DNA from: Magnetospirillum sp. SS-4
GTDB lineage: Bacteria; Pseudomonadota; Alphaproteobacteria; Rhodospirillales; Magnetospirillaceae
NCBI RefSeq assembly: GCF_902729425.1
Contig: NZ_CACVCH010000024.1
Coordinates: 1-64,000 of the forward strand
Length of the DNA stretch: 64,000 nt
Direction: 5' to 3'
Shown: one piece after another, positions 1 to 64,000 of the stretch
Position numbering within the stretch: position 1 is the first letter of the stretch
How the letters are laid out: each line of letters starts with the position of its first letter
Translations under genes and position numbers: made by a program
Notes under the pieces: model-generated
Told to the model about the DNA's origin: nothing
Databases searched by the model: none
The model's input: only the letters and a program-made list of their open reading frames with translations

Positions 1-393
1 GCGGGTGCCGGTGATGGCGCGGGCCACCGCCGACAGCGATTGATAGGGACGGCCCTGGTATTCGAAGCCGTCCTCGCGCACGGTGACGCAGTGCTCGACG
101 CCCTTCCATTCGCGCACCAGCCTTGTGCCTGCGATGGGGCGATCCAGTTCCTTCTTGCGGCGGCCCTTGGTGGTGTCGAAATCGTCGGCCATGTTCTCCA
201 GCCGGGCGACGGTGGTGACCGCCAGCCCGCCATAGGCCAGTTCCTGGAGGCGGTAGGCCAGCCGGCTTTCCAGGAAGGTTCGGTTGTAGGGCGGCGCCTC
301 GGCCTCGAACAGGTCGCGCCACAACGACTTCAGGTCGGGGATCGGCGCCGTCTTCAGGGCGGCCAAACGGGCCAGCAAAGGGGTTTCGGTCAT
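1..393 (-). CDS. DUF2924 family protein (3' end cut by window edge)
   Basis: Reading leftward from the ATG at 393 gives an open frame of 131 codons that runs off the window start. The product begins MTETPLLARLAALKTAPI and later contains NRTFLESRLAYRLQELAYGG, AGTRLVREWKG and a GFEYQGRPYQSLSAVARAITGT end, the conserved signature of DUF2924. Members are about 140-170 residues, so only the last part is missing. In alphaproteobacterial prophages this family usually precedes a site-specific recombinase on the same strand (family knowledge), so an integrase is expected just left of the window. Its ATG overlaps the stop of the upstream small gene (ATGA), indicating translational coupling. Molecular function is unknown. 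Confidence 0.85.
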   Translation of the reverse strand, partial: MTETPLLARLAALKTAPIPDLKSLWRDLFEAEAPPYNRTFLESRLAYRLQELAYGGLAVTTVARLENMADDFDTTKGRRKKELDRPIAGTRLVREWKGVEHCVTVREDGFEYQGRPYQSLSAVARAITGTR

Positions 394-587
394 GATTTCC
401 TCCGTCGGTTGACGGGGACATGACCGCTCTGGTGGGGCGTATAGTCGAGGCAACTGTCTCTGGCGTCAGCAGATAAACGCCTCGACTTCCGCGCCTTTAG
501 CCGGATCAGGCCGACGGCCAGGATGTCGGCCACCTCGTCCAGGCGTTCAGCGGCGGTCATGCGGTCGGGATGGAGGGCGAGGGACAT
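390..587 (-). CDS. Small hypothetical protein upstream of DUF2924
   Basis: This encodes 65 residues, basic and without membrane segments (starts MSLALHPDRMTAAERLDEVA). The stretch ERLDEVADILAVGLIRLKARKS resembles small proteins that commonly sit directly before DUF2924 genes in alphaproteobacterial phage regions. The stop overlaps the DUF2924 start by four bases. Residues after about 35 look less conserved-like and Arg-rich, so the C-terminus could be degraded or variable. Function is unknown. About 180 bases between this start and the helicase gene at 767 hold no other gene I can support and presumably contain divergent promoters. Confidence 0.6.
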   Translation of the reverse strand: MSLALHPDRMTAAERLDEVADILAVGLIRLKARKSRRLSADARDSCLDYTPHQSGHVPVNRRRKS

Positions 588-766
588 TGTGGATGCCTAA
601 GTCAAGAACCTTTCGGCAACCACCGTAGATGCGAAACCGCATGGGTTCCAAGCGCAGCAGCACTTCCGTCGCAGGATGGCGAAAACAAAGGTGCCGGGGC
701 GAAACGAGGTGAATTGACCTCGGAGCACAGGGGGATCCATGCTCTGCCATCGTTGATGATTTTGGC

Positions 767-2973
<2,207 letters not shown>

Positions 2974-2977
<4 letters not shown>

Positions 2978-3180
2978 TGTCGGCTCTCTCCCTGGTGTGG
3001 GATTGGGCGGAGCAGTTCATCGATGGCATTGCAGATGTGACGCCAAACCGCCCAGCCTTCCGTATCACCGGCCGCCATCAGGTCATCGCAGCGCATGGCG
3101 GCATGCACGGGCGCCTCGTCACCATGGCGGTCAATCAGCAGTTTTGCTGCCCGCCAGATATCGGGGTCAGAAACCGGCAT
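2974..3180 (-). CDS. DUF6961 family small protein
   Basis: This 68-residue soluble protein begins MPVSDPDIWRAAKLLIDRHG and contains AMRCDDLMAAGDTEGWAVWRHICNAIDELL. The pattern of a Trp-containing helix, R-HGD, a GD-x2-G-x2-VW turn and a final amphipathic helix matches DUF6961, a family of small alphaproteobacterial proteins of unknown function. It is the last gene of the leftward operon that starts with the repressor, and it ends tail-to-tail with the recD2 gene (overlapping stop codons). Family assignment is from sequence pattern; no function can be stated. Confidence 0.75.
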
Positions 3181-3189
3181 GGACGGAAC

Positions 3190-3417
3190 TCACAGCAGCC
3201 ACCTCACGATCCCCAGGATATTGATGGCGACAAACGTCACGTTCAAGGCCACCAGCGACGGCTCGCGCATCAGCAGCCCCGCAGCCGACCATGACAGCGA
3301 TGACACCAGGAACAAGACGAATCCCCACCCGCTTGACGGGATATTGGCGGCAACCAGAAGCGCCCCCAGGATGCCCGCCGCCGTCCCCAGCCACTTCAAT
3401 CCACGGAGCATGCTCAT
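3190..3417 (-). CDS. Small integral membrane protein
   Basis: A 75-residue product starts MSMLRGLKWLGTAAGILGALLVA and has three hydrophobic segments (about residues 9-25, 30-45 and 51-70), ending IVRWLL. The start chosen (3417) overlaps the stop of the PLD gene as ATGA, which fits coupled translation; upstream in-frame codons would lie inside the PLD gene. Resemblance to small nicotinamide-transporter-like or YgaP-like membrane proteins is only in hydropathy, so no function is assigned. Expression from the repressor operon suggests it is made in the lysogen, which would fit a superinfection-exclusion or membrane-protection role, but that is inference. Confidence 0.65.
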   Translation of the reverse strand: MSMLRGLKWLGTAAGILGALLVAANIPSSGWGFVLFLVSSLSWSAAGLLMREPSLVALNVTFVAINILGIVRWLL

Positions 3418-3944
3418 CGTCCGGCATACCGTTCGGAATGCTCGGCATGAAATTGCCAATTCCTTGTATATCGCTGCGCCTGGGAGGCGTCGGTGATTAC
3501 CAACAGATTCTCGGCGTTCTTTTCCTGGGCGGCACGGCTGAAGTTGAAACTACCGGTGATGACGCGTTCCCGGTCGATCACCATGATCTTGTTGTGCGCG
3601 ATGGCATGTTCGCGGTCGACGGTCACCGGCACTTTGGCGATGACCAATGTGTCGGCTGCAATCTGTCCCTTGTTTTCACATCCCGCCTTTTCTGCCCTGC
3701 AGAAATTCGACTTGTCGAGGATGGCTCTGACATCGACACCCCGCTTTTTGGCGGCAACCAACGCCTTGACGATATCGGGATTGGTGAAGCTGTACGCCTG
3801 GACCAAGACTTCCCGCTTGGCAGCGGCGAGTTGATTGACAATCACGCCGGTGCAATCCTCACCGGGGGTGAAGCAGGAGACTATGTCGGAACTCCATGCG
3901 GGAGTTGACGCCAGCAGGAAAAGGCTCAGAAGAAAGGGGCGCAT
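3414..3944 (-). CDS. Secreted phospholipase D-like nuclease (Nuc/EndA type)
   Basis: The 176-residue product begins with a clear signal peptide (MRPFLLSLFLLASTPAWSS), so it should be exported to the periplasm. It carries one HKD motif, HNKIMVIDRERVITGSFNFS, followed by NAENLLVI, the hallmark of the small PLD superfamily endonucleases related to Nuc and BfiI, which act as dimers. The N-terminal half has VQAYSFTNPDIVKAL and RGVDVRAILDKSN, also typical. I chose ATG 3944 because GGAG lies just upstream and the signal peptide starts there. It sits in the leftward lysogenic operon downstream of the repressor and DUF3572. A periplasmic nuclease expressed from a prophage could destroy incoming DNA, but this is inference. 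Confidence 0.85.
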   Translation of the reverse strand: MRPFLLSLFLLASTPAWSSDIVSCFTPGEDCTGVIVNQLAAAKREVLVQAYSFTNPDIVKALVAAKKRGVDVRAILDKSNFCRAEKAGCENKGQIAADTLVIAKVPVTVDREHAIAHNKIMVIDRERVITGSFNFSRAAQEKNAENLLVITDASQAQRYTRNWQFHAEHSERYAGR

Positions 3945-3996
3945 GGGGGCTCCATGATGGATGTGATGACGATGAACGGGACGACCCGGGCTCGGA

Positions 3997-4305
3997 TCAA
4001 GGCAGCTTCGCACGCGCCAACATCGTCACCTCCGGCGCCATGGACAGGCTCTGGGCAAATGCGATGGTGGTCTGCTCGTTTCCCAGAACGAAGTCCAGGA
4101 CCGAGCCCAGAAACGCCCTCTCAGTCAAACGACCGCGCACATCATCGAGGCTGTCGCATCCCGTCAGATTGATGAACCTGGGCATCAGGTCTTCGTCTGC
4201 CGCGATAAAGGCCATGGCCTTGATGGCGATGGTCTCGGCATCCTCCACCGTCAGCTTGGGGATCACGACCTTCGGGCGAGGTTGGTAAGGCTTGAACGGG
4301 TCCAC
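3997..4305 (-). CDS. DUF3572 family protein
   Basis: This 102-residue protein contains LTVEDAETIAIKAMAFIAADEDLMPRFINLTG and a C-terminal FLGSVLDFVLGNEQTTIAFAQ, the all-helical DUF3572 pattern found in alphaproteobacteria. I place the start at a GTG (4305) preceded closely by GGAGGA rather than at an ATG 90 bases further up, which would overlap the repressor gene and add a low-complexity Ser/Arg stretch. It lies 40 bases after the repressor stop, in the same leftward operon. DUF3572 members are usually chromosomal and about 90 residues; finding one in a phage immunity operon is a little unusual. Function is unknown. Confidence 0.75.
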   Translation of the reverse strand: MDPFKPYQPRPKVVIPKLTVEDAETIAIKAMAFIAADEDLMPRFINLTGCDSLDDVRGRLTERAFLGSVLDFVLGNEQTTIAFAQSLSMAPEVTMLARAKLP

Positions 4306-4345
4306 TTGTCCTCCGACGGCCAGATGTTTTGGCGATTTGGCCGGC

Positions 4346-5038
4346 TTAAAACTGCTTCGCCGCCCAGATGACGCGCCCGATGATGTTGATCTCATCGGCG
4401 GTGCGCTCGTAGGTCTGGTACTCCGGGTTGATTGACCGGATGACCACAGTCGGCGGATCTGAGTGGGGGATGTGCTCGATCCGCTTGGTCACCAACCCCA
4501 TACCGTCCCAGATAACAAAGATTCCTGGCGGCACCGGCACCTTCTGACTGGTGTCGATGAGGATGCGATCTCCACTGGACAGGAGCGGCTCCATGGAATC
4601 GCCGGTGATGGTGATCATGCGAAGGTCACTTGGCTGAGCGCGAAATTCATAGCGGACCACCGCATCGGGAAATAGCCAGGTCGCCTTGGTTTCTTCCAAG
4701 CCGTCATGCACGGCGCCGTACCCAGCTGAAGCACGAACATCAATCTCGGAAACCGGCAGGAACCCATCCGGGAGAGCCAGACCCACATCGTCCCGCTGGT
4801 TCGGTGATCGTGGCTTGCGCGTCGGGATCTGCGAGTGACGTAGTTCGTCCTCTTCGACGGCCAAATGTTCCGCCAGCGCTTGGCGGACGTCCTCAGCCAG
4901 GATTTTCGGCGTTCCCCGAAATACAAACTGGTGCAGATAGGCGGCATTGCGCCCGATCGCGAGCGAGAGATTTTTCAGATCGGTCTTCTGCTCTTGCACG
5001 AGTTGGAGCAGGCGGAGGCGGACAGGGTCGAGGTCCAT
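4346..5038 (-). CDS. Phage repressor, HTH + S24 peptidase (CI/LexA-like)
   Basis: The 230-residue protein has an N-terminal helix-turn-helix region (QEQKTDLKNLSLAIGRNAAYLHQFVFRG) and a C-terminal S24 autoprotease domain with ITGDSMEPLLSSGDRILID, where the Ser of GDSM is the nucleophile, and VTKRIE, which supplies the Lys. It should bind operators in the divergent region 5039-5127 to hold the prophage dormant and self-cleave when RecA is activated by DNA damage. It heads the leftward operon (DUF3572, PLD nuclease, membrane protein, DUF6961) and is divergent from the Cro-like gene at 5128. Fits COG2932-type phage repressors in length and layout. Confidence 0.92.
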   Translation of the reverse strand: MDLDPVRLRLLQLVQEQKTDLKNLSLAIGRNAAYLHQFVFRGTPKILAEDVRQALAEHLAVEEDELRHSQIPTRKPRSPNQRDDVGLALPDGFLPVSEIDVRASAGYGAVHDGLEETKATWLFPDAVVRYEFRAQPSDLRMITITGDSMEPLLSSGDRILIDTSQKVPVPPGIFVIWDGMGLVTKRIEHIPHSDPPTVVIRSINPEYQTYERTADEINIIGRVIWAAKQF

Positions 5039-5127
5039 GCGGGTATCCCATTGATTCGGCTATGTAGGAAATTAACAATCTTTTCCGTTTGACGCAAGAG
5101 GCGCATGCGGATTTTATATTTCCTATC
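5039..5127. promoter_or_regulatory. Divergent repressor/Cro operator-promoter region
   Basis: This short region separates the repressor from the early operon. It holds an 8-bp inverted repeat, TAGGAAAT at 5065-5072 and ATTTCCTA at 5118-5125, each half lying near one of the two gene starts, which is what paired repressor operators would look like. A rightward promoter candidate is TTGACG at 5089-5094 with TTTTAT at 5112-5117 (17-base spacer). On the other strand TTGCGT and TTAATT are candidate hexamers for the repressor promoter. Operator identity is inferred from position and symmetry only. Confidence 0.55.
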
Positions 5128-5358
5128 ATGAGCACATTAAGCGAACAGTTCCGCGCCACCGTCGAGGCCTTCCTCGCCAATAGCGGCTTCAAGCCCACCG
5201 AGTTTGGGCGTCAAGCCGTTGGCGATCCTTCGTTTGTGCTCGGCTTGCGACGCGGCCGTTCACCGACATTGGCGACCGCCGACAAGGTGATGACCTTCAT
5301 TCGGACGATCGAAACGACCGTCCCGCGAACGGCAAGGAATAGGAAGAATGACGACTGA
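5128..5358 (+). CDS. Cro-like/XRE-type DNA-binding protein
   Basis: This 76-residue protein begins MSTLSEQFRATVEAFLANSG. The segment SGFKPTEFGRQAVGDPSFVLGLRRGRSPTLATADKVMTFI fits a lambda-repressor-like helix-turn-helix with the FV-x-LR-x-GRSP turn seen in many alphaproteobacterial phage regulators. Position as first gene divergent from the repressor suggests a Cro role. An in-frame upstream codon at 5089 would lengthen it by 13 residues, but the ATG at 5128 starts the conserved region and leaves room for the promoter. It overlaps the next gene by 11 bases. Confidence 0.75.
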   Translation: MSTLSEQFRATVEAFLANSGFKPTEFGRQAVGDPSFVLGLRRGRSPTLATADKVMTFIRTIETTVPRTARNRKNDD

Positions 5359-5563
5359 TCGTCCTATCTCACACATCAATCAGGTCCAGCTTTCCCGCCG
5401 GTGGGGCTTGAGCCCCCGCACGCTGGAGAAGTGGCGCTGGCGCGGCAAAGGCCCCCGCTTTCTGAAGCTGGAAGGCAAGGTGGTCTATCGCTTGGACGAT
5501 GTGGTCGCCTACGAGGCCGATCATATGCGCGAGCGGACCGGCGAAACGCGGGTCGCATCATGA
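5348..5563 (+). CDS. Helix-turn-helix (excisionase/MerR-like) protein
   Basis: The 71-residue product contains VQLSRRWGLSPRTLEKWRWRGKGPRFLKLEGKVVYRLDDVVAYE, a standard winged-helix DNA-binding fold of the AlpA/excisionase group: the first helix pair recognises DNA and the GKVVYRLDDV segment forms the wing. Such proteins act as excision factors or as transcriptional activators of early genes. It overlaps the preceding gene by 11 bases and the next gene by an ATGA, so it is part of the same early transcript. Which of the two roles applies cannot be told from sequence. Confidence 0.8.
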   Translation: MTTDRPISHINQVQLSRRWGLSPRTLEKWRWRGKGPRFLKLEGKVVYRLDDVVAYEADHMRERTGETRVAS

Positions 5564-5850
5564 AGCCCCGTACCCTGCCAGTTTTAAGCGAACGCAGCTT
5601 TCTTGCCTGGATTGATCAAGCCCAGCCTGGAGACCGCATCTCGTATCACGAGGGGCTCCTGGCCGTTGATCGGGCACCTGGTCCATCGGCTTTGCACGGA
5701 TCCGCTCGTTCCGAACTCGACCGTATCGCCGACCACGCCATGGCGCAGGCCAAAGACGGTTGCCTGCTGCTCGTGCAGCGCCGCATCGCCGAAGACCGCA
5801 TCGCCTACATCGCCATCAAGGCGAGCGGCGACAAGCCCCGGAGGAACTGA
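5560..5850 (+). CDS. Hypothetical early phage protein
   Basis: The 96-residue product begins MKPRTLPVLSERSFLAWIDQA and contains GDRISYHEGLLAVDR, ARSELDRIADHAMAQAKDGCLLLVQRRI and a C-terminal basic tail. The alternation of a short N-terminal strand region, a helix and a final beta strand suggests a small globular alpha/beta fold. ATG 5560 overlaps the stop of the HTH gene. Comparable small proteins occur at this place in related alphaproteobacterial prophages, but I do not recognise a named family. It is likely soluble and expressed early. Confidence 0.7.
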   Translation: MKPRTLPVLSERSFLAWIDQAQPGDRISYHEGLLAVDRAPGPSALHGSARSELDRIADHAMAQAKDGCLLLVQRRIAEDRIAYIAIKASGDKPRRN

Positions 5851-5852
5851 TT

Positions 5853-6332
5853 ATGACCATCCCAAATCGTCCCAGCCTCGCCGACATGATGCGCCTGCCG
5901 CTGGGTGAGGCCGCCAGCCTGCCGGCGGAAATGCTGGCCCTGCTGCAGGAAGAAGCCGAGCAGACCGTGCGTCTCGCCAAGATGCAGAAGGACTGGCTCG
6001 ACGGCGCGCTGACCCGCCGCTACGCCAACCTCGCCACCGAGCTGCGCAGCCGCGAGGGCAAGGATACCGGCACTGTGCGGTTCGACGACGGCGATATCAC
6101 CGTGGTAGCCGATCTGCCCAAGAAGGTTGAGTGGGACCAGTCGTTGCTGACCGCCATCGTCGAGCGCATCCGCGCCAGCGGCGATGATCCGAGCGAATAC
6201 ATCGAGACCGCCTTCAAGGTGCCGGAGCGCAAATACGGCGCTTGGCCCGCCCACATCCGTACCGCCTTCGAGGCGGCCCGCACGGTCAAGACCGGCAAGC
6301 TGACCTTCACGCTGAAGCCCAACACCCCCTGA
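5853..6332 (+). CDS. Hypothetical phage recombination-module protein
   Basis: This 159-residue protein starts MTIPNRPSLADMMRLPLGEA. Residues about 20-75 are strongly helical (AEMLALLQEEAEQTVRLAKMQKDWLDGALTRRY split over two helices), followed by a beta-rich part (GTVRFDDGDITVVADLPKKVEWD) and a C-terminal region ending GKLTFTLKP. It lies directly before the Sak4-like ATPase, a place often used by recombination accessory genes. Length and helix-then-strand layout could suit a nuclease inhibitor or recombination mediator, but I see no diagnostic motif and assign no function. GAGGAA precedes its ATG. Confidence 0.7.
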   Translation: MTIPNRPSLADMMRLPLGEAASLPAEMLALLQEEAEQTVRLAKMQKDWLDGALTRRYANLATELRSREGKDTGTVRFDDGDITVVADLPKKVEWDQSLLTAIVERIRASGDDPSEYIETAFKVPERKYGAWPAHIRTAFEAARTVKTGKLTFTLKPNTP

Positions 6333-6430
6333 GACAGCGGCGGGGCTGCCCGTTCCGCAAGGGCGGGCCGGCATCCCTTCGGCGCCCGGTCAACGCCCCG
6401 CCGCCCCCGACATCAAGGAGACATGATCCC

Positions 6431-7267
6431 ATGGCCGTTCGCATCATCACCGCCGACGAGCGCCTGTCGTCCGCCGGCAACAAGACCTCGGTGGCCATCT
6501 TCGGCCCACCTGGAGTCGGCAAGACCTCGCTGCTGAAGACCCTGCCGCCCGCCCACACCGTCTGCCTCGACTTGGAGGCGGGCATGAAGTCGGTCCAGGA
6601 CTGGTCCGGTGCCAGCATCCCGGTGCGCAGCTTTGGCGACTTCCGGGACTTGGTGGTGCTGATCGGTGGCCCCGATCCGGCTGCCGATCCCAACGCCTAT
6701 TACAGCGCCCAGCATCACCAGCATGTGCGTTCACTCTATGCCGGATCGGGCGTCGAGGAATTCCTCGCCTCCATGCCGGTGATCTTCGTCGATTCCATCA
6801 CCGACCTCACTCGCCAGGCCATGGCCTTCGCCAAGCAGCAGCCGGAAGCCTTTTCTGACCGCACCGGCAAGCCGGATATCCGTGGCGCCTATGGCCTGCT
6901 GGGGCGCGAGGTAATCCAGGCGCTGAAGCACCTGCAGCACGCGCCGGGCAAGACGGTGATCTTCGTCGGCGTGCTGGAGAAGGTCACCGATGAGTTCAAC
7001 GCCACCACTTGGCAGCCGCAAATGGAGGGATCGAAGGCGGGGCGCGAACTGCCCGGCATCGTCGATCAGGTTATCTCCATGCACCTGTTTTCCCACGACG
7101 CCGACGGCAACTGGGAACTGAACGAGAAGGCCGCCGAGCGCCGCCTCGTTTGCCGCTCCGGCAATCCGTATGGCCTGCCCGCCAAGGATCGCTCCGGTCG
7201 ACTCGATGTGACCGAACCGCCGGACCTCGGCGCCTTGCTGTCCAAGATCAACCGTATCCCCGCCTGA
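6431..7267 (+). CDS. Sak4-like RecA-family ATPase (AAA_24)
   Basis: The 278-residue ATPase has Walker A GPPGVGKT at residues 25-32, a DLEAG motif after the first strand, and a VIFVDSITDLTRQA Walker B. This compact RecA-core layout, with no separate DNA-binding domain, matches the phage Sak4 group of single-strand annealing recombinases. It is followed by a putative ssDNA-binding protein and, further on, an exonuclease, the expected partners in a phage homologous recombination module. A ribosome site (AAGGAGA) precedes the ATG at 6431. An alternative would be a general phage nucleotide-binding protein of the same fold. Confidence 0.8.
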   Translation: MAVRIITADERLSSAGNKTSVAIFGPPGVGKTSLLKTLPPAHTVCLDLEAGMKSVQDWSGASIPVRSFGDFRDLVVLIGGPDPAADPNAYYSAQHHQHVRSLYAGSGVEEFLASMPVIFVDSITDLTRQAMAFAKQQPEAFSDRTGKPDIRGAYGLLGREVIQALKHLQHAPGKTVIFVGVLEKVTDEFNATTWQPQMEGSKAGRELPGIVDQVISMHLFSHDADGNWELNEKAAERRLVCRSGNPYGLPAKDRSGRLDVTEPPDLGALLSKINRIPA

Positions 7268-7286
7268 TTGAAAGGAACACATCACC

Positions 7287-8027
7287 ATGTCCTACGATTT
7301 CAACGACGCCCAGGCCCAGCGCATGCCCGCGGGTGAACTGATCCCGGACGGCACCTTCGCCAAGGTCCGCATGACCATCCGCCCCGGTGGGGTCAATGGC
7401 TCGGTGCCGATGGATGCCGGGCTGCTGAAAGCCGCCGCCGAGAGCGACGCCAAGATGCTGGACTGCGAATTCACCGTGGTCGAGGGGCCATGCGTGCGCC
7501 GCAAGTTCTGGCAGAACTTCACCGTGGCCGGCGGCAAGCTGGACGACAAGGGCCAGTCCATCGCCTGGAATATCTCAAAGGCGTCGTTCCGCGCCATGGT
7601 CGATTCGGCCCTTGGCCTCGACCCCAAGGATATGAGCGATGCCGCCAAGGCCAAGCGGGTCTTACTGGGGTTGAAGCAGTTGGATGGGATCACCTTTGTC
7701 GCCCGCATCATGGTCGAGCCGGCCAGTGATCCGGACAAGTATCACGACCAGAATCGGCTGGCCAATGTGGTGCTACCCGGCGACCAGCAATATGCCCTGA
7801 TCATGAAGGGCGAAACGGTGGAACCGGAACCCATCAACGCCAAGCCGCGCAAGTCGACCAAGACCGCCGCCGGAGGCAATTCCCCTGCCTGGGCCACCGA
7901 GGCAGCCCCGGCCCAGGGGCCCCAACAGCAGGGGGGAGCGGCGTGGTCTCAGCAGCCCCCGGCAGCGGCCCCGCCGCAGGCTTCACCGCAGCCGGCGGCC
8001 AACGGCCCGGCTTGGCTCAATGGCTGA
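7287..8027 (+). CDS. Putative phage ssDNA-binding protein
   Basis: This 246-residue protein has a compact beta-rich N-terminal region of about 170 residues (DGTFAKVRMTIRPGG, MLDCEFTVVEGPCVRRKFWQNF, ANVVLPGD) followed by a long Pro/Ala/Gln-rich disordered tail that ends GPAWLNG. An ordered core plus a flexible tail with a hydrophobic tip is the architecture of single-stranded DNA-binding proteins, and the position next to a Sak4-like recombinase supports that. The final motif is not acidic as in bacterial SSB, so the assignment rests mainly on layout and context. DUF669-type phage proteins are a related possibility. Confidence 0.6.
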   Translation: MSYDFNDAQAQRMPAGELIPDGTFAKVRMTIRPGGVNGSVPMDAGLLKAAAESDAKMLDCEFTVVEGPCVRRKFWQNFTVAGGKLDDKGQSIAWNISKASFRAMVDSALGLDPKDMSDAAKAKRVLLGLKQLDGITFVARIMVEPASDPDKYHDQNRLANVVLPGDQQYALIMKGETVEPEPINAKPRKSTKTAAGGNSPAWATEAAPAQGPQQQGGAAWSQQPPAAAPPQASPQPAANGPAWLNG

Positions 8028-8292
8028 GGGAGATGCCGCTCGTCCTCGGGCGGGCGGCCCCACCATGACCGATGATGAATGGCAGGCGCATACGACGCGC
8101 CAAGCGGCGAAGGCGATCGGCGAATGGCTCGAAGCCCGCGGAAAACTGCACCAGCCCATAAGGGCGCTGGCCATGTGGGAGTTGGAGGCCATGGCCACCA
8201 ACGCCATCGGCAGCTTCATCGTGCTGGCCTCGCAGCGGATCAAGGCGGAGCCCGATCAGCACCCGGAGCTGACCCGGCTCTTGCTGGGCTGA
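8020..8292 (+). CDS. Hypothetical phage protein
   Basis: The frame from 8020 encodes 90 residues; a start at ATG 8065 (MTDDEWQAHTTRQAAKAIGEW) would give 75 and seems more natural because the first 15 residues are Gly/Ala/Arg-rich filler overlapping the previous gene. The product is helical and contains AIRALAMWELEAMATNAIGSFIVLASQRI-like helices, with no transmembrane segment of convincing length. Its stop overlaps the start region of the Cys-containing protein that follows, so the two are probably co-translated. No family recognised. Confidence 0.6.
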   Translation: MAEGDAARPRAGGPTMTDDEWQAHTTRQAAKAIGEWLEARGKLHQPIRALAMWELEAMATNAIGSFIVLASQRIKAEPDQHPELTRLLLG

Positions 8293-8660
8293 GTCTTTGC
8301 GCCATCTGCGGTCGCGAGGCCAAGGGCTTTGGCTATGTCCACCGCCTGCGCCACGACCTTTACTCATTTCATCGCTTCTGCTCGGCCACCTGCCAAAAGG
8401 CCGGTGCCGAGATCGCAGGGAGACAGAACGGTATGATCGACAAGACCGCCCGCGAAACCCAGGCCATCAAGGATGCCCGGCGTCCCTTCGCCGAGGCACT
8501 GACGGCGCTGGCCCTGATGGAGCCGTTCTACAACCGCACACCAGAGGATATCGACCGCCTGATCGAAGCCGCTGTCACCGGCTACGTCGAGTCCATGCAG
8601 CGACAGGCTGGTGTGAAGGAACGCTCCGGCCTGCCGTTCGACGACGAAATTCCATTTTGA
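8289..8660 (+). CDS. DUF6511 family zinc-finger-like protein
   Basis: The product contains CAICGREAKGFGY and, after about 30 residues, FHRFCSATCQ, giving a four-Cys zinc-ribbon-like pair, followed by a helical region that ends SGLPFDDEIPF. This is the DUF6511 layout. The start is uncertain: no ATG, GTG or TTG lies just before the first Cys pair, and the best fit to the operon is a CTG at 8289 overlapping the previous stop (CTGA). A longer in-frame version starting inside the previous gene (ATG 8079) is possible but would add a region that reads like an out-of-frame shadow. Function unknown; probably DNA- or protein-binding. Confidence 0.7.
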   Translation: MSLCAICGREAKGFGYVHRLRHDLYSFHRFCSATCQKAGAEIAGRQNGMIDKTARETQAIKDARRPFAEALTALALMEPFYNRTPEDIDRLIEAAVTGYVESMQRQAGVKERSGLPFDDEIPF

Positions 8661-8668
8661 GGCCCGCC

Positions 8669-9466
8669 ATGCTCGACCTCAACCATGGCTCCGGCTGCCA
8701 GTACCAGAAGCCCGACCACGACCCCGGCATCACCATGGCGGTCAACGCCGCCATCGATGCCGCCCTGGTCGTGCGCAACCGCTCTCAGGTGGCCCGCCAG
8801 TATGTCAGCACCTCGGGCATTGGCCGCGAATGCCTGCGCCAGATCCAGTACGACTATCTCGCCGTGCCCAAGGATGAAGGCCGGGATTTTGAACCCAAGA
8901 CGCTCCGTATCTTCGAGGCCGGTCATCGGGGCGAGGACGTGGTAGCGGCTTGGCTGCGGGCCGCCGGGTTCGATCTGCGCACCGAGCGTCGCGACGGGCG
9001 GCAGTTTGGGTTCTCGGTGCTGAACGGTCGCTTCAAGGGCCATATCGACGGCTGCCTGGTCGGCGGGCCGGTGGCTATGGCCTATCCCGCCCTGTGGGAG
9101 AACAAGGCGCTGGGCGTATCGTCCTGGAAAGACGTGGTGAAACGCGGCGTGGTGCTGTCCAAGCCGGTCTATGCCGCCCAGCTTGCCCTCTATCAGGCCT
9201 ATATGGATCTGCCGGCCCCGGCGCTGTTCACCGCGCTCAACCGGGATACCTGGGAAATCCACTGCGAACTGGTACCGTTTGACGCCGCCCTGGCCCAGAC
9301 CATGAGCGACCGTGCCCTCCAGGTGGTCCAGGCCAGCGACGCCCAGGAGATGCTGCCCCGCGCGAGTGCCGAACGGACCTCGGTGGTTTGCCGCGGCGGC
9401 AAGACGGCCGGCGGCTGGCACGGGGCCTGTTCCTGGCAGGACCGTTGCTGGGGGACGTGCCGATGA
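8669..9466 (+). CDS. PD-(D/E)XK exonuclease (Cas4/AddB-like C-terminal Cys cluster)
   Basis: The 265-residue protein has the nuclease pattern GHIDG (Asp127) followed by WENKAL (Glu144, Lys146), the D...E-X-K core of the PD-(D/E)XK fold, with RGEDVVAAWLRAAG upstream and a QLALYQAYMDL helix downstream, as in phage YqaJ/Cas4-type exonucleases. The C-terminus carries four closely spaced Cys (VVCRGG, GACSW, DRCWGTC), reminiscent of the iron-sulfur cluster clasp in Cas4 and AddB nucleases. It would process double-strand ends to provide substrate for the Sak4-like annealing protein encoded upstream. Its stop overlaps the next start by four bases. Confidence 0.8.
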   Translation: MLDLNHGSGCQYQKPDHDPGITMAVNAAIDAALVVRNRSQVARQYVSTSGIGRECLRQIQYDYLAVPKDEGRDFEPKTLRIFEAGHRGEDVVAAWLRAAGFDLRTERRDGRQFGFSVLNGRFKGHIDGCLVGGPVAMAYPALWENKALGVSSWKDVVKRGVVLSKPVYAAQLALYQAYMDLPAPALFTALNRDTWEIHCELVPFDAALAQTMSDRALQVVQASDAQEMLPRASAERTSVVCRGGKTAGGWHGACSWQDRCWGTCR

Positions 9467-10059
9467 CCGGTAAACGCCGCGGCCTCAGCTACGACGTTCT
9501 TCAGGTTCGCGACATCACCGGCCCACGCACCATTGCCCGCCTGTGGTGCGCCCAATGCGGCGACACGCTGGATATCACCTTGAACAGTGCCCATCACGCC
9601 GATGGTGTCGAGCGCATGGCGCGGGCCAAGGGATGGGACTGTGACAAGAACCGTCCGCGCCGCACCATCTGCCCCGACTGCAAGGCCCGTCCGAGCCCGC
9701 CGATCAAACCGGCTGCGCCGAACCCCATCAAACCCACCATCAGGAAGGAAATGCTGATGACGACGCCCGCCCTCCGCCCCGCCACCCCCGACGAGCGCAT
9801 GCGCATCCGCCACAAGCTGGATGGGGTGTTCGACGATGCCAAGGGCATGTACCTGGATAGCTTCAGCGACCAGCGAGTTGCTGAAGAACTGAAGCTGCCT
9901 CGCAAGATGATCGAGCAGATCCGCGAAGCAGCCTATGGACCCATCCGCACCGATCCCGAAATCGAGCAACTGCGCACCGACATCGCCTCCCTGGTCTCCC
10001 AGGCCAGCACGCTGGCCAACCGACTGGCCGATGTCGAAAAACGCTATCTGGCCCGGTGA
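9463..10059 (+). CDS. Hypothetical two-domain phage protein with Cys pairs
   Basis: The 198-residue protein begins MTGKRRGLSYDVLQVRD. Residues about 20-80 hold LWCAQCGDTLD and later TICPDCKA, two CXXC pairs that could bind zinc, and after a Pro/Lys-rich linker a second domain (PDERMRIRHKLDGVFDDAKGMY) contains DQRVAEELKLPRKMIEQIREAAYG, a helix-turn-helix-like segment, then a coiled-coil C-terminus (LRTDIASLVSQASTLANRL). This suggests a DNA-binding regulator or replication accessory protein. Start ATG 9463 overlaps the exonuclease stop; its own stop overlaps the helicase start (GTGA). Confidence 0.7.
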   Translation: MTGKRRGLSYDVLQVRDITGPRTIARLWCAQCGDTLDITLNSAHHADGVERMARAKGWDCDKNRPRRTICPDCKARPSPPIKPAAPNPIKPTIRKEMLMTTPALRPATPDERMRIRHKLDGVFDDAKGMYLDSFSDQRVAEELKLPRKMIEQIREAAYGPIRTDPEIEQLRTDIASLVSQASTLANRLADVEKRYLAR

Positions 10060-11369
10060 CGATGATGGGCGACATCACTCCGTCGGACATTCAGGCCCAG
10101 GCCATCTCCGCCATCCGCCAGTGGTTCCAGAACCGCACGGACGAGCAGCAGGTGTTCCGACTGTTTGGCTTTGCCGGAACGGGAAAATCAACCGTGCTGA
10201 AATTCGCCCTCGACGATCTGGGCCTCAGCCCCCATGCCGAGGATCGTCCCGGTGTGGTCACCGCCACCTTCACCGGCAAGGCCGCTCTGGTGCTGCGGCG
10301 CAAGGGAACTCCGGCGCGGACCATCCACAGCCTGATCTACAGCGTCATCGAGGCGACAGAAGAAGAGGTCGAAGAAGCCCAGAAGCGCATCGCCGAGGCC
10401 GAGATCAAGGCCCGCACTCTTGGCGGGTTCGATCGCACCACCGCGGAAGCGGCCATCGAAGCCATGCGACAAGCGGTGCGCGAAATGAAGAAGCCACGAT
10501 TCTCCCTCAACCCCGCCAGCGCGGCCGCCGAGGCCAAACTGATCGTGTTGGACGAGGTGTCCATGGTCGGCGAGGACATGGCGACCGACCTGATGAGCTT
10601 CGGCCGCCCCATCCTGGTGCTGGGCGATCCCGGCCAGTTGCCGCCGATCAAGGGCGAAGGTGCCTTCACCAAGGACGCCCCAGACGTCATGCTGACCGAG
10701 ATTCACCGCCAAGCAGCCGAAAGCGCCATTATCCGGCTGGCAACGATGGCGCGTGAAGGCCGTCCCATCGGCTTCGGCCAGTACGACGACCATGCCTGGA
10801 AAATGCCCATGGCCGACGTCACCCCGCCGCAGGCATTGCGCGGCGGTCAGGTCATCTGCGGCCGTAACGCCACCCGGTTCCAGCTCAACAATGCTCTGCG
10901 CAGGGCCGCCGGCTTTGGCGGATCGTACCTGCCCACCGGCCCCAACGAGAAAATCATCTGCCTCAAGAACCAAAACGACCTTGGTCTGATCAACGGCATG
11001 TTCGTATCGCTCTCCGACATCGTCGACGAGGGCAGCCTGTATTTCTCGGCTGTCGGCATCGACGAGGACGGCAAGCCGGTCGGGCATCCGGGGACCAATG
11101 GCAAGCCGGGCCGTCTCCTTATCTATAAGGGCCACTTCGAGGACCATGTCGCTCTCGATTCCCATCGCCACGACCGCGACTGGAAGAATAAACGCCTGCT
11201 GACCGAGGCCACCTTCGGCTGGGCCATCACCTGTCACAAGGCCCAGGGCTCCAGTTGGGAGAACGTCGTCGTCTGGGACGACGGTCTGGGCCGCACCGAG
11301 CAGGACCGTCGTCGCTGGCTGTACACCGCCATTACTCGTGCCGAAAGGGGGCTGGTGATACTCGCATGA
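10056..11369 (+). CDS. Dda/RecD-like phage DNA helicase
   Basis: The 437-residue SF1 helicase has Walker A GFAGTGKST at residues 38-46, an IVLDEVSMVGEDM Walker B, LGDPGQLPPI (motif III) and a C-terminal TCHKAQGSSWENVVV with LYTAITRAERGL, the UvrD_C_2-type end. The set and length match phage Dda-like and viral RecD-like helicases that act at replication forks. An acidic/basic helical insertion (about residues 100-145) separates motifs I and II. It starts with GTG 10056 overlapping the previous stop, or possibly ATG 10062. Its stop overlaps the primase-helicase start (ATGA). Confidence 0.85.
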   Translation: MTMMGDITPSDIQAQAISAIRQWFQNRTDEQQVFRLFGFAGTGKSTVLKFALDDLGLSPHAEDRPGVVTATFTGKAALVLRRKGTPARTIHSLIYSVIEATEEEVEEAQKRIAEAEIKARTLGGFDRTTAEAAIEAMRQAVREMKKPRFSLNPASAAAEAKLIVLDEVSMVGEDMATDLMSFGRPILVLGDPGQLPPIKGEGAFTKDAPDVMLTEIHRQAAESAIIRLATMAREGRPIGFGQYDDHAWKMPMADVTPPQALRGGQVICGRNATRFQLNNALRRAAGFGGSYLPTGPNEKIICLKNQNDLGLINGMFVSLSDIVDEGSLYFSAVGIDEDGKPVGHPGTNGKPGRLLIYKGHFEDHVALDSHRHDRDWKNKRLLTEATFGWAITCHKAQGSSWENVVVWDDGLGRTEQDRRRWLYTAITRAERGLVILA

Positions 11370-13882
11370 TCGACCTCAACGACGTCTGGCAACCGCCTGC
11401 CCGTTTTGACCTGCCCGAAATTCGTGGTCGCCTGGCCGCCACGGCACCGGACTGGCTGCCCGGCCTGTTTCCCCAAGGTCGGCTGTCCCCGGATCGCCGG
11501 ACGCTGCGCTGCGCCGATTTGTCGGGGCGTTCGCCGCGCAAGGATGGCTCGTGCATTATCCATCTTGGTGGCCACCATGCAGGTTGGGGCTTCGACCATG
11601 CCACCGGCGAGAGCGCTGGGCCCATCGACCTGATCCACCACGCCACCGGTCTCGCCGACCGCGATCTGTTCGAGGAAGCCGCCCGGCTGGCGCGGATGGA
11701 TCTGCCCGCCCCGCAGCGAGCCGTGACGCCCAAGCCGACGCATGACCTGGAAATCGCCCGCATCCTCGGCGGTGTCCAACCGCTGGTCGGCACCATCGGC
11801 GAGACCTATCTCCGCCACCGTGGTGTCGGCGATCCGCGGTCGCCCGACCTGCTGTACCACGACGACCTTCCCGACTTCGATGGACGGCGCGGCTGGCCGG
11901 GGCTGGTGGGGATCGTCCGTGACGGTGCCGGCAACCCAGTCGGCGGCATCCACCGCACCTTCCTGCTCGACGACGGCAGCGGCAAGGCGCCACCGGGCAA
12001 GAAGATGTTGGGGGCAATCGACAGCGGCAGCGTGCGCCTCGCCCCCATACCCGCCGATGGCCACCTCGGAATCGCCGAGGGCATCGAAACCGCCCTGTCG
12101 GCCTGGGCCATCTTCGGCATCCCCACCTGGGCGGCGCTGTCGGCGGGAGGTATGCGTCAGTGGCAGTGGCCCGAGGGTCTCCGCCGCGTCACCATTTTTG
12201 CCGATGCCGGCGACGCCGGTCAGCAGGCCGCCACCACCCTGGCCGACCGCCTCAATCTGGCCGATATCCCGTCCACCATCGTCTCGCCCCTGCACGGGGA
12301 CGATTTCAACGACGACCTCGGGAAGTGCGCGGTCGCCGCACATTATAATAGGCTGCCATCCGCCGAGGAACCGCCGTCCCCTTCCAGCTTCGACGATCTG
12401 CGGGCTGCCGCGCTGAAACTGACTTTTCCGCCAGACATGGACGAGTTCAGCCGGTTGTTGGGGAATCTCGCCCGCGCCAAACTTGAACCCGCCCATGAAC
12501 GCGAGGTGCTGGTCGCCATCAAGGCGACGGCCCGTATCCCGATCGCCACCACAGAGAAGCATCTTGCGACACTGCGCAGTGAATTGCGCCGCAGCGACAG
12601 CACGCAGTCCGCCCGCCCGGCCTGGTTCGCTCAGATCCGCACCAGCCCCGACGGCACGCCCGAGCGCAACGAGGCCAACGTCATCACCGCCCTGTCGAAT
12701 GACGAAGCCTTCGCCGGGGCACTGATCTTCGACGAATTCCGCCAAGAGATCGTCGTCAACCGACCGCTGCCCTGGGACGATCCACACAAGGCCACCATTC
12801 CCCGTCCGTGGTGCGAGGCCGACGACATCCGTTGCGCCGAATGGCTCCAGCGCCGCGACATCAACGTTTCCTCGCAGGTGGTGGCCCGCACCATTGGCGC
12901 CATCGCCCGCGATATCCGCATCCATCCAGTGCGGGAATACCTCTCCAACCTGAAATGGGATGGCGTGCCCCGTCTGGAAGCCTGGGCCATCACCTATCTC
13001 GGGGCCGCCGACACCCGTCTGTCCCGTGCTTTCGGCTCGCTGTGGGTGCTGTCGGCGGTGGCCCGCGTCATGGACCCTGGGGCCAAGGCCGATCAGGTGT
13101 TGATCCTCGAAGGTCCGCAGGGTGCCAAGAAATCGACGGCGCTGAGGACCCTGGCCGGAGCGGACTGGTTCACCGACGAGCTGGCCGAGATCGGCAGCAA
13201 AGATGCCGCCCAGCAAACGCGCGGCGTGTGGATCATCGAGATCGCAGAACTCGACGCCATCGGCCGCGCCGAAACCTCCAGGATCAAATCCTTCCTGTCC
13301 CGGTCGGTCGACCGATACCGGCCCCCCTATGAACGCTACGTCATCGACGTGCCGCGCCAGTGCGTATTCGCGGGCACCGTCAATCCCGACACCTACCTGC
13401 GTGACGAAACCGGCAACCGCCGATTCTGGCCCGTCCGCTGCGGCAAGATCGACATCGCCGCGCTCCGCCGCGACCGCGACCAGCTTTGGGCCGAAGCCAT
13501 GGTCTGGTACGCCAACGGTGTCGAATGGTGGATCGAGGACGAAGAAACCAAGCGCATGGCCGAAGACGCACAGGAAGAACGGTACCAGGGCGACGCCTGG
13601 GATGGCCTGATTGATCGCTGGCTGGTCTACGATAAGGAGCGGGTCAACCATGGCTATGGCGCCTACGACGATTGGCGCGACGTCGAGGTTGCCCGATCCG
13701 AACCGCTGACAGACCTGTCCATCGGCGAGGTTTTGCAGAATGCCATCGGCATCGAGCCGGCCAAATGGACGAAGAGCGACCAAATGCGCGTCGGTGCGTA
13801 TCTCAAGACCCGTGGCTGGGAGCGATACCGGAATGGAACCAACCGGCGAGAGTGGAGATACCGCAAGGTGGAGCGGGCATAA
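11366..13882 (+). CDS. Toprim-VapE primase-helicase fusion
   Basis: This 838-residue protein combines an N-terminal primase part and a C-terminal VapE-type ATPase. The Toprim region has IAEGIETALSAWAIFG (catalytic Glu238) and IFADAGDAGQQAA (the D-X-D pair). The VapE domain has Walker A GPQGAKKST starting at residue 583, then TRGVWIIEIAEL and CVFAGTVNPDTYLRDETGNRRFWPV, characteristic of virulence-associated protein E family ATPases related to superfamily 3 helicases. It should prime and unwind DNA for phage replication. It is the last gene of the early operon and lies about 1.8 kb upstream of the candidate origin at 15.7-16.0 kb. Confidence 0.9.
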   Translation: MIDLNDVWQPPARFDLPEIRGRLAATAPDWLPGLFPQGRLSPDRRTLRCADLSGRSPRKDGSCIIHLGGHHAGWGFDHATGESAGPIDLIHHATGLADRDLFEEAARLARMDLPAPQRAVTPKPTHDLEIARILGGVQPLVGTIGETYLRHRGVGDPRSPDLLYHDDLPDFDGRRGWPGLVGIVRDGAGNPVGGIHRTFLLDDGSGKAPPGKKMLGAIDSGSVRLAPIPADGHLGIAEGIETALSAWAIFGIPTWAALSAGGMRQWQWPEGLRRVTIFADAGDAGQQAATTLADRLNLADIPSTIVSPLHGDDFNDDLGKCAVAAHYNRLPSAEEPPSPSSFDDLRAAALKLTFPPDMDEFSRLLGNLARAKLEPAHEREVLVAIKATARIPIATTEKHLATLRSELRRSDSTQSARPAWFAQIRTSPDGTPERNEANVITALSNDEAFAGALIFDEFRQEIVVNRPLPWDDPHKATIPRPWCEADDIRCAEWLQRRDINVSSQVVARTIGAIARDIRIHPVREYLSNLKWDGVPRLEAWAITYLGAADTRLSRAFGSLWVLSAVARVMDPGAKADQVLILEGPQGAKKSTALRTLAGADWFTDELAEIGSKDAAQQTRGVWIIEIAELDAIGRAETSRIKSFLSRSVDRYRPPYERYVIDVPRQCVFAGTVNPDTYLRDETGNRRFWPVRCGKIDIAALRRDRDQLWAEAMVWYANGVEWWIEDEETKRMAEDAQEERYQGDAWDGLIDRWLVYDKERVNHGYGAYDDWRDVEVARSEPLTDLSIGEVLQNAIGIEPAKWTKSDQMRVGAYLKTRGWERYRNGTNRREWRYRKVERA

Positions 13883-13933
13883 ACGGCCAGCCCTGTTATC
13901 GGCCAACTTGAATGATCAAGCCAGGCAGGCTAT

Positions 13934-13948
13934 GTTCCTGTCATGTTC
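13934..13948 (+). promoter_or_regulatory. LexA (SOS) box, alphaproteobacterial GTTC-N7-GTTC type
   Basis: The sequence GTTC, seven bases, GTTC occupies these positions and overlaps the umuD start codon at 13943. GTTCN7GTTC is the direct-repeat LexA operator established for several alphaproteobacteria. Its placement in front of umuDC, classic SOS genes, makes chance occurrence unlikely. Overlap with the start codon would block both transcription and initiation. Confidence 0.75.
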
Positions 13949-14413
13949 GCATCCAGCCCAGATATGCCGCTGCCTCCCGGCACCTGTCAGGCCTCGAGTC
14001 GTGGCTTCGCGCCATCCGAGGCCACGGCACCGATCTATTCCGCCCTGGTGGCTGCGGGCTTCCCGTCACCGGCCGATGACCACCTTGAGGGCAAACTCGA
14101 TCTTCATGAGTTGATGGTCAAGCGCCCTGCGGCAACCTTCTTTTGTAAGGCCGATGGCGACAGCATGACCGGCGCGGGCATCCAGAGCGGCGACCTGCTC
14201 GTGGTCGATCGGTCGGTCCAACCCCACGATGGCGATATCGTCGTGGCGACACTGGATGGCGGTCTGACTGTGAAATCCTTACGGAAGACCGAGGATGGCT
14301 GGGAGTTGGCGTCGGCCAACCCCGATTACCCGAGCTTCCCCGTTGACCCGGATGACGGCGTCCAGATATGGGGCGTCGTCACCTTCGCTGTGTCTGCGTT
14401 GACTAAGCGGTGA
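13943..14413 (+). CDS. umuD: UmuD-like S24 autopeptidase, DNA polymerase V subunit
   Basis: The 156-residue protein is close to UmuD in length. The predicted self-cleavage site is Ala38-Gly39 in LVAAGFPSPADD, matching the CG/AG-FPSPA site of UmuD. The catalytic pair is Ser74 in KADGDSMTGAG and Lys111 in GLTVKSL. After RecA-stimulated cleavage, UmuD' associates with UmuC to form translesion polymerase V. It is six bases upstream of umuC and preceded by a LexA box, so it is SOS-inducible. In a prophage, such an operon may raise mutagenesis or aid replication through damaged template during induction. Confidence 0.93.
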   Translation: MFASSPDMPLPPGTCQASSRGFAPSEATAPIYSALVAAGFPSPADDHLEGKLDLHELMVKRPAATFFCKADGDSMTGAGIQSGDLLVVDRSVQPHDGDIVVATLDGGLTVKSLRKTEDGWELASANPDYPSFPVDPDDGVQIWGVVTFAVSALTKR

Positions 14414-14419
14414 TCGGCC

Positions 14420-15697
14420 ATGGCGGTTTACGCCCTGGTGGATTGCAACAATTTCTACGTCTCATGCGAGCGGGTGTTCAACCCGACCCTTGAGGGCAAG
14501 CCGGTCATCGTTTTGTCCAACAACGACGGTTGTGCAGTTGCCCGGTCGGCCGAGGCGAAGGCCATCGGCGTGCCCATGGGAGAGCCGGCTTTCAAGTTGC
14601 GCCACTTGGTCGAGAGCCACGGCTTGGTGATGCTGTCCTCCAACTATGCGCTCTACGGCGACATGTCCGAGCGAGTCATGTCGGTTCTGGCGACATTCGC
14701 CCCCGGCGCCGAGGTCTATTCCATCGACGAATGCTTCCTCGATCTCGCGGGCATGCCGGTGGACGATTTGACAGCGTGGTGTCAGCAGATCCGCGCCACC
14801 GTGCGACGCTGGACCGGTATTCCGGTGTCGGTCGGTATCGGCACCACCAAGACCATCGCCAAACTCGCCAACCGGCTGGCCAAGAAGTCGCCCAAGACGA
14901 ATGGCGCTCTCGATCTGGTCAGCCATCCCGAATGGGTGGCGGCTGCACTGAAGCGAACACCGGTAGGCGATGTCTGGGGAATCGGGCGCCAGTATGCCGG
15001 CCATTGTGGGGTCAAAGGAATCCGTACCGCCTTCGATCTCATCCAGGCCGAAGATGGCTGGATCCGAAAGACCATGGGTGCGGTTGGGCTGCGGACCACG
15101 ATGGAGCTTCGTGGAACGGCAGTCCACACTCTGGACACCATGCCATCGGACAAACACACGACCTGCTGCTCTCGGTCTTTTGGCGAAACCGTGTCCGAAC
15201 TCGGTCACGTCAGAGATGCCGTCACGCTCTTTGCCAGCAGAGCGGCTGAAAAAATCAGGGCCGAGGGCTTGGTGGCCGGCGCGCTTCAGGTCTTCGCCTA
15301 CACAGACCGATTCCGACCCGATCAACCGCAGTTCTCGCTGACCTCCATGGCCCGGTTTTCGCCGCCGACATCGTCCACGCCACACATTATCCGAACCGCT
15401 CTGCGGGGGATGGAATCGGCATGGCGGGATGGATACGAGTACAAGAAGGCCGGGGTCATTCTGCTGGATCTTGTCCGACCCGAAGATGTTCCGCGCGATC
15501 TGTTCTCGCCACCGCCAGAAGCCGGGGTGAAGCCGAGGGCGCTGATGGTAGCGGTGGACGGCATCAACAATCGGCTCGGTAGCGGTTCGGTCGGGTACGG
15601 CCTTGCACCGAAGGATGCGCCGTGGCGGATGCATTGCGGAAATCGAACGCCGAGCTACACCACCAAGTGGGACGACCTCCCGGTGGCGAAGGCGTGA
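14420..15697 (+). CDS. umuC: UmuC-like Y-family DNA polymerase (Pol V catalytic subunit)
   Basis: The 425-residue product is a full-length UmuC. It has [16 protein letters not shown] (first catalytic Asp), [11 protein letters not shown] (the DE catalytic pair), [18 protein letters not shown] in the palm/fingers, [10 protein letters not shown] of the helix-hairpin-helix thumb region and the little-finger domain toward the end, with the typical C-terminal DUF4113-like part ending [14 protein letters not shown]. It performs translesion synthesis together with cleaved UmuD. It shares the SOS-regulated transcript with umuD. Confidence 0.94.
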
Positions 15698-15724
15698 TGG
15701 ATGATCTTCAGAACGGGAGTGTCC

Positions 15725-16046
15725 GTCCTACCTCGTCCCACCTCTGTTTGAAGGTAGGACGCCTGAAAGCCGCAGAAACGCTGGCTTCGTCCTACCGTCC
15801 TACCTGTCCTACCTTTTTCAAAATCTTTATGGAGGAAAGGAAAAATTTACCATATTAGTTGTGCAATAATCCTCAGCAATACAATCATTGTGTTGTAAAT
15901 TTTATTTTCCCTGGAGAGGTTTTCAGAAAAAGGTAGGGAGGCAGGACGCGCCCACTCTTAAAAGGTATATTCATCAATCATTCCAATTAGATACGCTCCG
16001 TCCTACCTCATTTCATAGGCAGGACGGGGTATGCAGGAGGTGGGAC
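15725..16046. repeat. Iteron-like GTCCTACC array around an AT-rich tract (candidate phage origin)
   Basis: The 480-base gap between umuC and the resolvase holds no convincing gene. It contains the octamer GTCCTACC on the + strand at 15725, 15789, 15797, 15806 and 16000, a variant GTCCCACC at 15735, the reverse-oriented GGTAGGAC at 15753, and near matches at 15932 (GGTAGGGA), 15940 and 16018 (GGCAGGAC) and 16039 (GGTGGGAC). Three copies at 15789-15813 are nearly back to back. Between the left and right clusters, about 15815-15925 is strongly AT-rich in an otherwise GC-rich region and includes the palindrome ACAATCATTGT at 15881-15891. Iterons next to an AT-rich unwinding element are the layout of theta-type origins; position after primase-helicase genes fits. 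Confidence 0.55.
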
Positions 16047-16177
16047 GGGCAAGGCCCCTCGATGCCATTCGACGCGCCTACCCATTTCGCCACGAATTTC
16101 CTTGCCGCCGATTCCTCCCTTCCATAGACTCCCCCTCGACCAAAGCCGAAGGCCCACTGTTCTTGTGAGCCTTCACC

Positions 16178-16645
16178 ATGACCACCATCCTCGCCCTTGA
16201 TCTGGGCACGACCGCCGGCTGGGCCATGCGCCTTGCCGACGGTGTCATTGTCTCCGGCACCATGGAGTTCCGCCCCGGCCGATTCGAGGGGGGCGGAATG
16301 AGATTCCTGCGCTTCCGATCCTGGCTGGACCACCTCGAAGCCGGTGCCAAGGGCATCGGCACGGTCTACGTCGAAGAAGTACGCCGCCACGCCGGCACCG
16401 ACGCCGCACACATTTATGGCGGCTTCCTGGCCCATCTCACCGCTTGGTGCGAACTCAAGCACATCCCCTATCAGGGCGTTCCGGTCGGCACCATCAAGCG
16501 CCACGCCACCGGAAAGGGCAATGCAGGTAAGGACATGGTGATCGCCGCCATGCGATCCCGTGGCTTCAATCCCGAGGACGACAACGAGGCCGACGCCCTC
16601 GCCATCCTGACCTGGGCCATCGACACCCAGGGAGGTGTCCGATGA
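16178..16645 (+). CDS. RuvC-like Holliday junction resolvase
   Basis: The 155-residue protein has the RNase H-fold pattern of RuvC: ILALDLGTTAGWA with Asp8, VYVEEVRRH with Glu66/Glu67, and DDNEADALAILTW with the C-terminal acidic residues. GKGNAGKDMVIAAMRSRGF is the helical region commonly seen in phage RuvC homologues. It would resolve branched recombination and replication intermediates before packaging. It starts the rightward middle operon after the candidate origin and overlaps the next gene by four bases. Confidence 0.9.
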   Translation: MTTILALDLGTTAGWAMRLADGVIVSGTMEFRPGRFEGGGMRFLRFRSWLDHLEAGAKGIGTVYVEEVRRHAGTDAAHIYGGFLAHLTAWCELKHIPYQGVPVGTIKRHATGKGNAGKDMVIAAMRSRGFNPEDDNEADALAILTWAIDTQGGVR

Positions 16646-16833
16646 ACTGGCACCCTCCCGGTTACGGTGGCACCCGCCGCGATCCTGAGCAGGTCAAGCG
16701 GGACGGCTGGCAAGAGCGTGGCGTCCTGGTCATTGCCGAAGACGACCAGCGCCTGACCTGGCCCGAGCGTGAACTGATCCGCCAGTTGGGTGCCAAGCTG
16801 TATGGCCCGCGCCCGGAGGTGTCCTATGGCTGA
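16642..16833 (+). CDS. Hypothetical small phage protein
   Basis: This 63-residue protein begins MNWHPPGYGGTRRDPEQVKRDGW and continues ERGVLVIAEDDQRLTWPERELIRQLG. It is soluble, with an N-terminal Gly/Pro/Arg-rich part and a C-terminal helix. The ATG overlaps the resolvase stop and its stop overlaps the next gene's start region, so it is translationally coupled on both sides. Similar short proteins accompany resolvase and DUF6362 genes in related prophages (recollection of context, not a search). Function unknown. Confidence 0.7.
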   Translation: MNWHPPGYGGTRRDPEQVKRDGWQERGVLVIAEDDQRLTWPERELIRQLGAKLYGPRPEVSYG

Positions 16834-17314
16834 GATCCATTGGACGCCTTCCCTGGTCGAAGACCGCCTTGCCGAAGCCGCCGACACCCTGCGCCGCCTG
16901 CCTGAAACCAGAATTCAGGGGCATGCCAGCATTTGGCCGCCGTATGTGCAGGAATGCTTGGAATCCACCGAGGTGAAGTTGCGTCGTCCGCCACCCTCCG
17001 CCGCCGCCATCACCCGCATGGACGAAGCCTTGCCCTGGTTGCGCCACCTCGATCCCACCGACGCCAAGATCATCTGGCTGCGGGCCACCAACGCCCCATG
17101 GAAGGTGATCTGCTGGAAGGTCGGCATGACGCGGGCGACTGCTCACCGGCACTGGCTGTTCGCGCTCTGCGTCATCGCCTGGAAGCTGAACGGCAAGCGC
17201 ATCCCCAGGCACATCTCCAAGGTCGATCTGATCGCCCGCACCAAGGCGGCGGAGGAAAGCGAAAAGTGTATCGATACATCGCAGGGCGCGACAGTGATGG
17301 CGAGTTTGGGGTAA
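16826..17314 (+). CDS. DUF6362 family protein (helix-turn-helix type)
   Basis: The 162-residue product begins MAEIHWTPSLVEDRLAEAADTLRRLP, which is the DUF6362 opening. The middle has RMDEALPWLRHLDPTDAKIIWLRA, followed by APWKVICWKVGMTRATAHRHWLFAL, which reads like a sigma-70-region-4-type helix-turn-helix. A DNA-binding regulatory role, for example late-gene activation, is plausible since it lies upstream of the packaging genes, but this is inference. ATG 16826 overlaps the previous stop. Confidence 0.8.
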   Translation: MAEIHWTPSLVEDRLAEAADTLRRLPETRIQGHASIWPPYVQECLESTEVKLRRPPPSAAAITRMDEALPWLRHLDPTDAKIIWLRATNAPWKVICWKVGMTRATAHRHWLFALCVIAWKLNGKRIPRHISKVDLIARTKAAEESEKCIDTSQGATVMASLG

Positions 17315-17337
17315 ATGTAATTCCAGGCTCGCGGAAC

Positions 17338-17373
17338 GGGCGGCGAAGACGATCATCAAATGATCCGCCGCCC
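17338..17373 (+). terminator. Nested hairpin after DUF6362 gene
   Basis: GGGCGGCG (17338-17345) pairs with CGCCGCCC (17366-17373), and inside it GATCAT (17351-17356) pairs with ATGATC (17360-17365) around a CAA loop, leaving an AAGAC bulge on one side. It lies 23 bases after the DUF6362 stop. No T-run follows, so it may be a rho-independent terminator of weak type, an RNA processing site or simply an RNA structure. Confidence 0.35.
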
Positions 17374-17490
17374 GGAGCGGGCGTAAGAATAGAACACCGT
17401 ACCGTGGAGAATTGGTTCCTCCCCGGCACCTTCCCCTATGCGGGGGGCATCAGCGCCGAACTTCGCTAGCGACAGCCGAAAAATCTAGGC

Positions 17491-17646
17491 TACCACCCCG
17501 TACCAGTTACCACCCCGGAAGGCGCGTAAGTCCCAAGGACAGCGCGCCTTTCACGCTTTCGGGCAGGGTGGTACGGGGGGCGGTAGCCAGCCCGGTAGCC
17601 GCCTTCCAGCTACCACCCCTGTACCACCCGTACCACGGCTACCACC
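17491..17646. repeat. TACCACC(CC) repeat array in front of the C5 methyltransferase
   Basis: The 332-base gap between the DUF6362 and methyltransferase genes holds no convincing gene. Its right half carries TACCACCCC at 17491, 17508 and 17611, GTACCACCC at 17621, TACCACG at 17631, TACCACC at 17640 (directly abutting the methyltransferase ATG), and the reverse-oriented GGGTGGTAC at 17566. An inverted repeat AAGGCGCG (17519-17526) / CGCGCCTT (17543-17550) sits between them. A lone GTACCACCC occurs again at 23427, upstream of the leftward DUF3489 gene. Clustered copies up to the start codon suggest protein-binding sites that control the methyltransferase operon, or a second replication-associated array. 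Confidence 0.5.
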
Positions 17647-19377
17647 ATGCAACTTGCTCTCACCGAGCCGGTATCCCCGGCGCTCGGCTCCATGCCGCAC
17701 GCCCAGGGGGTGGTTTACGGCTCAGTGTGCAGCGGAATCGAAGCGGCGACGGTGGCGTGGGAGCCGCTGGGCTGGCGGCCTGCCTTCTTCGCCGAGATCG
17801 AACCATTCCCCTCCGCCGTGCTGGCGCACCATTACCCCACGGTGCCGAACCTGGGCGACATGACCGCCATCGACGGCTCGGCATGGCGGGGCAAGATCGA
17901 CGTGCTGGTGGGCGGCACGCCCTGCCAGGCGTTCTCGGTGGCGGGCCTGCGCAAGTCACTGGACGACGCCCGAGGCAATCTTGCCCTCAAATTCGTGGAA
18001 CTCGCCAATGCCATCGACCCAGCCTACACCATTTGGGAAAACGTGCCGGGCGCCTTGTCCACCCACGATAACGCCTTCGGATGCCTTCTGGGCGGATTGG
18101 CCGGCGAAGATGGTCCGGTCGTCCCGCCAGGGGGAAAATGGTCGGACGCTGGTGTTGTCGTTGGACCCGCGCGCACAGTCGCGTGGCGGGTGCTCGACGC
18201 CCAATATTTCGGCCTGGCCCAACGCCGCCGTCGTGTGTTCGTTGTCGCAGGTGCTGGAGACCGGGCCGATCCCGTCCAAGTACTTTTTGAGCGCCAAGGC
18301 GTGCGCCGGGATCATCCGCCGCGCCGAGAAGCGGAACAAGGTCTTGCCCCCACGCTTGATGCACGCGCTGGCCGAAGCGGCGAGACGTCATTCGCCACCA
18401 GCGGCGGACTGATCACCGAGGCGTTCGGCGGCAACAATACCGCTGGCCCCATCAACGTCGCCACCGCGCTCAATGCCTGCGCCTCGGCAAGCGGGCGGAT
18501 GGATTTCGAGAGCGAGACCTTTGTCGCCACCACCTTGCGGGCACGCGATCTGTCCCGTGGCGTGGACAGCGACTGCACCGACACGCTGATCGCCCACACC
18601 CTGCGGGCCAGGTCAAACCTCGCCCACCGACCCGACATCGACACCCTGGTCACCCATTCCCTGCGCGGCGAGGGATTTGACGCCTCGGAAGATGGCACCG
18701 GACGCGGCACCCCGTTGGTGCCGGTGGCCTTTCCCATTCAGGAGGCCGGTGCCCGCACCGGCATCAGCACCACGGATGTGCGTGCCGGAATCGGTGTCGG
18801 CAGTGATGGTGATCCGATGTTCACTTTGCAGGCGGGCAAGCAGCACGCCGTGGCGTTCAATCTGCGCGGCCGCGACGGTGGGGCGCAGGCCGAGATCGAT
18901 GCCGACAACCTCGCCAGCCTGCGGGCGGCCAGCGGCGGCTCCAGCCGCAGCTATGTCGCCTTCGCCCAGAATCAGCGTGACGAGGTCCGCTCCCTGACCG
19001 TGGCTGGTGCCTTGGCGGCGGAGCCGGGAACCAAACAGCAGACTTACGTGGCGTTTGATTGCAAGGCCGGCACCGGGTTCCAGACGATCAATGCCGATGG
19101 CGTCACTCCGACCCTGCGGGCCATGTCGGCCCTGGGCCGCGACAATGGCGGCGGCCAATTGGCGGTCCAGCACGACATGGCGGTGCGCCGCCTGACGCCC
19201 CGCGAATGCGAGCGCCTCCAGGGTTTCTCCGACGATTACACCCAGATCCTGTGGCGCAAGAAGGCCGCCGAGGACTGTCCCGACGGCCCGCGTTACCGGG
19301 CGCTGGGCAATTCCATGGCCGTGCCGGTGATGCGCTGGATCGGCCGCCGCATCCAGGCGGCAGGACAACGGCCATGA
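17647..19377 (+). CDS. Phage DNA cytosine-5 methyltransferase
   Basis: The 576-residue enzyme has the C5 methylase motifs in order: motif I VYGSVCSGIEAATVAW, motif IV GGTPCQAFS with the catalytic Cys93, motif VI IWENVPG, motif VIII LAQRRRRVFVV, then a long target-recognition region (about residues 200-510) with repeated TLRAR/SLRGEG-type segments, and motifs IX-X RRLTPRECERLQGF and YRALGNSMAVPVM at the end. The variable region is much larger than in simple Dcm enzymes and is common in phage versions. It probably protects phage DNA against host restriction. Its stop overlaps the next gene's start, so modification genes form one operon (to 21511). No cognate endonuclease is adjacent. Confidence 0.92.
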   Translation: MQLALTEPVSPALGSMPHAQGVVYGSVCSGIEAATVAWEPLGWRPAFFAEIEPFPSAVLAHHYPTVPNLGDMTAIDGSAWRGKIDVLVGGTPCQAFSVAGLRKSLDDARGNLALKFVELANAIDPAYTIWENVPGALSTHDNAFGCLLGGLAGEDGPVVPPGGKWSDAGVVVGPARTVAWRVLDAQYFGLAQRRRRVFVVAGAGDRADPVQVLFERQGVRRDHPPRREAEQGLAPTLDARAGRSGETSFATSGGLITEAFGGNNTAGPINVATALNACASASGRMDFESETFVATTLRARDLSRGVDSDCTDTLIAHTLRARSNLAHRPDIDTLVTHSLRGEGFDASEDGTGRGTPLVPVAFPIQEAGARTGISTTDVRAGIGVGSDGDPMFTLQAGKQHAVAFNLRGRDGGAQAEIDADNLASLRAASGGSSRSYVAFAQNQRDEVRSLTVAGALAAEPGTKQQTYVAFDCKAGTGFQTINADGVTPTLRAMSALGRDNGGGQLAVQHDMAVRRLTPRECERLQGFSDDYTQILWRKKAAEDCPDGPRYRALGNSMAVPVMRWIGRRIQAAGQRP

Positions 19378-20240
19378 CCCACAATCCTTACCGCCTCGAC
19401 GGCCCGGCGCTGGTGTCGCTCTCGGGCGGACGCACGTCCGGTTACATGCTGCGCCAGATCCTGGATGCCCATGATGGGAAGCTGCCCGCCGACATCCATG
19501 TGGTGTTCTTCAACACTGGCAAGGAATTCGAGCAGACGCTCCGCTTCGTCCACGAGTGCTCGGTGCGCTGGTCGGTCCCGATCACTTGGCTGGAATACGA
19601 CCCCGCCGAGCCGTTCGATACCAGCGTGGTGGGTTACAACAGCGCGTCGCGTGATGGCGAGCCCTTCGAGAAGATCATCAAGGTGCGGGGCTTCCTGCCC
19701 AATCCGACCATGCGGCTCTGCACCCATTACCTCAAGGTCAAGCGCGGCATCGCCTTCATGCGCGACATGCTGGGCTACCCGGAATGGACCAACGTCGTCG
19801 GCCTGCGCCATGACGAGCCCCGCCGGGTCGCCCGCCAGAAGGCCATGAACGAGGCGGGCAAGGAGCGGTTCGAAACCATCCTGCCGCTCGACGTAGCCAA
19901 GGTGACTCGCCGCGACGTGTCGGCGTTCTGGAAGCGCCAGCCCTTCGATCTTGGCCTGCCCGACAACAACGGCAAAACGCCTCTGGGCAATTGCGACCTC
20001 TGCTACATGAAGGGTGCCGCGACCATCAAGGGGATCATGCGGCTGTTCCCCGAACGGGCCAAATGGTGGATCGACCAGGAGCGCAATGCCCCGGCCATGG
20101 GCAGCCTGACCAAGCCCGAAATGGCGCTGTTCCGCGCCGACCGCCCCAGCTACCGCGAACTGCTCAATTTCGTCCGCCGCCAGCGGGATTTCGAGGGCGG
20201 TCCATCCGATGACTGCCTGCCCTGCGATTGCACGGACTGA
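19374..20240 (+). CDS. PAPS reductase/ATP pyrophosphatase-like (PP-loop) phage protein
   Basis: This 288-residue protein belongs to the adenine nucleotide alpha hydrolase-like family. The PP-loop is ALVSLSGGRTSGYML, and downstream are IHVVFFNTGKEFEQTL and GLRHDEPRRVARQ. Cys clusters GNCDLCYMKG and DDCLPCDCTD near the C-terminus could hold a metal or iron-sulfur centre, as in PAPS-reductase and DndC-like proteins. Phages often encode such proteins next to methylases; a role in sulfur-containing or other DNA modification has been suggested but not settled. It is sandwiched between two DNA methylases, overlapping the first by four bases. Confidence 0.85.
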   Translation: MTHNPYRLDGPALVSLSGGRTSGYMLRQILDAHDGKLPADIHVVFFNTGKEFEQTLRFVHECSVRWSVPITWLEYDPAEPFDTSVVGYNSASRDGEPFEKIIKVRGFLPNPTMRLCTHYLKVKRGIAFMRDMLGYPEWTNVVGLRHDEPRRVARQKAMNEAGKERFETILPLDVAKVTRRDVSAFWKRQPFDLGLPDNNGKTPLGNCDLCYMKGAATIKGIMRLFPERAKWWIDQERNAPAMGSLTKPEMALFRADRPSYRELLNFVRRQRDFEGGPSDDCLPCDCTD

Positions 20241-20242
20241 CC

Positions 20243-21511
20243 ATGACCCATCCGCTTCCCGACACGGTCGAGGCTTGGCCCATCGACCGGCTGATCCCCT
20301 ATGGCCGCAATGCGCGGACCCATTCGGACGCTCAGATCGCCCAGATCGCCGCCAGCATGGTGGAGTTCGGCTGGACCAATCCGGTGCTGGCCGACAGCAA
20401 AGGCAACGTCATCGCCGGGCATGGCCGACTGGCCGCCGCCAAATCCCTGGGCCTGGATACGGTGCCGGTGGTGATTCTCGATCATCTGAGCGAAGCCCAG
20501 CGCCGCGCCTACATCCTGGCCGACAATAAGCTGGCGCTGAATGCCGGCTGGGACGACGAGACTCTGGCGGCGGAACTGCACGCGCTCAATGCCGAGGGTT
20601 ATGACCTGGATCTGATCGGCTTTTCCGCCGAGGAACTGGATGCCCTGATGGCCCCCCTCGACGACGAGGGCGACGGCCAGGGAGAAGGTGACGAAGACGA
20701 GATCCCCGAACCGCCCGTCGATCCGGTGACGCGGCCGGGCAATTTGTGGATATTGGGCAAGCATCGCCTGCTGTGCGGCGACAGCACCAGCGCCACCGAT
20801 GTGGAGCGTCTGCTGGCCGGAGCCATGCCGCACCTGATGGTGACCGACCCGCCCTACGGCGTTGAATACGATCCCGAATGGCGCAATCAGGCCGGCGTGT
20901 CCTCCACCTCGCGTACCGGCAAGGTCGCCAACGATGACCGCGCCGATTGGCGGGAAGCCTGGGCGCTGTTCCCCGGCGAGGTCGCCTATGTCTGGCATTC
21001 GGCCATCTACACCAGAACGGTGGCCGACAGCCTGGAGGCCAACGACTTCAAGCTCCGCGCCCAGATCATCTGGTCGAAGCCGCGCTTCGTCCTAGGTCGC
21101 GGCGATTACCACTGGCAGCACGAGCCCTGCTGGTACGCCGTGCGCAAGAGCGGCACCGGCCATTGGCAGGGAGCGCGGGATCAGGCCACCATCTGGGCCA
21201 TCGGCAATAACGGCGATGAGGACGAAGCCACGGTCCACGGCACCCAGAAGCCGGTGGAATGCATGCGCCGCCCGATCCTCAACAATAGCGCCGAGGGCGA
21301 GGCGGTCTACGAGCCCTTCGCGGGCAGCGGCACCACAGTGATCGCAGCGGAAACCACTGGCCGCATCTGCTTTGCCATGGAATTGAACCCGGCCTATGCC
21401 GACGTGATCGTCGGCCGCTGGCAGAAGCTGACCGGCCAGAAGGCCGTGCTGGACGGCGATGGCCGGAGTTTCGAGGAGATCGCCGCCGGGAAGGTGGTCA
21501 GCGCCGGGTGA
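20243..21511 (+). CDS. ParB-domain DNA N6-adenine/N4-cytosine methylase
   Basis: The 422-residue protein joins an N-terminal ParB/Srx-like domain (IDRLIPYGRNARTHSDAQIAQIAASM, VIAGHGRLAAAKSLG, ILADNKLALNAGWD) to a methylase domain. The acidic linker (about residues 130-165) separates them. The catalytic motif is DPPYG from Asp202, and the AdoMet motif FAGSGTT starts at Phe359, giving the beta-class order. ParB-methylase fusions are standard in phages and modify phage DNA, sometimes with relaxed specificity. Start ATG 20243 lies two bases after the PP-loop gene stop. Confidence 0.92.
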   Translation: MTHPLPDTVEAWPIDRLIPYGRNARTHSDAQIAQIAASMVEFGWTNPVLADSKGNVIAGHGRLAAAKSLGLDTVPVVILDHLSEAQRRAYILADNKLALNAGWDDETLAAELHALNAEGYDLDLIGFSAEELDALMAPLDDEGDGQGEGDEDEIPEPPVDPVTRPGNLWILGKHRLLCGDSTSATDVERLLAGAMPHLMVTDPPYGVEYDPEWRNQAGVSSTSRTGKVANDDRADWREAWALFPGEVAYVWHSAIYTRTVADSLEANDFKLRAQIIWSKPRFVLGRGDYHWQHEPCWYAVRKSGTGHWQGARDQATIWAIGNNGDEDEATVHGTQKPVECMRRPILNNSAEGEAVYEPFAGSGTTVIAAETTGRICFAMELNPAYADVIVGRWQKLTGQKAVLDGDGRSFEEIAAGKVVSAG

Positions 21512-21707
21512 TCCGGCGCAGGGAATGCTGGTACTTGGCGTCGGTGGGCTTCCAATTCAGCGGCTTGCAGCCGAGGCGCAGGTCGCGCTCCCAGAATTCG
21601 AGGATCTGCTGGTTGGAATAGCCCTTGCCCCGGAAGTATTCGAAGTCGGTCTGCGACCACTGCGGATGGGCCTTCAGGGCGGCGGTGGGGCGAACGGTCA
21701 AGGCCAT
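21498..21707 (-). CDS. Hypothetical small phage protein
   Basis: The 69-residue product begins MALTVRPTAALKAHPQWSQTDFEYFRGKGYSNQQ and continues FWERDLRLGCKPLNWKP, ending in a basic tail. It overlaps the 3' end of the ParB-methylase gene by 14 bases, tail to tail. It follows the DUF6900 gene by two bases on the leftward strand, so the two are one transcript. The first half resembles small helical phage proteins that contain a YSxQQILEFW-like segment; no function is known to me. Confidence 0.65.
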   Translation of the reverse strand: MALTVRPTAALKAHPQWSQTDFEYFRGKGYSNQQILEFWERDLRLGCKPLNWKPTDAKYQHSLRRITRR

Positions 21708-21709
21708 GT

Positions 21710-21874
21710 TCACTTCGCCTCCTGGCCGGCTGCGTAGGCGGCTTCCAGGGCGGCCTTGATGCCCCAGACCGAAAGCTCGTGGAAGTCGAGGCGGTCGCTG
21801 TTGCGGGTCGCCAGGGTTTCCAGGTCCAGGATGGTGGCTGCGATCTTCGCCAGGGCTTCGTCGCGGGTTTGCAT
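21710..21874 (-). CDS. DUF6900 family protein
   Basis: The 54-residue product starts MQTRDEALAKIAATILDLETL and has TRNSDRLDFHELSVWGIKAALEAAYAAG, the conserved DUF6900 core. GGAGGAACACCACG precedes the ATG at 21874. It is the first gene of a two-gene leftward unit. The family occurs widely in plasmids and phages of proteobacteria and has no established function. Confidence 0.8.
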   Translation of the reverse strand: MQTRDEALAKIAATILDLETLATRNSDRLDFHELSVWGIKAALEAAYAAGQEAK

Positions 21875-21966
21875 CGTGGTGTTCCTCCGTTTTGGTGGCC
21901 CCAGTAACGCTCCATGCCACGGCCTTATCAAGTCGAATAATCAATCGTTTTCAATGGATTATACTG

Positions 21967-22176
21967 ATGGCACAATCCCGCCGCATGTCGTTGACCGAGG
22001 CCATCGCCAACGTGGTCATCGGCTACATTCTGGCGGTGGCGACGCAGGTGGCGGTGTTCCCGCTGTTCGGCATTCACATCGCCCTGGCCGACGATCTGAT
22101 GATCGGGCTGGCGTTCTTGGTGGTTTCTCTGTCACGCAGCTATATGCTGCGGCGGATGTTCGAACGAATCCGGTGA
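21967..22176 (+). CDS. DUF7220 family small membrane protein
   Basis: The 69-residue product starts MAQSRRMSLTEAIANVVIGYILAV and has two transmembrane segments (about residues 13-32 and 40-58) followed by a basic RSYMLRRMFERIR end. The sequence pattern matches DUF7220, small phage inner-membrane proteins. An in-frame codon at 21892 would extend the N-terminus by 25 residues but lies in the promoter region of the divergent DUF6900 gene. Function is unknown; an exclusion or lysis-timing role is only a guess. Confidence 0.75.
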   Translation: MAQSRRMSLTEAIANVVIGYILAVATQVAVFPLFGIHIALADDLMIGLAFLVVSLSRSYMLRRMFERIR

Positions 22177-22242
22177 AGGCTTGGATTTGGCGCCAACCGA
22201 ATCTACTGTTCGAAATCGCGTCCAAGAAAGGCTTCGTTAACC

Positions 22243-22512
22243 ATGTCCAAGTCCGCCCTGTCAAAGTCCGTCCGCGAGGCCACCGGTTGCACCGTCGCCC
22301 AGGCCGATGCCGCCGTTGACGCAGTGTTGAACACCATCGTCGAAGGCGTGAAGACCGACGGCAACTTCCGCCTGATCGGCTTCGGCACCTTCGCCAAGTC
22401 GGAACGCGCCGCACGTCAGGGCCGCAATCCGAAGACCGGCGAGGCCATCGACATCTCCGCCTCGACGAGCATCAAGTTCAGCACGGCGGCGGCTTTGAAG
22501 AAGTCGCTGTAA
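22243..22512 (+). CDS. HU/IHF family DNA-binding protein
   Basis: The 89-residue protein has the HU fold: N-terminal helices MSKSALSKSVREATGCTVAQADAAVDAV, the FRLIGFGTFAKSERAARQGRNPKTGE beta arm with the conserved RxGRNPxTG tip, and a C-terminal helix. It is a dimeric nucleoid protein that bends DNA; phage-encoded copies assist origin function, recombination or packaging. Its gene stands alone between the DUF7220 gene and a hairpin that probably ends the transcript. Confidence 0.93.
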   Translation: MSKSALSKSVREATGCTVAQADAAVDAVLNTIVEGVKTDGNFRLIGFGTFAKSERAARQGRNPKTGEAIDISASTSIKFSTAAALKKSL

Positions 22513-22547
22513 ATCATGGCGGTCAATCCCGAGCATGTGGACCGCGC

Positions 22548-22578
22548 GTCAAGGGCAAGTGACCATCTTGCCCTTGAC
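22548..22578. terminator. Bidirectional hairpin between convergent genes
   Basis: GTCAAGGGCAAG (22548-22559) pairs perfectly with CTTGCCCTTGAC (22567-22578) around a seven-base loop. It lies 36 bases after the HU stop and 36 bases before the end of the leftward gene 22614-22811, so it could terminate both transcripts, although no long T-run is present on either side. Confidence 0.45.
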
Positions 22579-22613
22579 CAAGCCCTGATGGTGCTGACCG
22601 AAATCGAGCGCCA

Positions 22614-22811
22614 TCAGCGGATTTCGTCAACACCGGAGACGTAGGCATCTGCCTTGTTCCAGGAACCCTCGTCGAGTTCCCACTCGGTGTCGGTACTCTC
22701 GAACAGCTTTCCCAAAGCCGCCGTTTCGGCCTGTTCAGGCGTTTCGGCTTCGACCTGGACGATGGTGCTTTCGGTGACGTCGCGGGTGATGATCACGCTG
22801 TAGCGGGGCAT
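22614..22811 (-). CDS. Hypothetical small phage protein
   Basis: The 65-residue acidic product begins MPRYSVIITRDVTESTIVQVEAETPEQAETAALGKL and has a beta-beta-alpha pattern typical of small phage proteins with a Tyr-x-Val-x-Ile first strand and an alanine-rich helix. It is the last gene of a leftward group that also holds the DUF3489 gene (nine bases upstream) and the gene at 23508. Function unknown. Confidence 0.65.
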   Translation of the reverse strand: MPRYSVIITRDVTESTIVQVEAETPEQAETAALGKLFESTDTEWELDEGSWNKADAYVSGVDEIR

Positions 22812-22820
22812 GGGCGGCTC

Positions 22821-23384
22821 CTATTCGGCGATTTTGTAGGTTCGACCGCGCATCTCGACCTTCTCACTGGTGATCGTCAGGCCCAGCTTCTTTTTCAAAG
22901 CCCCGGCAATGGCCCCGCGAATTGTATGATTCGCCCAGCCAAATTCTGCAGTAATCTCGTCAATGCTGGCCCCTTCAGGCCGCTTCAGCATGGTGATCAG
23001 GGCTTCCTGCTTCGTCCCCTGGCGGGTCTTGCGCGGCGTATTCGCGCCGTCGGCCTCCGTGGGCGCGGTTTCCGGCTGGTCGGCCATGTCCGTCGCCGGT
23101 TCTTCTTCCGGGGCGGTGGCCGCGCCCGTGTCGGCCATCATGCCCAACGCGGTGTAGGCGGCAGGCGTGGCCCGCAAGGTGAACGGGATCCCGTCCTCGT
23201 CCTCGCGCCAGACCGGCATACCGGGTTCGGCGGGAATCTCCTCGGCCAGTTCCTTCTTGATCAGGCTGGTCAGTACCATCTTCACCGCGCCCCCCTTCAA
23301 GGCGGCGGTGATGGGCAGCAGGAAACCGCCTTCGCGGGCGCAGGCGGTGGACAGGATGATGGCTTGGGTATCGGACAACGACAT
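22821..23384 (-). CDS. DUF3489 family protein
   Basis: The 187-residue product starts MSLSDTQAIILSTACAREGGFLLPI and has two winged-helix-like parts: an N-terminal one (about residues 1-70, with LTSLIKKELAEEI) and a C-terminal DUF3489 domain with GTKQEALITMLKRPEGASIDEITAEFGWANHTIRG split in two helices, and KKLGLTITSEK. An acidic Pro/Thr linker separates them. The C-terminal part is a helix-turn-helix, so a DNA-binding regulatory role is likely. The ATG at 23384 is preceded by GGAGGGAACC. A TACCACC-type motif lies upstream at 23427. Confidence 0.85.
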   Translation of the reverse strand: MSLSDTQAIILSTACAREGGFLLPITAALKGGAVKMVLTSLIKKELAEEIPAEPGMPVWREDEDGIPFTLRATPAAYTALGMMADTGAATAPEEEPATDMADQPETAPTEADGANTPRKTRQGTKQEALITMLKRPEGASIDEITAEFGWANHTIRGAIAGALKKKLGLTITSEKVEMRGRTYKIAE

Positions 23385-23507
23385 GGTGGTTCCCTCCGGG
23401 ATGCGACGCGGGACCGTCCCGCGCCTGTACCACCCGAAGCCCCGCCAGCGAGAAGCCGGTCGGAGCCTGTCCCCGCGCAAGCGGAGAGCTGAGGGGAAAG
23501 CCGTCGA

Positions 23508-23729
23508 TCAGGCGGCGAATTCGCCCTCGTGGAAGGCGCTGTCGGTGATGCGCTTCAGCATCTCGGCGTAGTGGGCCATCGTCCCGGCGTGGCCCCAATT
23601 GATCTCGTCTGGCGCCCAGTTGAAATGGTCGGCGCTCAAGTTTTGCAGCCGGGCCAGCATGGCGTCGAATTCGGCCTTCCTGGCAATAAAGGCATCGATA
23701 GCCTGGGTGTTGTCGGTGCGCTTCGTCAT
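23508..23729 (-). CDS. Hypothetical small phage protein
   Basis: The 73-residue product starts MTKRTDNTQAIDAFIARKAEFD and contains RLQNLSADHFNWAPDEINWGHAGT, ending EGEFAA. It is soluble and mostly helical with a Trp-rich middle. GGAGGGAACC precedes its ATG, the same ribosome site as for the DUF3489 gene, suggesting both are well translated. It resembles small proteins found next to DUF3489 genes in related prophages; no function known. Confidence 0.7.
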   Translation of the reverse strand: MTKRTDNTQAIDAFIARKAEFDAMLARLQNLSADHFNWAPDEINWGHAGTMAHYAEMLKRITDSAFHEGEFAA

Positions 23730-23828
23730 GGTTCCCTCCGCTGTCCGTGGGACCATCCATCGCTCTGCCGGGCGACGACATCAACTCGATAAGTCGATCA
23801 TTAGATTGCTTTCTGCGGGGTTCCTGCC

Positions 23829-24389
23829 ATGGGGCTGTCGATACGCGCCTATGCGCGGCATCGCGGGGTCAGTCACGTCTCCGTGCTGCGGGCCGCCAAG
23901 GCTGGACGCATTTCCCAGGAGCCGGACGGCACCATCGACCCGGTCAAGGCCGACGCCGCCTGGGATGCCCAGACCGATCCCGCCCGCAAGGCTCCGGCAC
24001 CTGCGCCGGAGAAGGCCGCACCAATTCCGTTATCGCCGCCTTCGGTACCGTCAACCGCACCACTTCCGTCGCACCAGCGCGATTCCCTGCCCTCGACAGG
24101 CGCCAACTTCGCCCAGGCCCGCACCGCCCACGAGGTCGCCAAGGCGCAGAAGGCCCGCATCCAGGTGCAGCGGCTGAAGGACGAGGTCATCGACCGCGCC
24201 AATGCCCTGGCCCTGGTGTTCAAGCTGGCCCGGCAGGAGCGCGATGCCTGGGTCGGCTGGCCTGCCCGTGTCGCCGGATTGATGGCGGCGGAAATCGGCA
24301 TCGACCCGCACGTCATGCAGGTTTTGCTGGAAACCCACGTCAGGGCGCATCTGAATGAGCTTGCAGACATCAAGCCGGACTTCCACTGA
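23829..24389 (+). CDS. Terminase small subunit (Nu1-like)
   Basis: The 186-residue protein starts with an N-terminal helix-turn-helix (MGLSIRAYARHRGVSHVSV, then VLRAAKAGRI), used by small terminases to recognise the packaging site, followed by a Pro/Ala linker and a helical oligomerisation region (ARTAHEVAKAQKARIQVQRL, LVFKLARQERDAW). The C-terminus resembles the Nu1-type segment that contacts the large subunit. It overlaps the large-subunit gene by 35 bases, which supports coupled expression. It begins the late operon. Confidence 0.85.
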   Translation: MGLSIRAYARHRGVSHVSVLRAAKAGRISQEPDGTIDPVKADAAWDAQTDPARKAPAPAPEKAAPIPLSPPSVPSTAPLPSHQRDSLPSTGANFAQARTAHEVAKAQKARIQVQRLKDEVIDRANALALVFKLARQERDAWVGWPARVAGLMAAEIGIDPHVMQVLLETHVRAHLNELADIKPDFH

Positions 24390-26313
24390 CTTCGACGGCG
24401 CGGATCTGATCCTGTCGGCTTGGGCCGACGGAATGCGGCCCGACCCGCTGCTGACCGTGTCGGAATGGGCCGACCAGCACCGGGTTCTGTCCAGCCGCGC
24501 CTCCGCCGAACCGGGCCGCTACCGCACCAATCGCACGCCTTACTTACGCGAGATCATGGACTGCCTGTCGCCGTCGCACCCCTGCCGGCGGGTGGTGTTC
24601 ATGAAGGGTGCCCAGGTCGGTGCGACCGAGGCGGGCAACAATTTCCTCGGCTTCATCATCCACCACGCCCCCGGCCCGGTGCTGGCGGTGCAGCCCACCG
24701 TCGAGATGGCCAAGCGCAATTCGCGCCAGCGCATCGACACCCTGATCGACGAAAGCCCAATCCTGCGGGAACGGGTGAAGCCGGCCCGCTCGCGCGACGC
24801 CGGCAACACCATGCTGTCGAAGGACTTTCCCGGCGGCACCCTGGTGATGACCGGGGCCAACAGCGCGGTAGGCCTGCGCTCCATGCCCGCCCGCTATCTG
24901 TTCCTCGACGAGGTTGACGCATATCCCGCCTCGGCCGACGAGGAGGGCGATCCGGTGGCACTGGCCTGCGCCCGCATGGCCACCTTCGCCCATCGGGCCA
25001 AGGCGTTCCTGGTCTCGACGCCCACCATTCGCGGGCTGTCGCGCATCGAGCGGGAATACGAGGCTAGCGACCAGCGCCGCTTCTTCGTGCCGTGCCCCCA
25101 TTGCGGCGAAATGCAGTGGCTGAAGTTCGAGCGGCTGAAATGGGACAAGGGCCAGCCGGGCAGCGTCCGTTACGTCTGCGAGTCCTGCGACCAGCCGATC
25201 ACCGAATCGGCCAAGGCCACCATGCTGGCGGCAGGCATTTGGCGGGCCACGGCGGTAGCCGAGGATCCCGGCACCGTCGGCTTCCACATCTCGGCGCTGT
25301 ACTCGCCGCCGGGCTGGCAGTCGTGGGAGAGCATCGCGCGGCTGTGGGAAGCGGCCCAAGGTTCCGACGATGCGCTCAGGGTGTTCCGCAACACCGTGCT
25401 GGGGGAAACCTGGGTCGAGAGCGGCGAGGCCCCCGATTGGCAGCGGCTGTACGACCGCCGCGAGACTTGGGGTCCGGGTACGGTCCCTGCGGGTGGGCTG
25501 TTTCTCACCGCCGGGGCCGACGTCCAGAAGGACCGCATCGAGATCGACGTCTGGGCCTGGGGCCGCAATCTGGAAAGCTGGCTGGTCGACCATGTCGTCA
25601 TCGATGGCGGGCCGGAACACGCCGAGACCTGGGCGACGCTGGAGCGGGTGCTGGGGCAAACCTGGACCCATGCCAGCGGCGCGGCCCTCAAGATCGCCCG
25701 CCTCGCCATCGATTCCGGCTACGAGTCCTCGGCGGTATATACCTGGGGCCGCCGGATGGGCGTCGGCCAGGTCTCGCCGATCAAGGGCGTCGAGGGCTTC
25801 AACCGCTCCAGCCCGGTCTCCGGCCCCACCCTGGTGGACGCTACCGAGGGCGGCAAGAAGATCCGCCGCGGCGCAAGGCTGTGGATCGTGGCGGTCTCCA
25901 CCTTCAAAACCGAAACCTACCGCTTCCTCCGCCTGGAGCGCCCCACCGACGAGGAATTGGCCGAGGGAATCCGTTACCCGGCCGGAACGGTGCATCTGCC
26001 ATCGTGGGCGGATTCGGAGTGGTGCAAGCAATTCGTCGCCGAGCAACTGGTGACGGTCAAGAACCGCCGCGGCTTCACCAAGCTGGAATGGCAGAAGCTG
26101 CGCGAGCGCAATGAGGCGCTGGATTGCCGGGTCTATGCCCGCGCCGCCGCCTGGATCGTCGGCGCCGACCGCTGGTCAGAGGCCAAATGGCGGGATCTCG
26201 AGAAGCAGGTGGCGATGAACGACCGGCTTCCCGCAAGTGACCCTGAGGCCGGGCAGATCCGCCGCACCGTCCGTCGCCCCCGGCGGATCATCAAATTCAG
26301 TGGACTGAACTGA
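24355..26313 (+). CDS. Terminase large subunit (GpA family)
   Basis: The 652-residue protein matches lambda gpA in length. It has the N-terminal LTVSEWADQHRVLSS start region, the ATPase with VFMKGAQVGATEAGNNF (Walker A-like) and YLFLDEVDAYP (Walker B), a zinc ribbon (CPHCGEMQWLKF ... CESCDQPI), and the C-terminal nuclease part with AGADVQKDRIEIDVWAW and ASDP near the end. It cuts concatemeric DNA and powers packaging. Its ATG lies inside the small-subunit gene. Confidence 0.95.
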   Translation: MSLQTSSRTSTDFDGADLILSAWADGMRPDPLLTVSEWADQHRVLSSRASAEPGRYRTNRTPYLREIMDCLSPSHPCRRVVFMKGAQVGATEAGNNFLGFIIHHAPGPVLAVQPTVEMAKRNSRQRIDTLIDESPILRERVKPARSRDAGNTMLSKDFPGGTLVMTGANSAVGLRSMPARYLFLDEVDAYPASADEEGDPVALACARMATFAHRAKAFLVSTPTIRGLSRIEREYEASDQRRFFVPCPHCGEMQWLKFERLKWDKGQPGSVRYVCESCDQPITESAKATMLAAGIWRATAVAEDPGTVGFHISALYSPPGWQSWESIARLWEAAQGSDDALRVFRNTVLGETWVESGEAPDWQRLYDRRETWGPGTVPAGGLFLTAGADVQKDRIEIDVWAWGRNLESWLVDHVVIDGGPEHAETWATLERVLGQTWTHASGAALKIARLAIDSGYESSAVYTWGRRMGVGQVSPIKGVEGFNRSSPVSGPTLVDATEGGKKIRRGARLWIVAVSTFKTETYRFLRLERPTDEELAEGIRYPAGTVHLPSWADSEWCKQFVAEQLVTVKNRRGFTKLEWQKLRERNEALDCRVYARAAAWIVGADRWSEAKWRDLEKQVAMNDRLPASDPEAGQIRRTVRRPRRIIKFSGLN

Positions 26314-26315
26314 TC

Positions 26316-26525
26316 ATGACCCTCGACGAAATGAAGGCTGAGCGCGAACGCGTTCTGGCGCGGCGCAACTCGCTTGTCGCCCGCGTCACCGTGGGCGACC
26401 GCACCGTTCAATACGACCTGACCCAGGCCAACCATGTCCTGACCGACCTCGACCGCCGCATCGCCGTACTGGAGGGCAGGAAGCCCCGTCGGCGCATTCT
26501 TGCCGTCGCCACCAAGGGGCTGTGA
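26316..26525 (+). CDS. gpW-like head-tail joining protein
   Basis: The 69-residue product begins MTLDEMKAERERVLARRNSLV and continues VTVGDRTVQYDLTQANHVLTDLDRRIAVLEG. A helix, a short beta hairpin with a D-R-T-V-Q-Y pattern and a second helix ending DLDRRIAVLEG is the gpW fold of lambda. It lies between the terminase and portal genes, exactly where gpW lies in lambda. gpW seals filled heads and prepares them for tail attachment. Confidence 0.85.
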   Translation: MTLDEMKAERERVLARRNSLVARVTVGDRTVQYDLTQANHVLTDLDRRIAVLEGRKPRRRILAVATKGL

Positions 26526-26527
26526 CC

Positions 26528-28321
26528 ATGCTGTCGGGACTGCGCAGGAGGATCGGTGCCCTGATCGGTGGCTTCGAGGCCGCCCAGGGCAGCCGCCGGC
26601 TCAAGGGCTTCCAGCCCAGCCGCGCCCATGTCAACACTCTGATCGCTGCTGCCGGTTCCGACATCACGGCGCGAGCCCGCTATCTGGTGCGCAACAACGG
26701 CTATGCCCTCAATGCCGCCGAAAGCTGGACCGGCAACGCGGTGGGCACCGGTATCAAGCCGTCGTCCCTGATCGCCGACAAGGATCTGAAGGCCCTGGTG
26801 CAGCAGCTCTGGCTGGCCTGGACCGACGAGTCCGACGCCGAGGAGCTGACCGATTTCTACGGCCAGCAGCGTCGGGCCGCCAGAGAGGTGTTCATCGCCG
26901 GGGAAGTATTCTTCCGCCTGCGTCCGCGCCGGCCTGAGGATGGCCTGACGGTGCCGTTGCAGCTTCAGATGCTGCCCTCCGAGATGTTGCCGCTGACCCG
27001 AACCGAGGTTCTTCCCAACGGCAACGTCATCCGCCAGGGCATCGAGTTCGACCGCATCGGTCGGCGGGCGGCGTATTGGTTCCTGCGCCGCCATCCCGGC
27101 GATCTCACCGATCCCGGCATGGTCGGCGAAATGGTGCGCGTTCCGGCAGCCGAAATCATCCATGTCATCGACCCGGTGGAATCCGGTCAGTTGCGCGGGG
27201 TCTCCCGGCTGGCCCCGGCCATCGTCAAGCTGTTCCTGCTCGACCAGTACGACGACGCCGAACTTGAGCGGAAGAAGATCGCGGCGATGTACGCGATGTT
27301 CGTCATCTCGCCGGCACCAACCGATATTATCGATGTGACCCCCGCCGACGATGGTTCCGGCGACCGCATCGTCGAGGTCCAGCCCGGCCAGGTGGTGCCC
27401 TTGGAGCCGGGCGAGCAGATCCAGACCTCGGCCCCCGCCGATGTCGGCGGATCGTATGAGCCGTTCGAGTACCGGACGCTGCTGCAGATCTCCGCCGCCA
27501 CCGGCATCCCCTACGCCTACCTGTCCAACGACATGCTGAAGGCCAACTACTCCAACTCGCGCATGGCGCTGCTGGAATTCCGCCGCCGGGTCGAGGCATG
27601 GCAGCACTCGGTGATGGTCCACCAGATGTGCAGGAAAGTGTGGCAACGCTGGCTGGATGTGGCCGTCCTGTCGGGGGCGCTGGACATCCCCGGCTATGAA
27701 CGCAACCGCGCCAGCTTCATCGCCTGTTCCTGGCTGCCACCGAAATGGGACTGGGTCGATCCGCTCAAGGACGCCAAGGCCGAAATTGAGCAGATCGGTG
27801 CCGGTCTCAAAAGCCGCACCCAGGCGCTGGCCGAGCGCGGCTTCGACGCCGAGCAGGTGGATGCCGAGATTGCCGCCGACCGGGAAAGGGAGCAGCGGCT
27901 GGGTCTGGTGTTTGGCGCCACGCCGCCGGCAGCTCCCACCCATGACACCAGCCCCATCAGCCGGAGGATGGATATGAGCGAACGCGTCTTCAGCATCGAT
28001 ACCGTCAGTGAGGTGACGGGAATTTCCCGAACATGTCTCCATGGCCTGATCCACCGCAGGCATTTCGTGCCCATTCACAGCACTCGAAATGGCGTTGCTC
28101 GTGACTTCACGCTGAGGGACATGGTGCATCTCGCCGTCGTTTCCGATCTGCGCTCCATCGGAATCGATCTCCGGCGGGCGGTGAATATGGTCGGCTCCTC
28201 GGCTGACGGTACAGCAGGGCGGGATATTATCACCTGCCGCAGCGGCGAGATCGAAATCACCGTCGATGTCGCCCGCATCGCCGACCGTGTCCGCGACCGG
28301 ATGGCGGGGGAGCGGTCATGA
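26528..28321 (+). CDS. Portal protein (lambda gpB family) with C-terminal MerR-like extension
   Basis: The first ~480 residues are a complete lambda-type portal: RRRIGALIGGFEAAQGSRRL, NNGYALNAAESWTGNAVGTGIKP, RREVFIAGEVFF-like clip region, IIHVIDPVESGQLRGVSRL, PYAYLSNDMLKANYSNSRMALLEFRR. After a Pro/Ala-rich stretch the frame continues into about 116 residues starting MDMSERVFSIDTVSEVTGIS, which reads as a MerR-type winged helix (RRHFVPIHSTRNGVARDFTLRDMVHLAVVSDLRSIGI across three segments) with a helix after it. An internal ATG at 27974 in the same frame has an ideal GGAGG six bases upstream, so the extension may also be made separately. ATG 26528 was chosen over the GTG at 26522. Confidence 0.9.
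   Translation: MLSGLRRRIGALIGGFEAAQGSRRLKGFQPSRAHVNTLIAAAGSDITARARYLVRNNGYALNAAESWTGNAVGTGIKPSSLIADKDLKALVQQLWLAWTDESDAEELTDFYGQQRRAAREVFIAGEVFFRLRPRRPEDGLTVPLQLQMLPSEMLPLTRTEVLPNGNVIRQGIEFDRIGRRAAYWFLRRHPGDLTDPGMVGEMVRVPAAEIIHVIDPVESGQLRGVSRLAPAIVKLFLLDQYDDAELERKKIAAMYAMFVISPAPTDIIDVTPADDGSGDRIVEVQPGQVVPLEPGEQIQTSAPADVGGSYEPFEYRTLLQISAATGIPYAYLSNDMLKANYSNSRMALLEFRRRVEAWQHSVMVHQMCRKVWQRWLDVAVLSGALDIPGYERNRASFIACSWLPPKWDWVDPLKDAKAEIEQIGAGLKSRTQALAERGFDAEQVDAEIAADREREQRLGLVFGATPPAAPTHDTSPISRRMDMSERVFSIDTVSEVTGISRTCLHGLIHRRHFVPIHSTRNGVARDFTLRDMVHLAVVSDLRSIGIDLRRAVNMVGSSADGTAGRDIITCRSGEIEITVDVARIADRVRDRMAGERS
27974..28321 (+). CDS. Possible separately translated MerR-like protein nested in the portal gene
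   Basis: The in-frame ATG at 27974 is preceded by GGAGG at 27963-27967 with a six-base spacer, better than the site of the portal gene itself. Translation would give a 115-residue MerR/HTH-like protein (MSERVFSIDTVSEVTG ...) ending at the same stop. The arrangement parallels the nested scaffold gene in the following protease gene. Whether it is made alone, only as a portal extension, or both cannot be decided from sequence. Its stop overlaps the protease start (28318). Confidence 0.4.
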   Translation: MSERVFSIDTVSEVTGISRTCLHGLIHRRHFVPIHSTRNGVARDFTLRDMVHLAVVSDLRSIGIDLRRAVNMVGSSADGTAGRDIITCRSGEIEITVDVARIADRVRDRMAGERS

Positions 28322-29529
28322 CGGACCTCCCTCATCTCGCGGCTCGCCTGTATGGGACGCCGCTGCTGGTCGCCCGCAGTAAGCTGGATGTGATCCTGGC
28401 CGCGCTCGGTCCCCGGCTGGTTGGGCAGTCCATCTCCTTCGACGGCGATACGGCTCCGTCCGACGATGTGGCGGTGACGCCCGACGGCATCGCCATCGTG
28501 CCGGTGGTGGGAACCCTGGTGGCCCGCTCCGGCTATCTCGGCGCCGCCAGTGGCCTGACCGCCTATTCGGACATCGCCGAATCCATCGAGGCGGCGGCCA
28601 CCGATACCGAAATCCGCGCCATCCTGCTGGACGTGGACTCCTCCGGTGGCGAGGTGGGCGGCCTGTTCGATCTGGTCGACCACATCCAGGCCATCCGCAG
28701 CCAGTGCGGCAAGCCGATCTGGGCGGTGGCGGACGAGGCGGCCCTATCGGCGGCTTACGCCATCGCCTGCACCGCCGACCGCCTCTACGTCACCCAGACC
28801 GGCGAGGTCGGCTCCATCGGCGTGGTCGCCGTCCACCGCGACGAATCGGGGGCCGATGCCCAGGCGGGGCTGGCCTGGACCTTCGTCCATGCCGGGGCCA
28901 GCAAGGTGGACGGCAATCCCCATCAGCCGCTGTCCGGCTCTGCCCGTGCCGCCCTTCAGGCCGATGTGGATGCCCTCTACGGGAAGTTCACCACCCTGGT
29001 GGCCGAGCGCCGCCGCCTGTCCCCAGACGCCGTGCGCGTCACCGAGGCTGCGGTCTATCGCGGCGACCAAGCGGTGGCCGCCGGTCTGGCCGACAAGGTC
29101 GGCACGCTCCGCGTCGCCCTGGCCGATCTCGGCGCCACCCTGGCGCGCCCCTCCATCCGTTCCCCCGTCCTGTCCAAACCCAAGGAGACCACCATGTCCG
29201 AGAACACGGGGGACATCCCCGTTCTGGCTGCCGTGCCGCAGCCGCCCGCCCAGGCCAACGCAGATATCGAGCAGCGCCTGCGGGCCGAATATTCCGAGAT
29301 CAGTGCCGTCGCCGCCCAGGCCGCCCGTCTGGGCGTGACCATCGATCCGGCCGAGGCCATGGCCAAGGGCATCCGCCCCGAGGCGCTGCGCCGCACTGTG
29401 CTGGAGCAACTGGCCGAGCGCTCCGAGGCCACCGATGTGGTCGCCGCCGCTCCGGCGGGAGCCGTCCCCAAGACCGAAACCGAAAGCCCCATCGTCCGGC
29501 GTGCCCGCGAGGCCGCCGCCCGGAAATAA
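28318..29529 (+). CDS. S49 family head maturation protease (lambda gpC-like)
   Basis: The 403-residue protein is a SppA-type serine protease. The catalytic dyad is predicted as Ser144 (ADEAALSAAYAIA) and Lys196 (GASKVDGNPHQPLS); ILLDVDSSGGEVGG and GEVGSIGVVAVH are further family motifs. Like lambda gpC, it cleaves portal and scaffold proteins during head assembly. The C-terminal ~110 residues (after a basic linker) are low-complexity and helical, the scaffold part, which also has its own start. It overlaps the portal stop by four bases. Confidence 0.92.
   Translation: MTDLPHLAARLYGTPLLVARSKLDVILAALGPRLVGQSISFDGDTAPSDDVAVTPDGIAIVPVVGTLVARSGYLGAASGLTAYSDIAESIEAAATDTEIRAILLDVDSSGGEVGGLFDLVDHIQAIRSQCGKPIWAVADEAALSAAYAIACTADRLYVTQTGEVGSIGVVAVHRDESGADAQAGLAWTFVHAGASKVDGNPHQPLSGSARAALQADVDALYGKFTTLVAERRRLSPDAVRVTEAAVYRGDQAVAAGLADKVGTLRVALADLGATLARPSIRSPVLSKPKETTMSENTGDIPVLAAVPQPPAQANADIEQRLRAEYSEISAVAAQAARLGVTIDPAEAMAKGIRPEALRRTVLEQLAERSEATDVVAAAPAGAVPKTETESPIVRRAREAAARK
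29194..29529 (+). CDS. Nested capsid scaffold protein (lambda Nu3-like)
   Basis: Within the S49 protease gene, an in-frame ATG at 29194 has AAGGAG at 29182-29187 with a six-base spacer, so a 111-residue protein (MSENTGDIPVLAAV ...) should be made alone. It is Ala/Glu-rich and helical (LRAEYSEISAVAAQAARLG) and ends EAAARK, as expected for a scaffold. In lambda, Nu3 is likewise encoded in frame at the 3' end of the C gene (established). The scaffold directs capsid assembly and is lost on maturation. Confidence 0.75.
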   Translation: MSENTGDIPVLAAVPQPPAQANADIEQRLRAEYSEISAVAAQAARLGVTIDPAEAMAKGIRPEALRRTVLEQLAERSEATDVVAAAPAGAVPKTETESPIVRRAREAAARK

Positions 29530-29541
29530 GGACACGCTGCC

Positions 29542-29931
29542 ATGCCTGTGCTGACCGCTTCGCCCACCCTGGGCGATCTGCTGAAGTTTGAACTGAACGC
29601 CAGCTACACTCGCGAGACCGTCACCCTGAAGGCGGGGACCAGTTATCCCCTGGGTTCCGTGCTGGGCCGCATCACCGCCAGCGGCGAATTCCGTCTATCC
29701 CCCGCCGCCGAGGTGGTGGGGGACGAAGGGGCGGAAACCGCAATCGCCGTGCTGCTGCAAGCCGTCGATGCCACCGATGGCGCCGCCACCGGCCTGATCG
29801 CCGCCCGCGGCCCTGTCATCCTGGCCGATGCCGCCCTGGTGTTCGACGCCTCGGTCGATCAGCCCACCGAACGAGCAGCCAAGATTGTCCAGCTTGCCGC
29901 CATGGGCCTCGTTGCCCGCCACGCCGTCTGA
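29542..29931 (+). CDS. Head decoration protein (lambda gpD family)
   Basis: The 129-residue product begins MPVLTASPTLGDLLKFELNASYTRETVTLKAG and contains YPLGSVLGRI and a hydrophobic ARGPVILADAALVFD, which is the gpD-like beta-tulip trimer pattern. It binds the expanded capsid at threefold sites to stabilise it against packaged DNA pressure. Position between the scaffold and major capsid genes is that of lambda D. Confidence 0.9.
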   Translation: MPVLTASPTLGDLLKFELNASYTRETVTLKAGTSYPLGSVLGRITASGEFRLSPAAEVVGDEGAETAIAVLLQAVDATDGAATGLIAARGPVILADAALVFDASVDQPTERAAKIVQLAAMGLVARHAV

Positions 29932-29945
29932 TCGGAGCCTTTACC

Positions 29946-30968
29946 ATGACCCAGATCATCAATCCCTTCGACGTGGGCGGCTACTCGCTCGCCGAAATGA
30001 CCCAGGCCATCAACATCCTGCCCAACCTGTACACCCGGTTGGGCCAGATGGGGCTGTTCCGCTTCGAGGGCGTCACCCAGCGCAGCGTCATCATCGAGCA
30101 GGCCGAGGGCGTCCTCAACCTGCTGCCCACCGTGCCCCTGGGCGGTCCGGCCACCGTCGCCAATCGCGATGCCCGGAGCATGCGGTCGTTCACCGTGCCG
30201 TGGATTCCGCACGATGATTCCATCACCCCCCAGGACGTCCAGGGGGTGCGCGGCTTCGGCGTCGCCGATGCCGCCGATCCGCTGGCCACGGTGATGGAGC
30301 GCAAGCTGACCCGCATGCGGAGCAAGCACGCCCAGACCAGGGAATTCATGGAGGTCAATGCGCTCCGCGGCATCATCCGCGACGGCTCCGGATCCACCCT
30401 CTACGACTATTTCAGTGAATTCGCCCTGAGCCGTCAGCAGGTGGATTTCACCCTCGGCACCGCCACCACCAACGTCCAGAGCAAGATCCGCGATGTCCTG
30501 CGCAAGGTGGAGACCGAGTTGAAGGGCGAGACCATGACCAGCGTGCTGGCTCTGGTCAGCCCGGAATTCTTCGACAAGCTGATCGGTCATGCCAAGGTCG
30601 AGCAGGCCTACCAGTACTTCTCCTCGACCGGCGCCCAGCCGCTGCGGGAAGATGTCCGCCGCCGCTTTCCCTTCGCCGGCATGGTGTTCGAGGAATACAG
30701 CGCCACCGTCACCCTCTCCACCGGCCAGACCGAAACCCTGGTCCCGGCGGGCGAAGGCATCGCTTTCCCGCTCGGCACCATGGACACCTTCGTCACCTAT
30801 GGCGCCCCGGCCAACCTGATCGAGACGGTCAACACCCTGGGCGTGCCCATGTATGCCCGCCAGTTGGCCCGTCAGGATGGCAGCGCCATTGACGTCAAGA
30901 CCGAGGCCTCCATCCTGCCGGTCAACAAGCGCCCGCGTCTGGCCGTGCGCCTGTTCTCGGGCAACTGA
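29946..30968 (+). CDS. Major capsid protein E (lambda gpE family)
   Basis: The 340-residue protein has the lambda gpE-like pattern: NPFDVGGYSLAEMTQAINILPNLY at the start, RSMRSFTVPWIPHDDSITPQDVQGVRGFG in the N-arm/E-loop region, and LVPAGEGIAFPLGTMDTFVTYGAPANLIETVNTLG late, ending KRPRLAVRLFSGN. It forms the HK97-fold shell. AGGAGCC-like sequence precedes the ATG at 29946. Its stop overlaps the next start. Confidence 0.95.
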   Translation: MTQIINPFDVGGYSLAEMTQAINILPNLYTRLGQMGLFRFEGVTQRSVIIEQAEGVLNLLPTVPLGGPATVANRDARSMRSFTVPWIPHDDSITPQDVQGVRGFGVADAADPLATVMERKLTRMRSKHAQTREFMEVNALRGIIRDGSGSTLYDYFSEFALSRQQVDFTLGTATTNVQSKIRDVLRKVETELKGETMTSVLALVSPEFFDKLIGHAKVEQAYQYFSSTGAQPLREDVRRRFPFAGMVFEEYSATVTLSTGQTETLVPAGEGIAFPLGTMDTFVTYGAPANLIETVNTLGVPMYARQLARQDGSAIDVKTEASILPVNKRPRLAVRLFSGN

Positions 30969-31264
30969 TGAGCGCCTTCGCCGACGCCTTTGACGACCTG
31001 TTCGCCGATCCGAACATGGCCGTCGCCGTGACCTACCAGGGTAGCCCCGTGCGTGCCATGGTGCGACGGCCCGACCGCGACATCGAGTTCTCGGACATCA
31101 CCGTCCACACGGGGACGGCGGTCTTCGAGATTCGGCGGGGGGAGGTTCCGGCACCCCAGGCGGGGGATGTGATCGTCCATGACGGCGACAGTTTCGTCGT
31201 CCAGGGTGAACCCCGCCTGGATGCCGAGCGGCTGATCTGGACCTTGGACACGAGACCGGCATGA
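30968..31264 (+). CDS. Head-tail joining protein (FII-like)
   Basis: The 98-residue protein begins MSAFADAFDDLFADPNMAVAVTY and is beta-rich (VRAMVRRPDRDIEF, AVFEIRRGEVP, VIVHDGDSFVVQGEPRLDAERL). This matches the gpFII-type phage head completion or head-tail joining fold that caps the neck and engages the tail. It overlaps the capsid gene and the next gene by ATGA/TGATG-type overlaps. Confidence 0.75.
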   Translation: MSAFADAFDDLFADPNMAVAVTYQGSPVRAMVRRPDRDIEFSDITVHTGTAVFEIRRGEVPAPQAGDVIVHDGDSFVVQGEPRLDAERLIWTLDTRPA

Positions 31265-31899
31265 AACTGGCGGCAGCCATTACCGGCGATCTGCGCAAGA
31301 TCATGGCCGAGGAGGTCAAGGAAGCCGAAGATGCTGTCACCGCCGCCATGCGCCAAGCCACTGACGGGCTGAAGGCGGATCTCCGCCGCCAGGTCACCGA
31401 GGCTGGCATGGGCCAGCGCCTCGCCAACACATGGCGCGCCGAGCTTTATCCCAAGGGCCGGAAAAGTATCAAGGCAGCGGGCTTCGTATTCACCAGGGCC
31501 CCCACTATCATCCAGGCCTTCGACCAGGGGGCGATGATCAAGTCCAAGCATGGCTTCTGGTTGGCGATCCCCACACCCGCCGCCGGGACCGGCGCCCGAG
31601 GCAAGCGCATGACGCCCGGCCTATGGGAACAGATGCACGGCAGCCGGTTGCGCTTCATCTACCGCCGGGGCGCGCCCTCGCTGCTGGTGGCAGAAAACAT
31701 GCGGGCACGGGCGGGGAAAAGGGGCGGCTTCGCCAAGGGCAGCGCCTCGGCGCTCCGCTCCGGGCGCGGGATGACCACGGTGGTGATGTTCATCCTGGTG
31801 CCGCAGATCAGCTTGAAGAAACGCCTCGACGTGGATAGCGCCGCCGAGCGGTGGGCTTCGGCGCTGCCGGAGCTGATCGTCAGGAATTGGCGGGAATAG
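31261..31899 (+). CDS. DUF6441 family tail completion protein
   Basis: The 212-residue product begins MKLAAAITGDLRKIMAEEVKEAEDAV and contains DLRRQVTEAGMGQRLANTWRAELYP, AFDQGAMIKSKHGFWLAIPTPAAG and FIYRRGAPSLLVAEN, the DUF6441 signature. Position between the head-tail joining and tail terminator genes corresponds to lambda gpZ, a tail completion protein, and I infer that role. It is followed, in the opposite orientation, by a toxin-antitoxin pair. Confidence 0.8.
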   Translation: MKLAAAITGDLRKIMAEEVKEAEDAVTAAMRQATDGLKADLRRQVTEAGMGQRLANTWRAELYPKGRKSIKAAGFVFTRAPTIIQAFDQGAMIKSKHGFWLAIPTPAAGTGARGKRMTPGLWEQMHGSRLRFIYRRGAPSLLVAENMRARAGKRGGFAKGSASALRSGRGMTTVVMFILVPQISLKKRLDVDSAAERWASALPELIVRNWRE

Positions 31900-31905
31900 A
31901 CCCAA

Positions 31906-32178
31906 TCAGCCGAACAGATCGGAATGGGTGCCGGAGGCCGCCAGCACCAGTTCGTCTTCGGTTTGGTGCCAGATCAGCAGCCAGTCCGGTTCGATGTGGC
32001 ATTCCCAGCAGGGACTCCAGTTGCCGGACAGACGGTGTGGCCGATGCCGGACGGCCAACGGCTCACCGTTGACTAGGCACTCGACCACGGTCCAGAGCTT
32101 GTCGAGATTCTTGCCTCGTTTGGTCGCCGTCTTGAGATCGCGATCAAACTGCTTCGTGGTGCGAAGGCGCAGACTCAA
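31906..32178 (-). CDS. RelE/YafQ-type toxin
   Basis: The 90-residue product has TTKQFDRDLKTATKRGKNLDKLWTVVECL and HRLSGNWSPCWECHIEPDWLLIWHQ, then LVLAASGTHSDLFG, all standard for YafQ family mRNA interferases; His in the WECHIEPDW and GTHSDLF segments corresponds to the catalytic/binding His positions of YafQ. It cleaves mRNA on the ribosome. Its start overlaps the antitoxin stop by four bases. It lies on the strand opposite to the late operon, only six bases after the DUF6441 stop. Confidence 0.9.
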   Translation of the reverse strand: MSLRLRTTKQFDRDLKTATKRGKNLDKLWTVVECLVNGEPLAVRHRPHRLSGNWSPCWECHIEPDWLLIWHQTEDELVLAASGTHSDLFG

Positions 32179-32432
32179 CGGTGGGCTGCCTTCAGCGCAT
32201 CAAGACTCGACCACTCGGTCAGGTTCTCGCCGTCCATGGCATCCCGGAGAGCCGCCTGCGTGGCCTCGTTGGGAATGCGGACGGGGAACGGCAGTCCGTG
32301 ATGCAGGGTCACCTGACGATAGAACAGGGTGATCGCTTCGGTCGGCGTCAGACCGAGGGCGCCGAAAACGGCCTCGGCCTGGGCCTTGAGGTCGGGTTCG
32401 ACGCGGGCGCGGATCGATTCGGTCTTGGACAT
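32175..32432 (-). CDS. RelB/DinJ-type antitoxin
   Basis: The 85-residue product starts MSKTESIRARVEPDLKAQAEAVFGALGLTPTEAI, the ribbon-helix-helix N-terminus of RelB/DinJ antitoxins, and continues FYRQVTLHHGLPFPVRIPN. The C-terminal helix should neutralise the toxin encoded next. The pair autoregulates through the ribbon-helix-helix domain (family knowledge). AAGGAGCCCGCT precedes the ATG. As a leftward unit inside the rightward tail operon it is a likely insertion (moron) expressed in the lysogen. Confidence 0.9.
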   Translation of the reverse strand: MSKTESIRARVEPDLKAQAEAVFGALGLTPTEAITLFYRQVTLHHGLPFPVRIPNEATQAALRDAMDGENLTEWSSLDALKAAHR

Positions 32433-32482
32433 AGCGGGCTCCTTGGTTGCCCCATTATGTGCCTCATTCGGGGAACAATTCA

Positions 32483-32911
32483 ATGCCCAGCATCCGCGAG
32501 AAAATTCTGTCCGCCCTGCTGGCGCGGCTGGAGACCGTGCCCGATGCCACCGTCAGGCGGGAGGCGCCGCTGCCGGAAACGGTCCCCGCCGGAGGTCTGA
32601 TCATCCTGCGTGACGGCGATCCCGGCGACCCCGAGGTGGTGCTGTCGCCCGTCACCTATCTCTGGGAACACCAGACCGAGATCGAAATCATCCTCCAGCG
32701 CGGTCAGGACGACGATAGCGCTGCGCTGGATACCTTGTTGATGGCGGTTGGGAATGCCCTGGCCGCCGACCGTTCCCTTGGTGGTCTGGCGGAATGGCTG
32801 GATTGGGGTGCCCCCAAGACCTCGGGCCTCGTCATCGACGGGGCTGCTTCCTTACGCGGCGCAACGGTGCCGATCACCATCCATTACAGCAGCCCCGATC
32901 CGTTGGGCTGA
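32483..32911 (+). CDS. Tail terminator protein (gpU-like)
   Basis: The 142-residue product begins MPSIREKILSALLARLETVPDATVRR and has YLWEHQTEIEIILQRG, ALDTLLMAVGNALAADRSLGGLAEWLDW and ATVPITIHYSSPDPLG. The helix, beta sheet and LGGLAxWxxx pattern is that of gpU-like minor tail proteins that stop tail tube growth. It lies between the TA insertion and the tail tube gene, matching lambda order Z-U-V. The ATG overlaps the antitoxin upstream region. Confidence 0.8.
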   Translation: MPSIREKILSALLARLETVPDATVRREAPLPETVPAGGLIILRDGDPGDPEVVLSPVTYLWEHQTEIEIILQRGQDDDSAALDTLLMAVGNALAADRSLGGLAEWLDWGAPKTSGLVIDGAASLRGATVPITIHYSSPDPLG

Positions 32912-32934
32912 TCCTTTCCAATCGGAGTTTCGAC

Positions 32935-33894
32935 ATGGGCAAGACGCGCGCTTACGGCGCCGATTGTGCGCTGCTGGCTGCCTTCGAGGCGAGCTATGGC
33001 ACGCTTCCGGCCGACGGCTATACAAGGTTGTCGTTCAAGGAATCCAGCCTGGGGGCCGAGCGCCCTCTGGGCTACGACCCGCTGCTGGGCCAGGGCCGCG
33101 ATGCCCAGGACCCGTTCTATGAGGCGATCAAGGACGAAGGCGATATCGGCGTGCCGTTGGATGTTCGGGCGCTCGGCTTCTGGCTGAAGGGCTTGTTCGG
33201 GGCACCCGCCATCACCGATAACGGCGACGGCACGTTTGACCATGTCTTCACCTCGGGCGGCACGCTGCCCAGCCTCGCCATCGAGATCGGCCATGCCCAA
33301 CTGGCGGTACCGAAGTTCTTCCGCCATGGCGGGGCCAAGCTGGACAAGCTGGCCTTCGACATGGCCCGCTCCGGCGCCGCCAATGCCAGCATCGGGGTGA
33401 TCGCCCAGGGCGAGGCCGAAGCCGGCGCCACCATCGATGCCACCCCGGCGACCTTCGCCCTGAAGCGGTTCAGCCAGGGCAGCGGCACCATCCGGGTCGG
33501 CGGTGGCCAACTCGCAAACGTGGTGGGCGGCAAGCTGTCCTTTTCCAACAACCTGGAGCGGGTCGAGACCATCCGCGCCGACGGACTGATCGACGGTGTG
33601 GACGAGACCGAGGCCACCGCCGAAGGCTCGGTGGACATCCGCTTCGGCACCGACACCACGCTGACCGCCGCCATCGCCGCCGAGAGCCCGGTGGCGATGG
33701 AATACGGCTTCACCATTCCCGGTTCGACCTTTGCCCTGACCTTCCATCTGCCTCGCGTCTTTCTGCCGAAAAAGAAGCAGGAGATCAAAGGCCCCGGCGG
33801 CATCCAGGCCAGCTATGACTGGCGGGCGGCCCGCGATCCGGTGGCCGGGTATCTTCTGCGGGTCACCCTGGTCAACGACGTGGCGGGGTACTGA
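32935..33894 (+). CDS. Tail tube (major tail) protein
   Basis: The 319-residue protein is beta-rich with a repeated layout: MGKTRAYGADCALLAAFEASYG, LPADGYTRLSFKESSLGAERPLGYDPL, ALGFWLKGLFGAP, FDHVFTSGGTLPSLAIEIGH, GVIAQGEAEAG and GKLSFSNNLERVETIRADGLIDG. These are features of the phage tail tube protein family (a gpV-type fold, here with two related halves). It forms the stacked rings around the tape measure. Context between tail terminator and assembly chaperone genes confirms it. Confidence 0.88.
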   Translation: MGKTRAYGADCALLAAFEASYGTLPADGYTRLSFKESSLGAERPLGYDPLLGQGRDAQDPFYEAIKDEGDIGVPLDVRALGFWLKGLFGAPAITDNGDGTFDHVFTSGGTLPSLAIEIGHAQLAVPKFFRHGGAKLDKLAFDMARSGAANASIGVIAQGEAEAGATIDATPATFALKRFSQGSGTIRVGGGQLANVVGGKLSFSNNLERVETIRADGLIDGVDETEATAEGSVDIRFGTDTTLTAAIAAESPVAMEYGFTIPGSTFALTFHLPRVFLPKKKQEIKGPGGIQASYDWRAARDPVAGYLLRVTLVNDVAGY

Positions 33895-33896
33895 CC

Positions 33897-34412
33897 ATGA
33901 TCCGCCTGACCATTCCCAAGGAACCCTACTGGATCGATCTGCCCCACGGGGTGCGGGTGTTCGTCCGCCCGTTGACCACGGCGGTGTACGAGGCCGCCCG
34001 TGCCCGAGGCTGGCGCATGGCCCGCGCCATCGCCGCCGAACATGCCGATCTGAGGGCCGCCGGGGCCGACATCACCGGCTTGCCCGATCTGTCCGACGAA
34101 GATGCCCTGGCCGGGCTGTCGCAGATGCTGTTCGCCCAAGGTCTGGCCCGCTCCGCCATCACCAAATGGGAGGGCGTGCTGGACGAGGCCGATCAACCGG
34201 CGGAAGTCACCGATACGAGCATCGCCGAACTAATGCAGCTTCCCCGCATGGCCGAGTCCTTCGTCGTCCAATACACCGAAACTCACGAAGCGGTCATCGC
34301 CGAGGGAAACGTCTCCAGGCCCGCGCCGAGTGGCACTTCGGCGGCGGGCCTGACTACTGCCGGGGATGTGGCGGAGACTGCGACTGTCCCTATGACCGCA
34401 ACGCCCCCCTGA
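33897..34412 (+). CDS. Tail assembly chaperone gpG-like
   Basis: The 171-residue product begins MIRLTIPKEPYWIDLPHGVRVFVRP and has a helical middle (AARARGWRMARAIAAEHADL) and DEDALAGLSQMLFAQGLARSAITKWEGVL. It occupies the lambda G position between tail tube and tape measure. A slippery GGGAAAC at 34304-34310 lies in frame near its end; normal translation continues to 34412, and -1 frameshifting gives the longer gpGT-like product. Residues after about 138 are low complexity (Pro, Ser, Thr, Ala), as expected when only the frameshifted version has a functional C-terminus. Confidence 0.8.
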   Translation: MIRLTIPKEPYWIDLPHGVRVFVRPLTTAVYEAARARGWRMARAIAAEHADLRAAGADITGLPDLSDEDALAGLSQMLFAQGLARSAITKWEGVLDEADQPAEVTDTSIAELMQLPRMAESFVVQYTETHEAVIAEGNVSRPAPSGTSAAGLTTAGDVAETATVPMTATPP

Positions 34413-34624
34413 CCGAACCGGGCTGGCAGGCCTGGGAACTCCTGACCGGCAATGTCGGCACCATCCGCCTTGGCCCCCGTGGCGGCATCACCGGTCTCGA
34501 CCTTCCGGCCCTGCTCATCCAGGCCCAGGCACTGGGTTACGACCAGCCCCTGCTGGCTCGCCTGCTGCCATTCGCCGAACGAGGAATGGTGGCCGGTTCC
34601 GCCACGGTTCAAACCGAGACCTGA
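33897..34624 (+). CDS. gpGT-like fusion by -1 programmed frameshift at 34304-34310
   Basis: Reading in the gpG frame to AAC (34308-34310) and shifting back one base continues as GGG AAA CGT ... to the stop at 34622-34624, giving a fusion of about 242 residues. The slip site is G_GGA_AAC in the zero frame (GAG GGA AAC), the X_XXY_YYZ heptamer; lambda uses G_GGA_AAG. The T part contains EWHFGGGPDYCRGCGG and DCDCPYDR (five close Cys, possibly metal-binding), then LLTGNVGTIRLGPRGGITGLDLPALLIQAQALG. It ends three bases before the tape measure ATG. GT chaperones load tail tube protein onto the tape measure. Confidence 0.8.
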
Positions 34625-34627
34625 TCC

Positions 34628-37603
34628 ATGGCCACAAAATCCGTCTCCATCCGCCTGTCCTTGCAGGACGGCGAAACCGTGCGCCGTACCCTGATCCAAC
34701 TGGGTAACGACGGCCAGAAGGCGTTGGCTCGGATCGAGGGTGCTGCACAGCCTGCATCCAAGTCGCTGCTGGCCATGAATGCCGCCAGCCAGGATATTCA
34801 GGGCGGCATGGCGGGGTTTGCTTCCCGGCTTGGCCCCATCGGCTCGGTGATGATGGCGCTGGGTCCGGCCGGGCTGGCGGCGGGTGCGGCCATCGGCTTC
34901 TTTGGCAAGGCCATGGTGGAGTCCACCATCAAGGTGGAAAGCCTGGAGGCCCGCCTCAAGGGTCTGGTCGGTGCCGCGGCCCTGACCGAAACCACCACCT
35001 ACCTCTATGCCCAGGCCCAGAAGACCGGCACCGCCCTGGAGACGGTGGTCGGAGCCTATTCCCGGCTGGCCGCGTTGCAGAAGGCCGGGATCATCACCAC
35101 TGGTGAATCCCGCTCCCTGTTGGAAGGCTTCCAGTCCACCGCCATTGCCTTGGGTGCGTCATCCGAGCAGTTGGAGCAATCCCTGTTCGGTCTGGCCCAG
35201 GGGCTGTCGTCGGGCACGCTCCGCGCCGAGGAACTCAACCAGATCGTCGAGCCCATGCCGGGGCTGCTGCAGGCTCTCGACCGGGCCGCCGCGCTGCCCT
35301 CGGGCGGCTTCCGCCAGATGGTTACCCAAGGCAAGGTGACGGCGGATTTTTTCCGCGACACCCTGATCAAGGCGCTGCGGGGCTTCGACGAAGCCGCCAA
35401 GGAAAGCGCCGACACCGCCGAGCGGTCCTTCACCCGCATGGCCAACGCCTGGCAGGGATTCACCAACGCCCCCTGGCTGCGCAAGGTTCTGTCGGGCGGC
35501 GCCAATGCCGGGGCGGCGACGCTGGAATCGCTGACGCCGGGGGAATCCACGGTGAAGTCGCGACTGGCCGATCTGGACCGGCGCATCGCCGCCCTGGGGG
35601 GCGAGCAGGCACTGGACAAGCCGTTGCCTGCCGGAACCCACAGTGTGGTGGTCCAGGCGGTCAGAGAGGAGAACGAGGAACTGCGCCGCCTGCTGGCCGA
35701 GCGCCAGGACGTCGCCGCCGACCTCGACGAGATCACCCGCAAGCGCGCGGGCATGGAAGCCCAGGCCAAGATGGAGCGCGACCGGGTCCGGGCCGAGCAG
35801 CGTGAGCCGACCTATATCGAGAAGTTGTCTGATCTTAAATTCGAGGTGGAATGGCAGGAGAGGCTCAATACGGCCCGTGCCGCCGGTAACGCGGAATTCT
35901 CCCGCACCAAGGCCCAATACGAGGCGGCCAAGGGCTTTCGCCAGATCGAAAAGGAGCTGTTCCAGCAAGGCGGCGTCTATCGCACCCAGCCCAAGGAACA
36001 GGAGATCAAGGATCTGCTGGCCCGCGAAGCCGAAGCCAAGGGGGCGGGGGAGATGTCCGCCCAGGCCCAGGCCGAGGTGCTGGGCCTGAACCTCCAGGCC
36101 CGTGGTCAGGAGCGTCTGGCCGAAGCAGCCCGCACCGGCGGGCAGGCCCAGGTCGATGCGGCGCGATCCGCCAAGGTGCTGGAGTTCGCCTTCAAGAACA
36201 ATGGTGCGGCGGTAGCCGAATACGACCGGGCATTGCGCCGCATCGATGCCGCCAAGCTGCTGGAGCAGAAGAATGGCCTGATCCGCACCCTGGGGCAGGA
36301 AGTCGCCGCCAATGACCGCCTCGCCGAGGCCGCCAAGGGATCGGTGGCTGACACCATTCTGGCGGAGCGCACCAACTGGCTGGCTGAACAGGCATCCAAG
36401 GGGCTGAGTGATGCCAATGGAGAACTGGCAGCCTCCTACGCACTGGTTCAGAAATCCCGCGCCAACAGCGAGGCCGCCCGTGCCGTCGCTGACCTGGAGC
36501 GCGAGATTGACGCCCAGGTTCGCCTGGCTGAGGCGGTGCGCAGCAGTGATCGAACCAAAGTCCGCGACGTCACCATCGACAATGATGTCGCCAAATTCGC
36601 CCGCAGTCACAAGCTGGCCGAGGACGATCCCAAACTCGATGAATACCGGGCGGCCCGCTCGCGCCAATATGGCGAAGCGGTCAAGGACGAGGCCCGCCAG
36701 ACCACTCTGGCCTATGACGCCACCCAGCGGTTTGCCGAGGAACTGGCCAAGCTGAACGAACAGCGGGCCAGCGGTGTTCTATCCGAGGAAGCCTATGCCC
36801 GCCGCTATCGGGAATTGGAGCAGGACAAACTGGCCGCCAGCCGCGACTGGCAGGATGGCGCCATCCGGGCGGTGCGGGCCTATGCCGACGAAGCCAGCAA
36901 CGCGGCGGCTTCGGCAGAGCGGGCCATGTCGGGAGCCTTGCGGGCCAGCGAGGATGCCTTCGTCAAATGGGCCATGACCGGCAAGCTGGCCGGGCAGGAT
37001 CTGTTCAACAGCCTAGCCGAGGAGGCTCTGCGGGCGGCGTGGCGCATGTCGGTGGTGGCGCCGCTGTTTGGGGGTGCCAGTGGCGGCCTCTTCGGCAGCC
37101 TGATCAGTGGCCTCGGTGGCTGGTTCTCCGGTGGTGGTGGTGGTGGCTCCGTCCCGGTCCCCGATACCGGAGCTTTCGCCATCGCCCATACCGGCGGCCT
37201 GATCGGTCTCGACCGGCTGGAAACCCGGTCCTTCGATCCGGCGGTGTTCATCGGCGCGCCTCGTTTCCATCGGGGCGGCCTGGTCCCCGGCGAGGTACCG
37301 ATCATCGCCCAGAAGGGTGAGGAGGTGCTGACGCGGGGCGATCCCCGTCATCGCTTCAACCTGCGCCCCCGCGACGATGCCCCGGTGATGGTCAGTGTGC
37401 CGGTCTCGGTCAATATCCAGACGCCCCAGGGCACCCAGGCCCGCACGGCGCAGCGCCGCGATTCCGGCGGCGGTCTGACGCTCGACATCATCGTCGAGCA
37501 GATCACCGACGCCATCTCCGGCGACATCGTCCGCGGCCAAGGCATCGCCCCGGTGCTGGAGCGCCAGTACGGGCTCAACCGCGCCAACGGGGCCTATCGA
37601 TAA
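34628..37603 (+). CDS. Tail tape measure protein (lambda gpH-like)
   Basis: The 991-residue protein sets tail length. It opens with SIRLSLQDGETVRRTLIQLGNDGQKALARIEG, has a hydrophobic segment IGSVMMALGPAGLAAGAAIGFFG (about residues 70-95), the tape measure domain with YSRLAALQKAGIITTGESRSLLEGFQ and LSSGTLRAEELNQIVEPMPGLL, a long coiled-coil middle (about residues 300-780), and a Gly-rich, hydrophobic C-terminus (LISGLGGWFSGGGGGGS) with a lambda gpH-like PEVxxxxGEEVLTRGDPRHRFN-type end. Length implies a tail of very roughly 150 nm if the usual scaling holds (inference). Confidence 0.93.
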   Translation: MATKSVSIRLSLQDGETVRRTLIQLGNDGQKALARIEGAAQPASKSLLAMNAASQDIQGGMAGFASRLGPIGSVMMALGPAGLAAGAAIGFFGKAMVESTIKVESLEARLKGLVGAAALTETTTYLYAQAQKTGTALETVVGAYSRLAALQKAGIITTGESRSLLEGFQSTAIALGASSEQLEQSLFGLAQGLSSGTLRAEELNQIVEPMPGLLQALDRAAALPSGGFRQMVTQGKVTADFFRDTLIKALRGFDEAAKESADTAERSFTRMANAWQGFTNAPWLRKVLSGGANAGAATLESLTPGESTVKSRLADLDRRIAALGGEQALDKPLPAGTHSVVVQAVREENEELRRLLAERQDVAADLDEITRKRAGMEAQAKMERDRVRAEQREPTYIEKLSDLKFEVEWQERLNTARAAGNAEFSRTKAQYEAAKGFRQIEKELFQQGGVYRTQPKEQEIKDLLAREAEAKGAGEMSAQAQAEVLGLNLQARGQERLAEAARTGGQAQVDAARSAKVLEFAFKNNGAAVAEYDRALRRIDAAKLLEQKNGLIRTLGQEVAANDRLAEAAKGSVADTILAERTNWLAEQASKGLSDANGELAASYALVQKSRANSEAARAVADLEREIDAQVRLAEAVRSSDRTKVRDVTIDNDVAKFARSHKLAEDDPKLDEYRAARSRQYGEAVKDEARQTTLAYDATQRFAEELAKLNEQRASGVLSEEAYARRYRELEQDKLAASRDWQDGAIRAVRAYADEASNAAASAERAMSGALRASEDAFVKWAMTGKLAGQDLFNSLAEEALRAAWRMSVVAPLFGGASGGLFGSLISGLGGWFSGGGGGGSVPVPDTGAFAIAHTGGLIGLDRLETRSFDPAVFIGAPRFHRGGLVPGEVPIIAQKGEEVLTRGDPRHRFNLRPRDDAPVMVSVPVSVNIQTPQGTQARTAQRRDSGGGLTLDIIVEQITDAISGDIVRGQGIAPVLERQYGLNRANGAYR

Positions 37604-37613
37604 AGAGGGGCCG

Positions 37614-38090
37614 ATGATCCGCTTTCCCGCCACCTTGCCCATGCCGCTGGCGGAGCCCTATGCGGTCAAGCCCGCCGATGGGGTGGTGCGCACCGACATG
37701 GAGCAGGGACCGGCCCGCCAGCGCCGAGAATTCACCCAAGTTCCCACCAAGATCCCGGTGAAGTGGCGCTTCACCGACGCCCAATACGCGGTGTTCGACG
37801 CCTGGTACCAGTGGAAGGGCAAGGCCGGGGCGGAGTGGTTCGTGATTCCGCTCAGGAGCGGTCTCGGCGTGATCGACCATGTCGCCCGCTTCACCAGACA
37901 GTACGAGGCCCCCTTGTCCTCCGGTGGATTCTGGCTGGTGACGGTGGAACTGGAGGTCCGCGACCGCCCGGTTCTGTCCGAGGCCGAACTCGACATCCTG
38001 CTCGATAGCTCCTGGAGCGACCTGTCCGGTGCCGTCACCGGCCTCGATACCGTCGCCAACATCCAGTGGCCCGATTCTTTCGGAGCGTGA
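37614..38090 (+). CDS. Minor tail protein
   Basis: The 158-residue product begins MIRFPATLPMPLAEPYAVKPADGVVRTDMEQG and has EFTQVPTKIPVKWRFTDAQYAVFDAWYQWKG and GFWLVTVELEVRDRP. It is a beta-rich tail-tip protein, in the position of lambda gpM/gpL downstream of the tape measure. The F-T-x-x-Q-Y-A-x-F-x-x-W-Y pattern recurs in minor tail proteins of many alphaproteobacterial siphophages. Exact lambda equivalence is uncertain. Confidence 0.75.
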   Translation: MIRFPATLPMPLAEPYAVKPADGVVRTDMEQGPARQRREFTQVPTKIPVKWRFTDAQYAVFDAWYQWKGKAGAEWFVIPLRSGLGVIDHVARFTRQYEAPLSSGGFWLVTVELEVRDRPVLSEAELDILLDSSWSDLSGAVTGLDTVANIQWPDSFGA

Positions 38091-38093
38091 TCC

Positions 38094-39164
38094 ATGACCA
38101 TCAAGGACGATCTCCTCGCCGCCACCGCCAAGGCCGGCGGGGCGGCGCTGATTCTGCATGACGTCGCCCATGGCCCCGCCACGGGAGCGGGGAGCACCGT
38201 GGTGACCGGCAATGGTCAGGTCAAGACGGCAGCCAAGGTGGTGGCCGATATCGAGGCCGACATTACCGCCAGGATCGGCTCCATTGACGGGGCCATCGCC
38301 AGCAGCGCCGCCGATGCCGTCGCGGCCGCATTGTCCGCCGCTAATGCCCAGGCCAGCGAGTTGGCAGCCGCCGCTTCGGCCAGCGCTGCGCAAGTGGCCA
38401 AGGTCACCTGGAAAGGACCGTGGTCCGCCGCCACCGCCTATGCCGTCCATGACGCGGTCTCCTTAAACGGCTCGTCCTATGTCGCCATCGCGCAGAACAT
38501 CAACCAGCCGCCGCCCGATGCGGCCCATTGGCAGGTGCTGGCCGCCAAGGGGCTCGACGGCATCGGGGCCGGCGACATGCTGGCCGCCCAGAATCTCGCC
38601 GACCTTCCCGACAAGGCCGCCGCCCGGAGCAATCTCGGCCTTACCATCGGCTCCCATGTTCAGGCCCATGATGCTGAACTGGACGCCATCGCGGGTCTCG
38701 CCAGTGCAGCCGACACCATGGCCTATTTCACCGGGTCAGGCACGGCGGCGTTGACCGGACTGACCGCCGCCGGCCGGGCCTTGCTTGACGATGCCGATGC
38801 GGCGGCCCAGCGGGCCACCCTGGGTCTGTCCGATGCCGCCACCACCACGGTGGCGGCCATTCGGGCCGGGGTGGACGTTTCCAGCAAGGTGGCCAAGGCG
38901 GGGGACACCCTGAGCGGCACACTGACGGGGCCGCAGTTCAAGACCAGCGGCAGCACCAGTGGGTCCACCGGATTCAAGATCGCCGACGGTTCCGATCTCG
39001 CCGCCTTGTTCAAGGCCGCCAGCTATACGGCGGTGCAGAGCGGCACCGGGGCGGGCTACAGCACGGTCACCATCAGCGGCAATGCCATCACGGTGACCAC
39101 CAACTGCAACTTCGCCCCCAACTGCAATTACCAGCCCGCCTGCAACTGTAATTGCTGCTGCTGA
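38094..39164 (+). CDS. Tail-fibre-like protein with Asn/Cys-rich C-terminal tail (candidate radical SAM substrate)
   Basis: The 356-residue protein has an Ala-rich helical N-terminus (about 1-100), a small Trp/Tyr module [22 protein letters not shown] (about 108-140, like binding modules of phage fibres), tail-fibre-type repeats with [17 protein letters not shown] and [18 protein letters not shown], and a beta region [19 protein letters not shown]. It ends abruptly with an Asn/Cys tail: residues 337-356 include [10 protein letters not shown] and ACNCNCCC, seven Cys (338, 344, 350, 352, 354-356) and six Asn. The rest of the protein has no Cys. A radical SAM/SPASM enzyme is encoded two genes downstream; I infer this tail is its modified site. 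A metal-binding tip is the alternative. Confidence 0.8.
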
Positions 39165-39174
39165 GGATGCCGCC

Positions 39175-40005
39175 ATGCTGGTCGCCTTTACCCGCTTTGC
39201 CGATATCTCGGCGCCCTGCGGCATCGTCGCCGCCATCAGGCCTGACGGCTTCACCATCTCCACCTACCGCATGTTCATGGCCGAGGGCGAGGTTCCGGGG
39301 GCGGTGCCGGTGGATGGAGGCGATCTCCATGCCGGCCTCGCCGGAACGACGCTGGCGGTCACCAAACCCCAGCACTTCACCTGGGCCTCGCTCATTGGAC
39401 TGGCCCAAGGCCACGACCATGCCTGCATCGTCTTTCCGCTGATCTGCCGCCATGTGGGGGCACGAGGCGGCGGACCCGACACCTCATGGCAGGTGGGCCA
39501 GCCCTACAACCGCACCAGGGAGACCATGGCCGCCCGGCGTGGCCCCAGGGAGCACGCGGCGCGGACCCAGGAACACACAATGCTGCATTTCCATGTTCCC
39601 TGGGCCGGGGCATCTCCCGACGACTGCGCCCTGCATCTGATCCTTCAGGATGGCTTCCTGCCGCTGGTGACGGGGGCCGAAATCGTCGAGCAATCCATCG
39701 AAGCCACAATGCGGGCGGTGATGCCGGTGCTGGTTCTGCCCGAACGGGCCGAAGTGCCGAGCGAGGGCTATGCCTCCGTGGCGCTGGAGGCACGGCGGGC
39801 GGGAAAGCGTCTGAAGGGGGCCTCCGTCACCGCCCATCTGGAGACCACCGGCGGCTATCTGCCCCGCCAGCGGGTGGCGCTGACCGATGGCGCCGCCGCC
39901 ATCAAGGTGGGGGCGCTCGGGCTGGAACCGGGCGAGAGCTTCAAGGTCAAGGCAGGGTTCCGCTTCTTCCCCGGCATGGCCGAGATCATTTGCGAGGTGG
40001 TGTGA
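39175..40005 (+). CDS. Unknown tail-tip protein between fibre and radical SAM genes
   Basis: The 276-residue product begins MLVAFTRFADISAPCGIVAAIRPDGFTIS. The N-terminal ~130 residues are a mixed region with a possible metal-binding stretch (GHDHACIVFPLICRHVGARGGG). The C-terminal ~140 residues look like a beta-sandwich fibre or Ig-like module (VSVALEARRAGKRL-like, VTAHLETTGGYLPRQRVALTDG, KVKAGFRFFPGMAEIICEV). It is ten bases after the fibre stop and overlaps the radical SAM start by one base (TGATG), so all three are co-translated. Role could be fibre partner or adaptor; no family recognised. Confidence 0.7.
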   Translation: MLVAFTRFADISAPCGIVAAIRPDGFTISTYRMFMAEGEVPGAVPVDGGDLHAGLAGTTLAVTKPQHFTWASLIGLAQGHDHACIVFPLICRHVGARGGGPDTSWQVGQPYNRTRETMAARRGPREHAARTQEHTMLHFHVPWAGASPDDCALHLILQDGFLPLVTGAEIVEQSIEATMRAVMPVLVLPERAEVPSEGYASVALEARRAGKRLKGASVTAHLETTGGYLPRQRVALTDGAAAIKVGALGLEPGESFKVKAGFRFFPGMAEIICEVV

Positions 40006-41285
40006 TGTTCAGACTGACCCTGCGGCAGCCGGACGGAGAAACCTTCGGCCTTATCCTCGACATCCATGGCGGCAAGCTCATGGATCAGGAGGGGCGTCGG
40101 ATCGATCTCTCTCCCCTGGGTGCCGCCTACCTGGATGGCGGCAGGTTCGCCGTCGCTCCCTCCACCTCGCCGATCCAGGTTGCCCCCAAGAGCCGCCGGG
40201 TGGAGCGGCTGCGCCTCCAACTCGGTCTCAAATGCAATTTCGCCTGTTCCTACTGCATGCAGGCGGCAGATCGCGATGGAGATATCCGGACGTCCGGCAC
40301 CGCCGAAGGCTTCCTGGCCGGCCTCGACTGGCTGGACGGCGCGCCGGGAGAGATCGAGTTCTGGGGCGGCGAGCCGCTGGCCTACTGGAAGATCCTGAAA
40401 CCCCTGGCCGAGGGGTTGCGGACCCGCTTTCCCGAGGCGGTGTTCAAGCTCATCACCAACGGCTCCTTGCTGGATAAGGCCAAGGTGGACTGGCTGGACC
40501 GGCTTGGCTTCGTGGTGTCCATCTCCCATGACGGTCCCGGCCAGCACCAGCGTGGCCCCGATCCCTTCGAAGATCCCGAGGCGGCGGAAGCGATCCGCCT
40601 GCTGTTCCGCACCCTCGGCTCCGGCCGCTGCTCGTTCCTGTCGGTGCTGACCATGGCCCATCACAGTCCGGCCGCCCTGGTGGCGTATTTCGTGGACAGG
40701 GTCGGCGAAGATGTTCAGGTCTCCATCGAGGGCATGGTGACGCCCCACGACGTAGCCGGAATCCTGATGTCGCCCATGAGCGAGGGTGATCATCGGCGGG
40801 TGCGTCGGACCCTGTTCGATGAATTCCGCATGCCCAGCGTGTTTCATCGCAACCTTGTGCTGTCCCCTCTGCAATCCCTCCTGCGCCAGTTCGCCACCGG
40901 CATGCCGTCGGAAGCCAGAGGCCAGAATTGCGGCATGGACCGTCCCGGCCATCTCGCCGTCACCTTGGGCGGCCAAGCCCTGGTCTGCCAGAACGTCAAC
41001 CAGGACAAGGTGATCGGCAACGTCCACGACTTCGATTCCATCCGCCTCACCCACAGCACCTCCTGGCACCATCGCCCCGAATGCCATGCCTGCCCGGTGC
41101 TGGCCACCTGTGGCGGCTCCTGCATGATGGTCGAAGGAATGGAACGCAAAGTTGCCTGTGACAACGCCTTCAGCCTGGGTCTCGCCCGGCTGGCCCTGCT
41201 GCTCAATGTTCTGACTGGGGCGGAACTGCTCCGCATCGAGGGCGAGCGTATCCGTTTCCCCGGCATCACCCACATCGATTTCTGA
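40005..41285 (+). CDS. Radical SAM/SPASM peptide maturase in phage tail operon
   Basis: The 426-residue protein has an N-terminal ~70-residue domain (MFRLTLRQPDGETFGLILDIHGGKL) that may bind substrate, then the radical SAM cluster Cys77-X3-Cys81-X2-Cys84 (LKCNFACSYCMQA), EIEFWGGEPLAYWKIL (the GGEPL motif) and KLITNGSLL. The C-terminus is a SPASM domain: Cys309, Cys328 (ALVCQN), then Cys360-X2-Cys363-X5-Cys369-X3-Cys373 (ECHACPVLATCGGSC) and Cys385, able to hold auxiliary 4Fe-4S clusters. SPASM enzymes mostly modify ribosomal peptides. Lying between tail genes and downstream of a Cys-rich fibre C-terminus, it probably modifies that fibre. All cluster Cys are intact, so the enzyme should be active. 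Confidence 0.93.
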   Translation: MFRLTLRQPDGETFGLILDIHGGKLMDQEGRRIDLSPLGAAYLDGGRFAVAPSTSPIQVAPKSRRVERLRLQLGLKCNFACSYCMQAADRDGDIRTSGTAEGFLAGLDWLDGAPGEIEFWGGEPLAYWKILKPLAEGLRTRFPEAVFKLITNGSLLDKAKVDWLDRLGFVVSISHDGPGQHQRGPDPFEDPEAAEAIRLLFRTLGSGRCSFLSVLTMAHHSPAALVAYFVDRVGEDVQVSIEGMVTPHDVAGILMSPMSEGDHRRVRRTLFDEFRMPSVFHRNLVLSPLQSLLRQFATGMPSEARGQNCGMDRPGHLAVTLGGQALVCQNVNQDKVIGNVHDFDSIRLTHSTSWHHRPECHACPVLATCGGSCMMVEGMERKVACDNAFSLGLARLALLLNVLTGAELLRIEGERIRFPGITHIDF

Positions 41286-41288
41286 GCC

Positions 41289-41915
41289 ATGCCCGATCCC
41301 GCTCTCGAAGAGGCGATCCGCGAGGCTTATGCTTCGTGCCCGTCCAACGCCATTCCGCTCCACACCATGGAACTGCGCCATCCCGCCTTCATCGATGACA
41401 ACGGCAACCCCACCGCTGTCCGGGTGGTGCGCAATTACGAGGACGAGGTCACCTGGCGCGAACGAGGTGGCGCCGAGATCGCGGCCCTGCTGGATGCCAT
41501 GACCCCCGAGGCCCGCAGCCGGGTCGGGCTGGTGGCCCGCCTGGAACCCGATGCCCCGGTCAATGCCGGCCAGATGGTGGCCTTCATCGCGCTGGCCTTC
41601 GATTTCCAACTGCCCGAGGTGAGTTCCGCCCCGGTGCCGGAACTCACCGTCACCATGGATAATGTCGGCCGCGAGCTGATGGAGCCGCTCGAAGCCGCCG
41701 CCACCTCCCTGGTCCGTATCGAGGTCACCTACCGGCCCTATCTCGACATCGACCTTGATGGCCCGCAGATGGACCCGCCGCTGACCATGACCCTGGTCCA
41801 TGTCAACTGCACCGCCACCCAGATCACCGCCCGCGCCCAGATGTCCCAGATCGGCAACAAGGCCTTTCCCTGGCGCACCTATACCCAGCGCTGCTTTCCG
41901 GGGCTGGGCGGCTGA
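41289..41915 (+). CDS. DUF1833 family tail protein
   Basis: The 208-residue protein begins MPDPALEEAIREAYASCPSNAIPLHTMELRHPAF and has FIALAFDFQLPEVS, VTMDNVGRELMEPLEAA and LVRIEVTYRPYLD, a DUF1833 pattern found in minor tail proteins of lambdoid phages, roughly the gpL position. It follows the radical SAM gene by three bases, showing that the enzyme gene is fully embedded in the tail operon. It is probably part of the tail-tip complex. Confidence 0.85.
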   Translation: MPDPALEEAIREAYASCPSNAIPLHTMELRHPAFIDDNGNPTAVRVVRNYEDEVTWRERGGAEIAALLDAMTPEARSRVGLVARLEPDAPVNAGQMVAFIALAFDFQLPEVSSAPVPELTVTMDNVGRELMEPLEAAATSLVRIEVTYRPYLDIDLDGPQMDPPLTMTLVHVNCTATQITARAQMSQIGNKAFPWRTYTQRCFPGLGG

Positions 41916-41924
41916 CAGGTTCTT

Positions 41925-42043
41925 GTGGGCTGCTGCCCACACCCGCTTGGGGCAAAGCCCCAAACCCCATTCCTTTTGAAAATCAAATGAGGTCTGGAGC
42001 ATCGCTCCAGCCCGGTTTGGGCGGGAGCCCAACCGCGAAGCGG
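41925..42043. repeat. Compound palindromic element (five consecutive hairpins)
   Basis: The 140-base gap between the DUF1833 and NlpC/P60 genes is made of short hairpins: GTGGGC/GCCCAC (41925-41940), TTGGGGC/GCCCCAA (41947-41963), CTGGAGC/GCTCCAG (41994-42010), TTGGGC/GCCCAA (42017-42032) and CCGC/GCGG (42033-42043), with the core TTTTGAAAATCAAATGAGG in the middle. A second element with the same order of parts occupies 44828-44947. This looks like a dispersed REP-like or RNA-processing element in the late operon. Confidence 0.6.
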
Positions 42044-42055
42044 AGCATCTCCACC

Positions 42056-42463
42056 ATGTCCCACTGGGCCATGCCCTATATCGGCCAGCCGTGGTCGAAG
42101 CACGGCCAGGGGCCGGACGCCTGGAACTGCTGGAGCTTCTTCCGCCACGTCCAGCAGGCCCATTTCGGGGTGGAGACTCCGGCGGTGCCCTATGCCGACG
42201 ATCTGCTGGTGCTGGCGCGGCTGTTCCGCGATCACCAGGAGCGTGGATTCTGGCAACCGGTGACCGCCTATCGGGAGGGCGACGGAGTGATGATGCGCAC
42301 CGCCCGTTATCCCATCCATGTGGGGATGTGGCTGGAGGTGGATGGCGGCAGGGTGCTGCATTGCGCAGCCGGATCGGGGGTGGTGTGCCAGTCCCGGCGC
42401 GATCTGGCCGCCAATGGCTGGCGGATCGACGGGGTCTACCGTCACCGGGGGACCGCATCATGA
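42056..42463 (+). CDS. NlpC/P60 family tail-tip hydrolase (lambda gpK-like)
   Basis: The 135-residue product has the NlpC/P60 catalytic set: Cys25 in GPDAWNCWSFFRHVQ and His88 in YPIHVGMWLEVDGG, with LHCAAGSGVVCQSR near the end. These papain-like amidases cut peptidoglycan peptides, and the lambda gpK equivalent sits just upstream of gpI/J, as here. It probably helps DNA entry through the cell wall. GGAG lies 15 bases upstream of the ATG at 42056. It overlaps the gpJ-like gene by ATGA. Confidence 0.88.
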   Translation: MSHWAMPYIGQPWSKHGQGPDAWNCWSFFRHVQQAHFGVETPAVPYADDLLVLARLFRDHQERGFWQPVTAYREGDGVMMRTARYPIHVGMWLEVDGGRVLHCAAGSGVVCQSRRDLAANGWRIDGVYRHRGTAS

Positions 42464-44820
42464 GGGCGCGCGTCACCCTGGTGGCGGATGCCTTCAATCC
42501 GCTGCGCTCCCTGCAGGTGGTCGAGGTCTCCGAACCCCTGACCATCCGCGCCTTCCTGGACGGTCGCGGCATCGAGGAATTTCCGGTCCCCACCATCTGC
42601 CTGCGCAATGGCCGCCCGCTGCTGCGCCGCCATTGGGCCGGGACAATCATCGATCATGACGACATCGTCGCCTTTGTCGCCCAGCCGTTGGGCGGCGGTG
42701 GGGGCGGCGGTGGCAAGAACCCGCTGACCACTGTGCTGATGGTGGCGGTGATGGTCGTGGCCATGGTGCTGGGCCAGTACTATGTCGGGCCGATGCTGGC
42801 TTCGTCCCTGGGGGTCACCAGCGCCGCCGGCATCGCCACCGTGGGCGCCATCTCGACGGCGGCCATCGCCTCGGTGGGCATGATGGCGGTGGGCGCCCTG
42901 GTCTCGGCACCCAGTCCCGCCACGCCCTCGCTCAATTGGGGCGGTGGCGGCGGAGTGGCGCCGTCTCCCACCTACAGCCTGACCGCCTCGGGCAATCAGG
43001 CCCGGTTGGGTCAGCCGATCCCCGAGATTTTCGGCCGTCACAAGGTGGTGTTCGATCTCGCCGCCACCCCCTACCAGGAATACCTGGCCGGGGAGCAATA
43101 CCTGTTCCAGCTTCACTGCATCGGGGTGGGTCAATACCGGCTCGATGCCCTGATGATCGACGACACCCCGTTGGCCTCGTTCGAGGAAGTCCAATATCAG
43201 GTCGTCCCGCCCGGTGCCGCCGTCACCCTGATGGATGCCTGGGTGGTCACAGCCGTCGAGGTGGCGGGCCAGGAGATGAAAGGCCCCAACCAGCTGACCA
43301 ATGGCGAGACCGGCTGGGTCGGTCCCTTCGTCGCCAATCCCGCCGCCACCACCGCCCATCACATCGGCATCGACGTGGTGTTCACCAACGGCCTCTATTA
43401 CGCCAATAATTCCGGCACCCTCGACCCCAAGACGGTGACCTGGGAGGTATGGGGGCGGCGGATCGATGATCTCGGCACCGCGCTGGGGGACTTCATCCTG
43501 CTGGCCGCCGAGACCTATACCGCCGCCACCAACACCCAGATCCGGTTGTCCTTCAAATATCCGGTGGCGTCGGCCCGTTGGGAGGTCAGGCTCCGCCGCA
43601 CCAACGACCGCGACCAGGATGGCCGCACCGCCCACGAAATCCGCTGGGGCGAGATGCGATCCTATCTCGACGGTTCCCCCGATTACGGCGACGTCACCCT
43701 ACTGGCGATCAAGATGCGGGCCACCGACAATCTGAGCCAACGTTCAAGCCGCCTGATCAACGGCATCGTCACCCGCAAGCTTCCCATCTGGTCGCTGGCC
43801 ACCGGCTGGTCGGAGCCGGTCCCCACCCAGGCCATCGCCCCGGTGGCGGCCTATATCATGCGCGCCGCAAACGGCGCGCAACTGGCCGATACCCGCCAGG
43901 ACCTGGACATGCTGTGGCGGTTGCACGCCGTCTGGGAGGCGCGTGGCGACCGCTTCAGCGGCGTGTTCGACACCACCACCACCGCCTGGGAGGCCCTGGT
44001 CAAGGTGCTGCGGACGGGACGCGCAGCCCCCTACCAGCAGGGCGGCATCGTCCGCTATATCCGCGACGAGCCCCGCACCCTGCCGGCGGCGCTGTTCAAC
44101 GGCCGCAACATCGTCCGCGGCAGCTTCGCCATCGAATACGTCATGCCCGGCGAGGACACCGCCGATGCGGTGACGGTGGAGTTCTTCGACGAAATCACCT
44201 GGAAGATCGCCGAAATCACCGCCGCCCAACGCGAAGGCGCCATCCGGGTGCTGACCCCATCCGAGATGGTCAACACCCCGCCGGAAAAGCCGGGCCGGGT
44301 GCAGATGTTCGGCATCACCAATCGCGACCATGCTGGCCGCGAGGCCTGTTTCCTGGTCGCCTGCAACATCTATCGCCGCCGCCTGCCCACCTGGAAGACC
44401 GAGTTGGACGGCATGATCCTGTCCTATGGTGAGCTGGTCGCAATCTCCCATCCCATGCCGGCCTGGGGTCAGGGCGGCGAGGTGGTGGAGTGGGACGAGT
44501 CCGCCGCCACGCTCACCCTATCCGAGCCGGTGCGCTGGAGCGACGGCGTCGCCCATTTCATGGCGCTGCGCCGTCGCGACGGGCGTCTCGATGATCCGGT
44601 GGAGATCGAGCCAGCCCCCGGCGGCGATCCCTTCCAGGTCCGAGTGCTCGACCCGCTGCCCTTCACCCCCGACACCGGCGGCGAGCGCGAACGCACCTAT
44701 TACGCCCTCGGCCCCGGCGCCACCTGGGCCCAGCGCGTCCTGGTGCGATCACTGCGCCCCCGCTCGCGTCAGGTCGAGATATCGGGAATCTGCGAGGACG
44801 ACCGGGTTCATGTGAATTGA
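42460..44820 (+). CDS. Host specificity/tail tip protein (lambda gpJ-like, TipJ)
   Basis: The 786-residue protein starts with an N-terminal ubiquitin-like part (VADAFNPLRSLQVVEVSEPLTIRAFLDG), a Gly-rich hydrophobic stretch (PLTTVLMVAVMVVAMVLGQYYVG, about residues 88-145), then the gpJ core: GNQARLGQPIPEIFGRHKVVFDLAATPYQEY, VGQYRLDALMIDDTPLASFEE, AATNTQIRLSFKYPV and a tip domain with RLPTWKTELDGMILSYGELVAISHPM. This is the TipJ layout. It determines host binding together with fibres. It is shorter than lambda gpJ (1132 residues) and lacks the long C-terminal fibronectin repeats. Confidence 0.9.
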   Translation: MRARVTLVADAFNPLRSLQVVEVSEPLTIRAFLDGRGIEEFPVPTICLRNGRPLLRRHWAGTIIDHDDIVAFVAQPLGGGGGGGGKNPLTTVLMVAVMVVAMVLGQYYVGPMLASSLGVTSAAGIATVGAISTAAIASVGMMAVGALVSAPSPATPSLNWGGGGGVAPSPTYSLTASGNQARLGQPIPEIFGRHKVVFDLAATPYQEYLAGEQYLFQLHCIGVGQYRLDALMIDDTPLASFEEVQYQVVPPGAAVTLMDAWVVTAVEVAGQEMKGPNQLTNGETGWVGPFVANPAATTAHHIGIDVVFTNGLYYANNSGTLDPKTVTWEVWGRRIDDLGTALGDFILLAAETYTAATNTQIRLSFKYPVASARWEVRLRRTNDRDQDGRTAHEIRWGEMRSYLDGSPDYGDVTLLAIKMRATDNLSQRSSRLINGIVTRKLPIWSLATGWSEPVPTQAIAPVAAYIMRAANGAQLADTRQDLDMLWRLHAVWEARGDRFSGVFDTTTTAWEALVKVLRTGRAAPYQQGGIVRYIRDEPRTLPAALFNGRNIVRGSFAIEYVMPGEDTADAVTVEFFDEITWKIAEITAAQREGAIRVLTPSEMVNTPPEKPGRVQMFGITNRDHAGREACFLVACNIYRRRLPTWKTELDGMILSYGELVAISHPMPAWGQGGEVVEWDESAATLTLSEPVRWSDGVAHFMALRRRDGRLDDPVEIEPAPGGDPFQVRVLDPLPFTPDTGGERERTYYALGPGATWAQRVLVRSLRPRSRQVEISGICEDDRVHVN

Positions 44821-44827
44821 GCCTGAT

Positions 44828-44947
44828 GGGGGCTTCCGCCCCCAACCCCAACTGGGAGGCTGAAGCCTCCCGGACCCTCTCTTCATTTTCAAATCAAGAG
44901 GAGGTCTGGAGGCCGTGCCTCCAGGCGGGGACCGGGGCGGCAGCCCC
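44828..44947. repeat. Second compound palindromic element
   Basis: This gap between gpJ-like and holin genes holds GGGGGC/GCCCCC (44828-44843), GGGAGGCT/AGCCTCCC (44854-44871), CTGGAGGC/GCCTCCAG (44906-44924) and GGGGC/GCCCC (44934-44947), with the core ATTTTCAAATCAAGAGG between the second and third hairpins. Order and core are alike in the element at 41925-42043, so both belong to one repeat family. Confidence 0.6.
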
Positions 44948-44983
44948 GCCAGCACGCATCCACACACTGATAAGGATTCCGCC

Positions 44984-45310
44984 ATGCTCGAGCAGCAACC
45001 TTCGCCCGAGGTCAAGACCCTGGTCTCGGGGCTGGCCGGGCTGATTCCCACCGCCATGCTCGCCCGCTTCCTGTGGCATCACCGGCTGGTACGCCTGGGC
45101 CAGCGCCGGTTCTGGTCGCGCGACCTGTTGTGGGAATGCCCGACCGCCGCCTTTTCGGCGGTGCTGGGCGGCGGAGTCGCCGCTCATTTCGCCCTCGGCC
45201 TGATGGAGACCCACGCGGTGGTCGGCATCTGCGCCTGGCTGGGGCCGCGTGGCCTCGAAGTGGCGCTGAGCCGCTTCGTCGCCCGCTGCACTCCCCCCGA
45301 TAAGGACTGA
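44984..45310 (+). CDS. Putative phage holin (class II-like)
   Basis: The 108-residue product begins MLEQQPSPEVKTLVSGLAGLIPTAMLARFLW and has hydrophobic segments at about residues 13-28, 50-68 and 72-88 (AAFSAVLGGGVAAHFALGLM, AVVGICAWLGPRGLEVAL). Two or three short membrane segments, small size and position directly before an endolysin gene are typical of a holin or holin-like protein. The basic middle (RLGQRRFWSR) is compatible with inner-membrane topology. Family name is not recognised with certainty. Confidence 0.7.
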   Translation: MLEQQPSPEVKTLVSGLAGLIPTAMLARFLWHHRLVRLGQRRFWSRDLLWECPTAAFSAVLGGGVAAHFALGLMETHAVVGICAWLGPRGLEVALSRFVARCTPPDKD

Positions 45311-45314
45311 TCCC

Positions 45315-45935
45315 ATGCTGACCACAGACGTCTTGCGTGCCACCGTCACCGGGGCGCGGTCCACCGATCTTGACCGTTTCGCGGCGCCGCTGGCCGCTGC
45401 CTGCGCCGAATGGGGCGTCGACACCCCGTTGCGGCTGGCCGCCTTCCTGGCCCAGATCGCCCACGAGAGCGGCCAATTGCGCAATATGGCCGAGAACCTG
45501 AACTATTCTGCCGAAGCCCTGCTGCGGGTCTTCCCCCGCCATTTCGATGCAGCAGGTGCCGAGGCCTATGCCCGCCAGCCGGAGCGCATCGCCGCGCGGG
45601 TCTACGCCAAGCGCCTGGGCAATGGCGACGAGGCCTCTGGCGACGGCTGGCGCTATCGCGGGCGCGGCCTGATCCAGGTCACCGGGCGCAGCAATTATGC
45701 TGCTTGCGGCGAGGCACTGGGGATCGGGCTGGTCCATGTCCCGGAGATGCTGGAACAGCCCGGCCCCGCCGCCCGTTCGGCCGCGTGGTTCTGGCACAGC
45801 AACGGCCTTAATCGCTTTGCCGATGCCCGCAACATCGAAACCATCACCCGGCGCATCAATGGCGGCCTCACCGGACTCGAAGACCGCAAGGCCTGCTACG
45901 CCCGTGCCTGCGCTGCCCTGGAGGTGTCCCCATGA
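45315..45935 (+). CDS. Endolysin, glycoside hydrolase family 19
   Basis: The 206-residue protein has the GH19 lysozyme-like core: AAFLAQIAHESGQLRNMAENLNYSAEALLRVFPRHF in two parts, with Glu of AHESG as the likely acid, YRGRGLIQVTGRSNY, and WFWHSNGLNRFADARNIETITRRINGG near the end. These are hallmark segments of phage GH19 endolysins that cleave peptidoglycan glycan strands. No signal peptide is evident, so it should depend on the holin for release. It overlaps the next gene by four bases. Confidence 0.93.
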   Translation: MLTTDVLRATVTGARSTDLDRFAAPLAAACAEWGVDTPLRLAAFLAQIAHESGQLRNMAENLNYSAEALLRVFPRHFDAAGAEAYARQPERIAARVYAKRLGNGDEASGDGWRYRGRGLIQVTGRSNYAACGEALGIGLVHVPEMLEQPGPAARSAAWFWHSNGLNRFADARNIETITRRINGGLTGLEDRKACYARACAALEVSP

Positions 45936-46531
45936 CCCTGCTCGATCTCCTCGGCGATGCCGCCGCCATCGCCGCCAATCCCATCGCCGGTCTCGCCAAG
46001 GTGGCGCTGGACGTGGCACCGGACATTGCCGGCCTGTTCGGTGATGATGCCGAGAAGGCGGTCAGCAAGCTGGCCGACAGTGTCCGCGCCATCACCGGCA
46101 CCGACGACCCCGCCCAGGCTCGCGAGGCGCTGGCCGATCCCACCCTGGTGTTCCAACTGCGCTCCCAGGCCCAGGCCTTCGCCCATGAGGAGCGGATGCA
46201 GCAGATGGCCGGTGCGCTGACCACGCTCACCGCCACCCTGGCCGATCGCCAGAACGCCCGTGCCCGCGACAGCGAATTCATCAAGGCCGGGCGCAGCAAC
46301 ACTCGCGCCAACGTGCTGCTGGTCACCGCCGGATTCGGCATCGTCGGTGGCATCGGCTTCATGGTGTTCGGCCACGTCGATGGCAACACCGCCGTCGGTG
46401 GCTGCATCATTTCCGTCGTCACCTTGCTGGCGGGCAAATTCGCCACCGCTTTCGATTTCGAGTTCGGCGGATCGGCGGATTCAGAGCAGACCCGCACCCT
46501 GCTAGCGCAGGCGCCGCCCATCGGCAAATAA
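45932..46531 (+). CDS. Second holin-like protein (GTA_holin_3TM type)
   Basis: The 199-residue product begins MTLLDLLGDAAAIAANPIAGLAKVALDVAPDIAGLFG, then a helical stretch (EERMQQMAGALTTLTATLADRQNARARDSEFIK) and two hydrophobic segments near residues 125-146 and 150-170 (VLLVTAGFGIVGGIGFMVFG, AVGGCIISVVTLLAGKFATAF). The NARARDxxFI and NxRANxLxVxAxxGI pattern fits the three-TM holin of gene transfer agents and related prophages. Together with the protein at 44984 it gives two candidate holins around the endolysin; one may act as antiholin. Confidence 0.75.
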   Translation: MTLLDLLGDAAAIAANPIAGLAKVALDVAPDIAGLFGDDAEKAVSKLADSVRAITGTDDPAQAREALADPTLVFQLRSQAQAFAHEERMQQMAGALTTLTATLADRQNARARDSEFIKAGRSNTRANVLLVTAGFGIVGGIGFMVFGHVDGNTAVGGCIISVVTLLAGKFATAFDFEFGGSADSEQTRTLLAQAPPIGK

Positions 46532-46552
46532 CAGATCGGATTTCGTATCGAC

Positions 46553-46590
46553 GCGGCCGACCGGGGGAAACCCTGGTCGGCCGCTTTTTT
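46553..46590 (+). terminator. Rho-independent terminator of the late operon
   Basis: GCGGCCGACC (46553-46562) pairs with GGTCGGCCGC (46575-46584), a perfect ten-base stem, followed by six T (46585-46590). It lies 22 bases after the last lysis gene, so it ends the long late transcript. Confidence 0.9.
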
Positions 46591-46928
46591 GCGTTCTGGT
46601 GGGCGCAGGGGATCTTCGCTTCCACCGTCCCTTTCACGCCAGCGCCTGGCGCTGCCGTGATTCCTGCCGGTTCTGTCCCCGATGTCATCCGCCGACACAC
46701 CATCCTGGATGGCCCTTTTGGGCCGGAAGCGGAAGGGTGGGTTTGAGAGACGGGGCTATATAGCTGACATTCGAATTGAACGCAGTGTCACCGGAACCAC
46801 CAGGAGTGGGCCGGACGCAGACGTTCGTGACCAGCTTAACACGTCCATCAGTTGACGTGGGCGATGACAGAGTCGCGTTTTTGGTATAGGGTGCGTCCCA
46901 CTGCGGAACCGCACTGGGCAAGGGGGAT
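46591..46928. other. Non-coding gap with no supported gene
   Basis: These 338 bases separate the late operon from the cargo. I see no convincing gene on either strand; the only notable structure is GGCCC-TTTT-GGGCC near 46713. The base composition is less GC-rich toward 46750-46900. A prophage attachment site could lie here or further right, but without the left end no direct repeat can be matched. Confidence 0.4.
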
Positions 46929-47705
46929 ATGCTGGACGCGGACGACATTAAGCTCAGCATCGAAATCAAGAACAGCAGGCCCGTCGAGCTGCTGGATTTG
47001 ACCGACGCCTTCTTGAGCCTGTCAGAGCAATACCAGCGCTTCGCACAGCGAGGTGACTACGCCGTCAACGGCTCCGAGACCCGGCTCTTCATCAAGGAAA
47101 TCCGGTCGGGCAGCATCATCGCCGACCTCGTCTCCATGGCACCCCAGGCAGCATTCCTGGTTGGGCAGTCCAAAGACCTCGTCGACTTCGCCAAAGACAT
47201 CAAGGGCGTCTACGAGTTCTTTCTCGGCAAGCACGGCGACGACCCGAATCGGACGGCTGCCGAACTGCGGGACTGCGCGCAGATCTTGCAGCCGGTCGCC
47301 AAGGACGCGGGGTCGCAAATCAACCTGTCGGTGACCGTCAACGGCGGCACAATGTATCAGGTCATCATGGACTCGACCCAAGCCAACGCTATTCAAAACC
47401 GGGTGGCCAACCACGTCGCCATGCAGCGCGAAGTGGCAACCGGTGTCCGGGAGAAGCAGACCTTCTACTGGTACCAGGCACGCAACGACGTCCGCTCGTC
47501 GTCAGGTGACAAGGGCGTCATCGAGGCCATTTCCCCCAGCCCGGTGAAAGTCATTTTCGAGAACGAGCGCGCCAAGCTCGACATGATCAGCGACAGGCTC
47601 TTCCAACTCGCCTTCATCGTCGATGTCGATGTCCAGACCATCAACGGTAAGCCCGCTACCTACAAGGTGCTCAACGTCCACGAGACCTTCGAAAAGCCGG
47701 AATAG
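46929..47705 (+). CDS. Unknown cargo protein, partner of Abi_C protein
   Basis: The 258-residue soluble protein begins MLDADDIKLSIEIKNSRPVELLDLTDAFLSLSEQYQRF and has YAVNGSETRLFIKEIRSGSIIADLV, a helix around SKDLVDFAKDIKGVYEFFLGKHG, and YWYQARNDVRSSSGDKGVIEAISPSPVKVIFENERAK in parts. The helix-strand-helix layout with a central IRSGSIIADLV segment recalls short-effector-type proteins seen beside defence genes, but I do not recognise a named family. It precedes an Abi_C-domain gene by 11 bases on the same strand, and I infer a two-gene defence or exclusion unit. Confidence 0.65.
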   Translation: MLDADDIKLSIEIKNSRPVELLDLTDAFLSLSEQYQRFAQRGDYAVNGSETRLFIKEIRSGSIIADLVSMAPQAAFLVGQSKDLVDFAKDIKGVYEFFLGKHGDDPNRTAAELRDCAQILQPVAKDAGSQINLSVTVNGGTMYQVIMDSTQANAIQNRVANHVAMQREVATGVREKQTFYWYQARNDVRSSSGDKGVIEAISPSPVKVIFENERAKLDMISDRLFQLAFIVDVDVQTINGKPATYKVLNVHETFEKPE

Positions 47706-47716
47706 GATAATGCCAG

Positions 47717-48478
47717 ATGGGTGACTTCAAGCACTCGGACATGCGGGTCGTCGAACAAGCCTTCCAGATTGACCCGGGCTACGTCCTGAACTTCTCCGAC
47801 CGAACCTTTGCCGACTTCTTCGAAGACGAGTTCCGCATCCACATCGACGACCCGAAATACCGGGCCAACGGCACCTCTAAGATGAACCGCCTGCGGACGT
47901 TCGTGAGGCTGGAAGACCCGGCGACGGTCGCCAAGGTCCTGCGCGGCCTGTGGCAGTACCGGGTGGACAACCTGCCACATTTGCCCAGGGACATTGAACC
48001 ACGGTTCTTCGACCTGATAGCCCGGATGGAAGGCAGCACCGAGGTCGCGCGCACCGATGCCATCGAGCGGTTCGTGCCCGATCCGACACTCGACGAGCTC
48101 GTTGCATCCATCGAGCGGGACATCCAGGCTAACGCGCCGGACGCAGCCTTGGACAGGCTGCACACATACTGCTCCAAGAAGTTCGGTCATCTGCTCGACG
48201 TCCGGGGCATCGCCTGGGAACGCTCCGACCCCCTCCACAGCCGCGTCGGCAAATACGTCAAGGCGCTCAAGCAGGAGGTGGAACTGCGCGAGATGACCGA
48301 GCAGATCATCAAGGGGGCGTTCGCCGTCTTCGACAAGTTCAACCACGTCCGCAACAACGCCAGCTTGGCCCACGACAACGAGCTCGTCGATAAGGCGGAG
48401 GCGCGCTTCATCTTCGATTCGGTCAGCGCGTTCCTCCGCTTCATCAAAAGTGTGGACACGATCCGGTTCGGGGAGTGA
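47717..48478 (+). CDS. Abortive infection (Abi_C domain) protein
   Basis: The 253-residue product begins MGDFKHSDMRVVEQAFQIDPGYVLNFSDRTFADFF. The first ~90 residues resemble the AbiJ-like N-terminal region (FADFFEDEFRIHI, then YRANGTSKMNRLRTFV). The C-terminal part has FDKFNHVRNNASLAHDNELVDKAEARFIFDSVSAFLRFIKSV, the Abi_C pattern: R-x2-x2-LAHDN helix pair close to HEPN-type folds. Such proteins occur in abortive infection modules and may act as RNases or dimerisation units. It is the second gene of the pair starting at 46929 and probably protects the lysogen from other phages. Confidence 0.75.
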   Translation: MGDFKHSDMRVVEQAFQIDPGYVLNFSDRTFADFFEDEFRIHIDDPKYRANGTSKMNRLRTFVRLEDPATVAKVLRGLWQYRVDNLPHLPRDIEPRFFDLIARMEGSTEVARTDAIERFVPDPTLDELVASIERDIQANAPDAALDRLHTYCSKKFGHLLDVRGIAWERSDPLHSRVGKYVKALKQEVELREMTEQIIKGAFAVFDKFNHVRNNASLAHDNELVDKAEARFIFDSVSAFLRFIKSVDTIRFGE

Positions 48479-48670
48479 AACGCCCGCACGGCATGAAGCC
48501 TACAGAGCGGATAGCGCCGTGCGAGTTGCCGCCCAAGGGCCTGCGCACGCGCGACATTTACATTTCCGACCTGCGTACAGATTCAATTCGCGTGAAGACT
48601 GCACGGTCTCCGCTAGTCTGGGTCAGAGGTGAACTTTTGTGGTGGGTAACCTTAATTCCCGGGTGACACT

Positions 48671-49579
48671 GTGACCGTCGACTTACGGATTCAAAAATAC
48701 CGCGATTACGAGACATTCTTCCTTCGCTCGAAGGCCATATTCCGCGCCTATGAGAAGGTCGATACCCACAGCCATGATCTCAGCAGGACTTATAGCTTTT
48801 GTCCCATTCCGGGCGGGAGGAACGGAGGGCACGAAAAACGCCTTGTGCAAATCTTCTTCGGCAATCGCCCCTTCGACAGTACGACCCAATTTGTCACCGA
48901 CGACAAAAGCGGCATACCCTCACGTCATCTCCGGCTCCTAACTGAAGCGGGGGCGCTTCTCCAATATTATCGCGAGCCCAGCGGCGCGGTCACATGCCTA
49001 TTGATGCCCGCGCAGGTCGAGAATAGGTGCTGCAGGGAAGATTTCATCGTACTCGATCGGATTTCCAATCCCCTGAAGTTGCTCGACCGAGCCGTAACAT
49101 GGCGGCATTGGAAGTATTTCATTTCCTACATGCACTGCACCTGTATCGACGGTGATCCCAATCTCTTGGATCGCGCCAGAACGGCTTGGATACGGTTCAG
49201 AAAGTTGCGGGTCGTGAAGAACGAAGAAGCCGGTACAGTCTTGGGGAAATGGTTTTGGAAAAGCGTTTCTTTCGCACTGACGGTCGGCCTCAGCGGCTTC
49301 CTTCTTCTGCTATTACCTAAGCCGCCGACACCCGATGTCTCCAAGGTTCAGGTCGTTCAGGAGTCGCCCGACACCATGCGGGCTAGGGACGCCGAGGTGA
49401 AGCGCCTCGATGATATTGCGGCAACGATGTCCTCCATGAGCCGCGACATCGATTTCCTCAAATCTCTGACCAGCACCCCCATCGCGGTGAAGGTCATCGA
49501 GCTTCCAGAGAAACCGAAGGATACGGACACTTCGCCTCCCCCGCCGAAACCCGTCACCCATAAAAAGAAGTCTCAATAG
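48671..49579 (+). CDS. Hypothetical single-pass membrane protein
   Basis: The 302-residue product starts at a GTG (48671) and has a soluble N-terminal domain of about 190 residues containing several Cys (CCREDF, HCTCIDGD), one transmembrane segment (SFALTVGLSGFLLLLLP, about residues 198-214), a short coiled-coil (RARDAEVKRLDDIAATMSSMSRDIDFLKSL across two parts) and a Pro/Lys-rich end (PPPPKPVTHKKK). It stands alone between the Abi pair and a hairpin. A membrane-anchored sensor or exclusion protein is conceivable, but nothing specific can be shown. The 192 bases before it hold no gene I can support. Confidence 0.6.
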   Translation: MTVDLRIQKYRDYETFFLRSKAIFRAYEKVDTHSHDLSRTYSFCPIPGGRNGGHEKRLVQIFFGNRPFDSTTQFVTDDKSGIPSRHLRLLTEAGALLQYYREPSGAVTCLLMPAQVENRCCREDFIVLDRISNPLKLLDRAVTWRHWKYFISYMHCTCIDGDPNLLDRARTAWIRFRKLRVVKNEEAGTVLGKWFWKSVSFALTVGLSGFLLLLLPKPPTPDVSKVQVVQESPDTMRARDAEVKRLDDIAATMSSMSRDIDFLKSLTSTPIAVKVIELPEKPKDTDTSPPPPKPVTHKKKSQ

Positions 49580-49585
49580 AAGGAG

Positions 49586-49611
49586 GCGGCCCCGACCGAA
49601 GTCGGGGCCGC
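49586..49611 (+). terminator. Strong hairpin after the membrane protein gene
   Basis: GCGGCCCCGAC (49586-49596) pairs with GTCGGGGCCGC (49601-49611) around a four-base CGAA loop, seven bases after the stop codon. No T-run follows, so it may act with Rho or as an mRNA 3' end. The rest of the gap up to 49901 has a weak leftward open frame (49573-49830, 85 codons) that I do not accept as a gene. Confidence 0.5.
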
Positions 49612-49901
49612 TGCCCCATCAGCGGGTTCTGCCTGCGAGTGGCTCACACACACGCCGTTCTCGACCAACCGATTGCCGCGTATGATGGCAAAAGAGCACG
49701 CCCGCTGCTCAAGGAAGCGATAGATGCACCGCGCGAGTTGATCAGAAGGAGCGATACCAAGGGGCGAAGCGGTGGTCGATGCATATCTGTTCATCCCGTT
49801 CGAGCGGCGGTCATTCATTGACGCACGCACGGGTGACAGAAACGGTCACTGAGGTTGAGAAGGCGGTGGAGCGCGGACCGCTCCGCTGCTACCATCCGGC
49901 C

Positions 49902-50258
49902 ATGAGGAAAGAGGACGAAGAACGCATCGCCGCCCGGCTGGCCAAGGTCATGGCCATGATGTGCGTGCGGAACACCAAGCTGGAGGACATCCACGCCGGT
50001 CGGGTCCCCGTCACCAAGACGGGGGACTATTCCGACGTGATCGTCCTCGACGCCGAGGGACGGAAAATCCCCTGGCCCGAGGTCTCGCACATCGACGACG
50101 CCCAGATGCGGGAGCTGATGAAGGAGGTCGTCAATCGGCTGTACACGTTCCACATGCGATTCGACGATCCGGAGTTCCAGGCACGGATCGATCGCTGGGA
50201 CGCCGTGGCCGCGAAGTGGGATGAGCCAGAAATAAACCAGTCGATTGCGGAGCCGTAA
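49902..50258 (+). CDS. Hypothetical cargo protein
   Basis: The 118-residue acidic, helical protein begins MRKEDEERIAARLAKVMAMMCVRNTKLEDIHAG and has a short beta segment DYSDVIVLDAEGRKIPWPEVSHIDD and helices MRELMKEVVNRLYTFHMRFDD. No membrane segment. The compact shape and TGDYSDV-x-V segment occur in small proteins of alphaproteobacterial accessory regions, but I cannot name a family. A terminator follows at 50307. Confidence 0.65.
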   Translation: MRKEDEERIAARLAKVMAMMCVRNTKLEDIHAGRVPVTKTGDYSDVIVLDAEGRKIPWPEVSHIDDAQMRELMKEVVNRLYTFHMRFDDPEFQARIDRWDAVAAKWDEPEINQSIAEP

Positions 50259-50306
50259 CGCTCATCAGTGGGAAATAGACGGCATCATTATTGGAAAGCG
50301 CATCGG

Positions 50307-50337
50307 CCGACCGGGAGTTCTCCGGTCGGTCTCTTTT
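50307..50337 (+). terminator. Rho-independent terminator
   Basis: CCGACCGG at 50307-50314 pairs with CCGGTCGG at 50322-50329 (with GAG/CTC continuing the stem around a bulged G), followed by TCTCTTTTT. It lies about 50 bases after the stop at 50258 and ends that transcript. Confidence 0.75.
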
Positions 50338-50440
50338 TGCGATTGTGGCCTGCAACTACGGCAGGCCGTCGGTGGGCCCGAGCGGAATCACTGCTACCCC
50401 CCCCCGCGCGATCTCCGAGATTTGCCCCGCTTCGGCGGCC

Positions 50441-50629
50441 TTACTTATCGCCGCGCCGACGATCCGGTTCCTTTGCAACGCCCTTGAACGGCTCGCCATC
50501 AGCCTTCGTCCGGGTGAACTGGCCGCTGGAACGGTCCCGCTCGACGTATTGCTCTGTGCGCGGGTTGTAGGTCTGGCTGCGATCGCGGACCGAGCCAATG
50601 CGATAATCATCACCGGTGTTCTTCGCCAT
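50441..50629 (-). CDS. Small hydrophilic protein
   Basis: The 62-residue product begins MAKNTGDDYRIGSVRDRSQTYNPRTEQYVERD and has a basic C-terminus. It closely follows a pattern shared by small bacterial proteins of unknown function (G-x-Y-RIGSVRxRSQ, then RDxxTGxF-like segments, here SSGQFTRTKADGEPFKG). I chose ATG 50629 because GGAG precedes it with a seven-base spacer. It lies leftward, divergent from the defence operon. Function unknown. Confidence 0.65.
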   Translation of the reverse strand: MAKNTGDDYRIGSVRDRSQTYNPRTEQYVERDRSSGQFTRTKADGEPFKGVAKEPDRRRGDK

Positions 50630-50713
50630 TTTCATTCTCCATGATTGGCGGTTGAGCTGTAACTGGCACGCCATCGTGCCGCCTCGCGAAATCCCGATTG
50701 ACTTCGGGTCATC

Positions 50714-50770
50714 ATGGGGATAGAAACTATTCGGGACGCGAAACGCTGTCAATATACTTTCTATCCCCAT
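50714..50770. promoter_or_regulatory. 13-bp inverted repeat upstream of the WYL regulator (putative operator)
   Basis: ATGGGGATAGAAA (50714-50726) and its exact reverse complement TTTCTATCCCCAT (50758-50770) lie just before the regulator gene, 31 bases apart. A -10-like TATACT (50753-50758) overlaps the right arm, so a protein bound here would block the promoter. BrxR/CapW regulators are known to bind inverted repeats in front of their own operons; this is the likely site for the protein encoded at 50782. Confidence 0.7.
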
Positions 50771-50781
50771 TGGAGGGTAGT

Positions 50782-51666
50782 ATGAGCGAACAGGCGCGGA
50801 GCCTGCGGTGGGGCATCGAACGGCGGCTGGAATTCATTGAGTTCCGGCTGTTCTGGGAGGGCGGCGTCAACCGATCCGACATCATCGAAGCGTTCGATGT
50901 TTCCGTTCCCCAGGCGTCCAAGGACCTGACGCTGTATCAGGAGCAGGCTCCTGAGAACGCGATCTATGACAAGAGCGCCAAACGGTATGTGGCCGGCGAG
51001 CGATTCGAGCCGCGCTTTCTGAAGCCGGACCCTCACAACTACCTATCGCGGCTTCGCTCCGTTTCCGAGGGCTTGGTCGAGCTGTCCAGTTCGTGGATTT
51101 CCCAACTGCCGTCGGTCGATATCGCCCTCAGCCCCAAGCGGGACATTGCCCCGGCCGTGCTGCGTGCCCTCCTGGCGGCTGTGCGGGATTGCCGGTCAAT
51201 CGACGTGCTGTATCAGTCAATGAGCAGGAATCGACCGGACCCAATCTGGCGCCGGATCACACCGCATGCCTTTGGTTTCGATGGATTCAGATGGCATGCG
51301 CGCTCGTTCTGTCATCTTGACAGCCAGTTCAAGGATTTCCTGTTGCCTCGCGTGCTGGATGTTGGAAGCGTCGCTGCGCCAGGTGCATCTGGCGCCGATG
51401 ATGAGCTTTGGCAGACCAGTTTCGATGTGATCGTTTGCCCTCACCCCGTTCTCACAGATAGCCAAAAGGTTGTCGTGGCCAAGGACTATGGTATGCAAGG
51501 CGGGCGTGGCATTCTCTGCGTCCGCTACGCCATGCTGTTCTACGTTCTGAAGCGGCTTGGCCTTCTGGGTGACGCCGCAAAGGAGGATCCCCGACGGCAA
51601 CATATCGTGGTGGGGAACTTCGAGGAGACGAAGGCCGCCCTACTGAAAGCGGGATTTCCAGGATGA
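50782..51666 (+). CDS. WYL-domain transcriptional regulator (BrxR/CapW-like)
   Basis: The 294-residue protein has an N-terminal winged helix (RRLEFIEFRLFWEGGVNRSDIIEAFDVS, then VPQASKDLTLYQEQAP), a WYL-type SH3-like middle (IDVLYQSMSRNRPDPIWRRITPHAFGFDGFRWHARSFCH in parts) and a C-terminal WCX-like region (LRYAMLFYVLKRLG-like, KEDPRRQHIVVGNFEETKAALLKAG). This is the architecture of BrxR/CapW regulators, which repress defence operons and respond to nucleic acid or nucleotide ligands. GGAGGG precedes the ATG. It heads the defence operon and sits just after a perfect inverted repeat. Confidence 0.88.
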   Translation: MSEQARSLRWGIERRLEFIEFRLFWEGGVNRSDIIEAFDVSVPQASKDLTLYQEQAPENAIYDKSAKRYVAGERFEPRFLKPDPHNYLSRLRSVSEGLVELSSSWISQLPSVDIALSPKRDIAPAVLRALLAAVRDCRSIDVLYQSMSRNRPDPIWRRITPHAFGFDGFRWHARSFCHLDSQFKDFLLPRVLDVGSVAAPGASGADDELWQTSFDVIVCPHPVLTDSQKVVVAKDYGMQGGRGILCVRYAMLFYVLKRLGLLGDAAKEDPRRQHIVVGNFEETKAALLKAGFPG

Positions 51667-51702
51667 GTAACGTGCACGAGGAGATTCTGTCGGGGGGTTC
51701 CG

Positions 51703-54700
51703 ATGGCGCGTCTTGAAGACATCCGCAACGGCGCGTCCGTGGCCGGCATCGTGTCCGCCCAGGTCGTGCAGGTTCTCTCTGTCGAGCGGATCGGCGATCA
51801 AGCCATCAACGTCGTGTTCCGCACGCCCACCGGGGCCGTGGCCGAGGCCACCCTTTACCGGGACGATGAACACCGCTTGGACGTCCAGGCCAATGGCCGC
51901 CCGTGGTCGTTCGATGGCGACGGCGCCCTGTTGCGTCTAGTCACAGAGGCCAACCGCATCAAGCTGGCCCACTATTTCGATCCCTACCTCGCCATCCACA
52001 CCAGTCTGGTCGATCCCCTGCCGCACCAGATTTCCGCGGTCTATGGCGAGATGCTGACCCGTCAGCCCCTGCGCTTCCTGCTGGCCGATGACCCCGGCGC
52101 CGGCAAGACCATCATGGCCGGACTGCTGATCAAGGAATTGATCGCCCGCAGCGACTTGGAGCGCTGCTTGGTCGTCGCGCCCGGCAGCCTGGTCGAGCAA
52201 TGGCAGGACGAGTTGGGGGACAAATTCAGCGTCGAGTTCGACATCCTCACGCGGGACATGATCGAAACATCGCGTTCGGGCAACCCGTTCAACGACAGCA
52301 ATCGCCTGATCGTCCGGCTCGACGTGCTGGCGCGCAACGAAGACCTACAGGAAAAATTGCGCAGCTCGCAGGAATGGGACCTGATCATCTGTGACGAAGC
52401 GCACCGCATGTCCGCCTCCTATTTCGGCGGTGACGTCAAATACACCAAGCGCTACCAGGTCGGGCAGTTGCTGGGGCAGGCCTGCCGCCACTTCCTGCTG
52501 ATGTCGGCAACGCCGCACAACGGCAAGGAAGAGGAGTTCCAGCTTTTCATGGCGCTTCTGGATGGGGACCGCTTTGAGGGCCGGTTCCGCGATGGCATCC
52601 ACTATGCCGACACCGCTGACATGATGCGCCGCCTCACCAAGGAAGAGCTGCTGCGATTCGACGGCCGGCCACTGTTCCCCGAGCGCCGCGCCTACACCGT
52701 CAAATACCAGCTTTCCGAGAAGGAGGCCGCCCTTTACGGCGCAGTCACTGAATATGTCCGCACGGAGATGAACCGGGTTCAACGCTTCGCCGAGACGGAC
52801 GGCAAGAAGCGCAACAACGTCGGCTTCGCCCTGCAAATCCTGCAAAGGCGTCTCGCGTCCTCGCCAGCGGCCATCTACCAGTCGCTCAAGCGGCGTCGGG
52901 AGCGGTTGGAAAACGAGCTGGCCGAGGCCCGCCTCGCCTCCAAGGGCCGCAGCAGCAAGATCGGCGAACTGGAGATCAATTCTGACCTCATTCGGCACAT
53001 GGAGGAGTACGCGCAGGACGAGGTGGACGCCCTTGAAGACCTGATCGCGACCGGTGCCACGACGGCGGAGACGGTCGAGCAGTTGGCGCTGGAGGTCGAG
53101 ACCCTGCGCCAGTTGGAACAGATGGCCTTGCAGGTGCTGCGCTCTGGCCAGGACACCAAGTGGTCCCAGCTGAACCGCATCCTGGATGATGAGCTGATGG
53201 TGGATGCCGAGGGCAACCGGCGCAAGCTCATCATCTTCACCGAACCGAAGGACACCCTGTTTTACCTGCTGGACAAGGTCCGCGCACGGTTGGGTAGGCC
53301 TGAGGCGGTCGAGGCCATCCATGGCGGTGTCACGCGCGAGGATCGCCGCAAGATCATCGAGCGCTTCATGCAGGACCGCGACATGCTGGTGCTGGTCGCC
53401 AATGACGCGGCCGGCGAAGGTGTGAACCTTCAGCGTGGCCATTTGATGGTCAATTACGATCTGCCCTGGAACCCCAACAAGATCGAACAGCGTTTCGGCC
53501 GCATCCACCGTATCGGCCAGACCGAGGTTTGCCACCTGTGGAATCTGGTGGCGGCCGACACCCGCGAGGGTGAGGTCTATGCCCGCCTGCTGGAAAAGCT
53601 GGAGGCGGCCCGCCAAGCCCTGGGGGGGCGTGTTTACGACGTGCTGGGCGAGCTGTTCGAGGGCACTGCTCTCAAGGACCTGCTGTTCCAGGCCATCCAG
53701 TACGGTGAGCAGGAAGAGGTCAAGGCGAAGCTGTTCCGCCAGGTCGATGGCGCAGTGGACCAGGACCATCTGCTGAAGCTGTTGCAGCGCCGGGCGCTGA
53801 CCAATGACACCATGCCGGAAGCCAAGGTCGAGGAACTGCGGCTGGAGATGGAGCGTGCCGAGGCCCAACGCCTCCAGCCCCACCATGTTCAGAGCTTTTT
53901 CGTCGAGGCGTTCCAGCATCTCGGTGGCCGGATGAAGCGCCGCGAGGAAGGCCGCTGGGAAATCTCCCACGTTCCGGTGCGCATCCGCGAGCGGGACCGC
54001 CAGATTGGCACCGGCGCGACCATCCAGAAAAAGTACGAGCGCATCTGCTTTGAAAAGAGCCGCATCAACCAACAGCCCGTCGCCACCTTCGTCTGTCCCG
54101 GCCATCCCTTGCTGGAGGCCGTTATCAGCATCATCCGCGAGGAGTATGAGCAGCTGATGCGCCAGGGGGCAATCTTGGTGGACGACACCGATCCCGGTGA
54201 CACGATTTCGGCCGTGTTCCTGCTGGAGCACAGCGTTCAGGACGGGCGCACCACCAGCCTGGGCAGGCCGCATATCGTCTCGCAGAAGCTCCAGTTCGCC
54301 GCCGTCGATGGGACCGGGCGCACCGTCAATGCCGGCATCGCCCCGCACCTCAATCTGCGGCCGGCCAAGCCCGAGGAAATCGCCCTGGTGCATGACCTGC
54401 TTCAGGAAGACTGGCTGACCATCGACCTGGAAAAGGAGGCCGTGCGCTACGCGACGGTGGATCTGGCCCAGGCCCACGTCACCGAGGTCAAGGCCCGCCG
54501 CCTGCCCGAGATCGCGAAGGTCGAGCAGGAGGTCCGCACTCGCCTCAAGAAGGAAGTCAATTACTGGGATGCCCGCGCCTTCGAGCTGAAGGAAGAGGAA
54601 AAGGCCGGCAAGAAAACCCGCCTTAACTGGCAGAACGCCCAGCGGCGGGCGGAGGATCTGGCCGAGCGCCAGAAGCGCCGCATGGCGGAACTGGAGCAAG

Positions 54701-55218
54701 AACGGTTCATCTCCTCGCAGCCGCCCCGGGTGCGAGGCGGGATGGTGGTCATTCCCCGTGGGCTGCTGGACGCACGAGCGCCGCAAACGCCTGCGCAGGG
54801 GGCCATGCCGTCCGGCTTTGCCGAAGATGCAGCCGCGCGCAGGGAAATCGAATTGGCAGCCATGTCCGCCGTCATGGCGGCCGAAAGGGCTTTGGGCAAC
54901 GTACCGAGTGACGTGTCGGCGCAGAAGATCGGCTACGACATCGTTTCCTTCTGCCCGGCCTCCCGCAGTCTCCGGTTCATTGAAGTCAAAGGACGGATCA
55001 ATGGTGCCGACACGGTGATGATCACCCGCCAGGAGATCATCACCTCGCTGCATGAACCCGAGAAATACATCCTGGCGGTGGTGCAGATCGACCAAGGCTT
55101 TGCCAATGAGCCGCGCTATGTGCGAGGGCCGCTGGCTGACCACGAGCCGGCATTCGAGCACACCGCGATCCAGTTCAATCTCAAGAGCCTGCTTCAGCGG
55201 GCAGGGAGGCCCGCATGA
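51703..55218 (+). CDS. SNF2-like helicase with C-terminal DUF3883
   Basis: The 1171-residue protein is an SF2 SNF2/RapA-type ATPase: LLADDPGAGKTIMAGLLI (Walker A at about 129-136), WDLIICDEAHRM (DEAH at 231-234), LLMSATPHNGKEEEF, and the second half with VLVANDAAGEGVNLQ and EQRFGRIHRIGQ (motif VI). The C-terminus has IGYDIVSFCPASRSLRFIEVKGR, a DUF3883 (nuclease-fold-like) domain. Size and domain order match helicases of DISARM-type and related systems (DrmD-like). It probably translocates on DNA to sense foreign or unmodified DNA. It overlaps the methylase gene by four bases (ATGA). Confidence 0.9.
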   Translation: MARLEDIRNGASVAGIVSAQVVQVLSVERIGDQAINVVFRTPTGAVAEATLYRDDEHRLDVQANGRPWSFDGDGALLRLVTEANRIKLAHYFDPYLAIHTSLVDPLPHQISAVYGEMLTRQPLRFLLADDPGAGKTIMAGLLIKELIARSDLERCLVVAPGSLVEQWQDELGDKFSVEFDILTRDMIETSRSGNPFNDSNRLIVRLDVLARNEDLQEKLRSSQEWDLIICDEAHRMSASYFGGDVKYTKRYQVGQLLGQACRHFLLMSATPHNGKEEEFQLFMALLDGDRFEGRFRDGIHYADTADMMRRLTKEELLRFDGRPLFPERRAYTVKYQLSEKEAALYGAVTEYVRTEMNRVQRFAETDGKKRNNVGFALQILQRRLASSPAAIYQSLKRRRERLENELAEARLASKGRSSKIGELEINSDLIRHMEEYAQDEVDALEDLIATGATTAETVEQLALEVETLRQLEQMALQVLRSGQDTKWSQLNRILDDELMVDAEGNRRKLIIFTEPKDTLFYLLDKVRARLGRPEAVEAIHGGVTREDRRKIIERFMQDRDMLVLVANDAAGEGVNLQRGHLMVNYDLPWNPNKIEQRFGRIHRIGQTEVCHLWNLVAADTREGEVYARLLEKLEAARQALGGRVYDVLGELFEGTALKDLLFQAIQYGEQEEVKAKLFRQVDGAVDQDHLLKLLQRRALTNDTMPEAKVEELRLEMERAEAQRLQPHHVQSFFVEAFQHLGGRMKRREEGRWEISHVPVRIRERDRQIGTGATIQKKYERICFEKSRINQQPVATFVCPGHPLLEAVISIIREEYEQLMRQGAILVDDTDPGDTISAVFLLEHSVQDGRTTSLGRPHIVSQKLQFAAVDGTGRTVNAGIAPHLNLRPAKPEEIALVHDLLQEDWLTIDLEKEAVRYATVDLAQAHVTEVKARRLPEIAKVEQEVRTRLKKEVNYWDARAFELKEEEKAGKKTRLNWQNAQRRAEDLAERQKRRMAELEQERFISSQPPRVRGGMVVIPRGLLDARAPQTPAQGAMPSGFAEDAAARREIELAAMSAVMAAERALGNVPSDVSAQKIGYDIVSFCPASRSLRFIEVKGRINGADTVMITRQEIITSLHEPEKYILAVVQIDQGFANEPRYVRGPLADHEPAFEHTAIQFNLKSLLQRAGRPA

Positions 55219-57965
55219 CCCAGCCTTACAAGAAGAAGCTCATTGAGGTCGCGATCCCGCTGGAGAAGATCAATGCGGCTGCGGCCAAGGAAAAGTCGAT
55301 CCGGCATGGACATCCCTCAACCCTGCATCTTTGGTGGGCACGGCGCCCACTGGCCACCTGCCGTGCGGTGTTGTTCGCCCAGTTGGTCGATGACCCTTCC
55401 AGCCATCCCGACAAATTCCCGACCGAAGAGGCGGTTGACGCCGAGCGGCAGCGTCTGTTCCGGATTATCGAGGACTTGGTGATCTGGGAGAATAGCACTA
55501 ATGAGGAGGTATTGGAGCGCGCGCGTGCGGAGATCCGCCGGTCGTGCGGTGGGGTATTGCCGCCGGTCTATGACCCGTTCTCTGGCGGAGGCTCGATCCC
55601 GCTGGAGGCGCAACGGCTTGGCCTGCCCGCTTATGGGTCCGACCTGAATCCCGTGGCTGTGATGATCGGCAAGGCGATGATCGAGATCCCACCGAAATTC
55701 AAGGACATGCCACCGATTCACCCCGGGCCGAAGGAGCGCCAATTCTACCGTAATGCCGAAGGGCTGGCGGAGGATGTGAAATACTACGGAGAATGGATGC
55801 GGGAAAAGGCGTGGGAGCGCGTCGGGCATCTCTATCCGCAGGTAGATTTGCCTAAAGAACACGGTGGCGGCAAGGCAACCGTGATCGCCTGGATCTGGGC
55901 GCGGACAGTGCCGAGTCCCAACCCAGCTTTGAGCCCTTTGCAGACGCCGCTTGTGCGCAATTTCTATCTGCTCGACAAAGAAGATCGAAAGGTTTGGGTC
56001 GAGCCGATCGTGAATCCCGACAAGACCGATTTTAAGTTCGTTGTTCGGCAAGGAAATGGCCCCGCACTTCCACCAAATATTGGGCGCACAGGAGCAAATT
56101 GCGTAGTAACCGGCGAAGCCATTCCTCTTGCCTACATCAGACAGCAGGCTCAGGCTGGAAGAATGGCACAGCGGCTTATGGCGGTCGTCGTCGAAACAAA
56201 GGCTGGCCGAAACTATATTTCTCCAACACCTGAAATAGAATTGCTGGCATTAGGTGCTGAGCCGAGTTGGCGTCCAGATGTACAGATTCCATTGAAGCAT
56301 AGGAATTTCCAGACGCCGCTCTACGGAATGACGCGTTTTGGCGATGTTTTCACTAATCGGCAGCTAACTGCAATAAATGCGTTTGTAGATGTTCTGCGTG
56401 AATTAGAGTTTACAGTGCGCAGCGAAGTGAGTGCGGATGTTAAAATTGATGAGCGTCAAATGGCCGAGTACACTCGCGCCCTTCGGGTGTATCTTTCGTT
56501 TGCAATAAGCAAGGCACTTACAAGAAATTGTTCCTTGGCAATCTGGGAAACGGGAATGGGAAGGTTGGCCGGTGCGCTGGGGCGCCAAGCACTCCCTATG
56601 CAGTGGACATTTGCCGAAACTAATCCTTTTGCGGGTGCTGGCGGTGATATTGCCGGAACTGCACTTTCTGTTTCAGAGGTTTTGGATTGCTTGACGTGCA
56701 CTTCTCATGGCTCTGTTGTCCAGCACAACGCATCTGAAGAGAACAGTTCAATAAGTGATTTCCTGATTTCAACCGATCCTCCATATTATGACAATATAGA
56801 GTACGCTGATCTATCAGACTTTTTTTATGCGTGGCTTCGAAGAAGCTTGCATAAAGACTTTCCAGAGATCATGGGCGTAATCTCTGTTCCAAAGCGAGAG
56901 GAGCTTGTCGCAAGCACCGCACGATATGGAAGTGCTGACGCTGCAGAAGCCCATTTTATGTCGGGTATGACGCAGGCAATGCGTATTTTGTCCAGTCGTT
57001 CCACAGACAAATTCCCCGCTGCAATCTACTACGCTTTCAAGCAGTCTGAGATCGAGAAAGATGGAATATCATCACCGGGCTGGAGTTCTTTCTTGGAAGC
57101 TGTAATCGCGTCAGGTTTCATCATAGTTGGAACTTGGCCGGTCCGAACCGAAGCGACTAATGCCCTTAAAAAGGGCATGAACGCATTGGCAAACTCTGTG
57201 GTACTTGTTTGCAGAAAGAAGGTGGCTTCGGCCGAAACCGTCAGCCGCGCCGAGTTCATTCGGGCGCTGAAACGGGAGCTTCCCCCGGCTATCGCCAAAC
57301 TTCAGGCTGCTAACATTGCCCCCGCCGACATGCCACAGTCGGCCATTGGGCCGGGCATGGGCGTGTTCAGTCGATACAAGGCCGTGCTGGAGAGCGATGA
57401 CAGCCCGATGTCGGTGAAGGCCGCCCTCCAGCTTATCAACCGTGAGCTGGACGAGTATTTGGGCGGCATCCAGGGAGAGTTCGATGCGGACAGCCGCTTT
57501 GCCATCACTTGGTTCGAGCAGAACGGTATGGCCACGGGTGACTACGGTACGGCGAACAGCATTGCCCAGGCACGCGGCATTTCGGTCGAGAGCGTAAAGC
57601 ACGCTGGCATTGTGGAAAGCTCCGTCGGCAAGGTGCGCATTCTGAAGCGCGACGAGTTGATGCCTGACTGGGACCCGGCTACCGACACGCATCTGACCGT
57701 CTGGGAATGCTGCCAGTATCTCATTCGAGCCCTGGAGACAGCGGGGGAATACGACGCGGCCGTGCTGCTAAAAAAGATCGGCCCGGATAAGGCCGACGCG
57801 GTCAAGGATTTGGCCTACTGCCTCTATGGAATCTGCGAAAAACGCAGTGACGCGAAGGAGGCGACATCTTATAACGCATTGATTGCGGTTTGGACTGAGC
57901 TGACCCGCCAGGCGGCGGCGATCCAGGATACGCGCATTAATGTTCAGGCCAGCCTGGATCTGTGA
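55215..57965 (+). CDS. DUF1156 DNA methylase of defence operon
   Basis: The 916-residue protein opens with the DUF1156 signature (KKLIEVAIPLEKINAAAAKEKS, HPSTLHLWWARRPLATCRAVLF) and has methylase motifs DPFSGGGSIPLEAQRLG (from Asp120) and the catalytic DPPYYDNIEYADLSDFF (from Asp521). The order and size fit large N6-adenine methylases. Bases about 56040-57150 are clearly more AT-rich than both ends of the gene and its neighbours, so the middle (roughly residues 275-645, including the catalytic motif) looks exchanged by recombination. The enzyme likely marks self DNA. The operon shows no classical restriction endonuclease. Confidence 0.9.
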   Translation: MTQPYKKKLIEVAIPLEKINAAAAKEKSIRHGHPSTLHLWWARRPLATCRAVLFAQLVDDPSSHPDKFPTEEAVDAERQRLFRIIEDLVIWENSTNEEVLERARAEIRRSCGGVLPPVYDPFSGGGSIPLEAQRLGLPAYGSDLNPVAVMIGKAMIEIPPKFKDMPPIHPGPKERQFYRNAEGLAEDVKYYGEWMREKAWERVGHLYPQVDLPKEHGGGKATVIAWIWARTVPSPNPALSPLQTPLVRNFYLLDKEDRKVWVEPIVNPDKTDFKFVVRQGNGPALPPNIGRTGANCVVTGEAIPLAYIRQQAQAGRMAQRLMAVVVETKAGRNYISPTPEIELLALGAEPSWRPDVQIPLKHRNFQTPLYGMTRFGDVFTNRQLTAINAFVDVLRELEFTVRSEVSADVKIDERQMAEYTRALRVYLSFAISKALTRNCSLAIWETGMGRLAGALGRQALPMQWTFAETNPFAGAGGDIAGTALSVSEVLDCLTCTSHGSVVQHNASEENSSISDFLISTDPPYYDNIEYADLSDFFYAWLRRSLHKDFPEIMGVISVPKREELVASTARYGSADAAEAHFMSGMTQAMRILSSRSTDKFPAAIYYAFKQSEIEKDGISSPGWSSFLEAVIASGFIIVGTWPVRTEATNALKKGMNALANSVVLVCRKKVASAETVSRAEFIRALKRELPPAIAKLQAANIAPADMPQSAIGPGMGVFSRYKAVLESDDSPMSVKAALQLINRELDEYLGGIQGEFDADSRFAITWFEQNGMATGDYGTANSIAQARGISVESVKHAGIVESSVGKVRILKRDELMPDWDPATDTHLTVWECCQYLIRALETAGEYDAAVLLKKIGPDKADAVKDLAYCLYGICEKRSDAKEATSYNALIAVWTELTRQAAAIQDTRINVQASLDL

Positions 57966-57980
57966 GGGGGGATTTAAGAC

Positions 57981-60900
57981 ATGGCCAAAAGCACCCGCCA
58001 GTATGTGTTCGAGGGCATGGAGCTCTTGCCGTCGGCTCTGACCCCCTTTGTTGAAAAGCGCCTGGAAAGCTCCCTGACCGGACATTGGCAGGTGCAGGTG
58101 GTCGAGAAGCTTCAGGGCCTGCGTCCCAACAGTAAGGGCGAAATCGCTTGGGACCAATCGGCCCTGTTTAATGCCATGGATCGTTTTTGGGCGGATGCAT
58201 TCAAAGCAGTCCTGGGGCGTGCCGAGCGGGCGCTGGTCAACGAATTAGTCGATGTCCGCAACAAGCTGGCTCACAACGACACCTTCACCTATGACGATGC
58301 CGAGCGTGCCCTGGATTCCATGCGCCGCCTCATGGAGGCGATCAGCGCCGGTGAGACGGCCGATCAACTGGGGAAAATGCGCGATACCATCTTGCGCACC
58401 AAGTTCACCGAGCTTCAGCGCAACGAGGAGCGCCGGAAGACTCGATCCGATATATCGGTTGAAACCACGGCAGGCTTGTTGCCGTGGCGCGAGGTGGTGG
58501 AGCCGCACCAGGATGTGGCGACAGGTGATTTCCAGCAGGCCGAATTCGCCGCCGATCTGGGCAAGGTCCATGCCGGCAGCGCGGCCTCGGAATATCTCAA
58601 CCCGCAGGAATTCTTCAGCCGCACCTATCTGACCGAGGGCCTCAGCACCTTGCTAGTGGGCGCCGCCAAGCGGCTGTCACAAGCTGGCGGCGATCCGGTG
58701 GTCGAGTTGCAAACCAATTTCGGCGGCGGCAAGACTCACTCCATGCTGGCGCTCTACCACATGGCCGGCGGCACCCGCGCCCAGGACCTGTCTGGTCTCG
58801 ATCAGTTGTTGAAGAATCATAGTCTGACCGTGCCAGCAAATATCCGCCGCGCCGTCCTGGTGGGAACATCGCGCGGGCCGTTGGACGTGCTGAATGTCGA
58901 GGGCGGGCGGAAGCTCCGCACCACCTGGGGTGAACTGGCTTGGCAGCTTGGCGGCGCCGACGCCTACGACATGATTGCGGAGAACGATGCCAACGGCATC
59001 GCCCCCGGCTCGAACCTGCTGGAGGCGATTTTCCGCAAATGCGCGCCATGCTTGATCCTGATTGACGAGTGGGTCGCCTATCTCCGTCAGATTTACCGGG
59101 TGGAGGGCCTGCCCTCTGGCTCGTTCGATGCCAACCTGTCCTTCGTCCAGTCCCTGACCGAGGCGGTCAAGGCCAGCCCCGGTACCCTGCTGGTGGCCTC
59201 GCTGCCGGCCTCGCAGATCGAGGTGGGTGGTGAAGGCGGGCAGGAAGCGCTGGCCCGGCTGAAGCAGACCTTCTCGCGCGTGGAATCCTCTTGGCGACCG
59301 GCCTCGCAGGAGGAAAGCTACGAAATCGTCCGGCGGCGGCTGTTCAAGGAAATCCCCGGTGACCGCTTCCATCACCGCGACAATACGCTGAAGCAGTTCG
59401 CCAAGCTCTACCGTGAAAACGGCAACGATTTCCCGCAGGGCTGCGCCGATGAGGATTACCGCCGGAAGCTGGAAAAAGCCTATCCCATCCACCCCGAGCT
59501 TTTCGATCAGCTCTACACCAGCTGGGGATCGCTGGAAAAATTCCAACGGACACGCGGTGTGCTGCGACTGATGGCCCAGATCATCCACGAGCTTTGGATG
59601 AACGGCGATCCCTCCGTCATGATCATGCCGGGCAGCGTGGCGATCAGTTCACCGCGCGTTGAACCCGAGCTGCTGCATTATCTCGATGTCAGTTGGCAGT
59701 CGGTCATTGCCGGGGACGTCGATGGCTCTGCGGCCACCCCCTATAAGATCGATCAGGCGGCTCCTAACCTGAACCGCTATTCGGCAACTCGCCGTATTGC
59801 CCGCGCCATCTTCCTGGGTACGGCGCCAACTTGGCAGGAGCAGAACAAGGGGCTGGATGACAAGCAGATCAACCTGGGGGTCGTGCAACCGGGCGAGCGT
59901 CCGGCCATCTTCGGCGATGCCCTGCGCCGGCTCGCCAACCAGGCCAAGTTCATGCACGCCGACATGGGCCGCTACTGGTATTCCATGTCCGCCAGCCTCA
60001 ACCGGATCGCCGCCGACCGCGCCGGCCAGCTTGAGGACGCGCTTGTCCTCATGCGGATCGATGAGGAACTGAAGAAATACATCAACGGCATCGCGGACCG
60101 GGGTCATTTCGATGCGGTGCAGGTGGCACCGGCCTCTTCGGGCGAAGTGCCGGACGAGGCCGGCGGTGTTCGCGCCGTGGTTCTGGGTGTCGCTCATCCC
60201 CACAGCGGCCGCGATACGTCTGAAGCGATGGTCGAGGCCAAGGATATTATGATGCAGCGCGGTACCGTCCCGCGCGTCTACCGCAACATGCTGGTGTTTC
60301 TGGCCGCCGAAACCCGCCAGCTCGACCATCTGAAAGACGCGGTGCGGTCGGCCATCGCCTGGGGTGAAATTGTCCGCGATATCGACCGGCTGAATCTTAC
60401 CCAGAGCGACAGCGCCTTGGCGAAGGCAAAGGTGGCCGAGGCGAACGAAACCATGAAGACTCGGCTGAAAGAAGCTTGGTGCTACCTGCTCTACCCCGTG
60501 CAGGAAAGCGCCCAAGCCGAGGTCGAATGGGTTTCCGGCAAAATTCCGGCCCAGGACGGGGTGTTGTCGCGTGCCAGCAAGAAGTTGGTGAGCGATGAAG
60601 GTCTGCTGCCCGAGCTTGGCCCGACGCGGCTGGATCGGGACCTTCAGAAGTACATCTGGAACGGCAAGGGGCACCTCTCCCTCAAGGACCTCTGGGAATA
60701 CCTGAACCGCTACCTCTATCTGCCACGGCTGAAAGGGCAGACTGTCCTCGTCAAGGCCGTGCAGGCGGCGGTCTGCGGCATGCTTCCCGGCCCATTCGCC
60801 TACGCCGAGCGCTGGGACGAAAAGAATCAGACCTATCTTGGCCTGGTCATCGACAGGGCGCCCAATGCGCCCGTGGTCATCGACAGCGACAGCGTGATCG

Positions 60901-61274
60901 TGAAGGCGGCCGTCGCGGAAGCCAACCGTCCGACCGGCGGACCGCTGCCTGACACTGGTGGCGGTGGCGGAGTGCCGCAGCCCGATGCGCCGCCGCCCGG
61001 AAGCGGTGGTGGTGGCGGCACGCCGGGGACCACCACAGAAAAGCAGCCGACGCGCTTTTTCGGGACGGTGATGATTTCATCGGAGCGCCCAGCCCGTGAC
61101 ATCCACCAGATCGTCGAAGCCATTGTCGAGCAGTTGACCACCATTCCCGGCAGTCAGGTCTCCCTTAAGCTGGAGATCGACGCGGAAGTGCCGTCGGGGC
61201 TGGACCGGGCGAAGGTCCGGACGCTTGTTGAAAATGCGAACACATTGGGGTTCCTGGATAAGGTGATCGAGTAG
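57981..61274 (+). CDS. DUF499 ATPase with Swt1-type HEPN domain
   Basis: The 1097-residue protein begins with a HEPN-like helical domain (residues about 1-130) that holds ELVDVRNKLAHND, i.e. Arg93-Asn-X3-His98, the R-x4-H pattern of HEPN RNases and of the Swt1 HEPN family. The ATPase region has VELQTNFGGGKTHSMLAL (Walker A around residue 248-254), CLILIDEWVAYLRQI (Walker B) and LLVASLPASQIEV, the DUF499 core. A Gly/Pro linker near residue 990-1020 (GGGGGVPQPDAPPPG) leads to a small C-terminal domain. DUF499 proteins occur with DUF1156 methylases in defence islands (recollected association). It starts 15 bases after the methylase. Confidence 0.88.
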   Translation: MAKSTRQYVFEGMELLPSALTPFVEKRLESSLTGHWQVQVVEKLQGLRPNSKGEIAWDQSALFNAMDRFWADAFKAVLGRAERALVNELVDVRNKLAHNDTFTYDDAERALDSMRRLMEAISAGETADQLGKMRDTILRTKFTELQRNEERRKTRSDISVETTAGLLPWREVVEPHQDVATGDFQQAEFAADLGKVHAGSAASEYLNPQEFFSRTYLTEGLSTLLVGAAKRLSQAGGDPVVELQTNFGGGKTHSMLALYHMAGGTRAQDLSGLDQLLKNHSLTVPANIRRAVLVGTSRGPLDVLNVEGGRKLRTTWGELAWQLGGADAYDMIAENDANGIAPGSNLLEAIFRKCAPCLILIDEWVAYLRQIYRVEGLPSGSFDANLSFVQSLTEAVKASPGTLLVASLPASQIEVGGEGGQEALARLKQTFSRVESSWRPASQEESYEIVRRRLFKEIPGDRFHHRDNTLKQFAKLYRENGNDFPQGCADEDYRRKLEKAYPIHPELFDQLYTSWGSLEKFQRTRGVLRLMAQIIHELWMNGDPSVMIMPGSVAISSPRVEPELLHYLDVSWQSVIAGDVDGSAATPYKIDQAAPNLNRYSATRRIARAIFLGTAPTWQEQNKGLDDKQINLGVVQPGERPAIFGDALRRLANQAKFMHADMGRYWYSMSASLNRIAADRAGQLEDALVLMRIDEELKKYINGIADRGHFDAVQVAPASSGEVPDEAGGVRAVVLGVAHPHSGRDTSEAMVEAKDIMMQRGTVPRVYRNMLVFLAAETRQLDHLKDAVRSAIAWGEIVRDIDRLNLTQSDSALAKAKVAEANETMKTRLKEAWCYLLYPVQESAQAEVEWVSGKIPAQDGVLSRASKKLVSDEGLLPELGPTRLDRDLQKYIWNGKGHLSLKDLWEYLNRYLYLPRLKGQTVLVKAVQAAVCGMLPGPFAYAERWDEKNQTYLGLVIDRAPNAPVVIDSDSVIVKAAVAEANRPTGGPLPDTGGGGGVPQPDAPPPGSGGGGGTPGTTTEKQPTRFFGTVMISSERPARDIHQIVEAIVEQLTTIPGSQVSLKLEIDAEVPSGLDRAKVRTLVENANTLGFLDKVIE

Positions 61275-61303
61275 GTTTCACAGCCTTTCGTCGAGGGGGG
61301 CGC

Positions 61304-64000
61304 ATGCCTCACCTTCGCCGATGCATGGTTGCGTGGTTGAAGGACGAGGAGCAGCAGGATTCCCCGGCAGGCTATATTATTCCTCCTCACAGTCAGGCGG
61401 TACCGATGGTCGATGGTGGTCTGTCCCTGCTTGCACCCGCCCTGCGCCCGCTTGTTGCTGCGGTGGCGGCGGCCATGCCCCACATAAAGGTCGTCCGGGC
61501 GGAGAAATCTGCGGCGGTGTCCCCGTTTGCCTCGCCCGCCAACTCTCTGGCACTGGATGCTCAGTTTGGCGATGCACTGACGCGATTGGGGGCTATTTCA
61601 GAGAATCATTCCTGGTGGGAAGGCCTGCTGCGACGATTTGAACTGCAGTTCGTTCAGCCGGAATTGTTCGAGAAGCCGGCGATCCGTGAATGGCTATCGA
61701 GAGATGAGGTTAAGGCGGGGCTGAGTGCGTTGGCTCGGGCGCGGTTGCGCGGGCTTTCCCCATCAGAAGAAACCTGGGCTGGGTTGCGAACGGCATACTC
61801 GGAAGCGACCCTGGAGGCCTCCATCCTTGCCGATGGAGCCATCGAGATCGCAGTCGCGGTTTTGGTCGCCGGGCGAATGGCGGCCCTGAGCCCAGGCCAG
61901 CAGGTTCTGATGGATGGCCTCCAGGGGAATAGTCAGCAGCTTGCGGAATTGTCACACAAGATCGGTCACGTCGTCTGTCAGTCACCCAATCCCATCATTG
62001 ATGGCGCGATCAGGCAAGAACTGCGGAAGATTTGTCGTCGTCGGACTGTACCCGGCATCGATGTCCGTCCTGAAATTTGCGCGTTGCTGGAGCGGATTGA
62101 AAACGGCGAGCTGACATCGGCATCCAGGCCGATTATCGGAGAAGTTCTTCTCTGGGCGGCCCGCCTCCATGCGGCGGACGCGGCTTCCGGGACTGCGGCT
62201 GCCGATTACTTGGCGAAGGCTGAGGCGATCATCCCCGGCTCCTCGGATGCAGCCATTGCCAAAGCATGGCTATTGTTTCATGCCGAAAGCCCGGATGAAG
62301 CACTACGTTTCTTGCGCAGCCAAAACACCTCTCATGCCCGCAGTGTCATGTTGCTGTTCCTTTGCCGGTCTAATGGCGACAGCGACGCGCTTGAGTGGTT
62401 CGATGCCCACGGATCTGTGGAGAATGATTTCTTTTCCCCTGCAGGATGGAAAAACCTAGCGATTTTGCGTCATAATGCCCGGCAATGGGATGGCGCAGTT
62501 GAAGTCCTGGAAAAACTTGCCGACATTGATATGGCCGCGGAACCGGACATCCTCTATGTGCTGGGCACTTTCCATGCCGGTTTTCTTCTTCCCGAACCCA
62601 TTCGTCAGCGTGTCCTGACCTTCACTTCGATCACGCCTGGGCTGCAGGTAAACGAAGGAGAGCAGGCAGAGCTTCATCGTGCTGCGGCGATTACCCGATT
62701 CCGACAGGCGCGTGATCTGCTGCTCGAAATTGATGCCCAAGATCGTGTCAAGGGGTGTGACTACTGGCTGCTGTGGCTCGGATTGAGCGCCCCCAGTACA
62801 AGGGCAGAAACCGCCACGCGCCTGCGGCAACAAATTGCGGCGGGGCCGGACGGACTGTTTTTTGTGGACCTCGCCATCACCTATGGCGTCGACTTCGATC
62901 ATGAAGCGGTAGAGCGGCATTTTCGGGTGCGCGAACTGGATGGAGGGCTGACACCACAGGAACATGTGGCGCGTCTCGGCCTGCTTAGGTTCCGCAGCAC
63001 GCCGCAACGCTTGCTCGATTACCTCGATAGTGCGGCGGACCAGCTGAAGGATTTTATTACTCCGGCCCATTTGGCGCTGATGCGCGTAGAGGCGTTGATC
63101 GCAGATCGCCGTTTGGATGCGGCGGAACGCATTCTGGATGAAGACCCTGTCCTCAAGGACGATCCCGAGGTGTCAGGGGCACGTCTGGCCATTGCTGACC
63201 TGCGAGGGCAGGACGTTCTTGGTGACGCCATTCGACTCTACGACCAAGGCCGAGACCATGATGAATCGGGCAGCCGACTCAGCGACCTGAAGAACATCGT
63301 GACCGTTCTGCTGCGCGAGAAGCGTTGGAGCCAGATGTTACCCTATGCGCAAGAACTGTTCGGCCACGAACGAACGGCACGCAATCTGGGTTTGGCGACC
63401 GACTGCTCCTCCAGCGTTCACGGGCATCAGGCCACCCTGGACATCCTGGAAGCCCACCCAGATCTGGTCCATACCAATAGCGACATCGGTCGCCATTTAA
63501 TGGAAAAGAAGGCGGATTGTCTGTTTCGCTTGGGCCGGTTCCGTGAGGCGCGCGACATCAATGATCAACTCCTGACCGTGTCACCCGATGATCCCCGGTA
63601 TATTCACCACGATTTGAACATCGCGTTGCGCAGCGGAGCATGGGAACATTTTGCGGCCGTCCTTGATCGCCAACTTGAGAAGCGCGAATCCCTCGATCTG
63701 ACAGTGCTGATGCATCTCGCGCAGATGATCAGCAACATCGTGCCGGATCGGGCCATGGACTTGCTGAAGGTTGCCGCGAAACGAGAACCAGGAAACCCTC
63801 AGCTTCAACTTAATTGCTACATGCTGGCCAGCACCATTGGTCGCGATCACGAGGCGGGGCTATGGCTGCAACGTGGCGTGGAGCTGTCGAAGGATGGTCA
63901 AGGACCGGTTCGCAGCGTATCTCTGCGCGAACTTGTTGATATGGCCCCCGCCCATGCGCGGGAACGGGATGAGAAGCACCGCCGGCTCTTCTCCGGCGAA
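61304..64000 (+). CDS. Large repeat (TPR-like) protein, 3' end cut by window edge
   Basis: From ATG 61304 (after a GGGGGG ribosome site) the frame stays open for 899 codons to the window end. The product begins MPHLRRCMVAWLKDEEQQ. The first ~250 residues (SLLAPALRPLVAAVAAAMPHIKVV, ALDAQFGDALTRLG, WEGLLRRFELQF) look like a separate domain of PIN-like or unknown type, and from about residue 290 on there are repeated helix-pair units with WKNLAILRHNARQWDGAVEVLEKLADID, MRVEALIADRRLDAAERILDEDP and CLFRLGRFREARDINDQLL, i.e. tetratricopeptide repeats. It lies 29 bases after the DUF499 gene on the same strand, so it is a fourth structural gene of the defence operon, possibly the sensor or effector. 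Confidence 0.8.
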   Translation, partial: MPHLRRCMVAWLKDEEQQDSPAGYIIPPHSQAVPMVDGGLSLLAPALRPLVAAVAAAMPHIKVVRAEKSAAVSPFASPANSLALDAQFGDALTRLGAISENHSWWEGLLRRFELQFVQPELFEKPAIREWLSRDEVKAGLSALARARLRGLSPSEETWAGLRTAYSEATLEASILADGAIEIAVAVLVAGRMAALSPGQQVLMDGLQGNSQQLAELSHKIGHVVCQSPNPIIDGAIRQELRKICRRRTVPGIDVRPEICALLERIENGELTSASRPIIGEVLLWAARLHAADAASGTAAADYLAKAEAIIPGSSDAAIAKAWLLFHAESPDEALRFLRSQNTSHARSVMLLFLCRSNGDSDALEWFDAHGSVENDFFSPAGWKNLAILRHNARQWDGAVEVLEKLADIDMAAEPDILYVLGTFHAGFLLPEPIRQRVLTFTSITPGLQVNEGEQAELHRAAAITRFRQARDLLLEIDAQDRVKGCDYWLLWLGLSAPSTRAETATRLRQQIAAGPDGLFFVDLAITYGVDFDHEAVERHFRVRELDGGLTPQEHVARLGLLRFRSTPQRLLDYLDSAADQLKDFITPAHLALMRVEALIADRRLDAAERILDEDPVLKDDPEVSGARLAIADLRGQDVLGDAIRLYDQGRDHDESGSRLSDLKNIVTVLLREKRWSQMLPYAQELFGHERTARNLGLATDCSSSVHGHQATLDILEAHPDLVHTNSDIGRHLMEKKADCLFRLGRFREARDINDQLLTVSPDDPRYIHHDLNIALRSGAWEHFAAVLDRQLEKRESLDLTVLMHLAQMISNIVPDRAMDLLKVAAKREPGNPQLQLNCYMLASTIGRDHEAGLWLQRGVELSKDGQGPVRSVSLRELVDMAPAHARERDEKHRRLFSGE

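Follow-up and report, generated by a model that had tools for sequence, protein, structure and literature searches.

The closest described counterparts of the system considered here are radical SAM/SPASM enzymes. CteB-type thioether maturases (SCIFF, ranthipeptide and sactipeptide enzymes) act on Cys-rich substrates, the quinohemoprotein amine dehydrogenase maturase QhpD/PeaB introduces crosslinks into one subunit of a larger functional protein, and the SPASM enzyme anSME acts on a residue within a large protein. Among phage proteins, the nearest family is phrog_1802 (‘radical SAM domain-containing protein’), with gp030 of Achromobacter phage JWF, deposited as an anaerobic sulfatase-maturating enzyme in KP202971, and its counterpart in phage 2-1. 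This family is a sequence cluster without an assigned function, and no tie to fibre tails rich in Asn and Cys (NC-rich) appears in the literature matches listed. No account of such a system was found in open-licence PMC full text among the matches listed, which leaves its absence in print unproved.

Here we analyze a 64,000-nt stretch of Magnetospirillum sp. SS-4 (NZ_CACVCH010000024.1, positions 1 to 64,000; hereafter the window), in which a phrog_1802 enzyme is encoded next to a tail fibre with a Cys-rich end. We propose that the locus probably serves phage virion maturation and that its enzyme modifies the fibre tip, most likely by thioether crosslinking. The proposed target is the terminus of a virion protein and not the small secreted peptide of CteB-type maturases; QhpD/PeaB is a cellular enzyme, whereas the present case is a virion system; and, in contrast to anSME, the proposed substrates carry many Cys.

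Results

On the forward strand of the window, genes for a tail tape-measure protein (34628..37603; PF20155 E 5.3e-39, PF09718 E 2.3e-21) and a virion structural protein (37614..38090; phrog_384 E 2.3e-47) precede that of a 356-aa tail-fibre-like protein (38094..39164), the proposed substrate, which matches PHROG tail fiber families (best phrog_5073, E 2.4e-12). It is followed by a conserved 276-aa beta-rich partner protein with a C-terminal Ig-like domain (39175..40005), and by the 426-aa radical SAM/SPASM enzyme (40005..41285; PF04055 E 5.1e-9), the proposed fibre-tip maturase. The last base of the partner gene is also the first base of the enzyme gene (tgATG). Further along the same strand lie genes for a DUF1833 minor tail protein (41289..41915; PF08875 E 4.9e-33, phrog_396), an NlpC/P60 tail protein (41987..42463; PF00877 E 1.4e-6) and a J-like tail tip attachment protein (42460..44820; PF13550, PF24801; phrog_469 E 6.2e-131). 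JWF and 2-1 share the order of fibre with NC run, small gene and enzyme.

The preliminary description of this DNA had reported a Cys/Asn-rich fibre tail, a complete radical SAM enzyme with a SPASM array and a DUF1833 tail gene three bases past it, and each of these observations holds. Translation of 38094-39164 gives seven Cys and six Asn in the C-terminal 20 residues (337-356, encoded by 39102..39161), the proposed modified core, for which related loci have comparable tails; residues 1-336 are Cys-free. The enzyme stop at 41285 and the DUF1833 start at 41289 have the reported spacing. The enzyme contains the radical SAM core motif CxxxCxxC (Cys77/81/84; 40233..40256), invariant in two enzyme alignments, and seven SPASM cysteines (Cys309, 328, 360, 363, 369, 373 and 385; 40929..41159), invariant in the 62-row one of these alignments and fitting the pattern C..Gx4C..CX2CX5CX3C..C. 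Among the matches listed, 204 profile hits were reduced to 165 at a score of at least 300, 160 full-length enzymes and 106 at 95% identity; all 106 of these keep CxxxCxxC and the seven SPASM Cys, a retention that is partly ascertainment because the count was confined to high-scoring members of full length.

The phrog_1802 profile covers enzyme residues 59-415 (E 3e-54), and the TIGR04085 score is 28.3 bits, slightly over the cut-off of 27. The structural model is confident (pLDDT 95.2). Among the PDB structures ranked high by Foldseek, its nearest fold is CteB (5wgg; Z 23.9, rmsd 4.0, 355 residues aligned), followed by ChlB (Z 21.3), anSMEcpe (20.0) and TigE (19.0), with EpeE structures at 14.4. 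The model supports assignment to the SPASM enzymes, in agreement with the motifs and the TIGR04085 score, and also a resemblance to CteB as a thioether-forming maturase, with which the enzyme shares the SPASM Cys array. As judged from the model, this CteB-like fold leaves the reaction type unfixed, sulfatase maturases scoring nearly as high.

Among the best 25 of 42 NCBIfam families, which include the RiPP maturases nif11, geopeptide, PapB, SCIFF and CcpM, no equivalog reaches its cut-off; scores for the maturase models lie far below it, the top one being 66.2 bits for TIGR04064 against a cut-off of 518.7. The match to QhpD/PeaB is weak (TIGR03906, 40.5 bits against 453), and anSME is matched at 27 bits against 349 (TIGR03942). 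In a further difference from the CteB type, a Pfam search of the enzyme at E 0.1 gave no match to a RiPP recognition element. The N-terminal strands (2-27) may nevertheless match the N-terminal domain of CteB and TigE, because both alignments, as given by their end points, start at model residue 1.

In close fibres the body is conserved and is a large structural protein, whereas the tail beside the enzyme is variable yet Cys-rich among the matches listed. The window fibre and a C52-type fibre of one related locus (L012) are 77% identical, with the body kept and the tail swapped. Bodies bearing such tails include collagen-like and Hint-bearing proteins. The position of the tails, on the ends of large structural proteins, is unlike that in most RiPP precursors and, like the missing Pfam match to a recognition domain, speaks against the proposed reading.

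Tail composition bears on a different chemistry, in which the enzyme would be a peptide epimerase of the EpeE/PoyD kind that converts alternate NCNC residues to the D form and so yields a beta-helical needle without crosslinks; polytheonamide-type peptides adopt a beta-helical fold through their D-residues. Most tails do have a two-residue period, the residue interleaved at CxC positions being Asn in 69% of cases (250/360 among the matches listed), and EpeE structures are among the fold matches. However, the constant feature is Cys and not this period, since tails such as YCSYCSYCTCACSDCSC and SYCSYCSYCSYC have a partly three-residue period and hardly any Asn, and the CteB and ChlB folds are closer than those of the epimerases. 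We consider epimerization unlikely.

The preliminary description proposed that such an enzyme and an NC-rich fibre tail should occur together, and we examined this in both directions. The enzyme-first set comprised 59 enzymes, non-redundant at 95%, with at least 2.5 kb of upstream sequence and fetched by the enzyme alone; L012 contributes two, and the copies from the window's own genome (L001-L003) and L007 were left out. Among the matches listed, 56 of these 59 have a gene with an NC-rich tail within 6.5 kb upstream on the same strand. Within 3 kb, and with L007 counted, a comparable tail lies upstream on the same strand for 49/58 enzymes and on the opposite strand for 2/58; the downstream control gave 2/48 on the same strand, both with a bare CCC end, and 1/48 on the opposite strand (upstream versus downstream, Fisher p 2e-18; all among the matches listed). 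Nine loci among the matches listed carry two or three consecutive NC-tailed ORFs. An earlier, narrower tail pattern, applied to 60 enzymes (including L011, a viral copy of the window, and L012 twice), left ten without a match, eight of which have a tail that is shorter, more distant, downstream or of the Hint type (L013 and L050 among them); the other two were L047 and L085. At L085 a tail lies 4.6 kb upstream.

For the tail-first set, loci were picked by the DNA pattern (AAYTGY)x4 alone, which codes for NCNCNCNC, the strictest repeat among the tails. At least 118 loci contain the pattern, and at least 89 of them place it no more than 12 residues from the C-terminal end of an ORF that has at least 60 aa. 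Among the matches listed, 64 of the 76 C-terminal tails with at least 1.5 kb downstream have the enzyme within 3.5 kb, as do 34/45 once similar tails are removed and an enzyme score of at least 100 is applied. For the other 12, a radical SAM match lies at a greater distance or in another part of the record, in five cases as a divergent one only, so that a radical SAM gene is found in the record for 76/76. Divergent enzymes of this set have profile scores of 41-146 (L108, L114, L149, L173, L185) and 132 (L161). Four tail records without the enzyme contain less than 1.3 kb behind the tail. For the control repeat (AAYAGY)x4, coding NSNSNSNS, the enzyme was found in 0/120 loci. The enzyme-first and tail-first tests have some contigs in common.

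Enzyme and NC-rich fibre tail are thus generally paired in many tailed phages and are almost never apart. The proposed co-occurrence stands in both directions with few exceptions. The refuting patterns named in the preliminary description were seen in L047, whose 31.6-kb record has the enzyme but no NCxCxC-coding pattern anywhere, and in L007, a prophage that has the enzyme but has evidently lost its fibre region by deletion.

Low-complexity C-termini, a wrong reading frame or a coincidental neighbourhood could in principle mimic such a pairing, and AAYTGY repeats are also found in wrong frames or within ORFs of other kinds (29/118 pattern loci are not C-terminal, among the matches listed). 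However, only 1/14 of the non-C-terminal cases with at least 1.5 kb downstream has the enzyme (L216, which looks real; among the matches listed), and the strand, downstream and NSNSNSNS controls are near or at zero. Nor are the tails a DNA repeat, because synonymous codons are mixed: just 3 of the 72 different 24-mers that fit the NCNCNCNC-coding pattern are perfect hexamer repeats (among the matches listed). The probability that we assign to chance or artefact is negligible, and in our view the two-way test and its controls refute it.

A Cys-rich tip might instead bind a metal or an iron-sulfur cluster, or be disulfide-bonded, with the enzyme aiding metallation or acting elsewhere in the tail. 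Dense Cys arrays readily bind metals, and metal-bearing phage spike tips are known, His-rich spike tips binding iron. Against this, Cys metal sites need no radical SAM enzyme, whereas every one of the 76 tail records above has a radical SAM gene, and alternating or YCS-type spacing would offer no fixed ligand geometry. We hold this account to be improbable and retain enzymatic modification of the tail as the preferred reading.

Two further gene families accompany the pair, counted with profiles built from members of the same loci. The Ig-domain partner family is present at 81/104 related loci (among the matches listed) and 0/120 control loci. The model of the 276-aa partner has a pLDDT of 92.9; its solved structural relatives match the Ig-like C-terminal domain only (Foldseek TM-scores of about 0.2-0.3), and whole-length matches are unnamed or uncharacterized phage proteins. 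A 2OG-Fe(II) oxygenase family occurs at 44/104 related loci (among the matches listed), with no copy in the window. PF13759 matches 19/25 of its members at E <=0.01 (best 8.2e-10), the first member lying under the gathering score, and in the alignment H110 and H180 are invariant and D116 nearly so, residues that we take to be metal-binding.

The frequency of the Ig-domain family would suit an enzyme whose target is a different operon protein (Ig-domain or baseplate), the tail being linked to it only through a shared, transferable host-recognition module. Yet at five loci (L119, L121, L124, L204 and L207) a gap of 12-22 bases with no gene in it separates the NC-tailed gene from the enzyme, and the tail is the common feature of otherwise varied bodies. 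Modification of another protein accordingly appears quite improbable, and the fibre tail is very likely what the enzyme modifies.

In some phages a Hint domain lies directly behind the tail. The NC run directly precedes a Hint-like Cys in JWF, 2-1, L018, L021, L046, L049, L050, L078 and L082. Pfam profiles were run on four such fibres, L009 (gp028 of JWF), L018, L021 and L046, of which only L009 scored above the gathering score; the start of the Hint profile coincides with, or adjoins, the last Cys of the NC run (L009 307/308, L018 311, L021 225/226, L046 316). Related loci place a domain of the Hint (intein-like) autoprocessing proteins (Pfam Hom_end_hint) on tail fibres encoded next to a radical SAM gene, whereas the window fibre has none. 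Self-cleavage at this position would expose the NC run.

The enzyme itself is rare among the genomes sampled from the phylum. It is matched at E <=1e-50 in 1/398 genomes of an even phylum sample, the window's own, and at E <=1e-25 in 6/40 close relatives, again including the window's own genome. A host gene, considered as an origin, was ruled out by this rarity, which is as expected for a phage gene. Among plasmids, the JWF enzyme was matched only weakly, in 16 records at 20-28% identity. A tblastn search against phage records returned 51 matches, with identities above 35% only in three Achromobacter records (JWF, 2-1), over 78-80% of the query. No NC tail was seen in the flanks read of five other phage-record matches (Erwinia, Thermus, Campylobacter and two faecal clones). 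Beside radical SAM genes, the Erwinia phage has Cys-Ser-Gly repeats and the Thermus phage His-x-Asp repeats, and the same principle may have arisen in further phages with repeats of these other kinds.

Discussion

We envisage that the tail fibre would be synthesized with its short, variable, Cys-rich C-terminal tail, on which the phage-encoded radical SAM/SPASM enzyme would then act. Most likely, Cys sulfurs would be joined to carbons of adjacent residues, often Asn, and the fibre would end in a small, covalently stapled tip. That the product is a thioether crosslink is an assignment that we favor by a little over even chance. The fibre body would take the leader role and the tail the core role of a RiPP-like substrate, with no cleavage required, and the Ig-domain protein probably either partners the tip or acts as a chaperone that presents it. 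In phages other than that of the window, the 2OG-Fe(II) oxygenase may oxidize this tail as well, an additional radical SAM enzyme may contribute, and a Hint domain behind the tail may self-cleave to expose the tail as the C-terminus. The modified tip may serve adsorption or particle stability.

Taken more broadly, the balance is even on whether this is a previously unrecognized, widespread tailed-phage pathway, in which a dedicated SPASM enzyme, often aided by an oxygenase, another radical SAM enzyme or a self-cleaving Hint domain, staples the Cys-rich ends of varied fibres, so that chemistry would stand in for the metal-capped protein spike where the host surface is touched or pierced. The pairing of enzyme and tail suggests that phages chemically rebuild the tips that they use on host cells.

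If this is true, phage tail fibres would carry enzyme-made, non-natural chemistry at the place where the host is contacted. This tip chemistry would be missed by structural models made from gene sequences, and would be missing from recombinant fibres produced without the enzyme. The paired enzymes and Cys-rich substrates would also constitute a large natural collection for peptide stapling. Virion assembly would join the known roles of SPASM enzymes, and the unnamed phage family phrog_1802 and its neighbours would gain a function.

Locus and sister loci

The window is the opening 64 kb of a contig of 146 kb in a 4.5-Mb genome. The region is a prophage, and a 45-kb IMG/VR viral contig carries an identical enzyme. 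A tape measure gene (start 34628) and a structural protein gene (start 37614) are followed by the fibre gene (38094-39164), a 276-aa gene (39175-40005), the radical SAM/SPASM gene (40005-41285) and a DUF1833 gene (start 41289), 3' of which lie an NlpC/P60 gene and then a gene for a J-like protein. Re-reading of the sequence and translations bore out the preliminary description in the coordinates and spacing of these genes, the Cys and Asn counts of the fibre tail and the active-site cysteines of the enzyme. Two small ORFs between tail genes (31906-32483, reverse strand) are a putative YafQ/DinJ (RelE/RelB) type toxin-antitoxin pair.

The sole named genome locus matched by the window's enzyme is in a Phaeospirillum MAG. 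The window's own genome has four enzyme members, with two in tandem on contig C52 and one on contig C60 in addition to the window's. On both contigs the enzyme genes are preceded by a fibre whose end is rich in Cys (YCSYCSYCTCACSDCSC in C52, NCNCNCMG in C60) and by a relative of the 276-aa gene. The C52 genes (G000:C52 45273-47885) are full-length paralogues, and the fibre ahead of them has a tail of the Tyr-Cys-Ser type. On viral contig L012 a C52-type fibre shares 77% identity with that of the window (alignment A7); the two tails are wholly different in sequence, and both are Cys-rich. This pattern, a constant fibre body and a changing tail next to a conserved enzyme, would be expected for a modified core.

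Co-occurrence of enzyme and tail

The first question was whether the enzyme always accompanies a tail rich in Asn and Cys (NC). Scanning viral contigs with seven enzymes as queries gave at least 80 loci, among which a strict rule (five Cys within 14 residues, at the protein end or before the motif of Hint, an intein-like self-cleaving domain) was positive upstream in 50/60, compared with 7/60 on the opposite strand and 1/38 downstream; the 60 include the window's viral copy and a few near-duplicates. L049, among the 50, scored on a false frame, yet a real Hint-type tail is present there, and eight of the ten misses, read individually, bear other kinds of tail. Under a looser rule, with enzymes thinned to 95% identity and at least 2.5 kb of upstream sequence required, a tailed gene lies within 6.5 kb upstream of 56 of 59 enzymes among the loci matched, and a tail lies within 3 kb in 49/58 versus 2/58, 2/48 and 1/48 in three control regions. 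Of the three misses, L050 has a Hint-type tail overlooked by the rule, L062 has its tail on a protein encoded downstream, and in L047 the NCxCxC-coding pattern was found nowhere in the whole record. L007 (5051-7281), outside the 59, is a Phaeospirillum MAG prophage with an intact radical SAM gene and no fibre gene. Here a deletion has apparently joined the beginning of a tail gene, which resembles the one at 32.8-33.9 kb of the window, with the 3' end of the gene for the Ig-domain protein, an assembly error being possible.

The converse, that the tail always comes with the enzyme, held in large part. A scan for DNA coding NCNCNCNC, independent of the enzyme, gave at least 118 loci, and in 89 of the 118 listed the run lies no more than 12 residues from the C-terminus of an ORF that is at least 60 aa long. 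Where at least 1.5 kb follows (76 of 89), 64 have a co-directional enzyme gene (score of at least 100) no further than 3.5 kb away, or 34 of 45 once similar tails are removed. Three of the other 12 have it at 4.4-5.4 kb, and whole-record searches of the remaining nine gave a radical SAM match in each (E 1e-27 or better), for five of them a divergent match only (L108, L114, L149, L173 and L185). Thirteen tails have less than 1.5 kb downstream; seven were searched as whole records, with the enzyme in three and absent from L136, L153, L154 and L160, each with less than 1.3 kb behind the tail. Internal or false-frame runs, a built-in control, had the enzyme in 1/14; it was absent from the whole records of L105, L184 and L187 in this class and present in that of L111, whose run resembles a real tail. 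The control repeat NSNSNSNS, C-terminal in just 4 of 120 loci, had the enzyme in 0/120. The divergent group L108, L114, L149 and L173 comprises short ORFs with DDYxTxCNCNCNC-type tails on 15-161 kb contigs, with 3-4 radical SAM matches per contig, distant from the window's enzyme.

Tails, bodies and Hint-type fibres

Across 79 tailed proteins (not thinned) the C-terminal 24 residues hold on average 6.6 Cys (3-11) and 5.4 Asn (0-11), and the residue between paired Cys is Asn in 69%, Ala in 11% and Asp in 11% (n = 360). The constant feature is Cys, and Tyr and Ser can replace Asn almost wholly. Two or three tailed genes stand in tandem at nine loci. For 59 tailed proteins, 16 of the best 25 of 121 PHROG families are tail, tail fibre, straight fibre or collagen-like minor tail families, and each of these 25 matches at most nine tailed proteins. 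Sequence clustering placed the fibre bodies in 11 clusters, with 69 of 84 in one by single linkage; this cluster is perhaps joined via repetitive stretches, and the number of truly unrelated bodies is uncertain.

In Achromobacter phages JWF and 2-1 the enzyme lies two genes after a fibre whose NC run directly precedes a Hint domain; in JWF the run is NCNCDCNCNCSC and Pfam Hint models start at residues 307-308. Hint domains of this family self-cleave. Cleavage at that Cys, if family-like, would make the NC run C-terminal, as in the other fibres. A third architecture (L062 8419-9306; L113 44-943, reverse strand; L214) has an NC run and then a domain starting (K/S)(I/V)ICxxL, which in L062 and L113 spans ~165 residues without Pfam recognition; in these two the gene sits downstream of the enzyme.

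Enzyme and accessory genes

CxxxCxxC and seven SPASM cysteines are kept in 106 of 106 non-redundant full-length members. By test the window's enzyme belongs to the radical SAM/SPASM superfamily and to PHROG family phrog_1802; it reached none of the NCBIfam equivalogs listed, and its scores rule out membership in any listed named maturase family. It is a new branch within a known superfamily. The closest fold to its model (pLDDT 95.2) is CteB (Z 23.9), then ChlB, anSMEcpe and TigE, the same proteins that head the Foldseek ranking. This likeness between model and known folds favours formation of a thioether or related bond at Cys; the fold leaves the reaction undecided because sulfatase maturases are nearly as close as CteB.

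Accessory genes were counted at 104 loci, including ones found by the NC pattern, with profiles derived from proteins encoded at these same loci. The 276-aa gene has relatives at 81/104 versus 0/120 controls, and a 2OG-Fe(II) oxygenase family occurs at 44/104 (38 upstream of the enzyme on the same strand) versus 2/120. A second radical SAM gene lies within 4 kb at 13/104. Tailoring in several steps is plausible because two oxidative enzyme types adjoin the same tail. In some phages 12-22 bases separate the tailed gene from the enzyme gene, with no other gene between them. The 276-aa protein is modelled as beta-rich with an Ig-like C-terminal domain akin to those of adhesins and glycosidases, and its full-length likeness is to unnamed or uncharacterised phage proteins only.

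Relation to known systems

Erwinia phage Wellington (MH426724; L224 6410-10253) encodes gp182 (136 codons including stop, 23 Cys, mainly in Cys-Ser/Gly-Gly repeats), and two radical SAM genes, gp179 and gp178, follow closely downstream: an analogous yet different repeat-plus-enzyme pair. In Thermus phage Cumys (PQ109079; L225 4940-8170) the tail-region gp13, with many His-x-Asp repeats at its C-terminus, directly precedes the radical SAM gene gp12, which itself encodes a similar repeat at the C-terminus; a DUF483 gene comes next.

Published passages report 12 radical SAM genes in a marine phage (PMC5332604), 11-12 in Campylobacter phages, regarded there as metabolic (PMC2853527), and a joint listing of radical SAM and 2OG-Fe(II) proteins for jumbo phage S13 (PMC11898562); the text on the JWF relative Lumi uses neither 'radical SAM' nor 'Hint' (PMC9959647). 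In none of these passages are radical SAM enzymes linked to fibre tails.

With a specific SPASM enzyme, a variable Cys-rich C-terminal segment and co-directional genes, fibre and enzyme resemble, and by analogy would work like, a RiPP maturation pair. We rate the proposed maturation of the virion by a radical SAM enzyme as new as a system.
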